From Caldicellulosiruptor saccharolyticus DSM 8903 (lineage in GTDB: Bacteria > Bacillota > Thermoanaerobacteria > Caldicellulosiruptorales > Caldicellulosiruptoraceae), in assembly GCF_000016545.1 (NCBI RefSeq), contig NC_009437.1, positions 2,816,501 to 2,880,500 of the forward strand: a stretch of DNA of 64,000 nt, read 5' to 3'. A program made the position numbers and the translations under genes. The notes under the pieces were generated by a model. That model saw only the letters and a list, made by a program, of their open reading frames with translations, did no database searches and was not told the DNA's origin. This document shows, piece by piece, positions 1 through 64,000 of the stretch. Positions within the stretch are counted from its first letter, which is position 1, and every line of letters begins with the position of its first letter.

Positions 1-531
1 TGCTTCCTGTTCTTTTGCAATTTCAACAACTACATGAACATAGTATTTGCCTTTATCTGCATGATAAAGCAGCTCTGCATACTTGGGTTTTATACCAATT
101 CTTACATTGTCTATAACTATCCTCTCTGCACCTTTCATGTTTACCAGAATTAGATTATCCCCTTCCAGCTTTATTGCCGAGTCTTTAAAACACACCTTGT
201 TGTACTTCTTGTTCCTGTATGGCAGTCTAATCTTTGAAGTATTTTTATTTTTCTTTTTTGCCTTTTTGATTTTTCTCAAAGTGGCAGTATAGTTTGTCCA
301 TGCCTGCTGGTATGCCGCCTGCTTGCTCTGACTGTGCAATATAAAACTCTTCTGGTGTATCCACCACTCCATGTACCTGTAGAATGTCTTTTGCTTTATC
401 CTAAGTCCTTTCCTGTTTATCTTCTTAAGAAAACTTACAGCTTTGGAGTAGATTTTTCCTGATTGCATTGAAAGCTCTCTTGCTAAATTCTGATATTCAT
501 TGGGAATTGGCAGAATATATGTCTTATCCAT
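1..531 (-). CDS. tnpB: TnpB RNA-guided nuclease, IS200/IS605 accessory protein (C-terminus outside window)
   Basis: The reading frame opens at the ATG complementary to 529-531 and is still open at base 1. The product begins MDKTYILPIPNEYQN and continues with the Lys/Arg/aromatic-rich N-terminal region and the YHADKGKYYVHVVVE block typical of TnpB. In this family TnpB is an omega-RNA-guided DNA endonuclease that helps retain the IS. The RuvC catalytic residues and zinc finger lie outside the window, so activity cannot be judged. The start overlaps the end of tnpA by 8 nt, suggesting coupled translation. Confidence 0.85.
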   Translation of the reverse strand, partial: MDKTYILPIPNEYQNLARELSMQSGKIYSKAVSFLKKINRKGLRIKQKTFYRYMEWWIHQKSFILHSQSKQAAYQQAWTNYTATLRKIKKAKKKNKNTSKIRLPYRNKKYNKVCFKDSAIKLEGDNLILVNMKGAERIVIDNVRIGIKPKYAELLYHADKGKYYVHVVVEIAKEQEA

Positions 532-934
532 CTTCTTCTACCTTCTTCCATTGTGCTTCTATATACTTTTTTATCGTTTCAGAAGACACATTGCCTGCTG
601 TTGCAACGAAGTATGCCCTTGTCCAGACTGAACCTTTCTGCTTATACTGAGGGAACTTCTGCCCTATCTTTCTGCCAGTAGCACCTTTTATCACATTGAT
701 AAGTTGGCTTGGTGAATACCTTGGAAGTGCTGAGATAAACAAATGGATATGATCAGGCATTATCTCAAGTGCTAAAATGTCAAATTTATATGCTTTAGAC
801 AGTTCTTTTATTGTGTCTTCGACTGTCTTTTTTACTTCAGGGTCTTTTAAAAAGTCCTTACGATATTTTGGTATCCAAATAAAGTGGTAGTTGATTAAAA
901 ATTTAGCATGTCGTGTTGACTTGTAGGTATTCAT
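524..934 (-). CDS. tnpA: IS200/IS605 TnpA, HUH transposase
   Basis: A 136-residue protein of normal TnpA length. The HUH metal-binding motif is visible as H62-I-H64 inside DHIHLF, and the catalytic tyrosine is most likely Y124 in KKYIEAQ. TnpA excises and inserts single-stranded IS DNA by recognising the end hairpins and a short target such as TTAC. A near-consensus promoter lies just upstream (971-999). The gene looks intact, so the element may be active. Confidence 0.92.
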   Translation of the reverse strand: MNTYKSTRHAKFLINYHFIWIPKYRKDFLKDPEVKKTVEDTIKELSKAYKFDILALEIMPDHIHLFISALPRYSPSQLINVIKGATGRKIGQKFPQYKQKGSVWTRAYFVATAGNVSSETIKKYIEAQWKKVEEDG

Positions 935-970
935 TATGACTCATACCTTTAGTTTCAAAAGTTTAAATTA

Positions 971-999
971 ATTATATCATATTTTCTATTCACTATCAA
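971..999 (-). promoter_or_regulatory. sigma-A-type promoter of tnpA
   Basis: On the minus strand a TTGATA -35 box (994-999) is followed after exactly 17 bases by a TATAAT -10 box (971-976). The tnpA start lies about 37 bases further on. Confidence 0.7.
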
Positions 1000-1011
1000 G
1001 TTCGCATTCAT

Positions 1012-1032
1012 CCCCGCCCTAAAAGGACGGGG
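1012..1032 (-). repeat. IS200/IS605 left-end subterminal hairpin
   Basis: On the minus strand CCCCGTCC, a TTTTA loop and GGGCGGGG form an 8-bp stem with one G-T pair. Such hairpins are the TnpA recognition structures of this family. The hairpin also supplies the last codons and the stop of the neighbouring RNase H-like gene. Confidence 0.75.
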
Positions 1033-1558
1033 CTTTCTGCGAAAATTCCTTGTAACTTCTCAAAAATTCTATATAATCTTTTACGTATTTATTATTTGCT
1101 TGCCATTCACCATAATACCATTTTGATAATCCTTCATAATCATGACAAATAATTATCTTTTTATATTCATTTTCGCAAGCCCACTTTACCGCAAACTTTA
1201 CCCCTTCAATTTCACCTGCTACATTACGTAAACTAACTATTTCACTATTTGCTATTACATTTGAAAACTTTTGTTCATCACCCTCTTTTGTAAGGATAAC
1301 ACAACCAAACGCACACTTGTTTAAACTTTCACTATAACTTCCATCGATATAAGCAATAACTTCATTTCCTTCGCTAAGAATATCTTTATACTTTTCAAGT
1401 TGGTCAAAACCTTTAAGATACAACTCGGCGTCTTCTCTGTTTGCAAAAACCTTATATTCAGCACTAGGATATCCTTTTACATTTTCCTCACATTCTGTCC
1501 AATTTTCAAATATGCCAGTTTTTCTACCCTTTCGTACAGCATAATATTTCTTTGGCAT
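1019..1558 (-). pseudogene. RNase H1-like protein with viroplasmin N-domain, 3' end replaced by the IS
   Basis: The start at 1558 (MPKKYYAVRKGR) follows an AAAGGAA ribosome site. Residues 1-50 match the viroplasmin/RNase HI N-terminal hybrid-binding domain. The next part is an RNase H fold with D in YIDGSY, E in GEIEGVKFA and D in CHDYEG. The fold should continue with a last helix carrying a fourth acidic residue, but the frame stops inside the IS left-end hairpin. The final residues (about 11) therefore appear IS-encoded and the last catalytic residue is missing. The enzyme would cleave RNA in RNA/DNA hybrids if whole; I expect this copy to be inactive. Confidence 0.75.
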
Positions 1559-1775
1559 TTTGAATTCCTTTCTTAAAAGTTTCAATGTGAAAATTTTGAT
1601 TTAATTTTATAAATTTTAAAAAGTTTTTGCAAGATATTAAACAAAAATTTTTTAGGGCAGCTTTAAGTCCACTTTCCAATTGTTTTTTTGTTATACACAA
1701 CAGTTTCAGATTTTACCCTCTACAGCTGCAAATGACCAATTACATAACGTTAAAAATTTTTTGAAGCTTAGATAT

Positions 1776-3215
1776 CTAACATATTTGAATCCCCAAAGAA
1801 CCCAAAACTTCGCCAATACTCTCCATGCCACCAGCTTTTCGCAAAGCTTCTTTATAGAGCTTCTCCATACTCACATACACCTTCTTGTCCCTTTCCTCAT
1901 GTTGAACTTTTTCTATTTTCTTTGCTACTGGCAGGGAAAGTGGATTTAGATTTTTGAGCTTGTTGACAATCTTTGCAAACACAAGCTCTTTTGCCTTCCT
2001 CAAAAGCGTGATAAGATACGCAGTCTTGTTCTGTACCTTGACCTTAAAATATGGCAGCATTAATAGCTCAATTGCAGCTTTTATCTGGTACGTTCTTATA
2101 GCAATGTTAATCAGTGCGTTCTTCAAAAAGGTAGGGATATTGTATGAATCGCAGAGCTCAGAAAGCTTCTCCACAGCTGCGATGTTTTTTGTGGATAAGT
2201 TCTTGTACTGCTTTTTGTAGTTTGTGAAGTCCAGAATTCTGCAGGGCTTTTTGTCTGCCTTTTTAGATTCAGTATCTGCCGGGTTGAAGCTTGTCCTGTA
2301 TGTAAAAAGCACACTCATGGCATAGTTCTCCTTGCTGCGTACATTTTCTTTGAAAAATTTGCTGCCAAGAAGCTCTATTATTCTGTCGGCTTCCTCTTCG
2401 CTTTTCCTTGCCTTTATCAGAATTTTGTTTGTTGCAGAGGACGAAAAGGCAAACTTCTGGCATAAGTTTTCTATGTCTTCTATCTTTACTGTATGGGCCA
2501 GTGAGAGTGTTTCTGTTCCTTTTAGCTTAGAATAATCGTAGTCTTCTGGATGGCTCACAAGAGCAAGCAAAATACCATCCTTCGAGCGCACCTTCTCCTG
2601 CCAGTAGAAAGAACCAATAAGTTTTTTAACCTGCTCAAGTAGCCTTGAGTCCCCAGTGCAGGCTTTTTTCACCTTCCAGAGGGTATAGCCTGATACATTT
2701 GATTCTTTAAGTTTTCTAATAACTGATTTTATTTCATTTTTATGGTAATTAGAACCTGAAAGGTTCTCTCTATATTTTTTAATATCTTTAATATATTTAT
2801 TATTACGGTTTTGGGCAAATGCTTGGGAAATCTGCGTTTGCGGCTTTTTCCAATTTTGATTTTGGGGAAATACAGTAATTGTGCGGAATTTTGCCTTCTT
2901 GGCGTTTCCAGTTGTTTTTGAGCACACTACCCCTGTACAACACTCTGCATTTTGTGGTATAATATAAATGCAGAGTGTTTTTTTGTTATTGTAGTGTTTG
3001 CACCGCTTTTCTATCACCCCCATTTTCTGAAGGAATGATAGAATGCGGTCTATTTTCTTGAGAGGTAGCTTCACGAGCTCTCCCAGTGTGGTTCTTGGCG
3101 CAACCATGAAAACCTTGCCGTCAATAACCATTTGTGGGAGAGCTCTTGTTCTATAGAGCCTCTCAAGAGCGCCAAGAACCATCTTGACAGCAAGGTTCTT
3201 GTTTGTTAACTTCAT
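1776..3215 (-). CDS. ICE protein with N-terminal winged helix and three internal repeats, possible replication factor
   Basis: A 479-residue soluble protein; AAGGAGGT at 3223-3230 supports the start. Residues 35-70 look like a winged helix (TTLGELVKLPLKKIDRILSF). The rest contains three diverged copies of a block of about 50 residues: around 175-235 (ending FYWQEKVRSKDG), 270-320 (FFKENVRSKENY) and 370-420 (YFKVKVQNKTAY). Between the N-domain and the repeats is a Lys/Asn-rich linker. I do not recognise the family with certainty. Winged helix plus repeats on a mobile element suggests DNA binding, perhaps replication initiation, but that is inference. A terminator lies immediately upstream (3258-3289). 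Confidence 0.7.
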   Translation of the reverse strand: MKLTNKNLAVKMVLGALERLYRTRALPQMVIDGKVFMVAPRTTLGELVKLPLKKIDRILSFLQKMGVIEKRCKHYNNKKTLCIYIIPQNAECCTGVVCSKTTGNAKKAKFRTITVFPQNQNWKKPQTQISQAFAQNRNNKYIKDIKKYRENLSGSNYHKNEIKSVIRKLKESNVSGYTLWKVKKACTGDSRLLEQVKKLIGSFYWQEKVRSKDGILLALVSHPEDYDYSKLKGTETLSLAHTVKIEDIENLCQKFAFSSSATNKILIKARKSEEEADRIIELLGSKFFKENVRSKENYAMSVLFTYRTSFNPADTESKKADKKPCRILDFTNYKKQYKNLSTKNIAAVEKLSELCDSYNIPTFLKNALINIAIRTYQIKAAIELLMLPYFKVKVQNKTAYLITLLRKAKELVFAKIVNKLKNLNPLSLPVAKKIEKVQHEERDKKVYVSMEKLYKEALRKAGGMESIGEVLGSLGIQIC

Positions 3216-3257
3216 ATTAGAAACCTCCTTTTTGAGATTTTTTCTTGTAAAATAAAA

Positions 3258-3289
3258 AAACCCCGAAGGGATTAAAACCTTCGGGGTTT
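3258..3289 (-). terminator. Rho-independent terminator (bidirectional)
   Basis: A perfect 12-bp stem AAACCCCGAAGG/CCTTCGGGGTTT with an 8-nt loop, flanked by T-runs on both strands. It lies 16 nt beyond the stop of the S1-domain gene on the minus strand. Confidence 0.9.
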
Positions 3290-3305
3290 CTTTTTTTTAT
3301 TTGCT

Positions 3306-4082
3306 TTATATCCTTGGCTCGCTTATCACTCTCACAATATCTCCCCACATCTTTTTCTGCTGCTTGTCGATGTCTTTTATAAGCACAACCACTGTTGAGC
3401 CAATCACAGGTGTTTTTAAACCCATTGGTGGACAGAGAACCTGCCGACCGTCCTCTATAAGGTCGATAAATATTCCAAGGTTTGCAACTGCTACAACTTT
3501 ACCAACGTATTGTTCTCCCACTTTGTATCTGTCCGGGTCTTTGTCCCATGGTGTCATAGCTGCTTCTTTTATGCTTATCTGAGGTGGGTTTTTGGATATG
3601 ACCTTTGCTTTTACGCTGTCGCCAACTTTGAATCTTTCTCTCATGTCGTGTATCCATTTGTAGTCAACATCCTTTGCAGTAAGCCCAAATTCATACCCGA
3701 AAGCATCCACATACACATTTTTGGGCGACACGCCTATTACTCTGCCGTTTATAATCTGCCCTTCTTTTACGTTGTTTTCAAATTCGATTCTTCTCAGCTG
3801 TTTTGCAATTTTGCGGGAAATGAACACGTTGTCTTTTTGAATGTCTGTTACAACAAACTCAATTGTTGCACCAAGCAGCGCTCCGATCGGGTCATTGATT
3901 GACTCTGTTGACAGGTCAACCTCTTCTGGTGGCATAAGACATCTTGTGCCCTGATACAGTACAACTCCGTATGTTTTGTCGCCCACCTTCTTTTTACCTG
4001 TTACAGTTCCTGTTAAGATAGTTTTGTAATTGTAGGACTTTTGAAGAAGACGTCTTACTTCATCTTTTTTTGTCTGCTTCAT
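3306..4082 (-). CDS. S1-type RNA-binding domain protein
   Basis: A 258-residue protein with three tandem OB/S1-like repeats: about 17-95 (TILTGTVTGKKKVGDKTYGVVL), 105-175 (EGQIINGRVIGVSPKNVYVDA) and 185-258 (GEQYVGKVVAVANLGIFIDL). The third is the most canonical S1 motif. S1 domains bind single-stranded RNA. The protein is shorter than ribosomal protein S1 and lies downstream of virD4 in the conjugation block, so it is more likely an element-encoded post-transcriptional regulator than a ribosomal protein. The role is inferred. It ends just before the strong terminator at 3258-3289. Confidence 0.8.
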   Translation of the reverse strand: MKQTKKDEVRRLLQKSYNYKTILTGTVTGKKKVGDKTYGVVLYQGTRCLMPPEEVDLSTESINDPIGALLGATIEFVVTDIQKDNVFISRKIAKQLRRIEFENNVKEGQIINGRVIGVSPKNVYVDAFGYEFGLTAKDVDYKWIHDMRERFKVGDSVKAKVISKNPPQISIKEAAMTPWDKDPDRYKVGEQYVGKVVAVANLGIFIDLIEDGRQVLCPPMGLKTPVIGSTVVVLIKDIDKQQKKMWGDIVRVISEPRI

Positions 4083-4123
4083 GAAAAAATCACTCCCTTT
4101 CTTCTGTTTTTATTTCAAAAGCC

Positions 4124-6010
4124 CTACCAGAGCTCACTGTCTTCTTCTTGTGCTTCTTCTGGCAGGGCTTTTGCTTCTTGAGCTGCTACAGCTTGTTCTT
4201 TTTCTTTCTGCTCTTTTGCTTGAGCTTCACAAGAAAACTCCTGTTGCAGCTTTTGCTGCTGGTAATAGCTTTGTTCAGGTGTTTGTGAGCTTGAAAGCTC
4301 CTTCTGTTTGTAATTTGCAAGGCTTATAAACTCAAGCTCTTTTGCCTGTTTCATCCTGTCAAAGAACACCTTTTCGGTGATAAGCGGGTTTTTGCCTCTT
4401 AAAAGAACTATGTTCTTGTCTGCGTCAAACTTTTTAACCTCGTCCGGGTTTAGCAGCAGTCTTTTCCCTACTGATTGTGTTATTCTCTCTGTTTCAAAGA
4501 TTGCGTTGAAATCACCCGGGTGTGATGTGCTTCTTGTCTGTATACTTTTGATTCCAAGCAAGGTAGATACATACTCTGCGGTGTCAGGGTCGTTCACGCC
4601 AAGACACAAAAATGTATCGCAGTTGCCTATTATCTCTTTCCACTGTCCGCCGGGGTATCTGTCCTCAAGCTGTGGAATGCTTTGAATGACTATCTGGCAG
4701 TGCAGGTTGCGTTTTCGTATTGTTGAGATTTTCTTTGTAAAATCAGGTATTTCGCCAATATTGCAGAACTCGTCTAAAAGAAAGTATACATGTCTGTTTC
4801 GTATATCTTTATTATCTGTTGTGTCATGCAGCTTGACAAGCTTAATAAAAAGGAAGCTGAAGAAAAGCGAGCTCATAAAGTTGTATGCCGAGTGCTGGTC
4901 CGGGATTATGCAAAAATACGCTGTTTTCTGAAGCTTTGGAGCAAGCAGGTCTATTTCGCTGTATGATGTAATCCTGCGCACAAGCTTATTTTGAAATAGC
5001 TGAAGTCTGGTTCCAAGTCCCATTACAACACCTGATTTGACTTTTTCGTTTACCTGAGAGTACAAGTTGTATGCCATTTTGGCAGCTTTATCGTCGGGTA
5101 GATTTTCAAACAGCTTTGCAATCATAGCAGGGTCTTTTGATGCAAGCAGGTCGTACACCTTTGCCATGTTCTGTTTTTCTACTGGGACGTAACCATCTTT
5201 GTCTTTGACATAGAGAACCAGAGCTTTGAGAAGGTTTAGTTCTGCCCTGTCCCAGAAAGGATCTCCTGATTTTCTTCCTGCCTCTGTGTTTTTTATTACG
5301 ATATCTGCAAAAACCTGCGCGTCCTCTTCGTTTTCAATGCTGTCAAGCAGATTCCATGGGTCAGAAAGAGTGAAGTCAACAAGGTTGAGTGCTTTTACAA
5401 AGTAACCTTTCTTTAGAAGATACTTGTATGTGTGTTCAAGTATTTCGCCTGATGGGTCTGTGATTACCATACTGTGTCCTGCTTCAGCTAAAGCTATTAC
5501 GTTTGGTATTATGAACGTTCTTGATTTGCCTGCGCCTGTCGCACCAAGTACCATTACATGCTTATTGAATCTTGAGCTAAACGGCAATGTTACAAGCTCG
5601 TTTGAGATTTTGCCAAGGATAAGCCCTGGCTTATTAAAGCCTAAAACCTTTCTTGCCTCTTTTTCTGTCATCCAGTCAGATGTTCCGTATGTTCCCCTTG
5701 GGTCTTTTGCTGCCTGATTGCCGAACAGTAGTTTCATTCTTTCTTTGTATGGAAGTAACATAAGAATTCCTGCAATTAGAATAAAGGTTGTGAACCCGAG
5801 CCACGCTTTTTGGATGTCAGGGTTTGCAAAGACATTTTTCAAAGCCTTTATAGGGTCTGTTTGTATTTTGATTTGCTGTGCTTTTTCCGGTGAGAAGAAA
5901 AAGCTTTCCTGGTTCATTTTTAAAAAGTCTGTTAGCATTCCTATGATGTAGCCTGTGAGAAGATAAAACAAAGCTACTGCTGCCACAAAAGCAGGGAGCT
6001 TCTTTTTCAT
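4124..6010 (-). CDS. virD4: VirD4/TraG-type IV coupling protein ATPase
   Basis: A 628-residue protein with two N-terminal membrane segments (about 7-28 and 70-88) followed by a cytoplasmic ATPase. Walker A is GATGAGKS at 156-163 and Walker B LLDEF at about 411-415. The C-terminal 70 residues are Gln/Glu-rich and probably disordered. Coupling proteins link the relaxosome to the secretion channel and drive DNA export. The start overlaps the upstream gene by 4 nt, so the two are probably co-translated. No frameshift is seen. Confidence 0.93.
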   Translation of the reverse strand: MKKKLPAFVAAVALFYLLTGYIIGMLTDFLKMNQESFFFSPEKAQQIKIQTDPIKALKNVFANPDIQKAWLGFTTFILIAGILMLLPYKERMKLLFGNQAAKDPRGTYGTSDWMTEKEARKVLGFNKPGLILGKISNELVTLPFSSRFNKHVMVLGATGAGKSRTFIIPNVIALAEAGHSMVITDPSGEILEHTYKYLLKKGYFVKALNLVDFTLSDPWNLLDSIENEEDAQVFADIVIKNTEAGRKSGDPFWDRAELNLLKALVLYVKDKDGYVPVEKQNMAKVYDLLASKDPAMIAKLFENLPDDKAAKMAYNLYSQVNEKVKSGVVMGLGTRLQLFQNKLVRRITSYSEIDLLAPKLQKTAYFCIIPDQHSAYNFMSSLFFSFLFIKLVKLHDTTDNKDIRNRHVYFLLDEFCNIGEIPDFTKKISTIRKRNLHCQIVIQSIPQLEDRYPGGQWKEIIGNCDTFLCLGVNDPDTAEYVSTLLGIKSIQTRSTSHPGDFNAIFETERITQSVGKRLLLNPDEVKKFDADKNIVLLRGKNPLITEKVFFDRMKQAKELEFISLANYKQKELSSSQTPEQSYYQQQKLQQEFSCEAQAKEQKEKEQAVAAQEAKALPEEAQEEDSELW

Positions 6011-6954
6011 CTTGCTTCACCATCCTTTGAATTTGTATATCCTACTGCTTTAAAAAACTCAGAAAGCTCAACAGTTGTTATTTTAGCTTCAACTCCTTTG
6101 TATCTGTCTTCAAGCCCTCTGAGTGTGATTACCTCTATTGCCTTGTCTGTTACCGCCTTTAGGGCTTTGAGTCTTCTTTTTGCTGCTATGTCACCTGCGC
6201 CTATGTGAATTATTCTATCTTCTGTTTCAAAATCACCATGTGCATTTTTTACTGTAATCTGTGTTTTTACTACTGGCAGGGAACTTAAAAGCTTTTCTTT
6301 GTAGTCGGGTATGCCAATTATACAGTCGAGGATCCTAAGCCCTGCCTGTGTGTATGAGAGAACTGATATTTCTTTTGCAGGTATGTTTTGCAATCTTTCT
6401 TCTGTAGCTAAAAACTCCTGAAGCCTTTCTTTTGAATCGCACAGAACTACAAACTTTTCTACTCCAAAGGTTGTAGCTTCTTTGATGTCGGTAAAATACT
6501 CTGAAAGCGTCTTTTGTGATGTTTCCTTTGAGATTCTGTATATGCCATAGCCTCTTGCAACACCAAGTATCTTGTTCTTGTCGCTCATCTCTGTGCTGTC
6601 GCTTCTGGTTTCTCTTTTAAAATCCCAGCAGCTTAAAAAGTGTGGCAGAATGTATTCTCTTGAGCCAATCTCGAATACTTTTTGCCATCGCCACATAACT
6701 TCTTCTGCTGTCATTTTGGCAAGTGGTTCAAAAACTACTCCTCTTTCCTCTTCTAAGTATGCTATAGCTGCCTCACCAAGGGTGAGAATGTAATGGTTCA
6801 CTTTCTGAATGTAGTTTCTACTAATCAATCTCTCTACACGTTTATATGCTGGCCATTTACCACCGTAAACTTGCTTGGCTACATCGTATGGAACCATTTT
6901 GAATTTTACAATCATGTCAAAGAGCTTGTTGTCCTTTTCGTTTATCTGCAGCAT
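6007..6954 (-). CDS. Winged-helix protein resembling the replication-relaxation family
   Basis: A 315-residue protein. Residues 1-75 form a winged helix (KLFDMIVKFKMVPYDVAKQVY) ending with an ILTLGEAAIAYLEE segment, the pattern of the plasmid replication-relaxation family. The C-terminal part is alpha/beta with no obvious catalytic motif. Its 4-nt overlap with virD4 suggests a relaxosome accessory role, perhaps loading the coupling protein at oriT. The family assignment is from pattern recognition only. It has no visible metal-binding His cluster or catalytic Tyr block, so it is not a recognisable relaxase. Confidence 0.6.
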   Translation of the reverse strand: MLQINEKDNKLFDMIVKFKMVPYDVAKQVYGGKWPAYKRVERLISRNYIQKVNHYILTLGEAAIAYLEEERGVVFEPLAKMTAEEVMWRWQKVFEIGSREYILPHFLSCWDFKRETRSDSTEMSDKNKILGVARGYGIYRISKETSQKTLSEYFTDIKEATTFGVEKFVVLCDSKERLQEFLATEERLQNIPAKEISVLSYTQAGLRILDCIIGIPDYKEKLLSSLPVVKTQITVKNAHGDFETEDRIIHIGAGDIAAKRRLKALKAVTDKAIEVITLRGLEDRYKGVEAKITTVELSEFFKAVGYTNSKDGEAR

Positions 6955-6981
6955 CCGTTTTAACCCCCCTTCCTGTTGCTT

Positions 6982-7203
6982 TTATAGACTGCTTTGATAA
7001 AATACGTTCCCATTTCTCTTTGCGTACTTGATTTTGCCATTTTCGAACACAAGTTCAGTTTCTGCTGCTTTTGCTATTTTGCTGATGATTTGTTGTATTT
7101 CTGCGTCGTCTACAGGTGAATTTTTTAAAGTTATTGTGAAAAAAGCAAGAAGTAGGTTTATCTCTTCTTCTTCAAAGGTCATTGTTATCTTTTTTGATTT
7201 CAT
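6982..7203 (-). CDS. Small ICE protein of unknown function
   Basis: A 73-residue, acidic, soluble protein starting MKSKKITMTFEEEEINLLL. The start at 7203 is set by AGGAGGC about 7 nt upstream; the upstream in-frame start lacks a ribosome site. The N-terminus is strand-forming and followed by helices, which would suit a small DNA-binding or antirestriction-type protein, but I do not recognise the family. It is the first gene downstream of the hairpin array at 7231-7712. Confidence 0.65.
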   Translation of the reverse strand: MKSKKITMTFEEEEINLLLAFFTITLKNSPVDDAEIQQIISKIAKAAETELVFENGKIKYAKRNGNVFYQSSL

Positions 7204-7230
7204 CAAAAAAGCCTCCTTTGTTTTTGGTAT

Positions 7231-7712
7231 GCTACTGCTAAACAAAAAGCAGTAGCTTTTTATTGCTACTGCTTACAAGAAAAAGCTGTTTTGCAGCAGC
7301 TAAAGTGCTGCTGCTTTGAGTGTTGCTACTTTTGCCCAAGCTGACTTTATCAGCTTGGGCTTGCTACTGGTTTTATCATTGGCTTGCGGTTTTGCAGCAA
7401 AAAGGCAGTAGCTAAAGTGCTGCTACCTTTGAGCTTGTGAAAAAAGCGCTACTTTTGCCGAAGCTGATAATGTCAGCTTCGGCTTGCTACTGGAAATTTA
7501 ATCGCTACTGGTTAACTTTGGTTCTGCCAGTTTGCAGTAGTCTACCAAGACTTGTTTGCTGATGCTAACTCATTCCAAAGTGGTGAGTTGCTACTTTCGC
7601 ACGCAAACAGAATGTGTTTGCGTGCCTGCCATAATTTTTGTTTTGTATACCCTTGAAGTTTAGATTTTATCTGCTTTTTGGGACTTGAGGGTATACTAAA
7701 CCCTATGCTACT
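7231..7712 (-). repeat. Array of AGTAGC iterons and matched hairpins in a 640-bp non-coding gap
   Basis: There is no convincing gene from 7204 to 7845. Read on +, GCTACT (AGTAGC on minus) begins at 7231, 7265, 7325, 7363, 7448, 7486, 7504, 7590 and 7707. Three hairpins share one design, an 11-bp perfect stem with a 5-nt loop: 7334-7360, 7457-7483 and 7599-7625. Each is preceded by GCTACTTT, and the first two are followed by TTGCTACTGG. The first two stems differ by a compensated C-G to G-C swap. Three further hairpins lie at 7231-7256, 7293-7314 and 7404-7427. The array may be an origin of replication or transfer, or a structured RNA. Confidence 0.75.
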
Positions 7713-7845
7713 TGTATTTTTTTCCACTGTCAGTTTTAGTATATACTTTTGAATATAGTTTTGCATATCTATTTGCTATGCTAAACCATATTATGGTTAA
7801 TATAATTTATGTCATTATTGTATTCTTTTTACTGGAAGCAAAATT

Positions 7846-8475
7846 CTATTTTATTCTTTTTCTGTTACTTTTTTCTTGGTAATTAGGGGGTGTTCTTGAG
7901 GCAATATCAGGGTCGGTTTGTGGTGTATATGATGTCACCTTGATTACTGTTTTTGGAAACACATTTGTTGATGTGTGCCCTTCCAGTGTAATTTTCACAC
8001 GTGACATAGTATCGTTTGGTATTACCCCGCAGGTGACAAGTTGATTGATTATTGTCTTGACCATTCTGTTGTCCGTATCAGCTTTCAAAAAAGGACCTAC
8101 TGGCACATAGAATTCAAAATGAATATGAGCCTTTTCGAATTTTGGCTTTTCGGAAAGTGAATTTATGGCGTTTGTAACCAGGTCTTTCCACTTGAATGTA
8201 TCCTCCTGGGTATTTACCTTATACACAGGTGGAACATCAAAGATAAGAATTTTTAAAACTCCATCTTTGTACTCAGCTTCAAACTGGTCAATAATTAAGC
8301 TGCTATCAACATCAATTCCGTACTGTCTTATATAGTCGTTATCAAACATCTTCAAGAAATTTTGCCAGTGAAAGAGGTTTTGTCTGAGCTTGAAAACCCA
8401 GTACTCTGTCTCTCTTAAATATTTTTCAGCTTCATCCAAAAGATACCTGATTTCACCTGCCAGAGGATTGTTCAT
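7846..8475 (-). CDS. RusA-like Holliday-junction resolvase (divergent)
   Basis: The start at 8475 (MNNPLAGEIRYL) follows AGGAGGTG at 8483-8490, giving 209 residues. The first 60 residues are helical. The C-terminal half holds a block resembling RusA: KADTDNRMVKTI followed by GVIPNDTMSRV, equivalent to the D-x-D-N...K and D-D/N-D elements that bind magnesium. RusA enzymes resolve Holliday junctions and are common on phages and ICEs. The family is assigned from this motif only; the N-terminal extension is unusual. It is transcribed toward the hairpin array, whose cruciforms would be plausible substrates. Confidence 0.55.
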   Translation of the reverse strand: MNNPLAGEIRYLLDEAEKYLRETEYWVFKLRQNLFHWQNFLKMFDNDYIRQYGIDVDSSLIIDQFEAEYKDGVLKILIFDVPPVYKVNTQEDTFKWKDLVTNAINSLSEKPKFEKAHIHFEFYVPVGPFLKADTDNRMVKTIINQLVTCGVIPNDTMSRVKITLEGHTSTNVFPKTVIKVTSYTPQTDPDIASRTPPNYQEKSNRKRIK

Positions 8476-8535
8476 CCAAATCACACCTCCTGAAAAAAAA
8501 TGAAGGCAGGGAATTTGAATATTCCCTGCCATTTG

Positions 8536-8781
8536 CTACAGTTTTGAAAAAGCGTCAAGAAATGATTTGACTGACTTTTTATCAAGCCCAAGTCCTGCTT
8601 GCTGCTGTGGTGGGCTGATTTCTTGCATGCTTTCGAGTTTGATTGCCCCTGACAGAACTGCTTTTGTTGCATAGTATAGCTCAAGGGCATCAAGGATAAC
8701 TTGTTTTTTATCTTTTTCGTCCCAGAAAGGGTGTCCTTCTGGAATCCTCACAGCGTATACGTTGTTTTTATTCTTTTTCAT
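8536..8781 (-). CDS. Small ParR-like DNA-binding adaptor candidate
   Basis: An 81-residue protein starting MKKNKNNVYAVRIPEGHPF. A short N-terminal strand followed by helices (KKQVILDALELYYATKAV) is compatible with a ribbon-helix-helix fold. The C-terminus has a Pro/Gln linker and a final amphipathic helix (SVKSFLDAFSKL), as in ParR proteins whose tail binds the ParM filament. It lies directly after the iteron cluster and downstream of parM on the same strand. The partition role is inferred from this arrangement; sequence similarity to known ParR is weak. Confidence 0.55.
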   Translation of the reverse strand: MKKNKNNVYAVRIPEGHPFWDEKDKKQVILDALELYYATKAVLSGAIKLESMQEISPPQQQAGLGLDKKSVKSFLDAFSKL

Positions 8782-8795
8782 AGCAAAACACACCC

Positions 8796-9098
8796 TGTAA
8801 ACAGGTTTTTCCCTTATTTTATCTTACTTTCACGGTAACAACAAGCCCATTTTGTAAACACAAGTGTAAACGGGTTTAGCCCTTGATTTTTCTGATTTTG
8901 CTTTGCAAATAGTAGCCATTTTGTTTACAACTGACCCCAAAAATCCCTCCAAAAAGCATAGTTTTGTTTACATTTCATGGGGTTAATGTTTCTCAATTTC
9001 AGATATTAAGCACATTTGAGGCGTTTACACCTGTGTTTACATTTTTGGTGTTCTGACAGCTCTAAACTCAGTTGTATCAAGCTTTTAGGCTGTTTACA
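8796..9098. repeat. TGTTTACA iteron cluster, probable parC centromere
   Basis: Eight copies of TGTTTACA or its complement TGTAAACA (six exact, two with one change) occupy 303 bp between the parM stop and the parR-like gene. They start at 8796, 8853 and 8865 (TGTAAAC orientation) and at 8922, 8965, 9022, 9034 and 9091 (GTTTACA orientation). A longer direct repeat is centred on the copies at 8796 and 8865 (TGTAAAC-r-GGTTT-nn-CCCTT). The last copy overlaps the parM stop codon. Iterons beside an actin-like partition gene are the expected form of a ParR-binding centromere. Confidence 0.75.
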
Positions 9099-10046
9099 AA
9101 CCAAGTGAAAGCAAAGCTAAATATCCTTTTGCATTGGCAAACTGAGAGTTTTCTACTATCTGAACATTACTAAACTCCTTTTGCAGGACAGAAGCAACTG
9201 TAAAAGCTCCTCCACCGGAGGCAAGTACTGCGTCAAATGTGTCAAAGCCACGTTGAAGTCTTCTTGAGATTGACTGAACTATGTCGTCTGCTATAGCCCT
9301 GAAAACTTCCTTTTTATGTGGTTCAATATCTATCTTTCTGCCACGAACGGATATATATGTGCGCTCATGAATGTCAAAAAGCAGGCTTGTGTCGTAGCTC
9401 ACACCATATTTTCTTTCAATCATCAAGCCAAGTCGTTCAACAGCCAGTGACATACCTTTGTCCACCGTAAAACACATGTCAAGAAGCGGGTTTATGTTTT
9501 TGCTTTTGATTTCAACTACAATTACGTCTGTTGTTCTAAATCCGACATCCAAAATACAGTATATTCCATCTTCTACTGGTGAGGTGATTGAAAAGAGTGC
9601 ACCAACACCCTGAGGGAACACTTCACACCTTGCAATGTGGTAGCTGTGTGCAACGCCATTTTTGTCAATGATTATCTCCTCTAAAAACTCAAAGTAGTCT
9701 TTTACCTTCTCTTTGAGTTTTGGATAAAGCATCAGTGGAAGACCAAGTCCAAGCTCCACTTCCCTGTCGCTTTCGAGTGCCATAAGTGCTGTCAGAACAA
9801 GCAATTTTGAAAACTCGCTGAAGAATCTTTCTTCAGAAAAGCTTGTTTCTGTTATTAAGCACTGTGTTGCTGCTTCCCCGACTGCATATGTGTTTGGTTC
9901 AAGTAGGTTACAAAGTAGTCATTTGTGGGTTTGAGTCCAATGTCTGTCATGAAAGTTTTGGAGACAGCAGACGGAAAAACAACCTCTTTGCCTTTTTCAT
10001 TCACTGCCTTTGTGAAACCAAAACCAACGTCAATACCACACCTCAT
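9094..10046 (-). pseudogene. parM: ParM-like plasmid-segregation actin, frameshifted
   Basis: From the ATG at 10046 the product begins MRCGIDVGFGFTKAVNE, the first phosphate-binding loop of actin-like ATPases. The frame shifts near 9899-9905, where YAVGEAATQC resumes one frame over, and then runs through LDVGFRTTDVIVVE (phosphate 2) and LASGGGAF (adenosine site) to the stop at 9094. Restoring one base would give about 317 residues, normal for ParM. ParM filaments push plasmid copies apart through ParR bound at parC. The frameshift is either a real lesion or an assembly indel. GGGAGTG precedes the start. Confidence 0.8.
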
Positions 10047-10107
10047 TTAAAATCACACTCCCTTTCTTTGATTTTTGTTTTACTCTCATTAGATTAGGAC
10101 AACAAAA

Positions 10108-10133
10108 AAGCCTGCTTTTAAAAGCAGGCTTTC
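10108..10133. terminator. Palindromic terminator, copy 1
   Basis: AAAGCCTGCTTTT pairs perfectly with AAAAGCAGGCTTT. It lies downstream of the 10155-10805 gene on the minus strand and upstream of parM. A near-identical palindrome, with the same upstream GACAACAAAAAA, recurs at 11215-11239. Confidence 0.7.
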
Positions 10134-10154
10134 TGAGAGCAATTTTGTGTATAT

Positions 10155-10805
10155 TTAGTTGTTTTGCAGTTTGTATTTCATCTTTGCAATTTCAAACAAA
10201 ATAGCTATTCTGAAATCAGGAACATCGAATATTTTCTTTCCTGTGTCAGACTCATACCAGCTTTGACCGTCTGTGTAAATTTTATCAAACAGAGGTGTTA
10301 TATCTACCTGTTTTGCTTTTATTGAGCCTTTTTTATAACCACAGCCAGCTGCTATTGAATGGTGACCATTTGTTACAAAACAAATACCCAGTGGGACATA
10401 ATATTCAGCAAAGTGATTGATTTTATCATATTTAAAATCCTCTCTGCCCAAAGTTTTAATCATCTTTTTGTATCTTTCACTGTTCCATGGATAAGCAATT
10501 ACATATGCTGTTGAGAGGTCTACTTCAATAATTGGTGTACTGGAACTATCATAATTAAGATATTGTTGTGGAAACCATGAGGTTCTGTTTAACATATTGT
10601 CTGGATTGTATATTATTTTTGTGAGCATATCACTTCTGAGGTCTTCTTTCAAAAGCTTTTCAACAAATGACAGAATTTCTATCTTGCCTTCTCTGTCCTC
10701 GTCTTCAATCCCTTTTTGGATAAAATCAAGTACAAAGTGAAACTCTCTTTTTGGAGCAACATCTGAAACATCCGTTTTCTTTTTTCTTAAGAGCTTTTCA
10801 AACAA
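10155..10805 (-). CDS. ICE protein of unknown function
   Basis: A 216-residue soluble protein with a TTG start, preceded at suitable distance by AAAGGAG. Residues 1-20 are basic; 25-60 are helical. The C-terminal half has a conserved-looking core with ICFVTNGHHSIAAGCGYKKGSI and a Trp/Tyr-rich segment before the final helix. The NGHHS motif suggests a metal or nucleotide site and may place it with an uncharacterised family (possibly DUF6710), but I cannot confirm that. It follows the 110-residue gene by 20 nt and is bracketed by the two matching palindromes. Confidence 0.65.
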   Translation of the reverse strand: MFEKLLRKKKTDVSDVAPKREFHFVLDFIQKGIEDEDREGKIEILSFVEKLLKEDLRSDMLTKIIYNPDNMLNRTSWFPQQYLNYDSSSTPIIEVDLSTAYVIAYPWNSERYKKMIKTLGREDFKYDKINHFAEYYVPLGICFVTNGHHSIAAGCGYKKGSIKAKQVDITPLFDKIYTDGQSWYESDTGKKIFDVPDFRIAILFEIAKMKYKLQNN

Positions 10806-10825
10806 ACACGTTCAACTCCTTTCTT

Positions 10826-11158
10826 CTATTTGTTTAACTCTTCAGCAAGCAGGTTTATAAGATTGTTCAAAACCCTTGGCTGCATAAATGGCTCTTTGTT
10901 AAGTAAAGTGATAATCTCATTGCAGACACGTGTATATTTCTTCTGAACAAGAGCTTTTTTTATAGCAATAAGATGCAGTATATAACTTGTGTGAAGCTGT
11001 GTTATTGAAGATTTAGCATATTCTGAAGATGGCTTTAAATCTTTAATTTGCCAGAGAAACTCTTTCAAAGCATCTCTTGCAGCCAAGTTTTCTTCTTCTG
11101 AAGTATTATTTACCCAGTCGTCAAAAGGCTCTAACCTACTTATAATTTTTTTTATCAT
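10826..11158 (-). CDS. Small helical ICE protein of unknown function
   Basis: A 110-residue, largely helical protein (MIKKIISRLEPFDDWVNN) with a strong GGAGGTG site 8 nt before the ATG. No signal peptide, membrane span or catalytic motif. It forms a two-gene unit with the downstream 216-residue protein. I do not recognise the family. Confidence 0.65.
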   Translation of the reverse strand: MIKKIISRLEPFDDWVNNTSEEENLAARDALKEFLWQIKDLKPSSEYAKSSITQLHTSYILHLIAIKKALVQKKYTRVCNEIITLLNKEPFMQPRVLNNLINLLAEELNK

Positions 11159-11214
11159 TTTAGCAACACCTCCGATTTTTCATAGTTCTGTGTTTTCTGC
11201 CTCTGACAACAAAA

Positions 11215-11239
11215 AAACCTGCTTTTAAAAGCAGGCTTT
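11215..11239. terminator. Palindromic terminator, copy 2
   Basis: AAACCTGCTTTTAAAAGCAGG followed by CTTTT nearly repeats the palindrome at 10108-10133, including the upstream GACAACAAAAAA. It lies in the gap between the 110-residue gene and the Rpn nuclease gene. Between it and 11356 I see nothing else. Confidence 0.65.
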
Positions 11240-11355
11240 TGAACTTTCAAAGAGTAATTCTTTTTATTCTGTTTTCGTGCTTTTTCCGCCAACAGCCAGT
11301 TCTATACAGCGTTTTAACCTCAAGTTCATATAGTTGTTCTTCTAAAAAAAACAAA

Positions 11356-11386
11356 AGGCAGACGCTTTATTTGCGCCTGCCTTCTG
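11356..11386 (-). terminator. Rho-independent terminator of the Rpn-family gene
   Basis: On the minus strand GGCAGGCGC, a short loop and GCGTCTGCC (one mismatch) are followed by TTTTGTTTTTTTT. It lies about 50 nt beyond the stop at 11437. Confidence 0.75.
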
Positions 11387-11436
11387 CCCTCAAGATGAAG
11401 GACTTTGGGGTGTATAATATTGCTGTGTAGTGTTTT

Positions 11437-12378
11437 TTATTTGCTGCGTTTGCTGCGAAGCTGCCTGATTCTTTCCATATCAAGTCCTGTGACTTTAGCA
11501 ATGAAGCTATCTTCTGCTCCTTCTTCTATCATCTTCTGTGCTACTTCTAACAGTGCTTGTTCTTTGCCCTGTTGAATGCCCTGTTGAATGCCCTGTTTTC
11601 TTTCTTTTTCTAACTCTTTTTCCAAGCCTTTTCTTATCTTTTCAGCTGTGTTGAGAAACATCTCATTCACCCCCAATCTCAGAAAATCGGACTTGAACAA
11701 AAACTCATCCACTTCTTCGTCTGAAAATCCGTATCCTTTCAATACCACGTGGTACAGCCATTCGCAAAACTCTTCCTTTTGCTCCTCTGAAAATTTTACG
11801 TGTTTGCTCAAATATTCAAGCCTCTCTGCTACTTTCTCTGGATTGTCTGATACCTTATCCACATACAAAGCTGCTGCAAGTAGATTCGGGCTTTTAAGAA
11901 GCTTCTCATCGTCTATCATCCTTACATCCACAAACACTAAACTAAACTTTTGAACAAACTGTTTAAAATCTTCTCCGTAAACCACGTTCTGCTCAAAGCA
12001 TGTAGCAGGTGTCCATTTCTCCTCACCCGTGTACAGCACTACAGGTATTACTACTGGTAGAAGGTTTTTCGTCGTGTATTTCTTCTGTATTAGCAGCATG
12101 TATTCTAATACCCTCAAGTGAATGAGTTCTTCTTTTGAGCTTTGAAACTCTAACAGCACACATATATATGCGTCTTTGTATTTTATCTTATACACCATGT
12201 CTGACCTGCGTGCTCTCCATTGCCTGTTTATAGACTCTGTGGCTATGACTTCTATGTCCTCAAGTCCGATTTGAATGGGCAGAACTTCTAAAAGTTCTGT
12301 CAAAAGCCACTTGATGTTTGTCCTGTTTGTCAGGACTTTTTTGAAACCTTCATCCGCAGACCGCCTTTTCCTACTCAT
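11437..12378 (-). CDS. Rpn-family recombination-promoting nuclease / PD-(D/E)XK transposase-like protein
   Basis: The start at 12378 (MSRKRRSADEGFKKVL) follows a GGGGGAG site, giving 313 residues. The N-terminal 200 residues match the Rpn/YhgA PD-(D/E)XK nuclease family: a D in RRSDMVYKI and an E-x-Q motif in CVLLEFQSSKEE. The C-terminus has the family's charged region with near-perfect GIQQGIQQGK repeats. Rpn proteins are DNA endonucleases that raise RecA-independent recombination. The gene is monocistronic with its own terminator, so it looks like an independent mobile cassette inside the ICE. Confidence 0.82.
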   Translation of the reverse strand: MSRKRRSADEGFKKVLTNRTNIKWLLTELLEVLPIQIGLEDIEVIATESINRQWRARRSDMVYKIKYKDAYICVLLEFQSSKEELIHLRVLEYMLLIQKKYTTKNLLPVVIPVVLYTGEEKWTPATCFEQNVVYGEDFKQFVQKFSLVFVDVRMIDDEKLLKSPNLLAAALYVDKVSDNPEKVAERLEYLSKHVKFSEEQKEEFCEWLYHVVLKGYGFSDEEVDEFLFKSDFLRLGVNEMFLNTAEKIRKGLEKELEKERKQGIQQGIQQGKEQALLEVAQKMIEEGAEDSFIAKVTGLDMERIRQLRSKRSK

Positions 12379-12521
12379 CTTTCGTTTTACTCCCCCTTTT
12401 TGTATTAGACTCAGATGAGGGCGGGGGGTTACCCTCAGAAAACTCTTTTTAATTTGCCTCTCCTTAATTATATGATACCCCCAAACGTTGATAAGTTTCA
12501 ACATCTTTTTTGGTTTTTATA

Positions 12522-13598
12522 TCAATCAAGCAGTCCTTTTTCCTTTATCCTTTTTACAATCTCATCCCATTCTTCTTTGGTTATGAAGTCATTACCCAAA
12601 CTACATGTATATGTCACTATACGATCGTCGATTAAAGCAGAAAAAGCTATTTCAGGACATCTTATGAATCTTTCAGCAAATTCAATATTGAAGTTTATAA
12701 ACTTCATCTTGTAGTCTTTAATAGTCTCATTTATTTCCAACAAACTTTCTAAATCATATACTTCAAGCTTTAAGTTCTTGTCATTGAAGTTTACTATTAG
12801 CATGTTGGAAGGTAGTATATTGCACAGCACCCCATTGAAAGCATCCACAAATATGTCTTTAATCATACCCTGCTGAACCTGCATTAGGTGATTTTTGCAG
12901 AGATTATATTTTCCCAAACTATAGCTTGCTGGTTTATTGCAAACATAGCAGCTGCCTGTATAGACTTTTTTGGGTTCCAGAGCTTCAAACTCATCATCAT
13001 CCCAGAAACCTTCGTATATGTTTTTATAATTCAAAACCACTTTTGGCTTTTCTACAATATCATAATCGCCGCTTGTTATCTTTTCTCTAACAAGAAAAAG
13101 TTCACTGCTGCTGGGGAAGTATAAATCGTTTGGTGACAGGCAGCTAATATAATACAGTATATCATCAATCACCTCTGCATAGGTTACATTTTCGTGGGTT
13201 GCTACAGAGCTTTCAATAACTGCCCTGTCAACTTTGTTTTCAGTTATCCCTTTTTCGCTCAGTTTGTTTTCAAGGTCGTTACAATCAATGTCAGTTTGAT
13301 TTAAATATAAGTTGTAATCACCAATCTTTAAAATAAGCGTTGTGTAGGGTTTTTCAAGAAAATAATCAGCAGTGGTTTTGGCTTTTACCATTGTTCTTAA
13401 CTCTTTAGCATGCACAGAGCAAACATAAGTTTCTTCGTTCTGGTTGATTATTTTGTAGCGTGCATTGTCAATACAGTCGTGAATACAACAAAGCCTGTCA
13501 GAAGCTTCAGCAGGCAGTATTTTTGCACCTTCCTGAACGAGCTTTCTTTCTAGGTCCACAACTGTAATTTTCTCTTTTGTGACTCCTTTCTTTTTCAT
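12522..13598 (-). CDS. ICE protein of unknown function with paired-cysteine clusters
   Basis: A 358-residue soluble protein beginning MKKKGVTKEKITVVDLE after AAAGGGGT. Cysteines and histidines recur as C-C-x-H-D-C (about 37-43) with CSVH (about 61), and as C-Y-V-C...C-K-N-H at about 218-238. Two small zinc-binding units are likely. The rest is mixed alpha/beta with no recognisable catalytic site. It lies between the VirB6-like gene and the Rpn gene, 75 nt after virB6. I do not recognise the family; a DNA- or RNA-binding role is possible. Confidence 0.65.
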   Translation of the reverse strand: MKKKGVTKEKITVVDLERKLVQEGAKILPAEASDRLCCIHDCIDNARYKIINQNEETYVCSVHAKELRTMVKAKTTADYFLEKPYTTLILKIGDYNLYLNQTDIDCNDLENKLSEKGITENKVDRAVIESSVATHENVTYAEVIDDILYYISCLSPNDLYFPSSSELFLVREKITSGDYDIVEKPKVVLNYKNIYEGFWDDDEFEALEPKKVYTGSCYVCNKPASYSLGKYNLCKNHLMQVQQGMIKDIFVDAFNGVLCNILPSNMLIVNFNDKNLKLEVYDLESLLEINETIKDYKMKFINFNIEFAERFIRCPEIAFSALIDDRIVTYTCSLGNDFITKEEWDEIVKRIKEKGLLD

Positions 13599-13672
13599 GT
13601 AAATACCCCTTTCTTTTTGTATACTTCTTGTTATATAAACATCATATCATACAAAGGTGAAATTTTGCACTT

Positions 13673-15856
13673 TTATGTTCTGAATTCTGAAAAGTCTGGT
13701 TTTACAAAATACCGCCTTAAATTTCCTTGTCTGTTCCAATTCTGATTTTGTGTTTTCATTTCGTGCAGACCGAGCTGACCAAGTAGCAAATCTTTCTCCA
13801 TCTTATATATGTGATGCAAGGCATTGAGTGCATGTTTTGTATTGTCGCTGATATTGTACTCTTTTTCAAGTCTTGCTGTGTCACCTGTTTTAACTGCCTC
13901 AACAAACACTTTTGCTTTATTTACGCTTGAAAGCATTTTGAAAAGCCCCCCTGTTTGTTCAAAGTATGGCTGATACTCAGGATTTTGCTGTATCCTCTCA
14001 AACACAGCTGAATCAATCCTGTCATCGATTTTGTATGAAGAGGAGGATTCTTTGAATATGCTAAAATCTGCAGACGAAAAGTTTGCTGATGCAAAAGAGC
14101 CAGAATATGCACCCTGGGCTGAAAATGCACCTGAGCCTGCTGCTGCCATCTCACTTGAGCCTGCTGCGACAGTTGCAACAGGCGCTGCAACACCACCGGT
14201 GAGCCCTACCACAGCTGCGGCTGCTGCCATCTTCCTTGTGTTTGCTGCAGCTGCAGCACCACCGCCACCACTGTATGGTGGTCTTGGTCTAAAAGAGGGT
14301 CTTGGGTTTGGGGAAAAACTGGGTGGTGGAGTGGCTGTACCGCTTGCAAAAAAGCTGTCATCGTCATCGTAGTTTCTGCTGTCTTTCATAACAACTGCTC
14401 TGTTTTGTGCAGGAGAAAGGGCTGTGGCTGGCTCTTCAATGTTTGCCGAATTTGCAACTCTTGTTGGTCTAATCATACCAAGTGCGTTGAAAGCATTTCT
14501 AAAACCAAGCAGCATATTTGAAAGCGAACCAAGTGCAGGTCGTGCCAGGTTCAGCTCGTCCACCCCTGCCCAGCGCTCAAACAAGTTTTGCAAAAGGTTC
14601 CTGAGCGTGTCCGCAATTTTGGGGATTGAGTACATTGCAATGAACCCGAATGCCCAACCTGTCCATCCTGCTGCTGTGAATATGTGTATTGTGGTCATGT
14701 AAGTAAACGCATAAAAAAATGCCATGGATGCATTTGTCAAAATTTCACCAAACCAGACATTTAGCAGCATTGAATCCCTTTTGATTCCCCACATCAGTAC
14801 TGCAAATGGTGTGAACAAGAAAAAGACACCGAGGATATATTTTCTTACCATGAACACAAGGTTTATTTTTGCCCAAAGCGGTATATACAATGCTTTCATG
14901 ATGATTGTGTTGGCAGGATTGGAACCACAAACTTGAAAAAAGAATGTATCTATGATTGTATTGTCCTGGGCTATTTCCTCTGCTGTTTTCGATTCGTCAT
15001 AATGCAGTCCAAAAACGTCGATAATTGTCGAAAAAGTTTCATTTGATTTTGTTGTGTACGAAAAACTGCTGTTTATAACGCTCTGAAGCCATTTTGTAAG
15101 AAGCGAAAAGAATTCAAACAGAAGAAATAATATCCAAGGGGCAGTTGCTATGACAAGCAGTGCCATAAACCATGTTGTAATTTCTTTTGTGAGCGATACC
15201 CTCTCCGAAGCTGTTATGCCGCTGAACATAAGCTTTATAGCTGTCTTGCCAGCAAGTATAATAATAAACACCGAAGCAACAGATGCAACCACCCAGTAAT
15301 ATTTTAAAAGAAAGTCCATCTCCTTATTGCTAAATGGGTTCCCTTCAAAGAATAATTGATTCATTGGCTTAAAGCCTGCAAGTTTCGCAAACCACTCAAT
15401 GGGTGTTACAATAAACGCTGTTAGCACATTTATTATTGCGTTTACAAATATATCCAGTTTATCACCTATATCAAACAGTATTTTTTTGATTTTTGGCTCT
15501 TCTGCAGGATTTGTGAAACTTATCTTTGCAATGTCTATAAGCTGTTGCTGGTAGTAAAGCATAATACCTACAACTGTAGATAGAGCAAAAATAATTATGC
15601 TGCCTGCCAAAATGTACTTTGACCACTGCATTATTTTTGCTCTTTCAACACTGTTTTTGTGCGCCATTAAGCGTATAAAGAATAAAGTAAGGGATACAAA
15701 TAAAGAAGCAGAGCCAATTGCACTCACAACATTGAATGCAAGTTTGATAGTTTTTGTTGCTGCATTGTCGGCAGCAAAAGCGTATAAAGGAACAAAAGCT
15801 AAAAGCAAAATTACTGCTGGCAGGGAAATTTTTAATCTTTTCATTATCAGGTTCAT
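13673..15856 (-). CDS. VirB6/TrbL-like conjugation channel protein
   Basis: About 727 residues. The start at 15856 (MNLIMKRLKIS) is chosen because AGGTG lies 10 nt upstream; a GTG at 15874 is the alternative. The N-terminus has a signal-like segment ending AFAADN, followed by about eight membrane spans up to residue 470. The C-terminal 250 residues are low-complexity, rich in Ala, Gly, Ser and Pro (GGGGAAAAANTRKMAAAAA), then a short charged tail. VirB6 proteins form the inner-membrane pore. The gene starts 22 nt after virB4 ends. Confidence 0.82.
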   Translation of the reverse strand: MNLIMKRLKISLPAVILLLAFVPLYAFAADNAATKTIKLAFNVVSAIGSASLFVSLTLFFIRLMAHKNSVERAKIMQWSKYILAGSIIIFALSTVVGIMLYYQQQLIDIAKISFTNPAEEPKIKKILFDIGDKLDIFVNAIINVLTAFIVTPIEWFAKLAGFKPMNQLFFEGNPFSNKEMDFLLKYYWVVASVASVFIIILAGKTAIKLMFSGITASERVSLTKEITTWFMALLVIATAPWILFLLFEFFSLLTKWLQSVINSSFSYTTKSNETFSTIIDVFGLHYDESKTAEEIAQDNTIIDTFFFQVCGSNPANTIIMKALYIPLWAKINLVFMVRKYILGVFFLFTPFAVLMWGIKRDSMLLNVWFGEILTNASMAFFYAFTYMTTIHIFTAAGWTGWAFGFIAMYSIPKIADTLRNLLQNLFERWAGVDELNLARPALGSLSNMLLGFRNAFNALGMIRPTRVANSANIEEPATALSPAQNRAVVMKDSRNYDDDDSFFASGTATPPPSFSPNPRPSFRPRPPYSGGGGAAAAANTRKMAAAAAVVGLTGGVAAPVATVAAGSSEMAAAGSGAFSAQGAYSGSFASANFSSADFSIFKESSSSYKIDDRIDSAVFERIQQNPEYQPYFEQTGGLFKMLSSVNKAKVFVEAVKTGDTARLEKEYNISDNTKHALNALHHIYKMEKDLLLGQLGLHEMKTQNQNWNRQGNLRRYFVKPDFSEFRT

Positions 15857-15878
15857 TTTTCTTAAGCACCTCACACGT

Positions 15879-17726
15879 TTATGTTGTTACATATTCCCAT
15901 TCAAAATCAAAGGGCGTTACTTGAATAAAAATCTTTTCGCGAGGGTTGATAATAATTCCCTGTCCCTGGGCAGCAGATGTTATAATCTCAACTGTGCGTT
16001 CTGATAGTCTGAAAAACTCTGCAATCTGCGCAGCCATGTCGCTCTCCTGCCGCATTAATATTTTGCTTGCGCACATGTTTATAATTGCTCTTCCTGTGTC
16101 ATTCTGCAAGAATTCAAGCAATGTCTGGGATGCTATCATCAAAGATATCTTATACTTTCGACCTTTACGTGAGATAAATTCAAGATACTCAGCTGAAGCC
16201 TGATATCTTGTAAACATCCATGCTTCATCGAATATTACAACTTTCTTCTGACCCTTCAGTTTAGCATTCGAGAACTTGTTCCATATCCAGCTGAGTATGT
16301 TTACAGAAGCGAAAAACTTCAAAAAGTTATCTCTTTCAAATTCCTTTAAGTCAAATGCAATTATTTTATCATCAGCATCAATTGTGGTCTGACAGTCAAA
16401 AAGTGACAAAGACCCTTCACCAACAAAAACCTCCATTGCTTTTGCCAAAGCCTGTGTTTCACTCTCTTTAAAAAGCTCCTCTCTTAGCTCAGAAAGTGTT
16501 GGAAGCTCTTTTTTGATTTTCCCAACAATAAGTCTTCCTTTTTCATCCGTCCTTGCTGAAGTGTAAAGGCTTTCCGGGTCAGAGGTTATACCTTTGTCAT
16601 AGTAAAGCTTTCTTACAATACGCTCAATTATTGCCATCTGAACACCATCAAGCCTTCTTCCAACATAATATTCGGATATGATGTTTAAAATAAACCTGAT
16701 ATCTGCAACTTTTGAGTTAAGGTCGATGAATCTTTTGCCCTCTTCCTCTTCGATTTCAACATCAAAGGGGTTAATACCAAGCTTTTCACCTGGTCTTATC
16801 CTAATGTACTTGCCGCCCAGCTTGTTTATTATCTTTTCATATTCACGTTCTGGGTCAAGTACGCATATGTTGTAGCCATACGCTGCCATCCTGCCAAGCA
16901 TGGTTTTCATTGTGGTTGATTTTCCTGCACCAGTAGTTCCGAAGATGGCCATGTGCGGATTTGGAAGGCTTCTGTCGAATTGATTGTAGAATACCGGACT
17001 GTTTGTTATTGCGTTGTAGCCAATGTAAAAACCCTCTTCATATGTTATATCTGTGTTGCCTACTGGGAAAAGGCAGGCTGTTGCTGATGTAGTCATGAGT
17101 CTAAACTTCTCGATATATTTTAGGTTCCTTGCGCCAAGCGGAAGGCAGGAGATATATCCTTTTGCTTGTTCAAAACTTAAGCATCTCATGTTAAGTCCGA
17201 GTGACTCAGCAAACTTTGTTATTCTAATACAGTTTTCACGCAGCTGTTCAAGGCTCTTGCTGTATACCACTATGAACACCTGAGCCATAAGGATTTTCTC
17301 AATGCCTCTTTGAAGGGAGGCACGCAGAGCGTCGTACCATTCTATTTGTGCCAAAAGCTTATAATCAGGTTCTCCTCTTTGCAGCATTGCGTTTGACTTC
17401 ATTTCATTTATCCGTCTTGTGATATCCCGTATTGCCTGACCGGTATCTCTTGGCTCTATAAACACAGATATTGCTATCTCGCCTTTGTCAAGAAGACTGT
17501 CAAAAAAGCCAACATACATCTCAGACGGATAATCTATATCAAGTACATAAACCCTGCAATAATTCTCTGCGCCAAGGTAGATATAATCCGCTTCTTCGTG
17601 GAAAGTGTCAGGCAAGATGAGTTCATAAATATCTGGCGCAAACTCAAACATGTTATTTTCCTGCTGTTGCTGAACTGTATTCGACTTTGTTTGTTGCTTC
17701 ATGACTGTCCTCTTTATTATCTTCAT
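15879..17726 (-). CDS. virB4: VirB4/TrsE-type conjugation ATPase
   Basis: 615 residues from the first ATG, or 607 from a second ATG at 17702 that has GAGGA 5 nt upstream. Residues 30-190 form the VirB4 N-domain. Walker A is GTTGAGKS at 263-270 and Walker B VVIFDEAW at 496-503. VirB4 powers pilus and channel assembly. The start lies inside the end of the upstream gene (50-74 nt overlap), implying translational coupling. The order PrgI, VirB4-N-like, VirB4, VirB6 is that of Gram-positive ICE transfer modules. Confidence 0.93.
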   Translation of the reverse strand: MKIIKRTVMKQQTKSNTVQQQQENNMFEFAPDIYELILPDTFHEEADYIYLGAENYCRVYVLDIDYPSEMYVGFFDSLLDKGEIAISVFIEPRDTGQAIRDITRRINEMKSNAMLQRGEPDYKLLAQIEWYDALRASLQRGIEKILMAQVFIVVYSKSLEQLRENCIRITKFAESLGLNMRCLSFEQAKGYISCLPLGARNLKYIEKFRLMTTSATACLFPVGNTDITYEEGFYIGYNAITNSPVFYNQFDRSLPNPHMAIFGTTGAGKSTTMKTMLGRMAAYGYNICVLDPEREYEKIINKLGGKYIRIRPGEKLGINPFDVEIEEEEGKRFIDLNSKVADIRFILNIISEYYVGRRLDGVQMAIIERIVRKLYYDKGITSDPESLYTSARTDEKGRLIVGKIKKELPTLSELREELFKESETQALAKAMEVFVGEGSLSLFDCQTTIDADDKIIAFDLKEFERDNFLKFFASVNILSWIWNKFSNAKLKGQKKVVIFDEAWMFTRYQASAEYLEFISRKGRKYKISLMIASQTLLEFLQNDTGRAIINMCASKILMRQESDMAAQIAEFFRLSERTVEIITSAAQGQGIIINPREKIFIQVTPFDFEWEYVTT

Positions 17727-18471
17727 GAACCACTATCCCCTTTCCAGTAAGTATAGTGGAAAGCGCACCGCTTTCAATTGCTTTTTTTACAAGCAGTGTG
17801 CTGTCTCTTCTTAGGATGTCTCTAAAAAGCTGTAGAACGCTGTTTCTGTCGAGCTGAAACACTTTTATTGACGCACGCTTGAATAGTTGAAACAGCTTTT
17901 TAGCTTCTAATTCAAGCCTGTCAATTGCTATGTCCTGTCTTTGATCTGCTACCGACAAAATGATGTAGTTTTTCCTGACAAAAAACTCACTGCCTGTTCT
18001 GAGCCTTTCAAGTCTGTCCTTTAAAGCTTTCGTATACATTTTAATTTGCTCTGTTGTGTCTATGTTATTAATAACATTGTCAAGTATCTCGATATATGCT
18101 GCTGTGTCTACTCTCTGGACTGTTGTAAAAAGCTGAACTGGAATGTCTATTGTTCGTGCAATTGTGATTAAATCATTTTCAAAAAGCTGTTGTTCTGAGT
18201 CAGAAAGCAAAACAAAGTCAGGTGTGGAGAAATAGAATATTCTTGAGTATGTGTTGCCTTCAATACAAACAGTTCCATCTTCAAGTATATTTGTGATGTT
18301 AAATAAGCTTTTTAAACTTGTCTTTTTGTTGTTCTTTTCTTTGTGATTTTTAGTAGACGTTGTCTTGTTGAATGAATGTTCTGTAGTGTCTTTTTTAGTT
18401 TGAATGTAGATTACAAGTATAGCACCAATGCCCGCAAGGAGAATAAAAAGCATTACGAATATCAGCCACAT
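17653..18471 (-). CDS. Membrane-anchored VirB4-N-domain-like conjugation protein
   Basis: A 272-residue protein with one N-terminal membrane span (residues 1-25), a Lys/Thr/Asn-rich linker, and a soluble domain from 50 on. The block SLFNITNILEDGTVCIEGNTY and the following helices resemble the N-terminal domain of VirB4/TrsE proteins, but no ATPase part follows. Its ATG overlaps the PrgI stop by one base (TAATG). It may be a scaffold between PrgI and VirB4, possibly arising from duplication of the VirB4 N-domain. That reading is inferred from position and pattern. Confidence 0.7.
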   Translation of the reverse strand: MWLIFVMLFILLAGIGAILVIYIQTKKDTTEHSFNKTTSTKNHKEKNNKKTSLKSLFNITNILEDGTVCIEGNTYSRIFYFSTPDFVLLSDSEQQLFENDLITIARTIDIPVQLFTTVQRVDTAAYIEILDNVINNIDTTEQIKMYTKALKDRLERLRTGSEFFVRKNYIILSVADQRQDIAIDRLELEAKKLFQLFKRASIKVFQLDRNSVLQLFRDILRRDSTLLVKKAIESGALSTILTGKGIVVHEDNKEDSHEATNKVEYSSATAGK

Positions 18472-18761
18472 TATTTTGCCCTCCTGTACAGAAAAGTTCG
18501 CTGTCTTGTATAGAAAGCTATTATTCGCCTGAAGTATTTGGTGAGAGTGTCGCCTCTTATCTTTATAAATGCAAGTGCAAGTCCCAAAAGTGAGGTTATT
18601 GGAACAAGGGTTACAAACAAAATAAGCGACCTTGAAAAAAGAGCAAGAACTACTGGGAAGGCAACAAAACAGCCAATGATTAGAAATTGCCGCAAAGTCA
18701 AGACCCCAAAGAAAATTCTGTCTTCAAACTCCCTCTCAAAAGGAACCTGGAATGTTCGCAC
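18471..18761 (-). CDS. PrgI-family (VirB3-like) conjugation membrane protein
   Basis: 96 residues, with a GTG start preceded by GGGGGAAA. The N-terminal MRTFQVPFEREFEDRIFFGVL is the classic PrgI opening. Two hydrophobic helices follow (about 24-62), then a basic tail. PrgI/VirB3 proteins are inner-membrane partners of VirB4. A hairpin just upstream (18807-18832) may lower transcription from the pilin-like gene into this operon. Confidence 0.88.
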   Translation of the reverse strand: MRTFQVPFEREFEDRIFFGVLTLRQFLIIGCFVAFPVVLALFSRSLILFVTLVPITSLLGLALAFIKIRGDTLTKYFRRIIAFYTRQRTFLYRRAK

Positions 18762-18806
18762 AAAACTTTCCCCCTTTTTGTGAAGCTTGAAAAAAGAAAG
18801 CGAAAA

Positions 18807-18832
18807 GGGCTGTCCAAAACTCTGAACAGCCC
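18807..18832 (-). terminator. Attenuator or weak terminator between pilin-like gene and prgI
   Basis: On the minus strand GGGCTGTTCAGAG, TTTT and GGACAGCCC form a GC-rich hairpin followed by TTTTC. It would allow high pilin and lower channel expression by partial read-through. Confidence 0.6.
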
Positions 18833-18859
18833 GCTTCAGCTTATATTCTTAGATTAGTT

Positions 18860-19252
18860 TTATTTGATCGAACCTATTTTTCCCACAAGCCAGTATAAAA
18901 AGCCACCCACTGTCAGTATCAGGCAAAGACCTATTGCTCCAATGAGTTTCCATGAGAAGTTTGACATAACTTCTGACCTCTCACGTGCATCTTTGGCTGT
19001 CATGATTTTTGCAAAAAACCATACAGCAATTACAGTAAGCCCGACAAGACCAGCTATTGCAGCAATCGGTGCAACAACATTTTGTATAAACTGTCCTGCT
19101 ACCTCAGCAGGGTCCTTTTGCTGCGAAATTCCTGCACTTTGAAAGAAAGTCGTTGTTGAATCTTTGTTATTATTGTTGCTGTTTGCCAAAACTGGCACTG
19201 CGTAAAGCATAGCCATTAAGGTGTACATTATGCTTATTAATTTCTTCTTCAC
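18860..19252 (-). CDS. VirB2/TrbC-like pilin or channel subunit
   Basis: 130 residues with a GTG start after AAAGGAGGTG. A signal peptide (1-23, cleaved after PVLAN) is followed by a polar Asn/Ser/Gln segment, then two membrane helices (about 60-85 and 103-122) separated by a basic loop (KDARERSE). This is the VirB2/TrbC layout. It is first in the secretion block together with the 94-residue membrane protein upstream. Confidence 0.7.
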   Translation of the reverse strand: MKKKLISIMYTLMAMLYAVPVLANSNNNNKDSTTTFFQSAGISQQKDPAEVAGQFIQNVVAPIAAIAGLVGLTVIAVWFFAKIMTAKDARERSEVMSNFSWKLIGAIGLCLILTVGGFLYWLVGKIGSIK

Positions 19253-19274
19253 TGTTTTTCACCTCCTTTCAATC

Positions 19275-19559
19275 CTATTTTTTGAAGCTGTAGAAAAGTG
19301 AAATGAAAGAAGGACCAAAAATTCTTATTAACCATGCTACAAAAATTCCTGTAAATATTCTTTTTGCTGTTTTAATGAATGCGTCAGAATGTGTGGGAAT
19401 TCCAATCATCAGACAAATAGCAGCAACTATTAGAAAAATTGCAGAGAGTGGTTTTAACCAGTTGTCAAGGTAGACAAAAAATGTGTAAAAAAACTTACCT
19501 GCTTTGTCCGCAAACTGCTCAGGGCTCACAGGCGGAAAAAGCTTCTGCAATTCTTCCAT
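19275..19559 (-). CDS. Small two-span membrane protein of the conjugation module
   Basis: 94 residues from the ATG at 19559, with AGGTAGGTG 6 nt upstream; a GTG at 19568 is the alternative. The N-terminus is polar (MEELQKLFPPVSPEQFA), followed by hydrophobic segments at about 38-57 and 70-88. It has no signal peptide. It lies 22 nt upstream of the pilin-like gene and may be a second VirB2-like or chaperone subunit. I cannot name the family. Confidence 0.65.
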   Translation of the reverse strand: MEELQKLFPPVSPEQFADKAGKFFYTFFVYLDNWLKPLSAIFLIVAAICLMIGIPTHSDAFIKTAKRIFTGIFVAWLIRIFGPSFISLFYSFKK

Positions 19560-19612
19560 ATCAATCACCTACCTTTTTTTTTGTTGTTTTATGTTAAAAT
19601 GCATATAGCAAT

Positions 19613-19882
19613 TTACAATCTATTTTGTTTTTTCCACCAGCACCTTTCATATTCGTTTTTTATAACCGATACAACAATGACTCCGCCTTCATATTCGTAT
19701 GTGATTGCTATAGCATCATTGTATCTAATTGCTTTTTCTGTGTATGCTCCTCTATTCCTTTTTGCTATCACCTTACCAAGGTATACAATCTTCAATATCA
19801 TATTCATTGCCTCATCATCCGAACACCTTTCTATCCTTTCCTGATACCTTTCTATTGCATGTCTTGTTATTCTTATGTTCAT
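19613..19882 (-). CDS. Small DUF4258-like protein
   Basis: 89 residues from the ATG at 19882, which has AAGGAAGTG upstream. It begins MNIRITRHAIERYQERIE; a His-Ala-x-x-R-x-x-x-R motif and the downstream beta strands (AIAITYEYEGGVIVVSVI) recall DUF4258, a fold shared with RelE-type toxins. No antitoxin partner is visible next to it. It starts the leftward conjugation operon downstream of the HTH gene. Confidence 0.6.
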   Translation of the reverse strand: MNIRITRHAIERYQERIERCSDDEAMNMILKIVYLGKVIAKRNRGAYTEKAIRYNDAIAITYEYEGGVIVVSVIKNEYERCWWKKQNRL

Positions 19883-19997
19883 GCTGAGCACTTCCTTGGT
19901 TGTAATTGTTGTTATATATAACATAATTTGTTATTCAAAAAGACGTAATACTCCCACCAGTCCCTTGCAAAAGGGTTTAGTAAAACTGGGAATATTT

Positions 19998-20630
19998 TTA
20001 AGCCATTGCTTGCTGTGCTGCTGTTATATCTGTTCTACCTTTTCTTGTTCTGCCTGCAAAGTTTGGAGATTTGATTATTTTGGGAAAACATGCTGGCACA
20101 AGTGCACCGTCAACTTCATCAGCACGGACATATTTGCCGCCACCAACATATTTGTATAGTCTTGCAAAAGTTTCAAAGGGCAGATACTGACGCCATGACC
20201 AGTGCCTATCCTCAAAAGATAAATATTTTGCGTCTTTATACTGTTGCATGGATACGATTGCGTCAAGGTAAGCGTGATTCTCTTTTACCCAGTCCCATAT
20301 GTTTGACTCTGAAATTATGCCTCTGTCAAGCAATTCTGCTAATTCTTTTTTCAGCAGCTCAGCTCTCTTTTGCAGTCTTTTATTCCTTATGTAGTTTTTA
20401 ATGTATTCTATTTTTCTTCTTCTAGACTCCTGTTTTCTTCTCTCTCTTTCTTTTTCAAATGCTTCAATATCTATCAAACCATATTTGTTAAGATAGTTGT
20501 AAATTGTCTGTCTTGAAATTCCAATTTTTTTTGCTACGTCTTTTACTGTCATTTCTTTTTCAAAAAAGTAGTATTTAATTTTCTCTGCAGTTTCCATTTT
20601 TTTGAGTTCTCTTTTTCCTATTTTTTTCAT
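19998..20630 (-). CDS. Helix-turn-helix protein, possible ICE regulator
   Basis: 210 residues, with GAAGGAGG before the ATG. Residues 20-50 hold a resolvase/Hin-type helix-turn-helix (TVKDVAKKIGISRQTIYNYL). A long charged coiled-coil follows (about 55-105, rich in Lys/Arg/Glu), then a C-terminal domain with SFEDRHWSWRQYLPFETFARL. The gene is divergent from the integrase across a 56-bp gap, the usual place for a regulator of excision and transfer. The regulatory role is inferred. Confidence 0.7.
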   Translation of the reverse strand: MKKIGKRELKKMETAEKIKYYFFEKEMTVKDVAKKIGISRQTIYNYLNKYGLIDIEAFEKERERRKQESRRRKIEYIKNYIRNKRLQKRAELLKKELAELLDRGIISESNIWDWVKENHAYLDAIVSMQQYKDAKYLSFEDRHWSWRQYLPFETFARLYKYVGGGKYVRADEVDGALVPACFPKIIKSPNFAGRTRKGRTDITAAQQAMA

Positions 20631-20686
20631 AGCTTTTGCCTCCTTCTAAGTTTTGGTTTATAATTAACCCCGAAGGGGGTATAGCC

Positions 20687-21685
20687 ATGAGTGTTGAACA
20701 ACTTAATCAACTTAACATTGAAGAATTGATAATAACTCTTGAAAATGTTTTAAAAATCCTTAAACAGTATTCTAAAGTTTCGAATTCATCTATTACTTTT
20801 AAAGAGTTTGTTGATTACTGGTTTGAAGCTTATGCAAGCACGGCTGTTAAACCTTCAACACAAAAAAGATACAGACAACTTCTAAAGCCAGCACTTAGGG
20901 CGATTGGTAACAAACCTTTAAATAAAGTAAAGCCACTGGATATTCAAAACATCTATATTGCTCTTGCAGGAACACAATCAAACTGCACAATTTTGAAACT
21001 GCACAGGCTTTTACATGAAATTTTTAAACATGCTCAAATGTGGGAATATATTAGCGACAATCCTGTGAAAAAGGTTGTACCACCAACGCCTGAGAAAAAA
21101 GTATTCGATGTCTGGGATGTTGAAACTGCAAAAAGGTTTTTAGAGATTATCAAAGATGAACCTATCTATTATCCTGCTCTCATTGCTCTGCACACAGGGA
21201 TGCGAGCAGGCGAAATACTTTCTCTTAAATGGTGCGATGTTAACTTTGAAACGCGGGTAATTAGTATTGTTAAGTCAGAACGCAAAAACAGGGGTTTAAA
21301 AACGGTCAATCTGAAAACTAAAACTTCAAAACGTGCAGTGTATATGAATGATATTCTCTACAAGGAACTAAAAAATCTATATGAAATCACCAAGCCAAAG
21401 CCTGATGATTTTGTATGCCCAAGACTTCCTACTGGAAACCTGACTGTTAACTATTTATCCAGAAAGTTTAAAAAGCTTGTTAAAAAACATAATTTTCCTC
21501 TCATAAGGTTCCATGATTTAAGGCACACCTTTGCGACACTTATGCTTTCTCTGGGGGTCAACACTAAAATTGTTGCTGAGATTTTAGGGCACAGCGACAT
21601 CAAACTCACAGCTGATACATACTCTCATGTTCTGCCTACTATGCAGGAAGAAGCGATGAAGGAATTTGTTAAGCTTTGGAAATAA
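20687..21685 (+). CDS. int: Tyrosine recombinase, ICE integrase
   Basis: 332 residues from the ATG at 20687, preceded by GAAGGGGG. Residues 36-115 form the SAM-like core-binding domain. The catalytic set is R173 (TGMRAGE), a Lys near 212, H276-x-x-R279 (HDLRHTF), H302 (LGHSD) and the nucleophile Y312 (TYSHV). All are present, so the enzyme looks active. It is the only rightward gene of the ICE apart from IS material and ends about 44 nt before the att site. It would integrate the element into the 3' end of tRNA-Arg(CCU). Confidence 0.95.
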   Translation: MSVEQLNQLNIEELIITLENVLKILKQYSKVSNSSITFKEFVDYWFEAYASTAVKPSTQKRYRQLLKPALRAIGNKPLNKVKPLDIQNIYIALAGTQSNCTILKLHRLLHEIFKHAQMWEYISDNPVKKVVPPTPEKKVFDVWDVETAKRFLEIIKDEPIYYPALIALHTGMRAGEILSLKWCDVNFETRVISIVKSERKNRGLKTVNLKTKTSKRAVYMNDILYKELKNLYEITKPKPDDFVCPRLPTGNLTVNYLSRKFKKLVKKHNFPLIRFHDLRHTFATLMLSLGVNTKIVAEILGHSDIKLTADTYSHVLPTMQEEAMKEFVKLWK

Positions 21686-21728
21686 AAATTTAAGATTTGA
21701 GGTTTGAGGTGTAACTTCCGACCTGATT

Positions 21729-21777
21729 GTGGTTTCCTAAACCATGTGCCGGAGGTTCGAGTCCTCTCGGGCGCACC
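21729..21777 (+). other. ICE attachment site: 3' half of tRNA-Arg(CCU)
   Basis: The 49 bases from the anticodon arm (GGTTTCCTAAACC, anticodon CCT) through the T-arm (GGAGGTTCGAGTCCTC) to the acceptor strand and CCA match a tRNA-Arg 3' half. The preceding bases do not form a D-arm or a complementary acceptor strand, so this is not a complete tRNA gene. Such a fragment beside an integrase is the duplicated core left by ICE integration; the whole tRNA gene should lie at the left end, on the same strand. Confidence 0.88.
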
Positions 21778-21819
21778 ATTTTAAAAAGGAAAATCAGTAA
21801 CCAATAATAGAAAAGAATA

Positions 21820-21870
21820 AAAAACCTGTGCTGCGAAAGTAGAAAAAGCTTAACTTAAGCACAGGTTTTT
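21820..21870. terminator. Bidirectional terminator
   Basis: AAAAACCTGTGCT at 21820-21832 pairs with AGCACAGGTTTTT at 21858-21870 over 13 bp. It separates the ICE junction from the leftward defence operon and would serve the tRNA-Arg gene before integration. Confidence 0.8.
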
Positions 21871-21914
21871 TGTTTTTCTAACATTTTTCACAAAAGACTT
21901 TCAAAAGTTTAACT

Positions 21915-22589
21915 TTATATATTAAGCAGATATCCATTCTTCTTAAGCCACTCTTCATGCTTTTTATAGTCAGGCATAAGCATCTTTACCTTTGTCCAAA
22001 AAGCCTTGCCATGATTTTTCTCTTCAAGATGGACAAGCTCATGTACAATCACATAGTCTATTACAGACAGCGGTGCCATAATAAGCCGCCAAGAAAAGTT
22101 CAAGTTACCCTTTGCAGAACAAGAACCCCATCTTCTCTGTGCATTTGTTATATTTACTTTGTTGTATTTAAAATCTCTTTTTTGAGCCCACCAGTTTACT
22201 CTCTCAAGAATCTTCTCATAGGCAGCTTTTTTATACCAATCTATGAATACATTCTTTGCTTCTGGCAAAGCACTTCTTGAGAGATAAAATCCATTTTCGA
22301 ATTTGAGAGGGACATCTTGGTTTTCCACTATGTGCAGTTTATAATACCTGCCAAGGTATAAAAATCCCTCTCCGCTGACAAATTCTTTTGGCAAGACTTT
22401 GAGATCTCTCGCTTCTATCTCTTTCTTTCTCTTGTCAATCCACTTTCTATGTTTTTGAATAACATCCCATATTGTTTTTTCATCCACATTGATCGGAGCT
22501 TTGACTATGAGTGTGCTATTTTCTGTTATTTGCAAAGCTATGGTTTTTCTATTTGAGCGGATTATTTTTTCAATTTTAATGTCAACCAT
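21915..22589 (-). CDS. YgjP-like metallopeptidase (M48/SprT-type)
   Basis: 224 residues from the ATG at 22589, with AGGAAGTG upstream and a 4-nt gap to the hsdR stop. The zinc motif HELVH at about 183-187 with a third ligand H193 (EEKNHGKAFW) and the RRWGSCS block are diagnostic of the YgjP/DUF45 family. These proteins are frequent companions of type I restriction operons; their substrate is unknown. It is the last gene of the operon. Confidence 0.85.
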   Translation of the reverse strand: MVDIKIEKIIRSNRKTIALQITENSTLIVKAPINVDEKTIWDVIQKHRKWIDKRKKEIEARDLKVLPKEFVSGEGFLYLGRYYKLHIVENQDVPLKFENGFYLSRSALPEAKNVFIDWYKKAAYEKILERVNWWAQKRDFKYNKVNITNAQRRWGSCSAKGNLNFSWRLIMAPLSVIDYVIVHELVHLEEKNHGKAFWTKVKMLMPDYKKHEEWLKKNGYLLNI

Positions 22590-22593
22590 AATA

Positions 22594-24882
22594 TCACTTC
22601 CTAAAATGATGATAAGCAAGTTCTAAAAGTCTTTGAGCTATTTCATTTCTCTTGTTGAATATATTTTGACCGGAAGAATTAGAGATATATACTGCAGTTT
22701 CAGTTTTAACTCCATCATGGTCGTCTTCATACATAGCAGGCGAGATTTTTTCAAGCAAGTGCGAAATTATATAGGATTTCAACTTTCTTTGTTTTGTTCC
22801 ACTTTCCCAAAAATCAACAGCTTGAACCTCTCTGCTTATTAATTCTACCAAATCTCTTGTTGTGCTAACAAGAAAATCTATTTCGCTCTCAGAAAGTTCA
22901 CTTACAGGTTTTTTCCCAAATATTTGGTCTTTTAGTAACCCAAAAAACGGCATTTCTTTCTTAGGGTCAAGCCCATAAGTTTGTTCTGCTTCTCTCCCTT
23001 TTTTCAACTCTTCTCTTAATTTTTCTAATTCAATACATTGAGCATCCCAATTTTCTTTGTATTCTTGAAGTAACCTCTTTAGTCTATCTGAAAACCTCTC
23101 ATAAAGTTCTGGATCTTCTTCCCAATGCTCATCAATATACTCCATTATCGCATGCTGAAGCTCTTGAGCTTTTGCCTTGTTTGATTTTCTGTGAAGTTTT
23201 TCAAGGAATTTGTCTTCAAAAAGTGGAGTAGGTGGTATTTTGGGATCTATTCCCTGAGAGATCAGGTATTCTTCCACAATTTCTCTTATCTTATTGCTTG
23301 CATCTTTTATACTCAGCTTGTCATCTCTGTATCTATTTCGAGCGGATTCTTTTATGAAGGCAAGAATTTTCAGGTCAGTAAGGTATTTTAGTGCTGCAGG
23401 GTCAGGAAGAACCTCGTCCATACAACGGTTAAACCATCTCACAAGAGTTATAAATTCATTTCTGACCTGCTCATCAACAAGAATGTCAATACATTCATCT
23501 ACATTCTGGCGCCAGTTTCTAATGCCATATTTTTCAAAAAACTCTTCAATAAGATTGTGAACATACTTTAGCTCATCAATGCTTTTTGCTTTGTTCTTTA
23601 CAACCTCTGAAATTTCCTCAATATCTTCATCTGCGTAAATAGCCAGTGCCTCTTTTAAATGTTTTAAAACACCTACATAATCTACAACAAAACCACATGA
23701 CTTATTTTTATAAACTCTGTTTACTCTTGCAATAGCTTGTAGCAAGTTATGTCCTTTTATCACATTATCAAGATACATAACCTGCTCAACAGGTGCATCA
23801 AAACCAGTTATTAGCATATTTTGAACAACCAAAATACCAACATTGCCGCTGATACCATTTTCATCCACTTTGTCAAATGGAAGTTTAAAACTTTTGATTA
23901 TCCTTTCGTGCTCATTTGGGTCAGTATAAGGACGATACTCAGGTGGGTCATTCTGAGCTCCTGAAATAACCACACCAACCTCTAACTTTTTCAATGTTTC
24001 TAAATCTATTTTTGAATTATTTTCTTTTTCCAATTCAGAAATCTTTTCTTTGAGAGCCTCTTCAAGTGCTTTTTTATATCTTATTGCAGCAAGACGTGAC
24101 ACTGTAACAACTTGAGCTTTAAATCCATTTGGGAATATATGAGTTATATAGTGCTCTATCATATCTCTGGCTTTGTCGCGGATTACCTCTTCAGCTTCAA
24201 GATATGCTCTCCATGTGAATCTTCCCATTATCATTCTTTTTGTATCTTTATCAGCGTCTTTGAAAACATCTTCAAACTTTGCATTTGCTGCCTCTTCGTC
24301 TGAAAGCTCTGCGCTATGGACTCTTCCTTCATATACAATCTCAACAGTCACACCATCTTCAACTGCCTGCTTTATGCTGTACTTGTCTATGTAATCGCCA
24401 AATGTCATCTCGGTCTTTTCTATAGGTGTACCTGTAAATGCTATTTTTGTTGCATTTGGAAGAGCTTTTCTTAAATTTGCACCCAGCAGTTTGTATTGTG
24501 TTCTGTGTGCTTCATCTATCATTATTAGAATATTAGGTGATGTATTGAGGACAGGAAATTCTCCTTTTAATTCCCTCTCTTGAAATTTATGAACCATAGC
24601 CATGACAAGTTCGGGTGTGTCAGTTTTTAAAAGTTCTTTAAGTTCCTGAATGCTTCTTGCTAACTTAACAGTAAATCCAACACTTCTTGATGTTTCATTT
24701 AACTGCTTTTCAAGATCTCTTCTATCTGTGACAAAAACAATTTTATAGTTTCCAAATTCAGGATTGTGATAAAGCTCTCGAACCATAAACATCATTGTCA
24801 AAGATTTACCGGAGCCTTGTGTATGCCAAACAATTCCTCCTCTTTCGGTTGGTGTTTTGCCTTCTTTTATCCTTTTTATCAT
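22594..24882 (-). pseudogene. hsdR: Type I restriction subunit HsdR, C-terminal fragment
   Basis: This 762-residue open frame holds the motor and C-terminal parts of HsdR: Walker A QGSGKS at about 22-27, an MIDEAHRTQ DEAD-box motif, a TGTP motif, and the QAIARVNR motif VI. The natural protein continues upstream in another frame: a conserved DKVVARYQQF segment is readable just before this start. One base appears to be missing near 24937-24942. With the N-terminal fragment the protein would have about 1069 residues, normal for HsdR. Confidence 0.85.
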
Positions 24883-24887
24883 CTTCT

Positions 24888-25802
24888 TTACTGCTCTAAA
24901 TTGCTGATATCTTGCAACAACCTTATCATTTTGCTCTTTGGATCTTCTTTAAAGATGGTGAATGTGTGAAGCAGATCAAGAAGGTTTTCTTTTGAAAGCA
25001 TACCATGAATCAAAACCTGTTGACTTGTTACATTTCCATCTGGATTTACGTCTGACAGTGAAAAAGGATAAGGGTCTTTCCACTCAACAAAGTGCTCATA
25101 CTCTGAAGTTATTGTGCCATATTTTGCGACCTGATTGGATGTAGCTACCACAAATAGGTTGTACCAGAAAAGCTTTTCATTTCCCTCAATTACGCCACGT
25201 CTGTTACAATAGCGCATAAGCTGAGTAATTGCTTCAGAAATTGGGTCAGCAACTGCTGGAGATTTGCATTCAACCACCACAAGAGGCAAACCATTTACAA
25301 AAAGAACTATATCGGGAATAATATGTTTTTCAGTCCCCGTTATATTCACTTTAAACTGTGATATAGCAATGAATGAATTTTTGTCCGGATTTTTAAAATC
25401 AATAAACTTAACAGTTGGGCTTTTTTCTCCTGTTTTTCTATTTTCAGAAACTGAGGTGTTCTCTAAAAGCAAGTCGTGGATTTCTTTATTTGCCTCTAAA
25501 AGAGAGTTTGACTGTGGTGTTGTAATTCTTCGAACAACTTCACTTATTTGGTCATCTTCTATCCATGGGTTTATTCTCTTTAAAGACTCCCTTAAAACTC
25601 CCTCAAGGATTACTTCTTTAAAGCTTTCTCTAAATTTCTGGCTTTCACCATATTCAGCTTCTAATGAAGAAGTGAACGATATTATTTCTTTTGTATCCTC
25701 AGGGTTATCTTTGTTCTGCCTATAAATCTTCCATCCAAGCCTTTGAAGCTGAAAGAGGAATGGATTTTCAACATAATGTTCTTCGTCAAGTTTGTAAAAC
25801 AT
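24888..25802 (-). pseudogene. hsdR: Type I restriction subunit HsdR, N-terminal nuclease fragment
   Basis: 304 residues carrying the HsdR N-terminal PD-(D/E)XK nuclease: PDIVLFVNGLPLVVVECK supplies the D...E-x-K catalytic set. It ends out of frame in DPKSKMIRLLQD, where the family expects a KVVARYQQF motif that is present one frame over. Without the motor domain it should not restrict DNA. It begins 2 nt after the hepT stop, so it was translated as part of the same operon. Phase variation, loss of function or an assembly indel are all possible. Confidence 0.85.
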
Positions 25803-25804
25803 TT

Positions 25805-26152
25805 TTAACTCTCCTTTTCAAGAAGGAATTTTACTGCCTTTTCTAGTTCCGGCAGCTTCTTTTTGATAACCTCCCAGATTATTTCAGCATCTATTCCGAA
25901 ATACTCATGAATAAGAATATCTCTTAAACCAGCGATTTTCTTCCATTCTATTGGATAAAGTTCTCTTTTATCATCCGGAATCTGCTTAACAGCTTCACCA
26001 ATATTTTCAAGAGCTTTTAAAACTGCATAAAAAACCAGTTCATTTTCAACAAAATTGTTGTATTTTTCAATCCCTTGTGTAAACTTTTTAATGCGGTCAA
26101 TCTCTTCAATGATGTCTTCAAGAATTACTTTTAGTATACGCTTTTTAGACAT
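25805..26152 (-). CDS. hepT: HepT-like HEPN RNase toxin (DUF86)
   Basis: 115 residues, all helical, with the HEPN catalytic motif R-x4-H-x-Y visible as RDILIHEYF near residue 78. HepT toxins cleave RNA and are silenced when the partner MntA adds AMP to the motif's tyrosine. The gene overlaps mntA by 8 nt. The pair sits between hsdS and hsdR, so loss of the operon would free a toxin and penalise loss of the restriction locus. Confidence 0.88.
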
Positions 26153-26435
26153 ATACTGCTTCCTCCATTATGAAAGGTTTTAGACGTGGATTTATAGCTG
26201 ATTTAATCACAAGGTCAACCTTTTTACCAAAAAGTTCTTCAAGGTAGAATTTCAAATTCATATAATTATCGAATGTTTTGTAACCCTCTTTAAAATCAAC
26301 AATGATATCTACATCACTATCTTTTCTTTGTTCGCCTCTTGCATAGGAGCCAAAGATAGCAATTTCAATTACTCCGAACTTTTCCACTAAATAATTTTTA
26401 CGTTCTTGTAGAATTACTTGTATATCACTGTTCAT
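26145..26435 (-). CDS. mntA: MntA-like minimal nucleotidyltransferase antitoxin
   Basis: 96 residues with the polymerase-beta motif [18 protein letters not shown] at about 29-46, giving the G-S and D-x-D active site. Members of this family AMPylate and neutralise HepT. It overlaps hsdS by 4 nt at its start and hepT by 8 nt at its end, so it is tightly co-expressed with both. Confidence 0.9.
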
Positions 26436-27799
26436 TTTTCTTCCTCCTCAATAAGGTGGTTTACCCTGACTTTGCCTGTTAGCAAATCTTCCATTAAGCC
26501 TTTTTTGATTCTTTCAAGTTTTTCCTTATAGGCTTGCTCTTTCTCTATGACTTCATCTATTTGAGATAAAATTGAAGCTATGCGTTGTTGTTCGGGAAGA
26601 GGTGGAAGAGGAATTAAAATTTCCTTAAAGGTTTCTCTTGTAATTGTATTAAATACATTTCCATATGCTAGCGATAAAAATGAAGTAATAAAATTTTTTA
26701 AAGCATAATATAGGAAATCATTGGAGAGCTTCATTTTATCTTTTGCATCAAGGCCGTAGCATGACTGATTGAAAGCCATATCTGCCCCAAGTTGTGCTAA
26801 CACACCTACTGTACCGCGTGCAGATATTATCAACATACCTTTTTTAAGTAGCTTTGTTGCACTTTGCTTTAAACCTAATTCAGTTATGTATTTTGAACTT
26901 GAGAAAACCCATCTTTTGCCTATATTAAAATCTTCTACAGATAGCCAAGGTATACTTCCATTCCAAAACTCGGGCCTTGCTGTGCTTGGAGTTCCTCCAT
27001 TAATTAAGTTGACACGTCCGTAGACATCCACCACTTCCCACTCCTCTGGAATCCTCCCAAGCGGTGAGTCCTTGAATTTATCAATATTCTCATCTCTCAA
27101 CCTCCACCTCTCGCTTTCACCTTCACCCTCACTTACCACTCCTTTAGTAAGCAAATCTTGCATCAAACCTTGCTTTATGCGTTTGTATTTTTCTATAATG
27201 GCGTCAGTCTTCTCAATTGCACTGTCAATTGTCTCAAGTATTTCAGCGATTTTGCGTTGTTCGGGGAGAGGAGGCCTTGGTACTAAAAAATTTTTAATAA
27301 AAGTTGACGATAAACCGGGTTGAGCAGATCCTGTTATTCTATCTGTTATTTGTTTTTGACCAAAACGTGAAAAAAGCCAGTAAAATAAATATTGTTGAAC
27401 GAATAATTTTTTGCTCCTGATAATAAAAAGGTGTTCATTAATAGCTATATCCTTATAAAACTTCTTTTTTAACATTGCAACTTTTCCAGTGTTGGCACCA
27501 TCCTTATTTATAAGTATATCATTTTCCTCTGTTTTTCCCTTTGTCATAATTTTAAAAAATTTCTCAGGGATATATTTGGCATTTACATCTGAAAAATTTA
27601 TCCTACCATCTAAAGTTATATGTTCTCCCCCTAAACTTGGTATTCCTTCATCTGAAGCACCACCTTTTGGCCTTAGACCCGATATTAAAACACAATCTCT
27701 TTCAAGAGACACTATTGTCCATTCTTTTGGAAACTCTGCATTATTAGCCACTTTCACATTACCTCCATTTGACCCCTTTATGACCCCATTGTGACCCAT
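26432..27799 (-). CDS. hsdS: Type I restriction-modification specificity subunit HsdS
   Basis: About 455 residues with two target-recognition domains, each followed by a helical spacer opened by a PLPEQ motif: RPPLPEQRKIAEIL near 178 and LPPLPEQQRIASIL near 402. HsdS sets the DNA target of the HsdM and HsdR subunits. The start is uncertain. The ATG at 27799 lies inside a cluster of roughly 11-bp repeats, and GTG codons at 27757 or 27751 have GGAGG at good spacing. The repeat cluster could change the 5' frame. Confidence 0.9.
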   Translation of the reverse strand: MGHNGVIKGSNGGNVKVANNAEFPKEWTIVSLERDCVLISGLRPKGGASDEGIPSLGGEHITLDGRINFSDVNAKYIPEKFFKIMTKGKTEENDILINKDGANTGKVAMLKKKFYKDIAINEHLFIIRSKKLFVQQYLFYWLFSRFGQKQITDRITGSAQPGLSSTFIKNFLVPRPPLPEQRKIAEILETIDSAIEKTDAIIEKYKRIKQGLMQDLLTKGVVSEGEGESERWRLRDENIDKFKDSPLGRIPEEWEVVDVYGRVNLINGGTPSTARPEFWNGSIPWLSVEDFNIGKRWVFSSSKYITELGLKQSATKLLKKGMLIISARGTVGVLAQLGADMAFNQSCYGLDAKDKMKLSNDFLYYALKNFITSFLSLAYGNVFNTITRETFKEILIPLPPLPEQQRIASILSQIDEVIEKEQAYKEKLERIKKGLMEDLLTGKVRVNHLIEEEEK

Positions 27800-27808
27800 T
27801 TGACCCCT

Positions 27809-28441
27809 TTAGAGATCTTTTAATGAATAGTAAGTTCCCTTTCCTGTTATTCCTACTTTTTTAAGTACATCTTTTTTAACAAGTTCTTCAAAATCTCTAC
27901 TTGCAGTCTTTTTTGAAACTTTGTTGATCTCTTGATATTCCTTATTCGTGATTCTTCCTTTCTCCTTTACATACATAACTGCCTTTATCTGCCTTTCATT
28001 TAACCCAAGCTTGGCTAAATACTCTTCTGTGTATATGTCTTTATAAAATTCGACCACAAAACCGCCTTCTTCTTTAAACTCAGGTTCTGGCAGTCCTGCT
28101 TCCCTGCAAAGTTCAACCATTCTTTTTGTACCGCTTCCCCATTTTTCAATCAATCCAGCGAGGAAAAATACATAAGCAATATGCCTGTTGCGTGGTATTG
28201 CTCCATGATCTTGTTTTAGCATTTCAATTGTTATTTCTTCTGGCAGTTTACCCGGATTGAAAAACCAAATTTTATTATCATAAATCTTTATTTGAATGTC
28301 CGCAAGGCTTAAATAATCCCTATGAATTAATGCATTTATTACTGCTTCTCTTATAGCTTCAAGAGGATAATCCCATATGTCTTCTCTTTCTATCCCTTTT
28401 ATTTCAAATCGAACATTCAAATGTTTTTTAATAGCTTCCAT
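27809..28441 (-). pseudogene. AlbA/Schlafen-type ATP-binding protein, C-terminal fragment
   Basis: 210 residues matching the C-terminal half of RecG-like/Schlafen AlbA proteins: a GHKL-like ATPase segment with NALIHRDY and WFFNPGKLPEEI, GSGTKRM, and a winged helix near the end (ITNKEYQEINKVSKKTASRDF). The conserved text just before this ATG (IDVSGNLFKQLDG) is in frame but has no start of its own; the N-terminal half lies in two other frames upstream. The stop is 9 nt before the hsdS start. Confidence 0.8.
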
Positions 28442-28487
28442 TAATCCATCAAGCTGTTTGAAAAGATTTCCACTAACATCAATGGTA

Positions 28488-29111
28488 TCAAGGTTGGAGT
28501 TTTAAATCTTCCAACACGGGCACCTGCACCGTGGATATACTTTTGAGGTTTTTACCAAAAAGCAACAATACTGCATTTGTAAGTTTATCCTCTTTTACAA
28601 GTTCAAGGTTTTTGAGAATCTTTTCGATGGAATCTTCTTCGGATATTTCGGGCAATCTCTTCTTTGCCATCCTTTTAAACCTCTCTATTGTTTCGATGTC
28701 TACTTCGTCAACACCTGCCTCAGAAGGTAATGAATTCCACGAAATTCGTTGTTTTTTTAACATAAATCTCACAAGTTCATTTCCGCTAAGTTGCTGAATG
28801 GTCGAACCTGTCCGAATGTAAAACTTGCCATCATATGAGATCGGCACTTCTGACTTTTCCACTTTTATTTTTACTACCTCCTGCCCTTTTACCATTTCAA
28901 CATCAACATCTGCAATAACTCCAAGTTTGCTTAAAATTTTATTTGGTATGTCTTCAAGGAGTTTATCTGTATTGGTTATTCCAATAGGATTGCCTTTGTC
29001 ATCTACACCTATGTATATTATTCCACCTTCTGAATTAGCAAATGCACAGATTGTTTTAAGATGCTCGTCGTTCCACTGTGCTTTAAATTCCACTTGTTTA
29101 GACTCTCTCAT
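28488..29111 (-). pseudogene. AlbA/Schlafen-type protein, N-terminal fragment
   Basis: 207 residues starting [19 protein letters not shown], the AlbA_2/Schlafen nucleic-acid-binding domain (AFANSEGGIIYIGVDDKG). The frame ends in ISTVQVPVLEDLK, but the expected YIHGAGARVGRFKTPT is readable one frame over, implying a base lost near 28547. A second loss near 28488-28494 is needed to reach the C-terminal fragment. The gene overlaps the hsdM end. In type I operons such genes are common and their role is unclear. As written the protein is broken. Confidence 0.8.
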
Positions 29112-31542
29112 AGTATCCAAGTTCCTCCAAAAATTTATTTAACCTACTGACCTCCTGCTCTCGTTCCTTTAAAAGATGTTCAAGAGACACATGATATTTA
29201 TCCCACAGCTTTTCAAAAATCTTTATCAGTTCTTTTTTCTCTGCATTTAAGTACTTTTCAAGTTGATTGCTAATTAATTCAAAGAACTTTTCGAGCAATA
29301 GCTCTTTTGCTTCTTCTTCGGTAATAGATTCAATCTTTTCATCTATCTTATTTTCAATTTCCTTTTGCTTTCTGCTTATCTCACTTCTCACCTTTTTAAT
29401 TTCCTTTTCTTTTTGAGCAATATTTTCTAACAAATCTTCCCATTTTTTTGCTTCTCTTCTTGAAGCCTCGCTGTCTTTTGATCTTAAATCTTTAACCAAG
29501 TCCTTCAAAAACTCTTTGACCTTGCTTGCAGTTTTATCTCCCTGCTGCTCTTCATCCCAATCTTCAACTTCTTCTAAAAGCTCACTTAAATCTGCTTCGA
29601 GTTCTGCAAGCGTGCTTTCAAGTTCTTCAATTTCTTCTACATCTTCTTTAAAATACTTTTCCTTAATTCTTTCTCTTTCAACCAAATTCCTATTCCAACC
29701 AGCAGAAACTATACTTTTGAAATCATAAACAAGTTCTTCCCACCAATTAGCAAATATGCCCGCTATTTTGAATTCATCAAATGTTCCAATTGGCAATAAG
29801 CTATCTTTCAATTTTTCCAAAGCTTCATTTCTAAAGTTCCAAAGATTGTTTTTACCGTAAAACTGTTCAATTTCAGTCCTTACAAGCTGCCACCAATCCA
29901 AAAGTTTTTCTTTGTGTTTTTCTATTGTAACTTTCACTTCAGTGCAATTATCAATCAGTTCCCTAATTTGATTTCTGTCAGTCATGTCCTTTTTAAACTC
30001 CAAATAATTTTCGCTCTTCTCTGCCAGCAAAATATCATAGCTCAAGTTAAATTTCCTCAACTGTTTTTCATACAGCAATACTTCTTTCTTCGGTACACCA
30101 CCAAAAAGATGTGCACGAACATCTTCGATTTCAGGATCTGGAGAATTGTCCACATAACGCCTAATATTCAGATTAAAATCGTTTTCTTCTATCTCCTTTA
30201 TATCAACCAACCTGGAGTATTTAGGTATCTCTTTCTTTTCATCGAACACTGTGACTATTTTTTCTATGTCCTCTGGTCTCAAGAAATTCTGATTTCTACC
30301 TTCTCCATACTCTCTATCAGCGTTAATAAACAAGATCTTATTTTTTAAATGTTCTGGCTTGTTTTTATTAATCACAATAATACAAGCTGGTATTCCAGTG
30401 TTGTAAAAAAGCTTAGGCGGCAGTCCTATTATTGCCTCAATTAGATCATCTCTTACAATTCCTTCCCTTATAACCTTTTCCTGTCCACCTCTGAACAAAA
30501 CTCCATGGGGCATAACTGTTGCCATTACTCCGTCATCTTTCAGGCTTGCAATCATGTGCTGCAAAAACATAAGGTCTGCCTTTTTTCCATTCTCAGGAGT
30601 AAAGCCATATTTAAATCTTTCTTCAAACTGCATATTTGCGCGGGTATAATTTTCTGAAAAAGGTGGATTGGCTAATATTCTGTCAAACCTTTTTATGTAC
30701 CCATTTTCCAAAAACATGGGGGTTGTCAATACATCTTCATTTTCTATGTGCGCATCATTAATGCCGTGCAAAATCATATTCATTTTGCATATAGACCATG
30801 TCAATCCATTGAGTTCTTGACCATAGAGTGCTAAGTTTCTTGGGTTTTGTCCTTGTTCTTCAACATAGTGGAATGCCTCAATCAAAAAACCACCAGAGCC
30901 CACAGTTGGGTCGTAAATTGACATGCCCTCACGGGGCTTAACTAACCTTACCATCAATTTTTTAACATGAGATGGTGTGTAAAATTCTCCTCCTTTTTTA
31001 CCAGCTGAATCGGCAAATTCTTTTAGCAAATACTCATAAGCAGCACCAAGCAAATCAGGAAATTCAAAGTTTGAAGGTGTTAGTTTATACTTGTTGAAAT
31101 GGTTAATAAGGTCAATAAGTTGCTGATCTTTGAGTCGGGTTTTTCCTTTTACTGCGTTAAAATCTATGTGTTTTAAAACTCCATCAAGCTCTGGATTTGC
31201 TTCCTCTAAAGCGCTCAGAGCTTTATTTAGCTGATTTCCAACATCTTCTTTTAACTTTAAAATATTTCCCCATCTTGCCTTTTCAGGAACAAAAAATGCA
31301 TCACCATAAGAGCTTGGATCTTCTAATAGTTCATGTATTTGCCTTTCAGAAAATCCCATAGCTTTAAATCTATCTTTTAACTCATGTCTTTTTTCTTCAA
31401 AAACATCCGAAATATATTTTAGAAAAAGCATACCAAAAATATATTCTTTATACTCAGAGGCATCCATCTTACCTCTGAGTATATCAGCTGCCTTAAAAAG
31501 ATGGGTTTCAAGCTGTCTTAATGTTATCTTGTCACCAGCCAA
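29098..31542 (-). CDS. hsdM: Type I DNA adenine methyltransferase HsdM
   Basis: 814 residues, longer than the usual 500 or so because of a C-terminal extension with a coiled-coil (about 600-780, Glu/Lys-rich). The TTG start follows GGAGGGG. Residues 8-150 are the HsdM N-domain; motif I is DPTVGSGGF at about 211-219 and motif IV NPPF at 292-295, the N6-adenine set. It is the first gene of the defence operon. With HsdS it would methylate the host DNA. It is intact although hsdR is not, so the locus may act as a stand-alone methylase. Confidence 0.93.
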
Positions 31543-31702
31543 ATCAACCCCTCCGATTAAACTTTATTGACACAACAAATTTTTCATTAATAATCATTTT
31601 ATTCTTTGTTATCTATTTTACCAATTACTAAATTATTTTTCAATCAATTCAATCTGTGAGAATTCCCAATTTATATAACTTTGAATTTGGTATACATAGA
31701 AA

Positions 31703-32734
31703 TCACTTTACTCTCTTCAATCTTGTATTAATAGTCACACCGGGAATTCTTCCCCTTTTTGCGACAGGTTTGCCATCCACCTCTTTTATATCCATCGTCA
31801 TGTCAATTGGAGGTGCTGAAGAGATATAGCTTCCAACGCCAAAAGCATCAGCCCCTGCTTCAGATAAAGCTTTTATCTTCTCAGGGTAAAGCCCGCCTGA
31901 GACAAATATCTTCACATGTGAAAAACCTTCCAAATCAAGCCTCTTTCTTACCTCATATACAAGCTCGGGTGTAACACCGCCTCTTTCACCCGGGGTGTCA
32001 AGTCTTATGCCATGCAACCTTTCTTTCAATATCCTTGCAATATCCAGCGCCTCTTGAGCTTCGTCCTTGAAAGTATCAACAAGAATGATACGTGGTGAAT
32101 CTTCAGGTATTACCTTATCGTACGCAATGGCAACCTCCTCTGTTGCCCCTGCAATCAGTATTGCAGCATGTGGAATTGTTCCTGATGGAGAAATTCCCAA
32201 TATTTTGGCTGCCAATATGCAGCTTACCCCATCAGCACCACCCACTTTTGCTGCCCTTTCCATCACAGGCGCAACTGAAGGGTGGATGTGTCGCGCACCA
32301 AAGCACAAGATTGGCTTGTCACCTGCTGCCTGCTTGCACTCATGCGCAGCTGTTGCCCACGCAGATGAGCTTGCAAGAATGCCAAGAATTGGTGTTTCAA
32401 ATATACCAAACTCTGTGTACTTGCCCTCTATTCTCATCACAACTTCTTTTGCTGAAAAACTTTCTCCTTCCTCTAAGGAGTACACTTTACAATCTATATC
32501 TTTTAAAAGATTCAAAACTTCAGGAAGTCCACAAAAAATCCCATCTCTTCTTGCAAAAATTTCAGCCTTCACCACCGCATCTTCTTTTTTAAGATACCTT
32601 AATACTTCTAGTGTTTTTATAAAATAAATGTCAGTAGTTAATCCCATCTTTATTTCATCATGCTGTGCAGAGAAAAAAAGTCTGCCTGTATCTACTTTGA
32701 TCTTTTCAACATCTTCAAGCTTGTTTATTCTCAT
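31703..32734 (-). CDS. pncB: Nicotinate phosphoribosyltransferase
   Basis: 343 residues of the short archaeal/Thermotoga-like class. Landmarks are DTGRLFFSAQHDEIKMGLTTD near the N-terminus, FGARHIHPSVAP, and the phosphate loop FVSGGLYPEKIKAL with FGVGSYIS near the C-terminus. It converts nicotinate and PRPP to nicotinate mononucleotide for NAD salvage. It lies 18 nt after cbiO and may be read with the cobalt transporter operon. The 160 nt beyond its stop, upstream of hsdM, are AT-rich with nothing I recognise. Confidence 0.92.
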   Translation of the reverse strand: MRINKLEDVEKIKVDTGRLFFSAQHDEIKMGLTTDIYFIKTLEVLRYLKKEDAVVKAEIFARRDGIFCGLPEVLNLLKDIDCKVYSLEEGESFSAKEVVMRIEGKYTEFGIFETPILGILASSSAWATAAHECKQAAGDKPILCFGARHIHPSVAPVMERAAKVGGADGVSCILAAKILGISPSGTIPHAAILIAGATEEVAIAYDKVIPEDSPRIILVDTFKDEAQEALDIARILKERLHGIRLDTPGERGGVTPELVYEVRKRLDLEGFSHVKIFVSGGLYPEKIKALSEAGADAFGVGSYISSAPPIDMTMDIKEVDGKPVAKRGRIPGVTINTRLKRVK

Positions 32735-32752
32735 GGATCTGTCTCACTTCCT

Positions 32753-33514
32753 TTAGTATATTTTTTTGAAAATTTCAAATTCCTCGTCTATTACATTTGC
32801 TTCTATTAAAAGTTCTTTGTCCTTCAATATTTCCTCTGTCTTGCCAATTTTTAGAATCCTATGATCAGGTGACATAACAATCATAAAATCAGCAAGTAGT
32901 AAAAGCACATCAAAATGATGGGTTGAAAGAATGATTGTCTTTCCAGCATTTTTCAGCTCGCTTAAAACTTTCGCAACGAACCTTATACTCTTTGGGTCAA
33001 GATCGTTTGTTGGCTCATCTAAAATAAGAATATCAGGATTGTTTACAAGGATTGATGCAAGTGCTACCTTTTTCTTTTCACCACCGCTTAAAACAAGTAT
33101 ATCACTTTGTAATAAATTCTCAATCCCAAAAAGTTTTGCGATCTCAAAAACCCTTTTCTCTATTTCCTTCTCATCGGCTATGTACTGCCTTGGTCCAAAT
33201 GCAATCTCATCAAATACATTAAGATTAAAAAGCTGTAGGTCAGTATCTTGAAACAAATAGCCAACCTTCTTGTAAAATCCTTCTTTGAACAGCTTTTCAA
33301 AAGTGGATTTGTCAAGCTTTTTGTCAAAAAAGTAAAGTTCCCCTTCAAAGTTAAGTTCTACTCCTGCAAGAATCTTCATAAGCGTGGTCTTGCCACTGCC
33401 ATTGCAACCTATCAGTGCGTATGACTTTCCTTTTTCTATTTCAAAATTTAGATTATCGAGAATAATCTTATTGTTAATTTTATATGTCAGATTCTTTGCC
33501 GAATAAACGTTCAT
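32753..33514 (-). CDS. cbiO: Cobalt ECF transporter ATPase CbiO
   Basis: 253 residues, an ABC ATPase: Walker A GCNGSGKTT near residue 37, signature LSGGEKKKVALA near 143 and Walker B ILILDEPTNDLD near 163. The Asp-rich D-loop and H-loop (STHHFDVL) are present. It energises import by CbiMNQ. The start overlaps cbiQ by 4 nt. Confidence 0.93.
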   Translation of the reverse strand: MNVYSAKNLTYKINNKIILDNLNFEIEKGKSYALIGCNGSGKTTLMKILAGVELNFEGELYFFDKKLDKSTFEKLFKEGFYKKVGYLFQDTDLQLFNLNVFDEIAFGPRQYIADEKEIEKRVFEIAKLFGIENLLQSDILVLSGGEKKKVALASILVNNPDILILDEPTNDLDPKSIRFVAKVLSELKNAGKTIILSTHHFDVLLLLADFMIVMSPDHRILKIGKTEEILKDKELLIEANVIDEEFEIFKKIY

Positions 33515-34308
33515 ACTAACATCCTCTCCAAGATTGTCAATATTAGTGCCGTTAAAAGTGTGAGAATTTCACCTATTCCCATTCTGAATTTATAAGTTGT
33601 AGAAGCACTTTTATTTTTGGGACTATATCCGCGAGTTTTCATCGCAATAAGTGTATTTTCTGAGAGATACAAACTCTTTGCCATTACAACCTTGAGCATT
33701 TGTTTTACAAATACCATCTTGTTAGGAGTCTTTCCTACTGTCCTTGTCTTTTTTGCTAAAAGAATGTGCGTGATTGTTGTAATGAGAATAAAAATATTTC
33801 TCAGTGTAAGTTCCACAAGCCACATAAATTCTCTCAATCCCTTAAAAAAAGAAAAAGGCTTAAATAGCCTATCGATTTTTGAGTTGTAGATTATAACCTC
33901 ACCTATCATAATTATAATACCCACTTTTAAGCTCTGTAAGACGGTGGGCATAAAATTTTTAGTCAACTTTGCATAAGGAATCCCTATTATAAACGTTAAA
34001 AGCGGGACAAAAGCCCATGAAGAAATCAGTAAAGCCTTTAAATCTGCTTTTGAAATAAGAGCAATAATAATAATTAGTGCAAATGACAATGCTATAAAAT
34101 ATAAACTTTGTGATGTCGCAACTAAAAAACTAAACCAAATCAAGAATATAAGCTTTGCCCATTCATCAATTTTTGAAAAAGCACTCTTATTTGTTTTAAA
34201 GAACCACTGCGAAAGCTTTAAATACTCAGAAATAGATTTTTGTACGTAGCTTTCTTTTTCAACACTTATTGCAAAGGTATCTTCGCTCTTTAAAAACTCT
34301 GGTAACAC
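33511..34308 (-). CDS. cbiQ: Cobalt ECF transporter membrane subunit CbiQ
   Basis: 265 residues with a GTG start. About six membrane helices, a long cytoplasmic segment with KTRTVGKTPNKM, and a coupling motif MKTRGYSPK near 224. These are the CbiQ/EcfT signatures that bind the ATPases. It is followed by cbiO with a 4-nt overlap. Confidence 0.9.
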   Translation of the reverse strand: MLPEFLKSEDTFAISVEKESYVQKSISEYLKLSQWFFKTNKSAFSKIDEWAKLIFLIWFSFLVATSQSLYFIALSFALIIIIALISKADLKALLISSWAFVPLLTFIIGIPYAKLTKNFMPTVLQSLKVGIIIMIGEVIIYNSKIDRLFKPFSFFKGLREFMWLVELTLRNIFILITTITHILLAKKTRTVGKTPNKMVFVKQMLKVVMAKSLYLSENTLIAMKTRGYSPKNKSASTTYKFRMGIGEILTLLTALILTILERMLV

Positions 34309-34315
34309 TTTATAA

Positions 34316-34639
34316 CTACTTCCTTTCAGCCATTACGAATTTCAAGATATAAAATAGTGCAAATATAACTACAATTCCAATTACTGCAGACAAGATATAT
34401 CCTATATAATCATTGTGAATAAACTTTACTGTGTAACCGTCAAACAAATCAAATTTGTATATATCAGCATACTTTTTTATTCCTTCTGGCACAAACCCAA
34501 GCATCTTTTTTATCTCCTCTTGAGTCCACTCTCCAAAAGTAGGGTTTTGAGTCAAAAGCCCAATGGGAGTCAAAAAAGCAAGTGCCAAGAGGATTATAAA
34601 AATCTTATTTATATTGTTTATATATTTCTTTTCTTTCAT
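34316..34639 (-). CDS. cbiN: CbiN-like cobalt transport accessory protein (PDGLE domain)
   Basis: 107 residues with a membrane span at each end (about 13-33 and 78-101) and an extracytoplasmic loop containing MLGFVPEGIKKYADIY, the PDGLE-type pattern. In CbiMNQO systems CbiN loads the metal onto CbiM. It is located between cbiM and cbiQ with 6-7 nt gaps. Confidence 0.85.
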   Translation of the reverse strand: MKEKKYINNINKIFIILLALAFLTPIGLLTQNPTFGEWTQEEIKKMLGFVPEGIKKYADIYKFDLFDGYTVKFIHNDYIGYILSAVIGIVVIFALFYILKFVMAERK

Positions 34640-34645
34640 TTTAAC

Positions 34646-35317
34646 TCACTCACCTCTTTTTTCTTCAGCTTTAATTGTAGCAAAATTTTTTAAAGGTGAA
34701 TAGAGCAGAATTGTCAGTACTGCCTCAACTAGCGCTACAACCAAAAGGTGTGGTATCATCATTGCAGGAATGGTCGTCTTTAAATCATACATGAAATACA
34801 AAGGCTTTCCTGCTTTTGTAAATAAAAGTGGTTGAAGGCCAAGCTCAATGGCTGTCAAAAGCGCTGCAATGTTCATTGAGAAATAAGACGAGATAAATAT
34901 TCGAACCTTCTCATTTTTGAGACCTAATTTTTCCAAAAGTTTGCTTATAAGAACCGCAGTTAAAGGTATTGCCACTGCCATGTTAAATATATTTGTCCCA
35001 AGCGCCAAAATTCCACCGTCCCTGAAAAGTAGTGCTTGAATAATCAAAACAATGCTTGAGGCAACTGTTGAAGCCATCGGTCCAAACAAAAATGTTATAA
35101 GTGGTATTCCGGTTATGTGAGCAGAGCTTCCTCCAACAACAGGGAAATTAAACATCATGACAATAAATGTAAAAGCTGATGCCACAGATAACTGAATATA
35201 GGTCTTTTCATCTGCCTGTTTTCTAAATCTGTTAAAAGCATAGCCAACTGCAACTGCTGACATTGCATAAAATGTTGCACACGTCTGAGGACTTAAATAA
35301 CCATCTGGAATATGCAA
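34646..35317 (-). CDS. cbiM: Cobalt-binding membrane subunit CbiM
   Basis: The TTG at 35317 gives an N-terminus M-H-I-P-D-G-Y-L. This is essential in the family because the amine and His2 coordinate the metal; a TTG two codons earlier has poorer spacing to AGGAGG. About seven membrane helices follow, with the GGSSAHITGIPL block near 63. CbiM is the substrate-specific subunit for Co(II) (Ni is possible). A terminator-like leader hairpin precedes it (35388-35423). Confidence 0.92.
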   Translation of the reverse strand: MHIPDGYLSPQTCATFYAMSAVAVGYAFNRFRKQADEKTYIQLSVASAFTFIVMMFNFPVVGGSSAHITGIPLITFLFGPMASTVASSIVLIIQALLFRDGGILALGTNIFNMAVAIPLTAVLISKLLEKLGLKNEKVRIFISSYFSMNIAALLTAIELGLQPLLFTKAGKPLYFMYDLKTTIPAMMIPHLLVVALVEAVLTILLYSPLKNFATIKAEEKRGE

Positions 35318-35387
35318 ATTCAATCAACCTCCTTTAAACTTGAATTTAATTTAATAAATTCAAAGATTAGCCTGCAGAAAATAATAA

Positions 35388-35423
35388 AAACCCACTTCAG
35401 GTTTTTCAACCCTTCGTGGGTTT
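35388..35423 (-). promoter_or_regulatory. Terminator-like hairpin in the cbiM leader
   Basis: On the minus strand AAACCCAC and GTGGGTTT pair, with an inner GGTT/AACC helix, and are followed by TTATTATTTT. It lies about 70 nt upstream of cbiM and beyond the GH2 end, so it may be an attenuator controlled by metal or cobalamin. I looked for cobalamin and NiCo riboswitch cores and could not recognise either. Confidence 0.55.
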
Positions 35424-35589
35424 ATTCTTATTACTTTTGCTACTCTTTAATTTTTATAGTTTTTGGTTTTTATTTTACATTTCCCTGCTTTCGTAGCAGT
35501 GAAACTTCAACTTTAATTTTATCAAGATATTTTAAAAAAGTAAAGGCAAATAACATCATAAAATTTCCTTCTCTTAAACTCAAATCCCC

Positions 35590-38022
35590 CTATATGCACT
35601 TTATAACAACCTCTGCACTCTTTAGACCTTCTGCTAAAACTCTAACTCTAATCTCTCCTTTCTCTCTAATGCTTTTTACAACTGCAAGTGCACGTCCTTT
35701 ATACAGCTTTCTTTGAGAGCTAACAAAAAGCTCGGTTGACAATGGGTCAGCCGTTCCTAATGCCATAAACCTACCTGCACCTTCAACTTCTACAGTTACT
35801 GTGTTATCTGCATATGGTACTTCTCTTTCATTCTTATCTACTGCAATAATTTTTATATAGCACAAATCACCACAAGAAGAAATGACATTTCTGTCAGGCA
35901 GCAGTTTTAAAGCAACTGGCCTATCAGTTGTCTCTATTTTATCTTTGCCAATTTCCTTGCCATTTTTATATGCCACAGCTTCAATTACACCTGGTTCATA
36001 AACTGTGTTATAAACTGCTTTGAATTGGGTATTTATTCCACATACTTTTCTACCTAAACTTCGACCATTTACAAATACTTCTACCTCATCAGCATCTGCA
36101 TAAACATGAACTGCTATAGGCATCCCTTCATAACCCGGAAATGTATAGCTGCGCTCAACTGGTTCCCACGCCCATGGTCTAAAGTACAATTTTTTCCCAA
36201 AAAGTTGTGGTGGAAGGACTACAATATAGGGCTCTTTTCTCAATCCCCAAACTATATCTCTGTAATACGATTGAGGGCGTTTATCTCCACAAATATCAAT
36301 ATCTCCACAATTTGCATAAAACCATGGAAATTTCCCACCAAATATCTTAGCTTCATTTTCGTCTGTACAAACTCTCCCTATCCCTGCCTCACCTAAATAA
36401 TCAATAGCAGTCCATACAAAATCACCAACAACATTTGGATTCTTTATAGTTTCAGTCCAGTTCCTGAACAAAGTATATGGATATGTTTCTGTGCCACATA
36501 TGATACGACCGGGATATTTTTCTAAATCATACGAATATCTATCAACCTTGTAATTATAGCCCGCAACGTCTAAAAATTCAAAGAATTTTTCTGTCACTTT
36601 ACCCCATTTATCATTACCAGCTACTGCTTCCTGTTTTAACATTCTTATTACATAATTTCCATCTTCAATTGTTGTGAGCAAACTCTCATAATCAGCTGGA
36701 ATAGCACAAAACGCAGCGGTAACCAATCTTGTTGAATCCAATTCTTTCACTTTTTGCGACAAGCGCTCGCACCATGTATAAATGCTCGAATATCCTTCTT
36801 CATCATCTACATCAATTCCAACACCCCATGTAATTTCATTACCTATGGACCACATTATAATAGACGGATGATTATAATCTCTCATAATGGTGGCTTTTAA
36901 ATCTTCTTCCCAATATTTATCAAAGAATAGATGGTAATCATAACTCACTTTGCCTGCTGTCCAGACATCAAAAAATTCTTCAATTACAAGCATACCTAAT
37001 CTATCACAGGCATCTAAAAACGCGGGAGCAAACGGATTATGGGCAAGTCTTACTGCATTGAATCCTGAGGCTTTCAAAAGCTCAACTTTTCTTTCTTCTG
37101 CCCTATCATAACTGGCACTTCCCAAAGGCCCGTTGTCATGATGGATACATCCACCTTTTAGCTTTATAACCCTACCGTTGAGCTTTAAACCTTCCTTTGG
37201 ATTTACCGAAATTGTCCGTATTCCAAAAAACGCAGAACTGCTATCTTCAATGTCTTCATCTATTTTAATTGTTGCAAGGATTTTATAAAGGTAAGGATTT
37301 TCTATATCCCAATATTTAAATGGTGATAATGTTATGATTTTACTAACTGTCTTTTCCTCATTTTCACCGAGGATAAGTTGTTCCTGACTGCTTGTTATAA
37401 GCTCACCATCGTTAGAAAAGATACTAAACTCCATAACTCCTTGAACACTTTCATTTGTACTATTTGCTACAGCTGCTCTAACTTCTAATATTGCTGTTTC
37501 ATTTTCAATAGCCTTGGTTTCAACATGCAAATGCCACGGTTTTATGTAAACTTTGCCACCTACATGAAGCCATACATGCCTGTATATGCCACAGCCTGCA
37601 TACCACCGTGAACTTGGTTTGTGAGTATTTTCCACATGCACAACAATAGTGTTCTTATCATCAAACTTAACATGTTTTGTTATGTCCACAAAGAAACTTG
37701 TATAGCCATTGAAATGTTTAGCAACAAGCCTGCCATTCACAAAAACCTCTGAGATTCCCATTATTCCTTCAAATTCAAGAATTAAGTTTTTTCCTTTCCA
37801 CTCTTCTTCTAACATTAACTCTTTTTTGTAATATAAACTGCACCCGGGAGTATATCCTTCTGAGGCACCAGAAGGATTGTTTTCGCATCTTGGTCTTTCA
37901 ATCACAGCATCATGCGGCAAATCTACAGGTCTCCACTCACACTCCAAATTCGCTACATTCAATACGCTGTACAAGGAACTTTCAGCACATTCCCATGATT
38001 TGTCTATATTGACTTTCTTCAT
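35590..38022 (-). CDS. Glycoside hydrolase family 2 protein (beta-galactosidase/beta-glucuronidase type)
   Basis: About 810 residues from the ATG at 38022; no good ribosome site is seen and in-frame starts up to 38064 exist. Domain order: GH2 sugar-binding (1-170), Ig-like (170-280), TIM barrel (280-570), then C-terminal Ig-like domains. The acid/base Glu lies in WSIGNEITWG and the nucleophile Glu in ICGTETYPYT. There is no signal peptide, so it acts on imported oligosaccharides. Its place after uxuA suggests a role in xylan side-chain or related sugar breakdown. The exact substrate cannot be read. Confidence 0.88.
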   Translation of the reverse strand: MKKVNIDKSWECAESSLYSVLNVANLECEWRPVDLPHDAVIERPRCENNPSGASEGYTPGCSLYYKKELMLEEEWKGKNLILEFEGIMGISEVFVNGRLVAKHFNGYTSFFVDITKHVKFDDKNTIVVHVENTHKPSSRWYAGCGIYRHVWLHVGGKVYIKPWHLHVETKAIENETAILEVRAAVANSTNESVQGVMEFSIFSNDGELITSSQEQLILGENEEKTVSKIITLSPFKYWDIENPYLYKILATIKIDEDIEDSSSAFFGIRTISVNPKEGLKLNGRVIKLKGGCIHHDNGPLGSASYDRAEERKVELLKASGFNAVRLAHNPFAPAFLDACDRLGMLVIEEFFDVWTAGKVSYDYHLFFDKYWEEDLKATIMRDYNHPSIIMWSIGNEITWGVGIDVDDEEGYSSIYTWCERLSQKVKELDSTRLVTAAFCAIPADYESLLTTIEDGNYVIRMLKQEAVAGNDKWGKVTEKFFEFLDVAGYNYKVDRYSYDLEKYPGRIICGTETYPYTLFRNWTETIKNPNVVGDFVWTAIDYLGEAGIGRVCTDENEAKIFGGKFPWFYANCGDIDICGDKRPQSYYRDIVWGLRKEPYIVVLPPQLFGKKLYFRPWAWEPVERSYTFPGYEGMPIAVHVYADADEVEVFVNGRSLGRKVCGINTQFKAVYNTVYEPGVIEAVAYKNGKEIGKDKIETTDRPVALKLLPDRNVISSCGDLCYIKIIAVDKNEREVPYADNTVTVEVEGAGRFMALGTADPLSTELFVSSQRKLYKGRALAVVKSIREKGEIRVRVLAEGLKSAEVVIKCI

Positions 38023-38037
38023 AACTAAAGTACAAAT

Positions 38038-38074
38038 CGTCTGAACGGCACACATATATATCACCGTTCAGACG
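38038..38074. repeat. 11-bp perfect inverted repeat upstream of GH2
   Basis: CGTCTGAACGG at 38038-38048 and CCGTTCAGACG at 38064-38074, separated by 15 AT-rich bases. It may be an operator or a stem in the GH2 leader RNA. It is immediately followed by GCTGGGG, which can pair with the loop of the next hairpin. Confidence 0.75.
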
Positions 38075-38108
38075 GCTGGGGTATTTATTTTTCCGCCCTG
38101 TAAAAGAA

Positions 38109-38144
38109 GTTGTTCCAGCCCCAGCAGGCGGTTTTTGGAACAAC
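38109..38144 (-). terminator. Hairpin downstream of uxuA, possible terminator
   Basis: GTTGTTCCA pairs with TGGAACAAC over 9 bp around an 18-nt loop, followed on the minus strand by CTTCTTTTA. The stop of uxuA is 17 nt before it. Confidence 0.55.
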
Positions 38145-38160
38145 CTCGCACACTTTTTTA

Positions 38161-39249
38161 TTAGCCTTGATATTTTGACATCTTTTCAATAGCTTCCCAT
38201 AAACCATTTAGATATGCAATGCCAAGGGCTCTGTCATAAAGCCCATAGCCAGGTCTTCCCTTTTCACCCCAAATCATCCTTCCGTGGTCAGGTCGCAAAT
38301 ACCCTTCAAATCCTATATCGTATATCGCTTTCATTATCTCAAACATATCAAACGAACCATCTGTCGACAGGTGCGACGTTTCATAAAAAGACTTCTCACC
38401 TGTAAATTTGATATTTCTCACATGCATAAAGTGAATCCTGCCCATCTTACCAAAATATCTTATCAGCTCTGGGATATTGTTTTCCTTGTTTGCTCCAAGT
38501 GAACCTGTACAGAGCGTAAGACCATTATATGGACTGTCAACAGCTTTTAAAAATCTTTCTATGTTCTCTTTATTTGTTACAACTCTCGGCAGGCCAAATA
38601 ACGACCATGGCGGGTCGTCAGGATGAATTGCCATCTTAACATCGCACTCTTCACAAACAGGGATTATGTTTTCTAAAAAGTATATTAGATTTTGAAGAAG
38701 CTTTTCTTCGTCAACATCTTTGTACAGATCAAAAAGATTTTGCAGCTGTTTTAGCCTGTAGCTCTCCCAGCCAGGAAGCGAAAATCCTCTTGAGCCACTT
38801 TCCATACTCTTTACCAACTCATCTGGCGTTAGATTCTTCAGCAACTCATGGTTGTATTCCATAACCTCTGAACCATCAGGTAGCTTTTTAGCAAGGTCTG
38901 TCCTCAGCCAATCAAATACGGGCATAAAGTTGTAACATATTACCTTTACACCTGCTTTTGCTAAGTTCCTTATGGTCTGCTTGTAGTTTTCTATATACCT
39001 ATCTCTTGTTGGAAGTCCAAGCTTTATATCTTCATGAACATTTACACTTTCTATCACCTCAAATTTGAGCCCTGCATCCTCCACCATCTTTTTTAGCTCA
39101 AATATCTTCCCCTCTGGCCATACCTCACCAACCGGAATGTCAAAAAGAGCAGTCACAACTCCATATATTCCCGGAATCTGACGAATATATTTAAGTGGAA
39201 TGTTGTCATCTTTGGGACCAAACCATCTAAATGTCATTTTAAAACCCAT
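38161..39249 (-). CDS. uxuA: Mannonate dehydratase
   Basis: 362 residues, full length. The N-terminus MKMTFRWFGPKDDNI (after a short leader MGF) and the HPDDPPWSLFGLPRV and HVRNIKFTGEKSFYE blocks are signatures of UxuA, a TIM-barrel enzyme with His/Cys metal ligands. It removes water from D-mannonate to give 2-keto-3-deoxygluconate in the glucuronate pathway. It follows uxuB by 29 nt. Confidence 0.95.
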   Translation of the reverse strand: MGFKMTFRWFGPKDDNIPLKYIRQIPGIYGVVTALFDIPVGEVWPEGKIFELKKMVEDAGLKFEVIESVNVHEDIKLGLPTRDRYIENYKQTIRNLAKAGVKVICYNFMPVFDWLRTDLAKKLPDGSEVMEYNHELLKNLTPDELVKSMESGSRGFSLPGWESYRLKQLQNLFDLYKDVDEEKLLQNLIYFLENIIPVCEECDVKMAIHPDDPPWSLFGLPRVVTNKENIERFLKAVDSPYNGLTLCTGSLGANKENNIPELIRYFGKMGRIHFMHVRNIKFTGEKSFYETSHLSTDGSFDMFEIMKAIYDIGFEGYLRPDHGRMIWGEKGRPGYGLYDRALGIAYLNGLWEAIEKMSKYQG

Positions 39250-39278
39250 CTTTACCTCTGCTCCTTTCTGTATTTTGT

Positions 39279-40904
39279 TTAATCACATTCAAGATACTTC
39301 TCAAGTGTCCTTCGCACAGCACCAACACCTTCTGTCATCTCTTCAAAATAATATATAACCTTGCTTGCAAGACCTATCTCAAAAAGATTTACTCTAAAGA
39401 GCATCTCGTTTGACAATATCGGCTTTAGCTTTTCCTCTAAGTTTTCTGCCTTCTTGCCAAGCTCAATCCCATTCATGTGTTTTTTTAGCTCCTCTAAAAG
39501 CGGGTCAGGACTTGGCTCAAAGGGCTTGCCACTGTCATCTACACACATCAAGTATCTCAACCATCCTGCTATCACAAGCGGTATGAACCTTAAACTTTTT
39601 ACATCCAAATTGGGACTTTCACTGTACGCCTTTATTGTCTCACCAAATCTAATTGGCATCTTTTGTGATGTGTCTGTAGCTATTCTTTGTGGTGCGTCCG
39701 GTATATATGGGTTTGGAAACCTTTCCTCAATTACCTCTTTAAGATATTCTTTTGGGTCAATTATCTTTGGGTCAACCACAACTGGCAAACCCTCTTCATA
39801 CCCTATCTTCTCTATAAGCTTCTTTAAACACCCGTCTTTTACCTCTTCATAGATTGTCTTGTAACCCAGCAGACATCCAAAGATAGCTAAGGCGGTGTGA
39901 AGCGGATTGAGACAAGTCTGAACCTTCATCCGCTCTGAGTTCTCGACTGTCTGCCTGTTTGTAAAATAAACTCCTGCCTTCTCAAGAGGTGGTCTGCCAT
40001 TTGGAAAGCTGTCTTCAATCACAAGATATTGAGATTTTTCTGTATTGACAAAAGGTGCTATATACGTGTTTTTGGAAGTGCAAATTATATCCATTTTCTC
40101 TAACCCGTCTTTCTCTAATAACTCCCTTATACTATCTGATGGTCTTGGAACAATCTTGTCTATCATGCTCCATGGAAAGCTAACTGATGAAGGATTGCTA
40201 AGATACTCAACAAAACCTTCTTCTACTAATTTGTTTTTTACCCACTCTTTTGCTATTTGAATGATTGAATTATAAAGCCTTTCACCGTTTTTTGAGCAAT
40301 TATCAAGGCTCACAACTGCAACTGGGTGCTTGCCATTTTTGTACCTTACATACAAAAGTGAGGTAACCTTCCCCATACTACTTTTTGGTTTTTCTGGTCC
40401 GTTTTCTATATCTTCTTTTACTTGTGGCAGATATTCACCATTTAAATCAACAATATTGTACCCTTTTTCTGTAATAGTAAATGTCACCATCTGCAAAGAT
40501 GCACTTTTAAAAATCTCACAAAGCCTTGCCCAGTCATCTTTAAAATCAGGGTCGCACTTTAGCGCCTCAGTAATACTTGCAATTATTCTTTTTTGTAGAT
40601 TTCCTTTTGCATCTGCTGTAACAACTAAGGAAAGATTGTCATATGGTTTGTAGATTCTATCAATTATCTCATAGTCAAATAGCTCTGCTGCAATAATTCC
40701 TGTCTGAACCTCGCCTCTTTCTAACAAATCCTGCTCAAGTGCTGCAATATACCCTCTGAAAATATTCCCTGCCCCAAAGTGAATCCATGTGGGATTTTCA
40801 TATGTCTTTTTTATAAAATCCTCTATATCAAATTGAGGCATCTCAATTTGAATCTTTTGCCACAAATCTTTATGTACAAGGCTTTCTCTATTTAACTTTA
40901 GCAT
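39279..40904 (-). CDS. uxuB: Fructuronate reductase / mannitol dehydrogenase family
   Basis: 541 residues from the ATG at 40904 with GAGGGG upstream. It has an N-terminal Rossmann fold (WIHFGAGNIFRGYIAAL) and the family's C-terminal helical domain (NPLHTALAIFGCLLGY, followed by a catalytic Lys region). It reduces D-fructuronate to D-mannonate using NADH. Its place between aguA and uxuA supports fructuronate rather than mannitol as substrate. Confidence 0.92.
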   Translation of the reverse strand: MLKLNRESLVHKDLWQKIQIEMPQFDIEDFIKKTYENPTWIHFGAGNIFRGYIAALEQDLLERGEVQTGIIAAELFDYEIIDRIYKPYDNLSLVVTADAKGNLQKRIIASITEALKCDPDFKDDWARLCEIFKSASLQMVTFTITEKGYNIVDLNGEYLPQVKEDIENGPEKPKSSMGKVTSLLYVRYKNGKHPVAVVSLDNCSKNGERLYNSIIQIAKEWVKNKLVEEGFVEYLSNPSSVSFPWSMIDKIVPRPSDSIRELLEKDGLEKMDIICTSKNTYIAPFVNTEKSQYLVIEDSFPNGRPPLEKAGVYFTNRQTVENSERMKVQTCLNPLHTALAIFGCLLGYKTIYEEVKDGCLKKLIEKIGYEEGLPVVVDPKIIDPKEYLKEVIEERFPNPYIPDAPQRIATDTSQKMPIRFGETIKAYSESPNLDVKSLRFIPLVIAGWLRYLMCVDDSGKPFEPSPDPLLEELKKHMNGIELGKKAENLEEKLKPILSNEMLFRVNLFEIGLASKVIYYFEEMTEGVGAVRRTLEKYLECD

Positions 40905-40946
40905 TTTTGACCCCTCGTCCTTTCTACAAAAACTCAAGTTTCTATT

Positions 40947-43037
40947 TTATGGATATATAAGTCTTCCTTTTTCATCAGGAATGCCTGTTTTTCTGTAAAA
41001 GTATGTATTGATCACATCTCGCCACTCAATTGCATGTTCTTTTTGCATCTTTAGTCGCTCAGAAACTCTATTGAAGATATCTTCATCTATCTTTCCTCTT
41101 AGCTCTTCCCACTTTTGGATAAGAACATCTACCTCTTCAGCACCTTCAAAGTGCGAATCATACATGAACTGAATAAGCGTTTTGCCTGATTTTAATCTAT
41201 AAGTGTATGGCACTCTGTGGAAAAATAGTAAAAGGTTTTCTGGACATTTTTCTATATCGTCAAAGATTTTTTGCCAATGCGGATGGTACTGCAAAGTATA
41301 TCCTGTACCCTTTGATGTCCTGTCAACCCCAATTGCTTTTGTATCTGCTCTGTGGTAGGTCCCCCACTTTGAATACTCATATCCTTCTGGATTAGGACCA
41401 TAGTGGTGACCCGGATTTACCATCCACCCCAAACCAAGAGGTGTTGTATACTTCTCGTAGATTCTATGCGAATTTAAAAGCATCCAAAGAATATTTTCTA
41501 CAACCTTTTTATCATCCCCAAATGTAAGCAAAATCCATTCTTTAGCAATATCTTCAACTGACCTATCTGGATTCCAAGCAAGTTTCCCAAACGTCCAAAG
41601 ATTTGCCTGGGCCAAATCATGGCCTGTCCAGTTTATGCTACTACCTATGTTTGACACACCAGCAAATCCACAATACTTCCATCCAAATAGACTTCCATCT
41701 ACTATTCTTTTGATATATGAACCTTTGCCTTTGCAGTAGGTGTCAAACTCTAAAATCTCTTTCCACAAGGTACCTAAATAGCAAAGATGAATCTGCTGAC
41801 CTGTATATTCCTGAGTTATTTGTAATTCTATCATTTGATTTGTCTTTTCCATACCACCAAAAAGTGGTGATACAGGCTCCCTTACCTGAAAGTCCATTGG
41901 ACCATATTTTATCTGAAGTACAACATTATCAAGAAACTCTCCATCAAGAGGTTTGAAGTTTTCATACGCAGCCTTTGCCCTGTCAGTCTTTGTGTCTCTC
42001 CAGTCCTGAAGACAGTTGTAGACAAACGCGCGCCAGATGACAACTCCACCATAGGGCAAAAGAGTTCTTGCAAGCATGTTTGCTCCATCCGCATGACTCC
42101 TGCCATATACATATGGGCCAGGATTGAACTCAGAATCAGCTTTTACTAAAAAACCACCAAAGTCAGGTATATAGCTATAAATTGTCTTGACCGTCTCTTG
42201 CCACCATTTAAATACATCAGGGTCAAGAGGGTCTGCAGTTGAAAGTCCTCCGATATAAATTGGACTTGCAAAATTTATGCTAATATACAATTTTATACCA
42301 TACAATCTGAAAGTCTCAGCAATTTCAGAAAGCTCAGGCAAATACTTTGGAGTTATCAGCCAAATTGCCTTTCCTCTGACATTGACATTGTTAATTACAA
42401 CCCCATTTATACCAATTGACGCAAGTAGCCTTGCATAGTCTCTTACACGTTTTAAAGACCTTTTTACCCTGTTGTTTGAAAAAAAGATGGAACTTCCTGC
42501 ATAACCTCTTTCAATGCTTCCATCCATATTATCCCAGTGGTTGATCACCCTCAAAGGTGCTTTTGGATTTTCTATGATATATAAACTACTTAAATTGCTT
42601 TTTACCCTCAGCCTATTGATAAGTTCGAATGTACCATAAATTATTCCACTCTCAGTTTTAGCAACAAGTAGAATAATGTTTTGCGTTTTAGTTGCAACAA
42701 CCTTTATCAAAAAGCCTTCATTGCCAATTTGCTCTTTTTCTTCTTTTTCAAGAAACTTTTCTATTACTTCATTTCCTAACTTTCCTATTAATGTACCATG
42801 ATGAAAGTCAAGATAAGAAGTAGTCTGTATATTGGGTTCTACTCCAAAAATGTTTTTAATAGCCTCTTTTAGCTCAAGGGCAGCATTTCGAAAATAGTAA
42901 TTGTTATCCAATATAAAAATGTTTGAAATGAAAGGTATAACCTTTTTCAAATACTCCTCATCTTCGCACCTTTTGTAATCAAGCCAGCACATAGTATATT
43001 GATTTTGTGGCACTCCTTTTTGTTTGACGTGTTCCAT
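40947..43037 (-). CDS. aguA: Alpha-glucuronidase, GH67
   Basis: 696 residues, the usual GH67 length, with no signal peptide. The N-terminal domain (1-140) is followed by a TIM barrel with [16 protein letters not shown] holding the likely catalytic acid Glu, and later [20 protein letters not shown] holding the base pair of acidic residues. It removes 4-O-methyl-D-glucuronate from the non-reducing end of xylo-oligosaccharides in the cytoplasm. The product enters uxuB/uxuA just downstream after isomerisation. Confidence 0.95.
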
Positions 43038-43122
43038 AAGTCTACACTCCTTCTTAAATGAAAATCATTATTCTATCTGAAACCGATTTCTATTTAACTT
43101 AAATCTGAAAAGTTTTTTACAT

Positions 43123-44655
43123 TTAATAATTAGTTTCGCCTATTATTGAACTCCTATATTTAGATGGGCTTTTACCTACATACTCTTCAAATTTTAACGC
43201 AAAATAATCAGTGTCATTATAACCCACTTCTTTTGCAATTTCATAAATTTTTTTATCGGTCTTGAGCAAAAGTTTTTTAGCCTGTTCGATTCTTAATATG
43301 TGCAAATACTTATTAAATGGCATATTAAAGTGCTTTTTAAACATCCTGCCCAAGTAAATTGGATTGATATAAAACTGCTGAGCAATGCTTTTTATAGTGA
43401 TATCTTTATTGTAGTTTTCCTTTATGAACAGCTCAATCTTCTTCATAAAGCTTGAACTGTTGAACTTTGTAGCTTCAGTAACGTACTCTGCTATTTGAAG
43501 TAATATCTCCATTACCTTTTCAATAAATTTGCTCTTTTGGAGATTGCTCCTATAGATAAACTTAAGACTGTCTGCCTCAAAAAGTTGATACACTTCAAAA
43601 TAATCTATAACCTCGAGTAACGTAAGAAGTATGTAGCCTTTAATTATCTCAGGAGAAATCTTTTTGTTGTGGCACTCATCAAAAAATTGAGAAAGTTTGT
43701 ATCTAATTTCTTCGCATTTTCGCTCTTCAATCAATTTAATAAGTTCACTGCCCAACTTCTTATCCTCAATGTACATTTCAAAATCCTCTATTTGAGCAGC
43801 TTCAATCACTCCAGTTTTCTCATAAAATTGGGCAAAGCTGAGTTTTTTAAGAAGCTGTTTGTAAAAACTATGTATATTCTTGAAATTTTTGATTTCATCA
43901 AACACTATGGATTGCAAGTTCAATCTTCTTGTTATGTATTCATAAACTTGTTTTATCACCTGACCCCTTCTACTCTTCTGCTCAGCCTCAATGATAAGTA
44001 TTATGTTAAAAAAGCTGTCCCAGTAACATCTAAAGTCAATCCCTTTGCTTGCAAACTTTGCGTTAACTTCTCTTTCAATCTCCAACAAATTCTCACAAAT
44101 AGTCAAGTCATCTTCATATTGCAGATCTTCTTTTTTGCCAATTCCCATCCATGTTGCAGTACCATCCATGCCAAGTTGTTCTATAGTGGACACCTCATTA
44201 AATTCTACTACCCTCATGAACTTTGAGTTTCTTTTCAGGTATTCAAATAGGTTTTTTCGTCTGTGATACTCTCTTTCGTTGAGGATTCTTGTTTTAATTC
44301 TTTCCAATGTCTGAATGAGCTCTGCCTCATCTATAGGTTTTAATAAATAGTCATTGACACCATATCTTATAGCTGCTTTTGCAAACTCAAATTCATTGTA
44401 CCCACTGATAATAACCACAGCCGGACGGTTTTCAAATTCCTCTGAAATTCTTCTTATCAGCTCAATTCCGTCCATAACGGGCATCTTTATATCTGTAATC
44501 ACCACATCAATATGCTCTTTTTTCAAAATCTCAAGCGCTTCTTGACCATTACTAGCTTCCCTATATATCACAAATCCACGTCCATTCCAGTCTACAAGCT
44601 TTATAATACCCTTTCTCATATAGACTTCATCTTCAACTAAAAGAACTTTAAGCAT
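43123..44655 (-). CDS. YesN-type response regulator with AraC DNA-binding domain
   Basis: 510 residues from the ATG at 44655 (MLKVLLVEDEVYMRKG), with GAGGGTG upstream. The receiver (1-120) has the phospho-acceptor Asp in DVVITDIKMPVMDG and a Lys in DYLLKPID. A long linker (130-400) is followed by two AraC helix-turn-helix motifs (IKSIAQQFYINPIYLGRMFKK and IYEIAKEVGYNDTDYFALKF). It probably activates the aldouronate transport and cleavage genes on both sides. Confidence 0.92.
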   Translation of the reverse strand: MLKVLLVEDEVYMRKGIIKLVDWNGRGFVIYREASNGQEALEILKKEHIDVVITDIKMPVMDGIELIRRISEEFENRPAVVIISGYNEFEFAKAAIRYGVNDYLLKPIDEAELIQTLERIKTRILNEREYHRRKNLFEYLKRNSKFMRVVEFNEVSTIEQLGMDGTATWMGIGKKEDLQYEDDLTICENLLEIEREVNAKFASKGIDFRCYWDSFFNIILIIEAEQKSRRGQVIKQVYEYITRRLNLQSIVFDEIKNFKNIHSFYKQLLKKLSFAQFYEKTGVIEAAQIEDFEMYIEDKKLGSELIKLIEERKCEEIRYKLSQFFDECHNKKISPEIIKGYILLTLLEVIDYFEVYQLFEADSLKFIYRSNLQKSKFIEKVMEILLQIAEYVTEATKFNSSSFMKKIELFIKENYNKDITIKSIAQQFYINPIYLGRMFKKHFNMPFNKYLHILRIEQAKKLLLKTDKKIYEIAKEVGYNDTDYFALKFEEYVGKSPSKYRSSIIGETNY

Positions 44656-44674
44656 TTTTAACACCCTCAATTTT

Positions 44675-46516
44675 TTAGATTTTATATACAAATGCAGGAA
44701 GTTCTAACGGAATTTTGATAACAACCCTTGTACCCTGTTTAAAATTGCTATGTATTTTAAAATCAACGGCATTGTTGTAATAGAGCATAAGCCTTTTGTA
44801 AACATTCTTAAGACCAATATTCTTTTCGTATGTATTATTGCTCAGGTTTTCATAAAGCTGAGAAAGTTTCTCTTCATCCATACCAATACCATTGTCTTCA
44901 ACCTTTATGATAAGATAAGCCTCTTCTTTTTTAACCTCTATTATAATCTCCCCATTCCCTTCTATCTCTTCAATACCATGAATGCACGCATTTTCAACCA
45001 GCGGTTGGATAGTCATCTTTGGTATTAAACAATTTCTCGCTACTTCATCCACATAAATTCGATATGCAAGTTTTTCTCCAAGCCTGTACTTTTGAATCTT
45101 TAAAAAGTCCTCTACAAAACCAATCTCTTCTTCTACGGTGGTGATGTCATTACCCCAGTAAATAAGTCTTCTGAGTGTTCTCGTGAGATACTTAATAATC
45201 TCAGCTGTCTCAAGCTCGTTTTTAAGTACTGACCTCATTCTTATCGAATCCAATGTGTTAAAAAGAAAATGAGGATTTATTTGACTCTGCAAAGCGTTTA
45301 ACTCTGCTTGTTTCTTTTCAATTTCTAAAGTCTTTCTTTGTATTTCAGAGAGCATCTCTTTTTCAATGAGTTCTTTTAACTTTATTGTCATATTGTTAAA
45401 TTCTTTTATCACATTCCCAATCTCATCATTTCCTTCTTTGCAATTGAGAATCTCAAAATTCTGCTTTCTGATTTTCTTAATGTGCCTTGTCAAAAGTTCC
45501 AATCTTGCTGACAATGACGAGGTAATCATCCTAATTAAAAGAGTTGCAAAAAGAAGACTCAAGACTGAAATAAAGAGTATATACTCAATTGCCCTATAGA
45601 TTTCTCTGAGCATATATGATTTTGAAAATACACCTACTAATTTCCAGCTAGATAGTAAATTGTAATCCAATTTTTCTTCAAATATATAGGAATCCTTAGA
45701 AACAAACTTTCTCTTGTCAAATTTTATAAAAGGCTTTGCAAATATAACACTGTTGTTACTACGTGCAGCTATAATTCTATTTGATTTATCAAGAAGATAA
45801 ATCTCACCACCGAATATTTCAAAATTTATAGAATTGAAGAAGCTGGATAAGTACATGTCAATTTTTGCTATTTTCAGATACTTGCTATTATTTCCTCTTG
45901 ATGTGCTTCTTCTTTCAAACTGGTTTAAATTTCTAAACAGCGACACATATCCCTCTTCTCCATTCACACCTTCATCCACAGTAGGTATCACTATGATCCC
46001 CTGCTGATTATCCATAACTAAACTGAACCATTCTTTTGCTTCTCCATCATTAAATTTCCTGTAACCATCGCTATCTACAATAGTTGGATTGTTAGTATAA
46101 ATGGTAACACGTGCTATATTGGAATATACATTTCTGCCCTGATAAATCCTATTCCTTAAATATCCTTCATAATTGGAATAAAAATCTTCTAAGCCTCTGT
46201 ATCCTATATCAAGCATATCATTTAACAACTCATCTGTATACAATGTATTAGAGTAAAGAATTGCTTCTTCAAGCACTTTTTTAATATTTGCATTCAAAAT
46301 ATTAAAGACACCTTTTATCTGATCAATCTTTTGTTGTTGAAGATTTTTCACAATAAACAATGTAAAAATAAAATGAGTAACAATTGTTGGAATTAACACG
46401 CACAGTATATAAACTAACAGTAATTTCTTTCTAACTGAGAGATTGTCAAGTCCTGCCAACAATCTTTCTCTCAATTTAGCTGAGAATTTACAAATCACCT
46501 TTGTCACCAAGTTCAT
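44675..46516 (-). CDS. YesM-type sensor histidine kinase
   Basis: 613 residues. Membrane spans at about 30-52 and 310-330 enclose an extracellular Cache-like sensor of 250 residues. A HAMP domain follows (330-385), then the His-kinase motif INPHFLFNTLDSIRM near 410 and an HATPase (VEDNGIGMDEEKL near 555). It should sense an extracellular xylan fragment, or its binding protein, and phosphorylate the adjacent YesN regulator 20 nt downstream. Confidence 0.92.
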   Translation of the reverse strand: MNLVTKVICKFSAKLRERLLAGLDNLSVRKKLLLVYILCVLIPTIVTHFIFTLFIVKNLQQQKIDQIKGVFNILNANIKKVLEEAILYSNTLYTDELLNDMLDIGYRGLEDFYSNYEGYLRNRIYQGRNVYSNIARVTIYTNNPTIVDSDGYRKFNDGEAKEWFSLVMDNQQGIIVIPTVDEGVNGEEGYVSLFRNLNQFERRSTSRGNNSKYLKIAKIDMYLSSFFNSINFEIFGGEIYLLDKSNRIIAARSNNSVIFAKPFIKFDKRKFVSKDSYIFEEKLDYNLLSSWKLVGVFSKSYMLREIYRAIEYILFISVLSLLFATLLIRMITSSLSARLELLTRHIKKIRKQNFEILNCKEGNDEIGNVIKEFNNMTIKLKELIEKEMLSEIQRKTLEIEKKQAELNALQSQINPHFLFNTLDSIRMRSVLKNELETAEIIKYLTRTLRRLIYWGNDITTVEEEIGFVEDFLKIQKYRLGEKLAYRIYVDEVARNCLIPKMTIQPLVENACIHGIEEIEGNGEIIIEVKKEEAYLIIKVEDNGIGMDEEKLSQLYENLSNNTYEKNIGLKNVYKRLMLYYNNAVDFKIHSNFKQGTRVVIKIPLELPAFVYKI

Positions 46517-46569
46517 CTTGGATATCCTTTGATTTTAATTATAGCATATCTATTAACATAGGTAAATTA

Positions 46570-46597
46570 AAAAGTGGGCTTTTTAACACCCACTTTT
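46570..46597 (-). terminator. Rho-independent terminator after the ABC permeases
   Basis: AAAAGTGGG pairs with CCCACTTTT over 9 bp. It lies about 65 nt beyond the second permease stop on the minus strand and separates the transporter from the sensor kinase. Confidence 0.75.
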
Positions 46598-46660
46598 ATT
46601 TATTTCTATGAAGTTAAACAATACAATTTGCCAAAAAATTCGACAAATTCCGCTCTCCCT

Positions 46661-47560
46661 CTATTCTCCTTTAACACTCCCAAGAGTGAGCCCCTTGACA
46701 AAATATTTTTGTAAAAATGGATATACAATTATAATTGGCACTGTCGCAACAATTGTCATACTTGCTCTTACTGAAGTAGGCGTTACTTGCTGGGTTTCTG
46801 CCAATGCGCCCATCTGGTAGTCAGGGTTTCTTCCAACCTGCATACTTACAGATGCTAAAATCTTTTGTAGCTCATACTGCAAAGTACTGAGGTCAGGTCT
46901 CTGGGAGTTAAAAATATACACGTCAAACCATGAATTCCAGTGCCCAACACCTATAAAAAGTGCGATTGTTGCCACTGCTGGTAGTGTAAGAGGGAAGATT
47001 ATCTGCCACAGTATCCTAAATTCGCTTGCACCATCAATTTTGGCTGACTCTATAAGACTTGTAGGGAGAGATTCAATGTAACTTCTCACAACTACCACGT
47101 TGAACATTCCTAAAAGAGCAGGAATAATATACACCCAGAATGTATTTAAAAGATGTAAACTTCTATATAGTAAATATTGTGGTATTAATCCTGCTCCAAA
47201 GTACATTGTTAAAACCATTATAGCAGAAAAAGGTCTTCTTAAGACAAAATCTTTTCTTGAAAGAGGATATGCAACAAACATTGTGCATATGATTCCAAGA
47301 ACAGTTCCTAAGACTGTTCTTGCTACTGATACAAGAGTTGCATTATATATCTGTGGATTGCTTACGATAATCTCATAATTTTTTAAGGTCCATTTTCTAG
47401 GCCAAATATATATCCCGCCTCTTACTGTATCAAGAGCATCATTAAAGGATACTGCAAGAACATTTATAAAGGGATACAACGTTACAATACCAACAAATAT
47501 CAAACTTATATGAACTACCAAGTCAACTATAATGTCTTCGGCTGTCTTTTTTCTAAGCAT
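46661..47560 (-). CDS. Sugar ABC transporter permease, LplC/YtcP type
   Basis: 299 residues with six membrane helices. The EAA loop is visible as ESAKIDGASEFRILWQIIFPL near 185, ending in the P-L-T-L-P pattern. The C-terminus KYFVKGLTLGSVKG is typical of the family. With the adjacent LplB-type permease it forms the channel for oligosaccharide import. No ATPase gene is nearby; such systems usually share an MsmK-like ATPase encoded elsewhere. Confidence 0.93.
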   Translation of the reverse strand: MLRKKTAEDIIVDLVVHISLIFVGIVTLYPFINVLAVSFNDALDTVRGGIYIWPRKWTLKNYEIIVSNPQIYNATLVSVARTVLGTVLGIICTMFVAYPLSRKDFVLRRPFSAIMVLTMYFGAGLIPQYLLYRSLHLLNTFWVYIIPALLGMFNVVVVRSYIESLPTSLIESAKIDGASEFRILWQIIFPLTLPAVATIALFIGVGHWNSWFDVYIFNSQRPDLSTLQYELQKILASVSMQVGRNPDYQMGALAETQQVTPTSVRASMTIVATVPIIIVYPFLQKYFVKGLTLGSVKGE

Positions 47561-47598
47561 TTAACATATACCCCCTATTTTATCCTCTAATAGATATT

Positions 47599-48543
47599 TT
47601 ACATAACAGTTGAAGCATTTAATTTTTGAGCAATCTTATTAGCAAATAATACAAGGAAAATACTTACAACACTTTTGAACATACCAGCAGCTGTTGCATA
47701 CGAATATCTGTACATGGTAATACCGTAATCAAGAACATATGTATCAAGAATTTGGGCATAGTCTTGAACAAGAGGATTTCTTAATAAAAGCACCTGTTCA
47801 AATCCTGCGTTCAAAAGCCAACCAACATTTAATATCAAAAGCATACTAATTGTTGGTGCAATCCCTGGCAAAGTTACATATCTTATCTTTTGAAGCCTTC
47901 CACAACCATCAACACTTGCAGCATCATAAAGTTCAGGGTCAATACTCGTTATTGCAGCTAAATATACAATAGCATTCCATCCTGTTTCTTTCCACACACT
48001 GGATAGTGCTAATATCCACCAAAAATAATGCCCTTCACCCATCCATACAATTGGTTGTTTGATAATTTTTAGAGACATCAAAATCTGGTTAACAATACCC
48101 GACTCTGGTGCAAGCGCACTTATAACAATACTTGCAGCAACAACCCACGACACAAAGTGGGGAAGATAGGAAATGGTCTGAATAGTTCGCTTAAATAACA
48201 TATTCTTTACTTCATTTAACATCAATGCAAGTAAAATTGCCGCAGCAAAAGAGGTCACAAGTTTTAAAAAACTTATAACAATTGTGTTTCTCATAGCAAG
48301 CCAAAATCCTGAGTCACTAAACAAATCTTTAAACTGTTGAAAGCCAACCCACTCAGAGCCCCATACACCTTCATAAGGCCTATATTCTTTAAAAGCAATT
48401 ATCCACCACCATAGTGGAATATAGTGAAAAAGAATAACGTACAGCACAAAAGGAAATATCATAAAAACTAACTCTTTTTGCTCTTTTACTCTTTGCCAAA
48501 AAGTTTTTTTAGAAGAGTAATAAATTGCTGATTCCAATGTCAC
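47599..48543 (-). CDS. Sugar ABC transporter permease, LplB/YteP type
   Basis: 314 residues with six membrane helices and the EAA-type loop DAASVDGCGRLQKIRYVTLPG near 215. It begins with a basic cytoplasmic tail (KKTFWQRVKEQKEL). It is co-transcribed with the LplC-type permease, 38 nt downstream, and with the binding protein upstream. Oligosaccharides of glucuronoxylan are the likely cargo from context. Confidence 0.93.
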   Translation of the reverse strand: MTLESAIYYSSKKTFWQRVKEQKELVFMIFPFVLYVILFHYIPLWWWIIAFKEYRPYEGVWGSEWVGFQQFKDLFSDSGFWLAMRNTIVISFLKLVTSFAAAILLALMLNEVKNMLFKRTIQTISYLPHFVSWVVAASIVISALAPESGIVNQILMSLKIIKQPIVWMGEGHYFWWILALSSVWKETGWNAIVYLAAITSIDPELYDAASVDGCGRLQKIRYVTLPGIAPTISMLLILNVGWLLNAGFEQVLLLRNPLVQDYAQILDTYVLDYGITMYRYSYATAAGMFKSVVSIFLVLFANKIAQKLNASTVM

Positions 48544-48613
48544 TGACCTCCTTCTTAAACATTCATCAATTATACTACTGTATATTTTTAGAAATTCTTA
48601 AAAAGTTTTTAAA

Positions 48614-48645
48614 GAAGGGAAGAGGATGTTTTGCCTCTCCCCTTC
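48614..48645 (-). terminator. Hairpin after the first solute-binding protein
   Basis: GAAGGGGAGAGG pairs with CCTCTTCCCTTC (one G-T pair) around an 8-nt loop on the minus strand, followed by TTTAAAAAC. The weak T-run suggests partial termination, giving more binding protein than permease. Confidence 0.6.
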
Positions 48646-48668
48646 CTTAATTATCTATATCTTATCCG

Positions 48669-50345
48669 CTATTTAATCTTAATTCCGTACCAATCTTCCA
48701 TACGTTTTCTTAGTTCTAGTGTATAGAAATCTGCTATAACTTTGCTATTTATTTTTTGCCTTACTTCGGTTTTATACTTATTCCATACTTCATCATATTT
48801 GCCCTTTGGTGCCATAATAAGCAGTGGAATGTACTTTCTTGCTAAATCATTAGCAATATTTAAAGGAACCTGGATTTCTTTTTGTTTTTCTGGTGGAACA
48901 TTAATCTCCCAAGCATAACCCCACTTTGGAGATTCAGGTTCATCTGCAAATGGTGGTTCTACAAATGTTTTTGCTTTATAAGCATCAAGTACTTGTTTTT
49001 GTGCAGGTGCCCATTGCATGTATGCAATATCTGGATCAAGATCAGGTTTTACATAGTTACCATCTGGAAGTTTTAATTGCCATCTTGGATAAATATTCCA
49101 GTAACCAAGACCTTCTTGTTTCTGATATACAGGATCTCTTGCCTTGTCTATCATAGCTTGAGTTCTGTACATCTTGCCTTTCTTGTCAACAAGGTAGTCT
49201 CTCCCCTTGATTCCCCAGAACATGAGTTTTTGAACATCAGGATTTAACAATGAGTCTAAAAACTTAAATGCTGTAACTGGGTCTTTACACTTTTTAGTTA
49301 TACTTACTCCATCACGCGTGCCAATTGACTGTAACATAACATACCTAGACTTTCTAACACCTTTGAAAACTATCCCAAATGGAACCAATATTCTATCGTC
49401 TTCTCCATTCTTTCTCAGTGTATTAAATGCATTAGTGAAATGCCATGACCTTCCCCATGAAGTTACTACTCTACCCTGAGCTATCTTTGCTTGCCATTGG
49501 TCATATGTTTGGACAAATGCTTCTTTATCAAACAATCCTTCATTCCACAGCTGATTTAATGCTCTGTATGCTTTGTACATCCCCATACCTGCCGGGTCAT
49601 AAGATGCCGTATAAGTTTTTGGATCAAACTGAACAGTGTCTGCAATCAGCCCATTTAACCCTGTTGCCGGGTCTTGAATGACGTAAAATCTTGAACCTTC
49701 TGTAATTGCAGACATCCCTATAACAGGCATACCTTTGTATTTTGGATACTTCTTAACATAAGCTCTGAGCATTGGAACCAAATCTTCCCAATATTTAAGT
49801 CTTGGCCATTTATTTTTCTTTAGCATATCAATCATTACATATAAACCTTCACCCATTGAGCTTGGAGATACTTCTCCTCTTGAGTAGCTCAAGAAATAAA
49901 TATGACCGTCCGCCTGACGCAGTTTCTTTAAGTCAGCCTCTGAATATGCCTTCTTTGTCCATGTTCCATATTTTTGTATATATCCTTCTAGTGGTACTAA
50001 GACTTTGTTCTGAATAAACTGTTTGTGCTCACCACTACCATATACAAGATCTGGCAAGTCACCTGATGCAAGCATTAGCGATACCTTTGTTGCCTGGTCC
50101 ATACCAACAAAGTGTTCAATTTTGAGTCTTACACCCGTCTTTTTAGTAATCTCCTGTCCTATTGCGGTGCTGAAAATATCCGGATGGTATTGCACTGTTG
50201 CATCAGCACTAAACATTGTGAAAGTTACAACTTTTTTAGATGCAGCTTCTGCATTTTTTGTTCCAATAGGAACAAAGCTGCCAGCAACTGTTGCAAAGAT
50301 GAAGATTAAAGCTATTATCAAAGCACTTTTCTTTTTAAAGCTCAC
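48669..50345 (-). CDS. Extracellular oligosaccharide-binding protein, LplA-like (copy 1)
   Basis: 558 residues with a GTG start after AAGGAGGT. A Sec signal (about 1-34, ending NAEAA) has no lipobox cysteine, so membrane anchoring is not obvious. The mature part is a type 1 binding-protein fold with FTMFSADATVQYHPDIFSTA near the N-terminus. It is closely similar to the 51674-53344 protein, sharing KKCKDPVTAFKFLDSL and KVLDAYKAKTF blocks (V/L at one place). It is the receptor next to the permease pair. Confidence 0.9.
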   Translation of the reverse strand: MSFKKKSALIIALIFIFATVAGSFVPIGTKNAEAASKKVVTFTMFSADATVQYHPDIFSTAIGQEITKKTGVRLKIEHFVGMDQATKVSLMLASGDLPDLVYGSGEHKQFIQNKVLVPLEGYIQKYGTWTKKAYSEADLKKLRQADGHIYFLSYSRGEVSPSSMGEGLYVMIDMLKKNKWPRLKYWEDLVPMLRAYVKKYPKYKGMPVIGMSAITEGSRFYVIQDPATGLNGLIADTVQFDPKTYTASYDPAGMGMYKAYRALNQLWNEGLFDKEAFVQTYDQWQAKIAQGRVVTSWGRSWHFTNAFNTLRKNGEDDRILVPFGIVFKGVRKSRYVMLQSIGTRDGVSITKKCKDPVTAFKFLDSLLNPDVQKLMFWGIKGRDYLVDKKGKMYRTQAMIDKARDPVYQKQEGLGYWNIYPRWQLKLPDGNYVKPDLDPDIAYMQWAPAQKQVLDAYKAKTFVEPPFADEPESPKWGYAWEINVPPEKQKEIQVPLNIANDLARKYIPLLIMAPKGKYDEVWNKYKTEVRQKINSKVIADFYTLELRKRMEDWYGIKIK

Positions 50346-50431
50346 TTTAAGAATACCTCCTTCTATTAATATCTGAGGATTATTTTTAACATCCTCTATT
50401 GTTCATTTTACATAGTATTTATTTAAAAACA

Positions 50432-50463
50432 ACCCTTAAAATCTAACATATTTACCCCATAAA
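50432..50463 (-). promoter_or_regulatory. Shared upstream motif, possible operator (copy 1)
   Basis: TTTACCCCATAAA at 50451-50463 (TTTATGGGGTAAA on the coding strand) is followed about two helical turns downstream by AGGGT. The same pair precedes the other binding-protein gene. It may be a YesN-regulator site with two half-sites. Confidence 0.5.
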
Positions 50464-50479
50464 ATTGATATATAGAAGT

Positions 50480-51565
50480 TTACAATCTACCATATTCTTG
50501 CACAGCCCACATATAAATTCTAATATTTTCTAATGGTGTGCCTGAAGCAACAGAACCAGCAGGAGTTTCAACAAAATTACCATCTGCTTTTAAAACATTC
50601 ATATCTCTTTTTACAATTTCAATTATCTCTTCTTTTGTACCATTTCTAAGAACAAAAGGTGGCATTTGGCCATAGATTAGTGCATTTGGCATAAGTTTTC
50701 TTATCGTAGCAGGATGAATTTCTGGTCCAAAGTTCACTGCATTTACTCCCAAACCATTCAAAATAGGAATTATATGCTGCATGTTGCTGTCTGAGTGCTG
50801 ATATCTTGTGTCAGTTTTGTTTGGAGCAAATTCTTTAAATAATTTCTCCATTATAGGCGCGCAATATCTTTCATAAAGCTTGGGTGAAAACAAAAAACAG
50901 TTGTCATCATTAATTGATATTCCATTGTATTCAATATTACAATAACTTCTTAAAAGCCTTATGTACTCAACAAGTTTTGTTCCCAAAATTTTAAAAAACT
51001 CATCCATAAGCTCAGGTTCATCCATTAGCAAAATGCAAAGGTTAGTTGTACCCAATAAACTTGTGGCAATTGTTGCTGGTCCTCTTATCATAGAGCCCCA
51101 TCTTAGTTTTTTGCCAGTTTGGAGTTCATAGTTATTTTTAGCTTCTATAAGCTCAGCACTTACCACATTTTTTATTTCAACCTTTTCAAGCTTTCTAATT
51201 AAGTCCTTTACCTCATCCACAGAGTCAATTGCAGGTTCAAGCCAAGGTGTACCTCCTTCAGAGATAACAACCTTTGAGCCCATAACAACCTCAAATCTTG
51301 CCGGCTCAGGTGGATCTAATTCTTCTTCTGAATAAAACCTTCTTCCAAGCTCTTTTTCTAATATATCATTTGCCTTTTTGTGAATCTCCGATCTAACAGC
51401 TTTGTCGGTGTAGTACTTGACAGTAGAAAATGGACCAACAAGCTCAAATAAGAAGTGGTCATCAAGCCAAAAATGAATTGGAATGCGTGTTTTTTTGTCA
51501 AAGTTTTGTCTGCAGTACTCATTTTCCTCCCAGAATGCCTTTAAATCAATTTTTATTTCATTCAT
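50480..51565 (-). CDS. Uroporphyrinogen decarboxylase-like protein (URO-D/methyltransferase superfamily)
   Basis: 361 residues from the ATG at 51565, with AAAGGAAGTG upstream. The fold-level signs are a TIM barrel with RGPATIATSLLG and a C-terminal YQHSDSNMQHIIPILNGLGVN block, matching URO-D-like proteins. True HemE would carry a different N-terminus, and corrinoid methyltransferases of the superfamily use His-x-Cys, here His-Ser-Asp. It lies between two sugar-binding proteins, so heme synthesis is unlikely. Demethylation of 4-O-methylglucuronate is possible but unproven. Confidence 0.75.
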   Translation of the reverse strand: MNEIKIDLKAFWEENEYCRQNFDKKTRIPIHFWLDDHFLFELVGPFSTVKYYTDKAVRSEIHKKANDILEKELGRRFYSEEELDPPEPARFEVVMGSKVVISEGGTPWLEPAIDSVDEVKDLIRKLEKVEIKNVVSAELIEAKNNYELQTGKKLRWGSMIRGPATIATSLLGTTNLCILLMDEPELMDEFFKILGTKLVEYIRLLRSYCNIEYNGISINDDNCFLFSPKLYERYCAPIMEKLFKEFAPNKTDTRYQHSDSNMQHIIPILNGLGVNAVNFGPEIHPATIRKLMPNALIYGQMPPFVLRNGTKEEIIEIVKRDMNVLKADGNFVETPAGSVASGTPLENIRIYMWAVQEYGRL

Positions 51566-51620
51566 CAGCTTCAACACTTCCTTTCTCAAAAAAAAATCAA
51601 TTATCTTTCATTATTAAAAA

Positions 51621-51654
51621 TTATAGGGAAGACCCTAAAAGGCCTTCCCTATAA
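51621..51654 (-). terminator. Terminator after the second solute-binding protein
   Basis: TTATAGGGAAG pairs perfectly with CTTCCCTATAA over 11 bp. It lies 20 nt beyond the stop of the 51674-53344 gene on the minus strand. Confidence 0.7.
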
Positions 51655-51673
51655 ATATATCACTTTTAAATCT

Positions 51674-53344
51674 TTAATTCCAATTCTTTACTCTCCATTG
51701 AATCATTTCAGTCTTAAATTTCTCATATACCTTATAGTTTGTCTTTTCAAAAGCTTTAACATACTCTTTCCAAATTCTCTCAAAGTCACTATCACTCTTT
51801 GCCATTACAAGTTGTGGAAGATACTTTCTCTGTACTTCGCTCATCTTTTGAGTTGCTATAGTTACATCAGTTCTATCAGCAGGGATGTTAATCTCCCATG
51901 CAAAACCGTATGGGGTTTCAAGTGGTGGGTCTGTAAATGGCGGCTGCATGAAGGTCTTTGCTTTATAAGCATCAAGTACTTTCTTCTCAGCTGGTGAGAA
52001 ATTCTTGTATACATAGTCTGGGTCAAATCCTGGCTCTCTGTAGTTTCCATCTTGCAACTTCAAATATGCATGTGGGAATACCCACCAGTAACCAAGGCTC
52101 TGTTTTTTACGATATACGGGATCTTCTCTTTGTTTCTTCTGTTTGTCTGTCAAATACATTTTTCCATTCTTATCTACACTATAATCAACACCTTTGATTC
52201 CCCAATACATTAGCTTTTGTGCTTCTAAAGAACATAGCGTGTCCAGGAACTTAAATGCTGTAAGTGGATCTTTACATTTCTTGGTAATACTGATTCCATC
52301 TCGAGCTCCTATTGGTTGAATCATAAGATATCTTGCTCTTTGCACACCTTTGTAAACAACAGGGAATGAAATGTGCATTCTGTTGTATTTCTTTGCATTT
52401 TTGAGTGATGCTTCTGCATCATATCCAAATTGCCACCATTGATCATAAAATCCTACCACTCTTCCTTGTGCAATCTTTGAAAGATATGTGTCATAGTTCT
52501 GAACAAATACTTCTTTGTCAATTAACCCTTCTTTCCATAACTTGTTCAAATCCTTGTAATATCGCTTTGAACCTTCCATAGTTGCATATACCTTTGCTTG
52601 GTAAGTTTTTGGATCAACAATGACATCGCCATCGTTTTGATAACCCATTAGATATGATGGTGGATTTGTAAGAGTAAAGAATCTCCAGCTTTCTGTAATA
52701 AATGTAAATCCAATTGTAGGTTTGCCTTCAATTTTTGGATTTTTCTTTACATAATCTCTTATAAGCTGTAGATAATCTTCCCAATATCTTACTTTTGGCC
52801 ACTTTGCCTTTTCAAGCAAGTCAATTGGGAGCCAAAAACCATCTGGTTTTAAATCTGGTGTAATTTCATTTCTGTAGGGAGACAAGAAATAGATGTGTCC
52901 GTCTTTTTGTCTGAGTCTTTTGAGGTCTTTTGCGCTATAGATTTGTTTGCAATATTTTCCGTACTTTTGAATGTAGTTGTCCAAAGGAACCAAAACACCT
53001 GCTTCAATTAATTTTCCATGCTCTTGATGTCCATGAATTAAATCTGGCAAATCGCCTGATGCAAGCATAAGTCCTATTTTTGTCGCCTCATCCTGCCCTG
53101 CTAAGTACTCAATTTTAAGTCTTACACCAGTAAGCTTTGTCAACTCCTTACCTATTGGTGTGCTAAACAAATCGGGATGTGGGTCTGCATTAGAGTCGCC
53201 ATAGAAAAATGTCAATACTTTTACTTTCTGACTGCTTGAAGCCGCTTTCACAGTATTAGATGTAGAAGTACCAACCAAAAGTACATTTGAAAGAATAAAT
53301 ACCATACAAATAAGCGTTGCAACAACCTTCAATCTTTTTGTCAT
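51674..53344 (-). CDS. Extracellular oligosaccharide-binding protein, LplA-like (copy 2)
   Basis: 556 residues with a signal peptide ending around VKAASSS and no lipobox Cys. It matches copy 1 along its length (for example PDLFSTPIGKELTKLTGVRLK against PDIFSTAIGQEITKKTGVRLK). It heads the whole leftward locus. It may bind a different oligosaccharide and use the same permeases, since only one pair is present. Confidence 0.9.
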   Translation of the reverse strand: MTKRLKVVATLICMVFILSNVLLVGTSTSNTVKAASSSQKVKVLTFFYGDSNADPHPDLFSTPIGKELTKLTGVRLKIEYLAGQDEATKIGLMLASGDLPDLIHGHQEHGKLIEAGVLVPLDNYIQKYGKYCKQIYSAKDLKRLRQKDGHIYFLSPYRNEITPDLKPDGFWLPIDLLEKAKWPKVRYWEDYLQLIRDYVKKNPKIEGKPTIGFTFITESWRFFTLTNPPSYLMGYQNDGDVIVDPKTYQAKVYATMEGSKRYYKDLNKLWKEGLIDKEVFVQNYDTYLSKIAQGRVVGFYDQWWQFGYDAEASLKNAKKYNRMHISFPVVYKGVQRARYLMIQPIGARDGISITKKCKDPLTAFKFLDTLCSLEAQKLMYWGIKGVDYSVDKNGKMYLTDKQKKQREDPVYRKKQSLGYWWVFPHAYLKLQDGNYREPGFDPDYVYKNFSPAEKKVLDAYKAKTFMQPPFTDPPLETPYGFAWEINIPADRTDVTIATQKMSEVQRKYLPQLVMAKSDSDFERIWKEYVKAFEKTNYKVYEKFKTEMIQWRVKNWN

Positions 53345-53451
53345 TCAAACTCCTCCCCTTTATAGATTTTTTTGATACATACCACACCAGCACTAAAAGA
53401 AAATCCTCTAATCATTACATGTAAATTATAACTATAAAATTAAAACTTGTG

Positions 53452-53484
53452 ACCCTAAAAAATTTAATAATTTTACCCCATAAA
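53452..53484 (-). promoter_or_regulatory. Shared upstream motif, possible operator (copy 2)
   Basis: TTTACCCCATAAA at 53472-53484 and ACCCT at 53452-53456 repeat the arrangement at 50432-50463. It lies in the divergent gap between the binding protein and hisC; I see no other feature in that 300-bp gap. Confidence 0.5.
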
Positions 53485-53652
53485 CTTGACTTGTTTTTAA
53501 ACTATAATCTCAGTATTTTTATAGCTCATTGCTAAAGCAATTTAAACTAATTAAATTCTACATCTTTCACTTTCTACTCTCTTCTCTTGACAACCCCAAA
53601 GGTTGATAATAAAATTAATGAAAATAACTTTAACAAAAGGGGATGTGGTAGA

Positions 53653-54729
53653 TTGTTCAGAGAGGTCATACGTACTATTTCGCCATATATCCCTGGAAAA
53701 CCAATCTCTGAAGTAAAAAGAGAACTGGGACTTGAAAAGGTTATAAAGCTTGCCTCAAATGAAAATCCATTAGGACCTTCTGAAAATGTCAAAAAAGCAA
53801 TAAAAGAAAGTTTGGACGACTTAAGCTTATACCCTGACGGAAACTGTACAGAGCTAAAGCTAAAGCTTGCAAAAAAGCTAAATGTAAAGCCTACTCAGAT
53901 AATATTTGGTGCTGGTTCTGACGAAATTACTCAGCTTATAGCCAGCATATTTATTAATCCCGGCGATAATTCAATAATGGCAAGACCTTCTTTCCCAAGA
54001 TACGAAACTGTAACCAAAGTGATGGGCGGTATTCCCATTGAGATTCCTCTAAAAAACTATACTCATGACCTTGAGGAATTTTCCAAACATATAAATGAAA
54101 GGACAAGAGTAATATGGATTTGCAACCCCAACAATCCAACAGGTACAATTGTCAAAAAAGATGAGCTTTACAACTTCATTAAATCTGTACCATCTGAAAT
54201 TGCAGTTGTTGTTGACCAAGCTTACAAAGAATACATCGACGACCCAGAATATCCAGATGCTATCCACTGGCTTGATGAGTTTAAAAACTTGATTGTACTT
54301 CAGACATTCTCAAAGATTTATGGTCTTGCATCACTCAGAATTGGTTATGCTATAGCTTCAGAAGAAATAATTGAAAAGCTAAACAGGGTAAGACCACCTT
54401 TTAACGTCAATCATGTAGCTCAGATTGCTGCAATTGCTGCACTTGATGACCAAGAACATATAGAGAAGGCTAAGGAGCTTAACAAAAAGTCACTCGAATT
54501 TTTCTACAAAAGTTTTGAGGAAATGAAACTTCCATATATTAAGTCTTACGGCAACTTTGTAATGGTAGATGTAACAAAAGATGCTGTTGAGGTGTTTAAA
54601 AAGCTCCTTTTAAAAGGTATAATTGTAAGACCAGGGGATATTTTTGACATGCCCACATATATTAGAGTAACAACAGGACTGGAGAGTGATAACATGGAAT
54701 TTATAAAGGCTTTGAAAGAAGTTCTGTAA
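53653..54729 (+). CDS. hisC: Histidinol-phosphate / aromatic aminotransferase
   Basis: About 358 residues from a TTG at 53653 (then FREVIRTISPYIPGK), which has AAAAGGGG upstream; an earlier TTG at 53587 lacks a site. Class I PLP fold: NPNNPTG near residue 155, the Lys in QTFSKIYGLASLRIGYA, and LASNENPLGPS near the N-terminus. Leading an aroF-tyrA-aroA operon, it probably transaminates phenylpyruvate or hydroxyphenylpyruvate, and perhaps also serves histidine synthesis. Confidence 0.93.
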   Translation: MFREVIRTISPYIPGKPISEVKRELGLEKVIKLASNENPLGPSENVKKAIKESLDDLSLYPDGNCTELKLKLAKKLNVKPTQIIFGAGSDEITQLIASIFINPGDNSIMARPSFPRYETVTKVMGGIPIEIPLKNYTHDLEEFSKHINERTRVIWICNPNNPTGTIVKKDELYNFIKSVPSEIAVVVDQAYKEYIDDPEYPDAIHWLDEFKNLIVLQTFSKIYGLASLRIGYAIASEEIIEKLNRVRPPFNVNHVAQIAAIAALDDQEHIEKAKELNKKSLEFFYKSFEEMKLPYIKSYGNFVMVDVTKDAVEVFKKLLLKGIIVRPGDIFDMPTYIRVTTGLESDNMEFIKALKEVL

Positions 54730-54803
54730 AAATCAAAGGTTTGCAGAACGGTAGAATGGAGATAAAGGATAATGAATTATATTGTAGGATGGGGGTATGT
54801 AAC

Positions 54804-55817
54804 GTGATTATTGTTATGAAAAAAGATTGCAAAGAATCAGAAATTGAAGAGGTTGTAAAGCTAATCACATCACTTGGGCTTCGCCCACACATCTCTCAAG
54901 GTATTGAAAGAACTGTAATTGGTGTTATTGGTGATGAGAGAATACTTTCAGATGTACCAGTTGAACTTCTTCCTGGAGTTGATAGGATAATACCAATCTT
55001 AGAGAGCTACAAACTCGCAAGCAGGACATTCAAGAGCGAGCCAACAGTTATAAAAATTAAAGATATTGAAATTGGTGGAAATGCGTTAACACTTATTGGC
55101 GGTCCTTGTGCAATTGAAAGCTATGAGCAGATGTTCGAAGTTGCTGAAAAGATTAAAAAAAGCGGAGCAAAAATACTAAGAGGTGGAGCTTACAAGCCCA
55201 GAACATCTCCATATTCGTTCCAGGGTCTTGAAGAAGAAGGTTTAAAGATATTAAAGGAGGCAGCAACAAGATATGACCTTTTGGTTATAACAGAAGTTAT
55301 AAGTGAAAATGCTGTTGACAAAGCATACGATTATGTAGACATCTTTCAGATTGGTGCAAGAAATATGCAAAATTTTAATTTACTAAAATATGTAGGAAGA
55401 CAAGATAAACCTGTGCTTTTAAAGCGTGGTCTTGCTGCAACAATTGAAGAGTGGCTAAATGCTGCTGAGTACATTTTGAGCGAAGGAAATCCTAATGTCA
55501 TACTTTGCGAAAGAGGAATTAGAACTTTTGAAACAGCGACAAGAAATACGCTTGACATATCTGCAATACCAGTTGTGAAGGAAAAGAGCCACTTGCCAAT
55601 TATTGTGGACCCAAGCCATGCAGCTGGAAAAGCAAAGTATGTTCCAGCGCTTTCAAAAGCAGCAATTGCAGCAGGTGCTGATGGACTAATGATTGAAGTG
55701 CATCCAAATCCAAAGCAGGCTCTATCTGATGGTCCACAGTCGATTACACCTGAAGAATTTGATAAACTTGTAAAGGAAATATCTCAAATTGCTAAATCAA
55801 TTGGAAAGAGTGTATGA
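54804..55817 (+). CDS. aroF: DAHP synthase (3-deoxy-7-phosphoheptulonate synthase)
   Basis: 337 residues from a GTG at 54804 with GGGGG upstream; the ATG at 54741 would add 21 unlike residues. An N-terminal ferredoxin-like regulatory domain (1-70, IIVMKKDCKESEIEEVVKLI) precedes the TIM barrel, which carries GGPCAIES, KPRTSPYSFQG and a C-terminal DPSHAAGK. This is the class I-beta form with the extra domain, likely inhibited by an aromatic end product. It makes DAHP from PEP and erythrose-4-phosphate. Confidence 0.95.
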   Translation: MIIVMKKDCKESEIEEVVKLITSLGLRPHISQGIERTVIGVIGDERILSDVPVELLPGVDRIIPILESYKLASRTFKSEPTVIKIKDIEIGGNALTLIGGPCAIESYEQMFEVAEKIKKSGAKILRGGAYKPRTSPYSFQGLEEEGLKILKEAATRYDLLVITEVISENAVDKAYDYVDIFQIGARNMQNFNLLKYVGRQDKPVLLKRGLAATIEEWLNAAEYILSEGNPNVILCERGIRTFETATRNTLDISAIPVVKEKSHLPIIVDPSHAAGKAKYVPALSKAAIAAGADGLMIEVHPNPKQALSDGPQSITPEEFDKLVKEISQIAKSIGKSV

Positions 55818-55821
55818 GAAG

Positions 55822-56661
55822 ATGAGAAATAAGATTTTGGTTGTTGGGTTGGGCTTGATCGGTGGTTCACTTGCCAAGGCATTTCACAAATGTGGATTTG
55901 AAGTCCACGCACATGATATAAATCAAAATTCAGTTGAAAAGGCAATAGAAGAAGGTATTGTGAAAGAGAAAATAGAAGATTTAGAAGATGTAGAAGACGA
56001 ATATGCCTTTAGTTTTATATGCGTGCCTGTATTAGAGAGTATAGGCATTTTAGAAAAACTATCATCAAAGATAAAAAAAGGAATTATCACTGATGTTGGT
56101 AGCACAAAAGCTCAGATTTGTGAGTTTGCTTTGAAAAATAGAATTTCTAACTTCATTGGCGGCCATCCAATGGCAGGTACAGAAAAAATAGGATACGAGT
56201 ATTCCTTTGACACTCTCTTTAAAGGCGCTTATTATTTTATTACACCGCTTGATATAAATGAAAAAACCAATGTTCAGAAATTAAAAGATCTTTTGAACAT
56301 AATCGGGTGCAGAGTTGAGGAAATTGACTATAGCCTTCATGATACAATAACAGGAGTAATTTCTCACCTTCCTCACATTGTGTCTGCTGCGCTTGTGAAT
56401 ATGTTAAATGAAAATAGCATCTTTTGCAAATTTGCTGGAGGGGGTTTTAAAGACATCACCCGTATCTCCTCCTCCAGCCCTAAGATGTGGGCAGATATAT
56501 CCTTTTCAAACAAAAAGGTTTTGCTTGAACTGATAGATAAGTATATAGACTTATTGATAAACTTTAAATCAAATCTTGAAAGTGACAACTACAACGATAT
56601 TTACTCATACTTTGAACGAGCAAAATCAATAAGAGATAAGATTGTGAGTGATAGTAAATGA
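55822..56661 (+). CDS. tyrA: Prephenate dehydrogenase
   Basis: 279 residues from the ATG at 55822 (MRNKILVVGLGLIGGS), 4 nt after the aroF stop. It has a Rossmann GLGLIGG loop, GGHPMAGTEKIGYE with the active-site His, and a C-terminal helical dimer domain. There is no ACT domain. It converts prephenate to hydroxyphenylpyruvate. Its end overlaps aroA by 4 nt. Confidence 0.93.
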   Translation: MRNKILVVGLGLIGGSLAKAFHKCGFEVHAHDINQNSVEKAIEEGIVKEKIEDLEDVEDEYAFSFICVPVLESIGILEKLSSKIKKGIITDVGSTKAQICEFALKNRISNFIGGHPMAGTEKIGYEYSFDTLFKGAYYFITPLDINEKTNVQKLKDLLNIIGCRVEEIDYSLHDTITGVISHLPHIVSAALVNMLNENSIFCKFAGGGFKDITRISSSSPKMWADISFSNKKVLLELIDKYIDLLINFKSNLESDNYNDIYSYFERAKSIRDKIVSDSK

Positions 56662-57959
56662 ATGTAAAAATTGAAGGCAGAAGAAAGATAAGAGCAAAAG
56701 TCGCTATACCATCTGACAAATCTATTTCACATAGAAGTATAATGATTGGAAGCTTAGCAAGAGGAACAACCGAGATAGAAAACTTTTTGTTTGCTGAGGA
56801 CTGTTTAAGCACAATAAACTGCTTCAAAAAACTTGGCGCTGAGATAGAAATAAAAAATGACAAAGTTATTGTAAAAGGAAAAAATTATAGTTTATCCGTC
56901 CCTCAACAGGTATTAGATTGCGGTAATTCTGGAACAACTACAAGATTGCTACTTGGGATTTTGTCAACTCAAGAGTTTGAGGCAGTTTTAGATGGCGACA
57001 GTTCTCTTCGAAAAAGACCTATGAAAAGAGTAACACAGCCCTTGAGCCAGATGGGTGCAAGCTTTGAATTTTTAGAAAAAGAGGATTGTCTTCCAATAAA
57101 GGTAAAAGGCAAAAAGAATTTAAAACCCATTGATTACACATTGCCAGTTTCAAGTGCACAGGTAAAATCAGCACTTATTTTTGCAGCTTTGAAAGCAGAA
57201 GGGAAAAGCGTTATAAAAGAGCTACCTATGTCAAGAGACCACACAGAACTTATGTTAAAATCTGCCGGAGCAGATATTGCTACTTGTTTTGAAAATGGTT
57301 TTTACAAGATAGAGGTTATGCCAAGCAATTTAGAGGCGCTTAAGATAAAAGTTCCTTCGGATATATCTTCTGCTGCATTTTTTATTGTGCTTGCTCTTAT
57401 ATGTGAAGATAGTGAAGTAATAATCGAGAATTGCATTTTAAACCCTACGCGGACAGGTATAATTGATATTCTAAAACAAATGGGTGCTGACATTGAAATT
57501 GGGAACGTTGAGATTCAAAACGGTGAGCTTGTTGGAACAATTGTTGCAAGAAGTAGCAATTTAAAAGGGGTTGTGGTTGACAAAAATGATATTCCCCGGA
57601 TTATAGATGAGATACCAATCTTGGCTGTTGCTGCAGCTTTTGCTGATGGAAAGACCATTATAGACAATGCTTCAGAGCTCAGGGTCAAGGAAAGTGATAG
57701 GATAAAAACAACTCTTGAAATGTTAAGAAATTTTGGAGCTGAATGTTATGAGCTTGAAAATGGATTAGAAATTGTTGGTTCAAGAGATAATCTAAAAGCT
57801 GGCATTGTTAATTCATACAACGACCACAGAATTGCCATGGCAGCATCTATTTTGGCATGTGCAGTTGAGGGAGAAAGCACAATTTTAAATGCAGAGTGTG
57901 CATCAATATCCTTCCCCAACTTTTATGAGATTCTTCTTGGGCACAGCAAAAAGGTATAA
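56658..57959 (+). CDS. aroA: 3-phosphoshikimate 1-carboxyvinyltransferase (EPSP synthase)
   Basis: 433 residues with the two inside-out domains. PSDKSISHRSIMIGSLA near the N-terminus, DCGNSGTTTRLL near 86, PMSRDHTELML, and ELRVKESDRI near 337 are the substrate-binding blocks. It joins PEP to shikimate-3-phosphate. It is the last gene of this operon; its stop is 36 nt from the convergent isomerase gene. Confidence 0.96.
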   Translation: MNVKIEGRRKIRAKVAIPSDKSISHRSIMIGSLARGTTEIENFLFAEDCLSTINCFKKLGAEIEIKNDKVIVKGKNYSLSVPQQVLDCGNSGTTTRLLLGILSTQEFEAVLDGDSSLRKRPMKRVTQPLSQMGASFEFLEKEDCLPIKVKGKKNLKPIDYTLPVSSAQVKSALIFAALKAEGKSVIKELPMSRDHTELMLKSAGADIATCFENGFYKIEVMPSNLEALKIKVPSDISSAAFFIVLALICEDSEVIIENCILNPTRTGIIDILKQMGADIEIGNVEIQNGELVGTIVARSSNLKGVVVDKNDIPRIIDEIPILAVAAAFADGKTIIDNASELRVKESDRIKTTLEMLRNFGAECYELENGLEIVGSRDNLKAGIVNSYNDHRIAMAASILACAVEGESTILNAECASISFPNFYEILLGHSKKV

Positions 57960-57995
57960 AATGTTCTTTGCCTTTTCACTGTGCCCTTTTTCATT

Positions 57996-58814
57996 TTATT
58001 TATTTATTTTATTTAACAAGGCTTTTATTTTGTTTATAAACCCTAAAAACACAACGCCTGGCTCTTCAAGCTCAGAGAACCATCTTTTTACCCATTCCAG
58101 CGAAATATACCCTGTATAATTATCCTTGATTAACAAATTAATAGCTTTATCGATTGGAACATCACCTTCTCCAATCATCTTAAACACAAGTTTACCATTT
58201 TCTATTTTTGAATCTTTTACATGAACATGTTTTATATACTCCTTTAAATTACTATATGTGTACCCTACATCTTCATTAAAAAATCTATACGGATGATGAA
58301 TATCCCAAACAACTCCAACATTCTGATATGGCACCTTTTCAAGCAAAGCTGCAAGCTTTTGAGAATTTGCCCAAATGCCATTTGTTTCAATCAAAACATC
58401 AACATCATAACTTTTTGCTATCTCACACAGCATGCATAGCATCTCTTTTACAAATTCCTCATCTACATTTTCCCCTGGTGTTATCCACTCATCTCCCAAG
58501 ACTCTTATGTATTTGCAGCCAAGCTCTTTTGCTAACCTCATATGTTTTTCCGCTGCCTCAATCGTGGCATCTTTGGCTTTTTTGTCAAAGAGATAACAAG
58601 ATGTTGATATACAAGAAATCTCCAGATTTAGGTCATCTAATCTCTTTTTTGTCAACCTCAAATTATCACCAGTAAAAGGAGATGCTCTATAAACCTCAAG
58701 CTCATCACATATCCCTCTAAGTTCAATTCCATCATATCCAAAGTCTTTAGCAGTTGCAATTATCTCATCCCAGGTAAAATTTGGGCACCCAACAGTTGAA
58801 AAACTAATCTTCAT
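57996..58814 (-). CDS. Sugar-phosphate isomerase/epimerase-like TIM-barrel protein
   Basis: 272 residues of the xylose-isomerase-like (AP endonuclease 2) superfamily. Metal-binding residues are visible in VLIETNGIW, GVVWDIHHPY, HVHVKDSKIENGK and SLEWVKRW. Such proteins isomerise or epimerise ketoses or inositol derivatives; the substrate cannot be read. It stands alone, facing aroA. Confidence 0.85.
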   Translation of the reverse strand: MKISFSTVGCPNFTWDEIIATAKDFGYDGIELRGICDELEVYRASPFTGDNLRLTKKRLDDLNLEISCISTSCYLFDKKAKDATIEAAEKHMRLAKELGCKYIRVLGDEWITPGENVDEEFVKEMLCMLCEIAKSYDVDVLIETNGIWANSQKLAALLEKVPYQNVGVVWDIHHPYRFFNEDVGYTYSNLKEYIKHVHVKDSKIENGKLVFKMIGEGDVPIDKAINLLIKDNYTGYISLEWVKRWFSELEEPGVVFLGFINKIKALLNKINK

Positions 58815-58964
58815 TTAAAGTTTAATCCTCCCCAAAAAAGTGCTGTTTTTAATATTCTACACTATTGTTATTGACATGAAAAGTAAAGCTAATTTTTCTT
58901 ATTGACATTTGAATTTGAAGAAATTTATAATTAAACTAAAGTCATTTTTTAGGAGTGAAATATA

Positions 58965-59360
58965 TTGAAGGACATCTTCATAGACGATTTCCAATATGTG
59001 GTAGATGAATTGCTAATAAGAAACAAAAGTATACTTGATAGCCTCACAAAATTTGCCGAATCCGCAGCGAGGGTCAACAGGAGTATAGTCAAGTCTGTCA
59101 CAAACTGTGGATGTATAAGAATAAATGCTAAAAAACAAGAGATTCCAATAGATGTGAGCTTGAAAGAGGCAAAAAAGTATTTAAAGACTCATGTAGAAGG
59201 TCAGCTTTGTGAAAATTGCAGAGACTTGATTGAAAAAGAGATTGGAAGTACACTATTTTATTTAGCTTCCATTTGTAACACCTTGGATTTGAACTTATAT
59301 GACATTGTATTAAAAGAAATCGAAAGAATGAAAACACTTGGTGAGTTCAATCTAAGATAA
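58965..59360 (+). CDS. Conserved Firmicute protein, DUF1573/MazG-related type
   Basis: 131 residues, with a TTG start 8 nt after AGGAGTG. The protein is helical with conserved blocks RNKSILDSLTKFAESAARVNR, VTNCGCI and LCENCRDLIEKEIG. The paired cysteines could bind a metal. I recognise it as a widely conserved clostridial protein but know no function. Confidence 0.8.
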   Translation: MKDIFIDDFQYVVDELLIRNKSILDSLTKFAESAARVNRSIVKSVTNCGCIRINAKKQEIPIDVSLKEAKKYLKTHVEGQLCENCRDLIEKEIGSTLFYLASICNTLDLNLYDIVLKEIERMKTLGEFNLR

Positions 59361-59387
59361 CTTCGAGAAAAATTTCAGAAAAATACA

Positions 59388-59426
59388 AAAGCCGCCGTAT
59401 TTTTTGTACAAAAATATGGCGGCTTT
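59388..59426. terminator. Hairpin terminator between the two conserved genes
   Basis: AAAGCCGCC and GGCGGCTTT pair, with an inner TATTTTT/AAAAATA extension. It lies 25 nt downstream of the preceding stop and may weaken read-through into the DUF4364 gene. Confidence 0.7.
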
Positions 59427-59451
59427 AAAAGTAAAAGGAGTGAAATAAAGA

Positions 59452-60009
59452 ATGTCTGATGAGTACAATGAAATACACACCCTTGCCCAAAACAAGCTCA
59501 TCATCCTATTTTTCCTAAATAAAATTAGCATTCCTATTTCAACTCAGCAGCTTGATGAGTTCATTCTCTCAACAAAGTACATGAACTTTTTTGAATACCA
59601 GCAATACCTTAAAGAACTGGAGGCTCAAAAGCTTATACATAGATACGATGATGAGCTCAGAACATACATTGAAATCTCACAAAGTGGTAAGGATGTATTA
59701 GAGATATTGTTAAACTTAATTCCAAAGCTTACACTTGAAGAAATAGAAGAATACATAAAGAAAAACTATAGGAAAATAAAACTAAACACTGAAGTTTATT
59801 CAGACTACAAGATACTCAGCCAAAACGAATACTTAGTTGTGTGCTCTTTGCGTGAAGGAAATAGTATACTATTTGAGGTAAAAGTAAATGTCCCTCATGT
59901 AGAAATTGCCAAGAGAATTTGCCGAAACTGGAACAAAAACGCTGAGACGGTTTATAGACTTCTTTTTGAGAATTTAGCTAAAAACCATGAAGAACCTTCG
60001 CAAGAATAG
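59452..60009 (+). CDS. DUF4364 family protein
   Basis: 185 residues, with AAAGGAGTG before the ATG. The N-terminal 75 residues form a winged helix (NKLIILFFLNKISIPISTQQLDEF). The C-terminal half is a strand-rich domain. The family is conserved in clostridia and thought to be regulatory; no ligand is known. A terminator follows at 60021-60044. Confidence 0.85.
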   Translation: MSDEYNEIHTLAQNKLIILFFLNKISIPISTQQLDEFILSTKYMNFFEYQQYLKELEAQKLIHRYDDELRTYIEISQSGKDVLEILLNLIPKLTLEEIEEYIKKNYRKIKLNTEVYSDYKILSQNEYLVVCSLREGNSILFEVKVNVPHVEIAKRICRNWNKNAETVYRLLFENLAKNHEEPSQE

Positions 60010-60020
60010 ACAAAAAATAA

Positions 60021-60044
60021 AAGCGAGTCTTTTTTGACTCGCTT
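60021..60044 (+). terminator. Rho-independent terminator
   Basis: AAGCGAGTC, a TTTTTT loop and GACTCGCTT, followed by ATTATTTTT. It ends the DUF4364 gene and may also serve the opposite tRNA transcript. Confidence 0.8.
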
Positions 60045-60058
60045 ATTATTTTTGAAAT

Positions 60059-60134
60059 TGGTGGGCCCTTAGGGATTCGAACCCCAGACCAACCGGTTAT
60101 GAGCCGGCCGCTCTACCAGCTGAGCTAAAGGCCC
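60059..60134 (-). tRNA. tRNA with CAT anticodon (Met elongator or Ile2)
   Basis: A 76-nt cloverleaf with encoded CCA. The acceptor stem is GGGCCTT against AGGGCCC (one G-T pair), the anticodon loop CTCATAA and the T-loop GGTTCGAATCC. The CAT anticodon fits elongator tRNA-Met or the lysidine-modified tRNA-Ile2; sequence alone does not separate them safely, and an initiator is unlikely because the acceptor starts with a perfect G-C pair. Confidence 0.92.
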
Positions 60135-60143
60135 TTAAAAAAT

Positions 60144-60218
60144 TGGCTCCCCGGGTAGGATTCGAACCTACGACCCTCCGGTTAACAGCCGGATGCTCCA
60201 CCGCTGAGCTACCGAGGA
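60144..60218 (-). tRNA. tRNA-Asn (GTT)
   Basis: 75 nt including CCA. The acceptor stem is TCCTCGG/CCGGGGA, the anticodon loop CTGTTAA (GTT), the T-loop GGTTCGAATCC and the discriminator G. It lies 9 nt upstream of the CAT tRNA on the same strand, so the two form one transcript. Confidence 0.95.
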
Positions 60219-60492
60219 ACCTCTTATTCCCTTATTATTCTTGTCTTCGGCACCTTTTTTCTTGCGCCGTCGACATTATTTATTATACCTATAAAAGATT
60301 TTTTGTCAATAGCCTTTTTAAAAAAATCTCGAATAGGTGTAGAGATATTTACCACAGCGAAAGAATGTACGAAGAAGAAAATTTCATAAAAAGAGTTGAG
60401 GCTGCCTCCCTCCTGTTTGATATAATTAAAAAGTGTAATCTAATATTCAAAAGAAAAATAGAAAAACTACCAGGATGGGAGGACAGCCTACT

Positions 60493-61593
60493 ATGAATAT
60501 TATATCATACCACGAACTAAGAAAAATATCCCCTCAAAAAGCTAGAGAATTAGTTCGAAAAGTCTTTGAATCAAATAACAAAAACGTATCAAAAACTGCT
60601 AAAATATTAGGTGTATCAAGACATACCGTAAGAAGAGCTGTCTACGGTCCTCTTGAAGATAAATCAAAAAAACCTAAATCTTCTCCCAAAAAGCTTTCTT
60701 CTGAACTCGAAAATTTTATTGTCGAAGAGTCTAAAAAAACTGGTTTTAGATATAGACGTTTGTCTTTTTATCTTCTCAGAAAATATGGTATCAAAATAAG
60801 TGAAAACACAATAAAGTCAATTCTTAGAAGAAACTCTGTAGCTCGAAAAACAAAAAGAACAAAAAAAGGTGAAAGAAGTCTATACGATTATGAAACTCTT
60901 ATCCCATTTTCTGAATTTCAGCTTGATACAAAACATCTTTTAGACAAAGAAAGTCTTCCCAAGGAGGTATATGAACATATGAAAAGATACAATTTGCCTT
61001 GCTATGAGTGGAACATAATAGATGTTGCAACAAGAACAAGATTTACAGCCTATTCTTACGAACTTTCATCCGCTTTTGGATTTATGTTCATATCCTTAGT
61101 TGCATTATGGTTAAGAACTCATAATGTAAGAAATATAATAAAGATCCGATTAGACAATGGAGCAGAATTTTGTGGAGGAAGCGAAAGAAAGTTAAAGCAG
61201 TGGAATGAGATGCTGTCATTTTTGGGTGTAGAACTAAATCCTATTCCACCAAAAGCAAAGCATTTAATGGGTATAATTGAAAATTCACATAGAGCTGATG
61301 ATGAGTATTTTTTAATGATTCATGCTGAAAGATGTAAAACAAAAGATGAATTTATTCAAAGAGCCCAGAAATGGCAAGATACATGGAACTTTTTCAGACC
61401 TCATAATGGTAAAGGAATGAACGGGAGGACACCATTCGAAAAATTCATAGCTTCAAAATCTCTGGTCTCCTCCCATATATTTCAATTTCCTACATTACTT
61501 CTTGAGGATATTATGAAAAAAGTAGGCACCTTCTATTCTCTGTTCTGTAATAAATTTGGTGGTAAATATGTCTTCACCACGTACCCTTTTTAA
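60493..61593 (+). CDS. DDE transposase with HTH and rve integrase core
   Basis: 366 residues from the ATG at 60493 with GGGAGG upstream. Residues 15-45 hold an HTH (NVSKTAKILGVSRHTVRRAV). An rve core follows with catalytic acids D in FQLDTKHL, D in IRLDNGAEFC and E in IIENSHRADDEYF, so it looks functional. It may belong to an IS481-like group. No clear terminal inverted repeats are found, but CCTTTTTAAAAAAAT is repeated directly at about 60312 and 61582. The gap 60219-60492 otherwise holds nothing I recognise. Confidence 0.85.
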   Translation: MNIISYHELRKISPQKARELVRKVFESNNKNVSKTAKILGVSRHTVRRAVYGPLEDKSKKPKSSPKKLSSELENFIVEESKKTGFRYRRLSFYLLRKYGIKISENTIKSILRRNSVARKTKRTKKGERSLYDYETLIPFSEFQLDTKHLLDKESLPKEVYEHMKRYNLPCYEWNIIDVATRTRFTAYSYELSSAFGFMFISLVALWLRTHNVRNIIKIRLDNGAEFCGGSERKLKQWNEMLSFLGVELNPIPPKAKHLMGIIENSHRADDEYFLMIHAERCKTKDEFIQRAQKWQDTWNFFRPHNGKGMNGRTPFEKFIASKSLVSSHIFQFPTLLLEDIMKKVGTFYSLFCNKFGGKYVFTTYPF

Positions 61594-61744
61594 AAAAATT
61601 TTTATTGGTATTATTTGGATTTTAACCTTACCTTTTAAAATCTTTGTTCACCTTTTTTAACTTCTTTGAAAGAAGTATAATTAAAATAACACATAGCAAA
61701 AATGTAAATACGGAAAGATATCTTGAACATAAAGGTGAAACTGC

Positions 61745-62362
61745 ATGATAAGATGTGCAAAATTTTCTGACCTTCCGCAGATTGCCGAGATTTTCAGAGA
61801 AGCGTTTAGTGACAGTATAGAGTTTTATTTCAACAACAGAATTAAAAACTCTGCTATAGAGGACATATTCAAAGTGGTCCTTCTTGCCGAACCTCATGGT
61901 TTTTTAGTGTACGAAGACAAAGAAAATAAAAAGATTGCAGGATATATCTGTGTGGTAAAAGACATCAAAAAGGTCTGGTTAGCGGCTGTAGCGTCATTAT
62001 CCATCTTCAAATGGGTTGTCAAGTGGATATTAGGCCTTTATGGATTTGGTATAAAACCAATCTGGAAGATTCTTTCTAACAAGCTTGACTTTTTTAAATT
62101 CCAGACAAAATATGGAAGTGGAATCTGCGCTCAAATTCTGTCAATTGCTACACGCAAATCATATAGAGGAAAAAACATTGGAACAAAGCTTGTTGAAGCA
62201 GGATTAAATTTTCTGAAATCAAAAGGAGTAAAACAAGTCAAGTTAGAGGTAAGACCGGATAACTTACCGGCTATAAAGCTTTATAAGAAATTTGGATTTT
62301 ACCAGATAGGAATGTCACGAGATCCACAAGGAAAATGGATTGTTATGAAAAAAGACTTTTAG
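61745..62362 (+). CDS. GNAT-family N-acetyltransferase
   Basis: 205 residues. The acetyl-CoA loop is seen in SIATRKSYRGKNIGTKLVEA near residue 135 and the C-terminal LEVRPDNLPAIKLYKKFGF is the hallmark of the GNAT fold. A 50-residue insert (about 75-125) with two hydrophobic segments may let it contact membranes. The substrate is unknown. A terminator follows at 62371-62408. Confidence 0.88.
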   Translation: MIRCAKFSDLPQIAEIFREAFSDSIEFYFNNRIKNSAIEDIFKVVLLAEPHGFLVYEDKENKKIAGYICVVKDIKKVWLAAVASLSIFKWVVKWILGLYGFGIKPIWKILSNKLDFFKFQTKYGSGICAQILSIATRKSYRGKNIGTKLVEAGLNFLKSKGVKQVKLEVRPDNLPAIKLYKKFGFYQIGMSRDPQGKWIVMKKDF

Positions 62363-62370
62363 AAACCAGC

Positions 62371-62408
62371 AAGGGGGCTGCCGTTAAAATATTTTCGGTC
62401 AGCCCCTT
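62371..62408. terminator. Hairpin terminator between convergent genes
   Basis: AAGGGGGCTGCCG and CGGTCAGCCCCTT pair with small bulges around an AT loop. It lies between the GNAT gene and the coat-like gene, which converge here. Confidence 0.7.
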
Positions 62409-62426
62409 TATCAAAGTGTCAATTTT

Positions 62427-62708
62427 TTACATTGAAACCATCTGAACATTATTTTGAATTGTCTGAATATCTCTCTGTGCTTTTGTTATATCATCCTGTT
62501 TTGCCATCTCAACAGGATACCAACCTTTCTGAGATAAAAAATCAAATATTTGCTTTTGATGATCAAACATTCTGTTTAAGATTGACATAGTTTCTTTTCT
62601 AAGTGCATTGTTGGAACTTTCCAAAATCAAGTTCGTAAGTGCCATCGCCTGAAGCTTCATAGCATTCAAAAGTGAAAAAGCAATGTCTCTATCTGACAAG
62701 GTCTTCAT
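62427..62708 (-). CDS. Spore-coat CotF-like protein
   Basis: 93 residues from the ATG at 62708, with AAAGGAGTG upstream. It begins MKTLSDRDIAFSLLNAMKLQA and continues as a four-helix ferritin-like bundle with HQKQIFDFLSQKGWYPVE, the CotF signature. Its start overlaps nothing, but the longer frame runs into the upstream 66-residue gene. In spore formers this protein is a coat component; in a non-sporulating lineage its role would differ. Confidence 0.85.
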   Translation of the reverse strand: MKTLSDRDIAFSLLNAMKLQAMALTNLILESSNNALRKETMSILNRMFDHQKQIFDFLSQKGWYPVEMAKQDDITKAQRDIQTIQNNVQMVSM

Positions 62709-62730
62709 ACTAATTTCACTCCTTTCTCTG

Positions 62731-62931
62731 TTATTGAATGCTTGGATTTTCAATAAACCTTGACAAAATAGCTATGTCACTTTTGCAGTGGGTTACACAC
62801 TGCTGGCAAAGGTTTTTGAGTGAGATGTCTGTAATTTGGTCAGAAACACCTGCGATGAAATTGATTGAATTTTGCATCATCTTAATATTGTCTTCTAAAA
62901 ACATGAGCTCTTTTGAACTGATGTTGGCCAC
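62731..62931 (-). CDS. Small helical partner of the CotF-like protein
   Basis: 66 residues with a GTG start after AAAGGAGGTAGG. It is a helical hairpin with CQQCVTHCKSD, three cysteines that could bind metal. It lies 22 nt upstream of the CotF-like gene, so the pair is likely co-expressed and may form a mixed bundle. I know only that such pairs occur in clostridial coat-like loci. Confidence 0.75.
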   Translation of the reverse strand: MANISSKELMFLEDNIKMMQNSINFIAGVSDQITDISLKNLCQQCVTHCKSDIAILSRFIENPSIQ

Positions 62932-63013
62932 GTATTCCTACCTCCTTTCTTTAATGAGAAGAATTTAAATTTTTATTAAGCTACATATTTATTTTTGTTA
63001 TAACGAGATTTTT

Positions 63014-63718
63014 TTATTCAAACAAGAAAAATCCCATTTTTTTCAATAAGTAAGGAGTTATCTTATTTGTTATTGGCAAACCATTTTTCTTTTGAAAAAG
63101 ATTTATAGCTGCTTCCATTGCAAGACCATACTTTCCGTCAACCTCACCATGATAAAAGCCAAGTTCTTTAAGCCGCCTCTGTACCGCCATCACATCGTCG
63201 CCTGTGTCTCCAGGAAAAATTGTCCTAAAACCATTTCTAAATTCACCATATGCACCTTCTGAGAGAATAACAGTAGTGCCAATAGGTATGTACGAAAATA
63301 ATTCCTTTATATCATCATTTCGCATCCTCACACAACCTTGGCTCACATGCGCACCAATATAGTTTTCGTATATAGTTCCATGAATACCATATTTTCCGTA
63401 TCTAACATTCAAACCCATCCATCTTCCCCCAAAACCGTCGCCCCAGTATGCTTTTGAGATTATTCTAAATGTGCCCACAGGAGTTGGTGTAGAAGGCTTT
63501 CCGGGAGAAATTGGATATGATTTATAGAGAATTCCATTTTTGAATACATATAGCTTACTATCATCAATTGAGACAAAGATTAAGTATGGATTTGAAAAAT
63601 GCTGAGAAAATACTGAAATCAGGATAAAACAAATTGATATTACTATTATTGAAAGTATTACCATTAATTTTTTATTTACTATTTTTCTTTTCATCCTGCC
63701 TGCAAAAAACTTTATCAT
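63014..63718 (-). CDS. L,D-transpeptidase (YkuD) with peptidoglycan-binding domain
   Basis: 234 residues. A basic N-terminus and one membrane span (about 18-38) anchor it outside the cell. The YkuD domain (45-155) has the catalytic motif HGT...GAHVSQGCVRM, with C as nucleophile. A PG_binding_1 repeat follows (GDTGDDVMAVQRRLKELGF, about 170-225). It forms 3-3 cross-links or attaches proteins to peptidoglycan. Confidence 0.93.
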   Translation of the reverse strand: MIKFFAGRMKRKIVNKKLMVILSIIVISICFILISVFSQHFSNPYLIFVSIDDSKLYVFKNGILYKSYPISPGKPSTPTPVGTFRIISKAYWGDGFGGRWMGLNVRYGKYGIHGTIYENYIGAHVSQGCVRMRNDDIKELFSYIPIGTTVILSEGAYGEFRNGFRTIFPGDTGDDVMAVQRRLKELGFYHGEVDGKYGLAMEAAINLFQKKNGLPITNKITPYLLKKMGFFLFE

Positions 63719-63759
63719 TTCAGTAAATATAGTATATGCTTATTGCCGTTATAATATTA

Positions 63760-63811
63760 AAAGGTGGAGCACAAAACTTCCTTGATTTTTTTTTGCTTGT
63801 GCTCCACCTTT
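63760..63811 (-). terminator. Terminator of panD
   Basis: AAAGGTGGAGCACAA at 63760-63774 and TTGTGCTCCACCTTT at 63797-63811 form a 15-bp stem, followed on the minus strand by TTAATATT. It lies 14 nt after the panD stop. Confidence 0.75.
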
Positions 63812-63824
63812 AAAATCTTTTGTT

Positions 63825-64000
63825 TTAGCACAGACACTCTGAGTGTTCTTCTTTGTTTGAAAGTTTTACAATCTTATTATTGTCATCTACAAATACAATC
63901 TTTGGCATGTGAGTTTTGTATTCCTCCATTGTAAGCAAACAATAAGCCATTATAATCACCTTATCTCCAACCTGCACAAGACGAGCAGCTGCCCCATTTA
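63825..64000 (-). CDS. panD: Aspartate 1-decarboxylase, C-terminal part
   Basis: The frame ends at 63825 and is open to the window edge. The visible residues, NGAAARLVQVGDKVIIMAYC then MPKIVFVDDNNKIVKL, match the C-terminal half of PanD, with the NGAAAR loop of the alpha chain. The self-cleaving Gly-Ser site lies beyond the window. PanD makes beta-alanine for pantothenate synthesis. Confidence 0.9.
   Translation of the reverse strand, partial: NGAAARLVQVGDKVIIMAYCLLTMEEYKTHMPKIVFVDDNNKIVKLSNKEEHSECLC

Follow-up and report, generated by a model that had tools for sequence, protein, structure and literature searches.

The window (the whole 64-kb stretch of DNA that was analysed) contains an ICE in which a noncoding array of repeats and hairpins separates a RusA-like gene from the genes for a 315-aa winged-helix protein and a coupling protein. 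The element also encodes a VirB4-type ATPase and a tyrosine integrase. A gene with an S1 RNA-binding domain (3306-4082, minus strand) is conserved in the ICE core of nine loci, and an IS200-type transposase-like ORF (524-934, minus strand) lies close to the ICE genes. In gene direction, the array runs from 7712 to 7231. The features of the locus are the following:

4124-6010, minus strand: gene for a type IV coupling protein (TraG/VirD4)
6007-6954, minus strand: gene for the 315-aa winged-helix protein, a distant Replic_Relax (MOBC) relative; 4-bp overlap with the coupling-protein gene
6982-7203, minus strand: small gene without assigned function, present at four of the nine loci
7231-7712, minus strand: candidate oriT, a noncoding array of AGTAGC/CCAGTAGC repeats and hairpins, kept at nine loci
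7231-7274, both strands: overlapping terminator-like hairpins made of AGTAGC and GCTACT
7293-7314, minus strand: self-complementary GCAGCAGC/GCTGCTGC hairpin
7334-7360, minus strand: hairpin 3, 11-bp stem, after CCAGTAGCAA
7363-7370, minus strand: third CCAGTAGC copy
7404-7427, minus strand: imperfect self-complementary AGTAGC-type hairpin, followed by a T-run
7457-7483, minus strand: hairpin 2, 11-bp stem, after CCAGTAGCAA
7486-7511, minus strand: direct pair CCAGTAGC-N10-CCAGTAGC, 88 nt from hairpin 1; candidate binding site of the relaxase
7590-7598, minus strand: GAAAGTAGC at the 3' base of hairpin 1; AAGTAG in seven of nine loci, GCAGTAG in G001, AAAAGCAG in G010
7599-7625, minus strand: hairpin 1 (h1), 11-bp stem, loop CATTC
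7640-7701, no strand assigned: inverted repeat with GTATAC sites, upstream of h1
7846-8475, minus strand: gene for a RusA-fold endonuclease

The three perfect hairpins, each with an 11-bp stem and a 5-nt loop, are packed into 292 bp and are each preceded on the plus strand by GCTACTTT; their design and coordinates are exactly those given in the initial annotation. Perfect stems of at least 11 bp with a short loop occur four times in the whole 64 kb, three of them being the array hairpins, and are absent from five dinucleotide shuffles of the 64 kb. GCTACT was likewise claimed to be enriched, and it is present nine times on the plus strand of 7231-7712 versus 0.6 expected (2000 dinucleotide shuffles, maximum 4), with two more copies on the minus strand; among hexamers of mixed composition, this cluster is the densest in the window. 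Both the array hairpins and the GCTACT count are far above chance. Extra hairpins built from AGTAGC and its complement (7231-7274, 7293-7314 and 7404-7427) are in some cases followed by T-runs, and those near the small gene look like terminators. A promoter scan of the region showed no excess. No conserved gene was found in the array when homologous loci were compared, and the internal ORFs differ between loci, which agrees with the earlier statement that no gene explains the array.

Within the family, the array region is present at nine loci, which are spread over eight genomes. Relatives at the DNA level within the genus are a further copy elsewhere in the genome of the window (G000:C1:1566489-1566985) and the loci of G007 and G004; G012, a genome of a sister genus, gave a weak DNA match, and the loci of G001, G006, G008 and G010 were added via searches with the neighbouring proteins. 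The order in gene direction is the same in all nine: RusA-like gene, noncoding region, small gene (where present), 315-aa gene, coupling protein. Homologous ICEs, whose lack of the array would have spoken against the initial reading, thus retain it. No DNA relative of the array was found in plasmid and phage collections, and profile A1 (nine members) detected no relative in viral_contigs and genome_contigs, two collections without near genomes; the 63 matches of a DNA pattern in viral_contigs were judged to be chance. REP/IS200-type mobile hairpins, considered on account of the GTAG beside the hairpins, were rejected because the unit is found only in ICE loci. In addition, L038 (G008:C1, approximately 8400-9570) contains an isolated RusA-like gene that is accompanied by neither relaxase nor coupling-protein genes. 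About 16 [GC]CAGTAG repeats, all on one strand, come after it, and the hairpins are missing; the locus may be the remnant of an ICE whose array has expanded.

On the gene (minus) strand, h1 is the first hairpin after the RusA-like gene in all nine loci, where it has seven distinct and unrelated stem sequences. In the alignment of these stems, 97.4% of cells pair, and double-sided changes occur at nine of the 11 pairs. The covariation score is 0.835 versus 0.29 ± 0.06 for shuffled alignments; it is reached by none of 500 shuffles and lies above every slid register too. The compensatory exchange noticed in the initial annotation, which had suggested a covariance check, is therefore seen in much stronger form across loci. 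A few bases past the 3' foot of h1, GTAG is found in eight loci and GCAG in G010. The CCAGTAGC-type direct pair starts 85-92 nt from h1 in eight loci, and a shorter pair begins 94 nt from h1 in G008 (hairpin end 416, motif 510); in G012 the pair is degenerate (CCAGAAGC and CCAGTT). Within the 13 family genomes searched, the pair written CCAGTAGC is confined to array loci, and its CCAGCAGC version is found in a few other places too. More CCAGTAGC-type copies and two further 11-bp hairpins follow downstream in the window and its closest relatives. Upstream of h1, GTATAC is present in the window, G000b, G004, G007 and G010, and GATAGCGAA copies instead in G001, G006 and G012. Between loci, then, h1 varies in sequence but keeps both its shape and its spacing from the repeats, a pattern that speaks for DNA shape being what is recognised.

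The model of the 315-aa protein (pLDDT 90) displays an N-terminal winged HTH, a feature of MOBC relaxases. Residues 1-74 align to MarR-type wHTH domains with a best Z of 9.8, and the fold search gave nothing clear beyond this domain. Pfam yielded no match for the window protein, and PF13814 was matched by none of the nine family members. The family profile aligns over 201 columns (E 1.7e-4) to a protein of G115 that passes PF13814 and whose gene also has a RusA-like gene directly upstream. Alignment A3, which includes the G115 protein, has relatives in about 15 further genera, and one of these relatives scores 33 bits for PF13814, above the cut-off. Profile comparison with the MOBC protein of pTEF1 alone was not significant. 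The link to PF13814 runs only through intermediates and we therefore term the 315-aa protein a distant relative and not a member. In the alignments, the Asp/Lys of a restriction-endonuclease-like site are partly kept and the acidic position is ambiguous; as judged from these sequences, the catalytic residues do not clearly appear to be of the PD-(D/E)XK type, which, like the missing Pfam match of the window protein, speaks against a relaxase function. Relaxases of the families PF03432 and PF02486, the two covered by this search, were not matched in 13 family genomes, with positive controls.

The product of the RusA-like gene was named as such in the initial annotation, and its model confirms this call, since E. 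coli RusA ranks first in the fold search (Z 9.2, rmsd 3.2, 107 of 109 residues aligned). Asp133, Asp135 and Asp155, in a DxDN...D arrangement, are invariant in 15 relatives and presumably equivalent to the catalytic residues of E. coli RusA. Pfam gave no match for the window protein, PF05866 included, and the relative in L112 reaches 17.8 bits, below the cut-off of 22.8; the protein is therefore called RusA-like by fold and not a Pfam member. It shares a common fold with the E. coli Holliday junction resolvase, but it has a long N-terminal helix and its gene is linked to conjugation genes.

About a dozen further genera share the order RusA-like gene, noncoding region, MOBC-like gene, and in at least five further genera the coupling-protein gene comes next. 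RusA-like profile matches are located just upstream in most A3 loci with a full-length protein, and matches were also obtained at loci outside the profile build (L118, 1e-33; L119, 6e-22; L121, 1e-17; L124, 4e-15; L120, 7e-12). Two of the more distant loci (G281 and G067) have clear perfect hairpins of 12-13 bp, and in the others the gap holds different short repeats without clear perfect hairpins. Thus, the hairpin design is a feature of the ICE family and not of the whole module. In L112 (G016), a 1-kb noncoding gap (2029-3075) separates the RusA-like and winged-helix genes and contains irregular short repeats on one strand (GGCAG, AAAAGC). A full-text literature search (RusA, relaxase, conjugative) revealed no paper on this gene order, as judged by title and abstract.

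Taken together, the array is probably the oriT of this ICE family, with the 315-aa protein as its relaxase and a divergent relative of MOBC. This is likely because nine loci keep the array between the RusA-like gene and the genes for the 315-aa protein and the coupling protein. The covariation of h1, its near-constant distance to the repeats, the remote PF13814 homology and the lack of PF03432 and PF02486 matches in the family genomes point the same way. The array also has several features of an oriT: it is noncoding, adjoins relaxase-like and coupling-protein genes, and contains inverted repeats and repeats of the protein-binding type. The initial annotation had proposed a new type of replication or transfer origin, or a structured RNA; synteny with relaxase-like and coupling-protein genes and the constant spacing of hairpin and repeats best support a transfer origin, and the structured RNA is not favoured. 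Binding, nicking and transfer would then all take place at the candidate oriT. The wHTH domain of the 315-aa protein would bind the CCAGTAGC direct repeats, and h1, located about 88 bp away, would extrude on supercoiled DNA or form in single-stranded DNA, thereby exposing, at its GAAAGTAG foot, the region to be nicked; the cut strand would then be passed to the coupling protein that is encoded next. Against an oriT, three hairpins exceed what an oriT needs, and perfect hairpins do not appear in every distant relative of the module. In many conjugative elements a coupling protein is encoded but no relaxase has been recognised, and where transfer starts is not known. Here, candidates can be named for the oriT and the relaxase, together with a RusA-like nuclease as their companion, all of which recur together in about 12 further genera of the phylum.

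The closest known counterpart is the oriT region of the MOBC plasmids pAD1 and pTEF1 (TraX, Replic_Relax), and the claim of a new type therefore holds only in part. These regions are likewise noncoding, lie near a wHTH relaxase gene and a coupling protein, and combine direct repeats with perfect inverted repeats. pTEF1, which is typed MOBC, encodes a 'replication-relaxation family protein' matching PF13814, and upstream of this relaxase gene it has a 24-nt unit that occurs five times, each copy shifted by 12 bp from the last, as well as perfect 25- and 18-nt inverted repeats. According to a review (PMC12857230), TraX of pAD1 combines a winged HTH with an active site resembling that of restriction endonucleases, and its binding site consists of five direct repeats located 70-120 bp from nic; the 85-94 nt measured here between repeats and hairpin would fit this distance if nic lay at the foot of h1. 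In contrast to pAD1 and pTEF1, the array has another repeat sequence and period, fixed short 11-bp hairpins instead of 25-nt arms, an adjoining RusA-like gene and a relaxase that is only remotely related. The oriT of ICESt3, which is processed by a MOBT relaxase, resembles the array in having an HTH-bound site away from a hairpin nic site (PMC9371924). It differs in that its relaxase is of the Rep_trans type, none of which was found here, and in that a hairpin of the same shape with another sequence is not bound there. The oriT of SGI1 is similarly adjoined by unusual mobilisation proteins (PMC9299015), but these include a tyrosine-recombinase-type protein, and SGI1 has an experimentally shown sRNA, whereas the array has no RNA signature.

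Iteron-like repeats next to hairpins would also suit an origin at which the excised ICE replicates, either a vegetative oriV or a single-strand origin; the repeats would then bind an initiator, and synthesis would be primed or terminated at the hairpins. An actin-like gene (MreB-like/ALP domains) on the element suggests that it may replicate like a plasmid. Nevertheless, what accompanies the array in nine loci is the pair of relaxase-like and coupling-protein genes and not a replication gene, the module recurs with transfer-type genes in other genera, and the actin gene of G012 does not adjoin the array, so that such an origin seems unlikely.

It is possible that the RusA-like enzyme acts on the array hairpins. 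We consider it improbable, however, that it supplies or completes the transfer cut on hairpins extruded as cruciforms, with the winged-helix protein being only a binder. A conserved shape without a conserved sequence suits a structure-specific nuclease, the RusA-like gene adjoins the array in nine loci and also in other genera, its Asp residues are invariant, and the relaxase catalytic motif of the 315-aa protein is not clearly kept. A dimeric resolvase, in contrast, is expected to linearise DNA, RusA-like genes may serve recombination only, and distant relatives hold the RusA-like gene without perfect hairpins. Also rather doubtful is a two-part conjugation initiator widespread in Bacillota, in which a catalytically altered MOBC-like winged-helix protein would mark oriT and a structure-specific nuclease of the RusA family would act on the extruded hairpins.

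There is similarly little likelihood that the array is transcribed into a structured RNA serving transfer or regulation, comparable to sgm-sRNA, which is encoded beside the SGI1 oriT (PMC9299015). The strong covariation of h1, the fold z of about -8.7 and the terminator-like hairpins are compatible with an RNA, as is a weak similarity to the Rfam Mahella-1 RNA (7315-7406, minus strand; 25.8 bits, E 0.004, below the gathering score). The z values are the same for the two RNA strands (-8.70 and -8.67; -8.77 as DNA), though, and the Rfam search at the array produced nothing at the gathering score. Moreover, the 20 A-type hairpins at the nine loci comprise 13 distinct stems with 139 distinct base pairs, all of which are Watson-Crick; none is G-U, whereas G-U pairs account for 9.6% when these regions are folded as background. 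The two tRNAs of the window have five G-U pairs of 28 and three of 23. The lack of G-U pairs and of a strand preference in folding makes a DNA hairpin or cruciform more likely than an RNA. Perfect palindromes can also arise from template switching in replication, and the related sequences are not independent; the evidence for a DNA hairpin is therefore short of proof. The Mahella-1 similarity is probably due to chance, as homologous loci do not share it; the RF03007 model had no match in 37 genomes, controls included, and a consensus pattern matched only scattered unrelated records.

Finally, a partition centromere for actin-based segregation genes is very improbable: an actin-like gene and a small gene in a ParR-like position are located upstream, but a separate gap with TTTGTAAACA-type repeats (8794-9093) lies between the actin-like and ParR-like genes and is itself a likely centromere, and in G012 the array is not beside these genes. 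The actin-like gene of the window (9094-10046, minus strand) is frameshifted into 236 and 63 aa, and an intact protein of 316 aa is encoded in the second copy of the same genome and in relatives.
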